From positions 1 through 5,634 of the forward strand of contig JADYZI010000117.1 in the NCBI GenBank assembly GCA_020853255.1: a stretch of DNA of 5,634 nucleotides, written 5' to 3'. The position numbers and the translations under genes were made by a program. This document shows, in pieces, positions 1 through 5,634 of this stretch (within the stretch, counting starts at the first letter, position 1; every line of letters starts with the position of its first letter). The notes below the pieces were generated by a model. The model was not told the DNA's origin. It saw only the letters and a list, made by a program, of their open reading frames with translations, and did not search any database. This DNA is from Acidobacteriota bacterium. GTDB taxonomy: Bacteria > Acidobacteriota > Blastocatellia > Pyrinomonadales > Pyrinomonadaceae.

Positions 1-1772
<1,772 letters not shown>

Positions 1773-1903
1773 GGCGGAAACACGACCGGCAGGGAGTGTG
1801 CATTTTGAAGAACCGGACGCTTAAAGACGTGCCGGTTCTTTTTGTTTCTGGTAACGTTTGAGACGGACGATGCGGCACACTCCCTGCCGGTCGTGTTTCT
1901 GCC
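1773..1903. repeat. REPIN-like inverted-repeat element, copy 1 (ftsH-folP gap)
   Basis: Left arm 1773-1801 and right arm 1875-1903 are reverse complements at 28 of 29 positions; the single difference (G for A at the fourth base) would still pair as G-U in RNA. The arms flank a 73-bp centre that contains a terminator-like hairpin. The same arm sequence recurs at 3312-3419, so this is a dispersed family and not a unique stem-loop. Each arm can also fold alone: ACAC-GA-CC-loop-GG-GA-GTGT, at 1780-1799 and 1877-1896. The element starts on the base after the ftsH stop codon and ends five bases before the folP start. I see no clear target-site duplication. A REP/REPIN or MITE relationship is inferred from architecture only, since no mobilising transposase is present in the window. 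Confidence 0.85.
1808..1847 (+). terminator. Rho-independent terminator downstream of ftsH
   Basis: A nine-pair stem (AAGAACCGG at 1808-1816 with CCGGTTCTT at 1832-1840) can extend by three pairs past one bulged G (1831), closing on an eight-base loop (1820-1827). The 3' side runs into five T residues (1839-1843), then GTTT. This is the classic intrinsic terminator shape on the plus strand; the other strand has no T tract after the stem. It sits in the centre of repeat copy 1, and copy 2 has nothing equivalent. It should end or reduce ftsH transcription before folP, which would then need its own promoter or read-through. Confidence 0.7.
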
Positions 1904-1908
1904 CCGGT

Positions 1909-2751
1909 ATGCACTGGAAAACTTCCAAACGCGAAATAGATCTGACCTATCCGCGGGTGATGGCGATCCTTAACGTCACACCGGACAGCTTTTCTGACGG
2001 CGGGCGATATTCGGACGTTGGATCAGCTCTGAAACACGCCGAGCAAATGATCTTTGATGGCGCCGACATCATCGATATCGGTGGCGAATCGACGCGCCCT
2101 GGCAGCAGCCGCGTTTCGGCCGGTGAAGAGATATCCCGCATCGTTCCGGTCATCGAGGCCCTAGCGGAGCAATTTGATATTCCGATCTCTGTCGATACCT
2201 CCAAATCGCAGGTAGCCAGAGCGGCTTTGGACGCCGGGGCCGAAATTATCAATGACATTTCAGGTTTAAGATTCGATCCGCTTTTAGCCCAGGCTGCGGC
2301 CGGATCAAATGCCGGACTTGTCCTTATGCACTCGCGCGGCGAGTTTGAATCGATGCATTCACAACCGCCGGTTGACGATATTCTTGCTGATGCAGCCGCC
2401 GACTTTCGCCGCGCGATCCAGCAGGCTAAGGCTGCAGGCGTAGGCCGCGAGCAGATTGTTCTCGACGTCGGCATCGGCTTTGGCAAAACAGTTGATCAAA
2501 ATTTAGAACTGATCGCGAAACTTGATAAACTCATCGCTGACTTTCCCCAATTTCCAATGCTCGTCGGCACGTCGCGAAAATCGTTCATCGGCAAGCTGTT
2601 GAACGATGTGCCGCCGAATAAGCGATCAGCCGGTTCCCTGGCCAGTGCCGCGATCGCGGTCTGGAACGGCGCCAGGATCGTTCGTGTACACGATGTGAAG
2701 GATACGGTTGAAGATCTTAAAGTGGTCCACGCTATGATAGTCGTAAGATGA
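1909..2751 (+). CDS. folP: Dihydropteroate synthase
   Basis: FolP condenses 6-hydroxymethyl-7,8-dihydropterin pyrophosphate with p-aminobenzoate to form dihydropteroate in cytosolic folate synthesis; it is the sulfonamide target. From the ATG at 1909 the protein is 280 aa, normal for the family, and the TIM-barrel motifs appear in order: ILNVTPDSFSDGG (res. 20-32), DIGGESTRPG (56-65), ISVDTSK (93-99), NDISG (115-119), LMHSRG (139-144), DVGIGFGKT (186-194), GTSRKSFIG (220-228) and RVHDV (259-263). Residues N22, D56, D96, N115, D186, K224, R259 and H261 correspond to the substrate-binding set known from E. coli DHPS. An in-frame ATG at 1858 would add 17 residues (with His-Thr-Pro-Cys-Arg-Ser-Cys) that are merely translated repeat arm, so I prefer 1909, where the normal family N-terminus MHWK begins. 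No good Shine-Dalgarno is seen before it. The stop overlaps the next gene's start (ATGA), implying translational coupling. Confidence 0.96.
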   Translation: MHWKTSKREIDLTYPRVMAILNVTPDSFSDGGRYSDVGSALKHAEQMIFDGADIIDIGGESTRPGSSRVSAGEEISRIVPVIEALAEQFDIPISVDTSKSQVARAALDAGAEIINDISGLRFDPLLAQAAAGSNAGLVLMHSRGEFESMHSQPPVDDILADAAADFRRAIQQAKAAGVGREQIVLDVGIGFGKTVDQNLELIAKLDKLIADFPQFPMLVGTSRKSFIGKLLNDVPPNKRSAGSLASAAIAVWNGARIVRVHDVKDTVEDLKVVHAMIVVR

Positions 2752-3311
2752 GTCAGTCAAAGAACTACATCAGAACCGTTTTTGCCCTCTTTGCCTTTCT
2801 TTTGGTCTCGGGCTTTACCGAATGCTATAAGCCCGTGACGAATACCGGTTTGCCAAAGCATATAAAGACGATCGCGGTCCCTGCCTTTCAGTTTGATGCC
2901 CAGGCTCTGCGTTATCGTGTTTCGTCACGATTTACCGATGCGGTCACGAAGGAGATAATTCGCCGCGGCGGCGGATTGAAAGTGCAGGGAACCACCGAAG
3001 GGGCGGATGCGGTCGTCGAAGGCACAGTTCGCGATTTTAGCTTTACCGGCGTTCTTCTTGACCGCGAGGGCCGCGCCCGTGTCTATGAAGTGACGATCGT
3101 GACCGCCGTGACCATCCGCGATCTCAAAGAGAACAAGATCTTGTACGACAACCAGAATCTTGTCTTCCGCGATTCGTTCGAGTTCTCATCCGATCCACGC
3201 TCGTTCTTTAACGAAGAAGACCCGGCCGTCGACCGCATCGCCCGGGCATTCTCAGAATCGGTGGTCTCAACGATCGTAAACGGAATGGGCGTGAAGGAAG
3301 AGAAGGAGTAA
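2748..3311 (+). CDS. lptE: LptE-like LPS-assembly lipoprotein
   Basis: LptE is the outer-membrane lipoprotein that plugs and helps assemble the LptD translocon, delivering lipopolysaccharide to the cell surface. The 187-aa product has a basic start (K5, R9), a hydrophobic segment (about res. 10-23) and a cysteine at 26, fitting a lipoprotein signal. The mature part begins YKPVTNTGLPKHIKTIAVP, followed by an RYRVSSRFTDAVTKEIIRR helix, a pattern typical of the RlpB/LptE family: a conserved core strand (IAVPAF), then a helix ending in a run of basic residues. The oddity is the lipobox: the residues before Cys26 are F-T-E, where Gly, Ala or Ser is usual at -1. Start ATG overlaps the folP stop by four bases. 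holA follows, as lptE-holA do in E. coli, which supports the call. The family is divergent and sequence identity is usually low, so a generic envelope lipoprotein remains possible. Confidence 0.78.
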   Translation: MSQSKNYIRTVFALFAFLLVSGFTECYKPVTNTGLPKHIKTIAVPAFQFDAQALRYRVSSRFTDAVTKEIIRRGGGLKVQGTTEGADAVVEGTVRDFSFTGVLLDREGRARVYEVTIVTAVTIRDLKENKILYDNQNLVFRDSFEFSSDPRSFFNEEDPAVDRIARAFSESVVSTIVNGMGVKEEKE

Positions 3312-3419
3312 GGCAGAAACACGACCGGTAGGGAGTGTGCCTCGTGGCGTGTGCGTTGTAGGCGGTAGTTTGATCCGTTTCATCGATGCGGCACACTCGC
3401 TACGGCTCGTGTTTCTGCC
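3312..3419. repeat. REPIN-like inverted-repeat element, copy 2 (lptE-holA gap)
   Basis: Left arm 3312-3341 and right arm 3390-3419 are reverse complements at 27 of 30 positions. Pairing continues two more bases outward (3310-3311 with 3420-3421), so the palindrome overlaps the lptE TAA stop. The left arm differs from the copy 1 arms at only one or two interior positions. The right arm differs at three central positions yet keeps its own hairpin (3393-3412). Homology with copy 1 also runs inward on the right side (CGATGCGGCACACTC at 3384-3398 and 1868-1882). The left part of the centre (3342-3367) is unrelated to copy 1 and has no terminator. The element ends six bases before the holA ATG. Confidence 0.85.
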
Positions 3420-3425
3420 TTGGTT

Positions 3426-4460
3426 ATGCCTTTGTCTCGCGAACAACTTAGAACCCAGCTTCGCCAGCGGAAGATCGCGCCGGTCTATGTGCTGTTTGGC
3501 GCGGAGACCTATCTGCGTGACGCAGCGGCGCGGTATATTGCGGATCTTTGCTTCAGCGAAGGCGATCTGCGGGAGTTCAACGAGGACGAGTACAGCCTTA
3601 ACACACCTGAGAATCTGCGGTCGGCCCTTGCGGCGGCAGAGCAGCTTCCAATGATGGCGGCAAAACGCGTAATTCGGGTTACCGATGTTTGCGTTGCGTC
3701 AGCCGCGAACCGTGACACGCTGAAAGAGGAATTTGAAGAAGCTCTTGCGGCCTATCTCGGCAACCCGTGTCAAAGCACGGTGCTTATTTTTCTCGCCGAT
3801 AATCTGGTGGCGAGCCGAAAACTTGGAAAGCTGCTCATCAATAAAGCCCTCGCCGTCGATTTCTCGCCGCTTGACGACAACGGCCTGCGAAAGTGGGCGA
3901 CGGACCGCTTTCGTGAGCTTGGGGCTGAGGCAGACGCGGCAACCGTCAGGCATCTTGTCGATGCGGTTGGGAACGACGTTCGGCGGCTTAATAACGAGGT
4001 CGCAAAATTATCGGCCGCCGCCTTGCCGGACGGGCGGGTAACACCGGGCCTGGTAGATGTGCTCGTGCCAAATTCGCGTGAGCTGTCGAATTTGGTCCTG
4101 ACGAATAATCTGCTCGCCGGCCGAAAGGACAAGGCCTTGCGTGATCTCAAAAAGATCCTCGATGACGGAATGGACCCGCTCGGCCTTCTAGGCCTTATCG
4201 GGGCAACCTATCGGCGACTACTGATGGCGAATGAAATGTTCAGGCGAGGCGACCCTAGGGGAGCCGAAAGAGTAGCCTATGGTGACGGCAAGGACGCATT
4301 CCTTGCCTCCGCCCGCCGCATTGAGCAAAAAAAATTGGTACAAGCAATACGCCGCATCTCGGAAACGGACCTTGCAATAAAAACCTCGGTCGGCGGCAGC
4401 GGCACCGCAGGTGGACGAATGCAGATCGAAATGCTGGTCTGTGAACTTGCCTTGCTGTAG
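3426..4460 (+). CDS. holA: DNA polymerase III subunit delta
   Basis: The delta subunit is the wrench of the clamp loader: it opens the beta sliding clamp and loads it on primed DNA together with gamma/tau and delta'. From the ATG at 3426 the protein is 344 aa, the normal length. Its N-terminus carries the family signature APVYVLFGAETYLRDAA (res. 18-34), the opening strand of the AAA-like fold, which in delta lacks a working Walker A, as expected here. A middle region PLDDNGLRKWATDRFRELG (148-166), VGNDVRRLNNEVAKL (181-195) and a helical C-terminal collar domain ending GGRMQIEMLVCELALL (329-344) also match the family. A TTG at 3420 would add two residues but lies on the end of repeat copy 2; the ATG is preferred. 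No strong Shine-Dalgarno precedes either. The gene follows the LptE-like gene, matching the lptE-holA order of other Gram-negative bacteria. Confidence 0.92.
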   Translation: MPLSREQLRTQLRQRKIAPVYVLFGAETYLRDAAARYIADLCFSEGDLREFNEDEYSLNTPENLRSALAAAEQLPMMAAKRVIRVTDVCVASAANRDTLKEEFEEALAAYLGNPCQSTVLIFLADNLVASRKLGKLLINKALAVDFSPLDDNGLRKWATDRFRELGAEADAATVRHLVDAVGNDVRRLNNEVAKLSAAALPDGRVTPGLVDVLVPNSRELSNLVLTNNLLAGRKDKALRDLKKILDDGMDPLGLLGLIGATYRRLLMANEMFRRGDPRGAERVAYGDGKDAFLASARRIEQKKLVQAIRRISETDLAIKTSVGGSGTAGGRMQIEMLVCELALL

Positions 4461-4491
4461 CCGTTTCCCGCCAAAGCCAGAATAGCGACTG

Positions 4492-4530
4492 AAAGAATGA
4501 AAAGGCCGTATGGTAGATGTCCATACGGCT
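4492..4530 (-). terminator. Hairpin with T-rich tail, possible terminator for the minus-strand genes
   Basis: A perfect nine-pair stem (GCCGTATGG at 4505-4513, CCATACGGC at 4521-4529) closes on a seven-base loop and gains one G-T pair at the base. Read on the minus strand the stem runs into TTTTCATTCTTT (4503-4492), which fits an intrinsic terminator for the convergent zinc-ribbon gene, although it lies about 160 bases past that stop and beyond the MITE-like repeat. On the plus strand, 44 bases after holA, no T tract follows, so it may act there only as an mRNA 3'-end stabilising hairpin. Confidence 0.45.
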
Positions 4531-4540
4531 CTCAGGTATA

Positions 4541-4628
4541 GGATTGTAGGGGCAGCAAAGCGGCTGCCCGCTCGACGCCCGCCTGGGAAAGGAAGAACGG
4601 CGGGGGACAAGCCCTGCCCCTACAATTT
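4541..4628. repeat. MITE-like palindromic repeat with 13-bp perfect terminal inverted repeats
   Basis: ATTGTAGGGGCAG (4543-4555) and CTGCCCCTACAAT (4614-4626) are exact reverse complements, 58 bases apart. Internal hairpins also exist: GGGCAGC (4550-4556) with GCTGCCC (4563-4569), and CCCGCC (4578-4583) with GGCGGG (4599-4604). From general knowledge, GTAGGGGC-type palindromes recur between genes in many bacterial genomes and yield spurious peptides of the VGAGLVP type; the minus-strand translation here does include IVGAGLVP. It is unrelated to the two elements flanking folP-lptE. The convergent intergenic region 4461-4687 otherwise holds only the hairpin at 4505-4529 and no credible gene. 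Confidence 0.7.
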
Positions 4629-4687
4629 TGGATAATGCGGCTCGTTTTCCCGCAAGAAGTGATTGCAAACGGCCCGTCTTTACGATC

Positions 4688-5416
4688 CTAGATCGGCTCG
4701 ACGCCGAGCCCTCGGTTCAGATAGTGGTACAGGTCGTTAAAATCCAGCAATGCCCGGTTCAGTATCAACGGCAGCTGCGGAATATCGCTTGTGTTGACGA
4801 TAAGATTAAGATTTCGAAGGAACGCTTCATGGGCGTTCATTGTCGCACCGCCTTCCTCAAGTGAGACCAGGAACAGCCGTCGTCGTTCGGAGGTGTACAT
4901 TGCGTTTGCCCGTTGCTGGAGAATTGCCGCACCGCCAAACTCAGCCGCAAAATCCGGCGAGAACATCACGATCTCGGTCTTTCCTTCGCGCAGGCGTTCA
5001 TTCGCCTGTGCCGGTGTCTGAGCAATATAAACGCGGTAACCGCTTGAGGTCAGAAGCTTTGCCACCTCATCCTTTTTCTCGCCCAGACATAGCAAAGCAC
5101 GCCTTGGCTTTTCATCGCGGTCGTCATTGGCCTCCGCGACCGTGTGTCCGGATTTAAGGGCCGAAAGAAGCGACTTGAGGGCGTTGTTGATCTGAAATTC
5201 GTTCTCCTTTTCACGAAAATTCCCCGAATCGTCGCTGGCCGGGGCGGCCTTGTTCTCGGCCAGTTGCTGAACGGTCGATGAAACATGGCCCTTGGCGTCC
5301 TTAGCGGCACGGAGCATATTCTGGCACCGCGGACACCGGACGGTAAAATTACCGCTTGGTATTTTCGTTTCATCCAGTTGCAGGGAAACTGAGCAATTAT
5401 CGCAGCGTATTATCAT
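4688..5416 (-). CDS. Zinc-ribbon protein with probable degenerate receiver domain
   Basis: This 242-aa protein begins MIIRCDNCSVSLQLDETKIP and has a four-cysteine ribbon C5-x2-C8 and C28-x2-C31, matching the MJ0042-type zinc finger that opens many delta-proteobacterial and acidobacterial regulatory or gliding-related proteins. A polar, probably disordered linker (about 40-75) and a short helix (76-90) follow. Residues about 105-225 look like a response-regulator alpha/beta fold: RRALLCLG (strand 1), GYRVYIAQTPAQANERL (strand 2 and helix), TEIVMFSPDF (strand 3), RRLFLVSLEE (strand 4) and LNLIVNTSDIPQLPLIL (strand 5 and helix). At the phospho-acceptor position I read Ser rather than Asp, the usual acidic pair after strand 1 is absent, and Asn replaces the strand 5 Lys, so phosphorylation is unlikely. 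The start ATG at 5416 gives the canonical family N-terminus, with a weak GAGTG five bases upstream. No signal peptide or membrane segment. Zinc ribbon is secure; the receiver reading is inference. The precise role is unknown. Confidence 0.85.
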   Translation of the reverse strand: MIIRCDNCSVSLQLDETKIPSGNFTVRCPRCQNMLRAAKDAKGHVSSTVQQLAENKAAPASDDSGNFREKENEFQINNALKSLLSALKSGHTVAEANDDRDEKPRRALLCLGEKKDEVAKLLTSSGYRVYIAQTPAQANERLREGKTEIVMFSPDFAAEFGGAAILQQRANAMYTSERRRLFLVSLEEGGATMNAHEAFLRNLNLIVNTSDIPQLPLILNRALLDFNDLYHYLNRGLGVEPI

Positions 5417-5464
5417 GATTTCACTCTGGGTCGCGGGTAAAAGGCAGGCTGGTTTGTTGTACGG

Positions 5465-5634
5465 CTATTCGATCATATCCAAAACCGAAGAACCGGTAGA
5501 TGCCATTGGCGGCGGCGGGGCCATCGGCGGCGGCATGCTGCCCATGCCCCTTGAGGCATTTGCATAATCTTCGGTCGATGACAACCCCTTCAACTGAAGC
5601 AGCAGGTTGTTCTGGTTTGTCGAGTAGGACAGGC
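5465..5634 (-). CDS. C-terminal end of unidentified protein with Pro/Met-rich tail, 5'-truncated
   Basis: Reading leftward from the window edge (first full codon 5632-5630), 55 codons run to a TAG at 5467-5465. The visible end contains a polar stretch with NQNNLLLQLKGLSSTEDYA, then a low-complexity segment GMGSMPPPMAPPPPMAS and the terminus SSVLDMIE. Codon choice resembles the neighbours, the alternative frame I checked gives an implausible Cys/Arg-rich peptide, and the stop lies 48 bases before the zinc-ribbon start on the same strand, consistent with an operon. There is too little sequence to name a family. The Pro/Met segment suggests a flexible C-terminal linker or tail. Confidence 0.6.
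   Translation of the reverse strand, partial: LSYSTNQNNLLLQLKGLSSTEDYANASRGMGSMPPPMAPPPPMASTGSSVLDMIE

Follow-up and report, generated by a model that had tools for sequence, protein, structure and literature searches.

The window, by which we mean the whole 5,634-nucleotide stretch of Acidobacteriota DNA analyzed here, carries, one after the other, ftsH, folP, an lptE-like gene, and holA, and two of the gaps between these genes are filled by repeats. The gap before folP (1773–1908) is made up of a 131-bp inverted repeat and five further bases, that before holA (3312–3425) of a 108-bp inverted repeat and six further bases, and both repeats (1773–1903 and 3312–3419) are inverted pairs of a common 30-bp arm, GGCAGAAACACGACCGGTAGGGAGTGTGCC. 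The folP-side doublet has its first base, 1773, directly after the ftsH stop codon and its last, 1903, 5 bases from the ATG at 1909, and the holA-side doublet extends from 3312, directly after the stop codon of the lptE-like gene, to 3419, 6 bases from the ATG at 3426, in agreement with the initial annotation, which had described the two gaps as one repeat family fitted from stop codon to start codon. The features are as follows, the hairpin at 1808–1843 being assigned from sequence and fold.

3–1772, + strand: ftsH, with its 5′ end beyond the window; stop codon TAG at 1770–1772
1773–1802, + strand: REP arm of type A, left half of the folP-side doublet
1803–1873, no strand: private center of the folP-side doublet; among 317 loci, only L001 has a match, in its orthologous gap
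1808–1843, + strand: terminator-like hairpin AAGAACCGG..CCGGTTCTT followed by a T stretch, between the folP-side arms
1874–1903, − strand: REP arm of type A, right half of the folP-side doublet, ending 5 bases before the folP ATG
1909–2751, + strand: folP, dihydropteroate synthase (DHPS); start codon ATG at 1909
2748–3311, + strand: lptE-like gene (LptE domain PF04390, 44.1 bits); stop codon TAA at 3309–3311
3312–3341, + strand: REP arm of type A (family consensus), left half of the holA-side doublet
3342–3389, no strand: private center of the holA-side doublet, resembling the centers in the orthologous gap of L001 (by alignment) and of L005 (by eye)
3390–3419, − strand: REP arm of type B (GAGCCGTAGCGA), right half of the holA-side doublet, with a compensatory change at an inner pair
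3426–4460, + strand: holA, DNA polymerase III delta; start codon ATG at 3426

The inverted repeat of the folP gap (30 nt, 97% complementary) tops the list of inverted repeats in the window, and that of the holA gap (32 nt, 91% complementary) heads the list with it. They score 53 and 45, whereas none of 30 mononucleotide shuffles per gap exceeded 21 (z = 14.8 and 12.0), and RNA folding of the + strand gave z values of −11.3 and −7.0, respectively, with none of 200 dinucleotide shuffles being equally stable. An Rfam scan found no family above threshold. Aligned in register, the two gaps are 85% alike in the left arm region and likewise 85% alike in the right. The arms are not all of one type, the right arm on the holA side being the type B variant. 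The centers differ, as had been noted, with 73 and 48 nt between the arms, and each is private to its locus: in a comparison with 317 loci (2.2 Mb), they matched only the orthologous gaps of L001, the best of the loci found through FolP (FolP 82% identical), and, for the holA-side center, one further 18-nt stretch.

The hairpin at 1808–1843 can be read as a putative terminator of ftsH, and the ftsH–folP gaps of relatives contain, as judged by eye, hairpins followed by T runs. Because the folP-side center contains this terminator-like hairpin, the initial proposal that the doublets form the 5′ leaders of the two genes stands unproven. The gap after holA (4461–4687 in the window) contains, also by eye, a hairpin GCCGTATGG..CCATACGGC near 4506 and an inverted repeat TGTAGGGGCAG..CTGCCCCTACA at about 4545–4626; an Rfam match to ar7 in this gap, which lies outside the doublets, scored 19.1 bits, far below the cut-off of 60.

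Dispersal of the arm in related genomes

Relatives were found through FolP, by taking the best 80 loci, and the genomes from 25 of these loci were searched. The core of the arm (at most 3 mismatches) was present in 20 of the 25 genomes, G001 and G005 having 88 sites apiece and a third close relative, G002, having 10, and had 0 sites in the other five; the reversed pattern used as a control was found in none of the 25. The arm is, accordingly, not a sequence conserved at the two loci with no copies elsewhere, the case in which locus-specific structures would have been favored over a dispersed family. An even draw of Acidobacteriota genomes contained the core in 11 of 247, compared with 1 site of the control, and the arm family is restricted to some lineages, with a patchy presence among the genomes. 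A literature search, with most subscription papers outside its reach, found no paper on the family. REPs have been counted in some Acidobacteriota with a new tool, according to the accessible part of that report (PMC12306157), and these counts could include the arm family.

The arrangement of the arms was surveyed in 40 contigs of G001 (431 kb), from which the arm-bearing contigs C5 and C125 were left out. The 49 arm loci comprised 23 single arms, 15 inverted pairs, and 11 other arrangements, and direct arrays had steps of about 52, 84, and 105 bp. Neighboring arms at most 200 bp apart were oriented +− in 23 cases, ++ in 14, −− in 8, and −+ in 3. The ratio of singlets to doublets, 23 to 17 two-arm loci (15 of them inverted), is below the REPIN limit of 2. 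Of 27 doublets, 7 have one center in common and 3 another, and most centers are not shared, which suggests that some doublets may have moved together with their center.

The arm as a covarying hairpin

The arm can be modeled as GGCA GAAA CAC GA CC GGTA GG GA GTG TGCC, that is, as a REP fold composed of a CnGA foot, a short stem, a tandem G.A internal loop, 2 bp, and a four-base loop. Covariation was assessed with 112 distinct arms, 36 of the 148 collected having been dropped because of more than 9 mismatches to the consensus. Against shuffles that ignore the kinship of the arms, pair 10–25 was standard in 103 of the 112 arms versus 67.7 ± 3.6 (A-T 69, C-G 19, G-C 10, and G-T 5; across all 148 arms, A-T 69, C-G 36, G-C 17, and G-T 7), and pair 14–21 in 100 versus 61.5 ± 4.5 (C-G 70 and G-C 28), while pair 15–20 was slightly above the shuffles (110 versus 103.5). 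Because the outer pairs, 1–30 to 4–27, showed no excess over the shuffles in the 112 arms, and pairs 9–26 and 11–24 are nearly invariant, the covariation support comes from 10–25, 14–21, and, weakly, 15–20. In slid controls, the count for pair 10 was reduced to 24 and 21 of 112 and that for pair 14 to 75 and 65. The tandem mismatch is kept, with G.A at 12–23 in 100 and A.G at 13–22 in 94 of the 112 arms, and in the collection that yielded the 148-arm set the reversed pattern gave 10 matches versus 398 for the true pattern. The type B arm of the window is the G-C form of pair 14–21 (GAGC..GCGA versus GACC..GGGA in type A). Of 97 arms from G001, most have CAGA or CGGA as their foot, and an unpaired GT[AG]G tag is absent from the foot of these arms.

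The REP of Escherichia coli also folds into a hairpin whose stem is interrupted midway by a two-base mismatch loop, which, in the part of PMC8266576 available to us, is described as important for cleavage by TnpA-REP. The loop is AA/GC and the foot GTAG in that system, in contrast with GA/GA and CnGA here, and the enzyme belongs to another class. Since the E. coli REP needs its mismatch loop, the conserved G.A loop of the present arm is likely a recognition feature.

Placement of the arms relative to genes

With G001 genes taken from simple codon-usage calls, which are not curated, 30 of the 49 arm loci are intergenic, though 87% of the surveyed DNA is coding, and 19 overlap genes. An A precedes the arm in 76% of the 86 distinct flanks, and a quarter of them are without this favored base. 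Among gene 3′ ends facing an intergenic element, 8 of 19 lie within one base of the element, versus 2.9 expected from random placement within the gap (both neighbors called; the orthologous contig of the window left out), and at 7 of these 8 ends a TAG stop is completed by the G with which the arm opens. The abutment to stop codons described in the initial annotation thus recurs, with a moderate excess. At the 23 intergenic loci for which both neighbors were called, the neighbors are co-directional at 21, convergent at 1, and divergent at 1, compared with 287 : 44 : 40 for all adjacent gene pairs.

In 12 of the 13 genes with arms that lack an inverted partner, the arm reads, in sense and in a single frame, as AETRPVGSVP or a near variant; examples on G001 contigs are L171 (3709), L175 (3889–5325), and L207 (1702). 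In L171, an aldehyde dehydrogenase by our reading, the arm sits in a loop, and the matching loop is shorter and without the arm in G012, G015, and G004, has its own arm in G003 and another insert in G002, and falls at the contig end in G005.

The orthologous gap before holA

In a set composed of the window and L001–L039, the gap before holA was readable in 36 loci and was measured to the first aligned HolA residue. Short gaps free of the element do occur at the orthologous place, the gap being 5–36 bp in 25 of the 36 loci. It exceeds 60 bp in 11, and 10 of these (not L013) beat 30 shuffles for an inverted repeat. The arm of the window type is present only in the window, which has one doublet, in L005, with two doublets in tandem, and in L001, with three left arms; both of the gaps are occupied in L001 too and, in changed form, in L005. 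Other inverted repeats, typed by eye, fill 7 of the 8 long gaps without the window arm (L002, L003, L006, L009, L014, L016, and L017) and are of several unrelated types. The gap between the lptE-like gene and holA thus appears to be a recurrent docking site of unrelated inverted repeats.

A probable class 3 transposase and its association with the arm

At one locus of G012 (L271), a 172-aa gene at 985–1503 lies between arms at 939 and 1583. Its protein has the motifs NHVH and YTFNGQ (Y----Q), and N99, H100, H102, W139, and Y160 are invariant, and Q165 is conserved in at least 90%, in 50 aligned sequences. The protein scores 20 bits with Pfam Y1_Tnp (cut-off 23), 18.5 with NF047646 (80), and 22.5 with NF033573 (55), a weak match to Y1_Tnp and RAYT profiles below the curated cut-offs; some homologs among the 120 listed of 1582 matches are named "REP element-mobilizing transposase RayT" in the public source. 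A PDB sequence search with the transposase gave nothing under E 0.4. Its AlphaFold model (mean pLDDT 81, pTM 0.75) matched ISDra2, TnpA-REP, and IS608 in Foldseek (2xma, 4er8, and 2vih; E about 5e-5, TM about 0.5), and the predicted fold is of the HuH/Y1 type.

These properties agree with class 3 TnpA-Y1, which the accessible part of Quentin 2018 (PMC6006769) describes from 24 analyzed proteins as about 178 aa long with NHVH and Y----Q motifs, with Acidobacteria among the hosts, with genes flanked by atypical, weaker hairpins having a CnGA foot, and with about 600 hairpin copies in Solibacter usitatus. The likeness extends over protein size, NH-x-H, Y----Q, CnGA-foot flanks, and many dispersed copies, the class assignment being made from this published description. 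Doublets, tandem arrays, in-frame genic sites, a covarying stem, and the tandem G.A loop set the present family apart from the class 3 REPtrons as far as that part of the paper describes them.

Transposase homologs, other class 3 subfamilies included, were found in 20 of the 25 relatives' genomes, and among the 24 genomes tested for both, a homolog was present in 19 of 20 arm-bearing and 0 of 4 arm-free genomes. G006 has the arm and no homolog and G004 only a 34-residue piece, for which draft assemblies may be the explanation. Inverted flanks (score of at least 30) surround all 25 class 3 loci tested (30 fetched), versus 3 of 60 random G001 genes, and also 17 of 28 ordinary RAYT, 26 of 29 IS200-like, and 25 of 30 GxxExxY loci; because these other genes are often flanked too, inverted flanks by themselves do not single out class 3. 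Arms with CAGA or CGGA lie beside the transposase genes of L281, L282, L283, L284, and L285, while the foot is CAGT or CCGT in other class 3 subfamilies. Over 26 loci, two of whose arms (L282 and L284) were entered as a consensus, arm similarity tracks transposase identity (Mantel r 0.61, reached in 0 of 5000 permutations), and the arm of the window pairs with one transposase clade, L281–L285. An architecture of stem, 1–2 mismatches, two pairs, and four-base loop is shared by 19 of 24 class 3 arms, versus 14.5% of mononucleotide shuffles.

Other candidates for the partner of the arm were rejected. The IS200-like genes (PF01797, in 16 of 16 genomes) had no arm close by in 30 fetched loci as judged by a motif scan. 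Ordinary RAYTs are common, with NF047646 matches in 18 of 18 genomes searched and above the cut-off in 14 of 18, and had the arm close only at L218 among 30 fetched loci (more matched). In the two sets of loci together, the arms at L216 and L232 are more than 1 kb from the gene, and L138 has a related G.A hairpin with a different stem. L218 (G008:C20) itself has two arms with variant loops no more than about 200 bp from one end of its RAYT gene, and a further arm more than 1 kb beyond the other end. L272, where arms are about 0.8 kb apart, encloses a Fer4_13 protein and was rejected as a transposase locus, and GxxExxY genes were rejected as the mobilizer, since their inverted flanks are, by eye, other repeats.

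Discussion

Both gaps are very probably occupied by REPIN-type doublets of a REP family that belongs with a class 3 TnpA-Y1 transposase (RAYT-like, of the single-strand HuH kind) of Blastocatellia-type Acidobacteriota. This reading draws on the dispersal of the arm in relatives, the covariation of its hairpin, the arms around the transposase, the co-variation of arm and enzyme, and the element-free gaps. The mobilization of the doublets, and any effect that they might have on the expression of folP or holA, are inferred. The REPIN/MITE-type dispersed family initially proposed is retained in its REPIN-like aspect, being dispersed in relatives and having a cognate transposase, and abandoned in that of a MITE with a common body, as only the arm is shared. 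The RAYT REPINs, in the portion of Bertels and Rainey 2011 that could be accessed (PMC3116915), are likewise inverted REP doublets with variable spacers, a HuH transposase, and a ratio below 2; the present elements differ in having no GTAG tag, in the low NF047646 score of the enzyme, and in centers that are mostly unshared. Short palindromes mostly downstream of genes, with some within them, are also found among the GTAG/CGTC REPs, and Acidobacteria tyrosine transposases bordered by terminal inverted repeats among the TIRYT elements, both as presented in the accessible text of Di Nocera 2013 (PMC3733652), though neither tag occurs at the arm ends here.

The alternative that survives best, yet with a rather small probability, is that the doublets are host-useful structures of whatever origin, such as a protein-binding site, an RNase III site, or a terminator, kept by selection as has been proposed for enterobacterial REP/BIME. 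The excess of co-directional neighbors (21 of 23 loci versus 287 : 44 : 40 overall) and the compensatory changes in the arms would fit such a role, but promoter avoidance could explain the scarcity between divergent genes, recognition by the transposase predicts covariation equally well, and the distribution is patchy (11 of 247 Acidobacteriota genomes). Less probable is a MITE, in which the arms would be the terminal inverted repeats of a 108–131-bp non-autonomous unit moved by a double-strand (DDE) transposase. The arms are indeed inverted and sharply bounded, and the groups of 7 and 3 among 27 doublets with shared centers may include some that moved with their center. Against this, 23 of the 49 G001 loci have a lone arm and others consist of arms repeated in direct tandem, and the covariation and conserved internal loop of the arm hairpin are features that a double-strand terminal repeat can do without. 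The gene enclosed by arms encodes an enzyme of predicted HuH/Y1 type, and the window centers have no copies elsewhere in the 317 loci beyond the one 18-nt match. Least probable of all, by a little, are locus-specific regulatory hairpins of folP and holA acting in attenuation or mRNA stability, which would suit the very stable folds, the exact fit from stop to start codon, and the recurrence of the elements in both gaps in L001 and, altered, in L005, but are at odds with an arm that is dispersed and lies inside genes too, with orthologous holA gaps of only 5–36 bp in 25 of 36 loci, with the other inverted repeats in 7 of 8 long gaps without the arm, and with the lack of any Rfam family above threshold.

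If the doublets are indeed of the REPIN type, the class 3 transposase would recognize the arm hairpin on single-stranded DNA and cut near its foot, and REPs or doublets would be pasted into sites whose last base is A, in many cases at a stop codon or within it (TA^GG). An element inserted at the stop would add DNA between genes and break none, and local duplication might then produce arrays such as those in the holA gap, where the window has one doublet, L005 two, and L001 three left arms. Insertion at stops and local duplication would make the doublets genomic hitch-hikers turned spacers, not dedicated regulators. When transcribed, a doublet would form a long hairpin, and on the folP side the terminator-like hairpin would be made before the second arm. 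A bolder and doubtful extension is that the class 3 enzymes represent a third independent lineage of REP transposases with a code of their own (a stem, a mismatch loop, two pairs, and a GNNA-like tetraloop). In this subfamily the code would be the tandem sheared G.A loop, and insertion would favor stops (TA^GG), the element being able to contribute the final base of the codon. The gap before holA would then be a docking site used repeatedly by several unrelated hairpin elements.

The finding is ordinary in kind, and a new REP family is behind it. In the papers compared here, the pairs of REP and transposase tested at the bench carry GTAG feet, and the present elements supply class 3, about which little is known, with a family of many members, whose hairpin code can be tested and whose enzymes and arms are matched in related Acidobacteriota. 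They also show a route by which compact operons gain spacers. The corresponding gap measures a few bases in most relatives and holds unrelated inverted repeats in others, so that even a conspicuous hairpin in front of an essential gene may have no regulatory role.

The GxxExxY genes (PD-(D/E)XK, PF13366; L241–L270) have degenerate inverted arms of their own (CCACAGAG.., CGCAAAG.., and CACGGAT..) at 25 of 30 loci, the score of 30 being reached in 4 of 40 cases of a cross-locus null, and our literature search found no report of GxxExxY/PDDEXK_3 genes with inverted arms. The 589-bp holA gap of L014 lies between arms of the GxxExxY type, and its contig number fits a PF13366 match, G026:C482:1721-2056.
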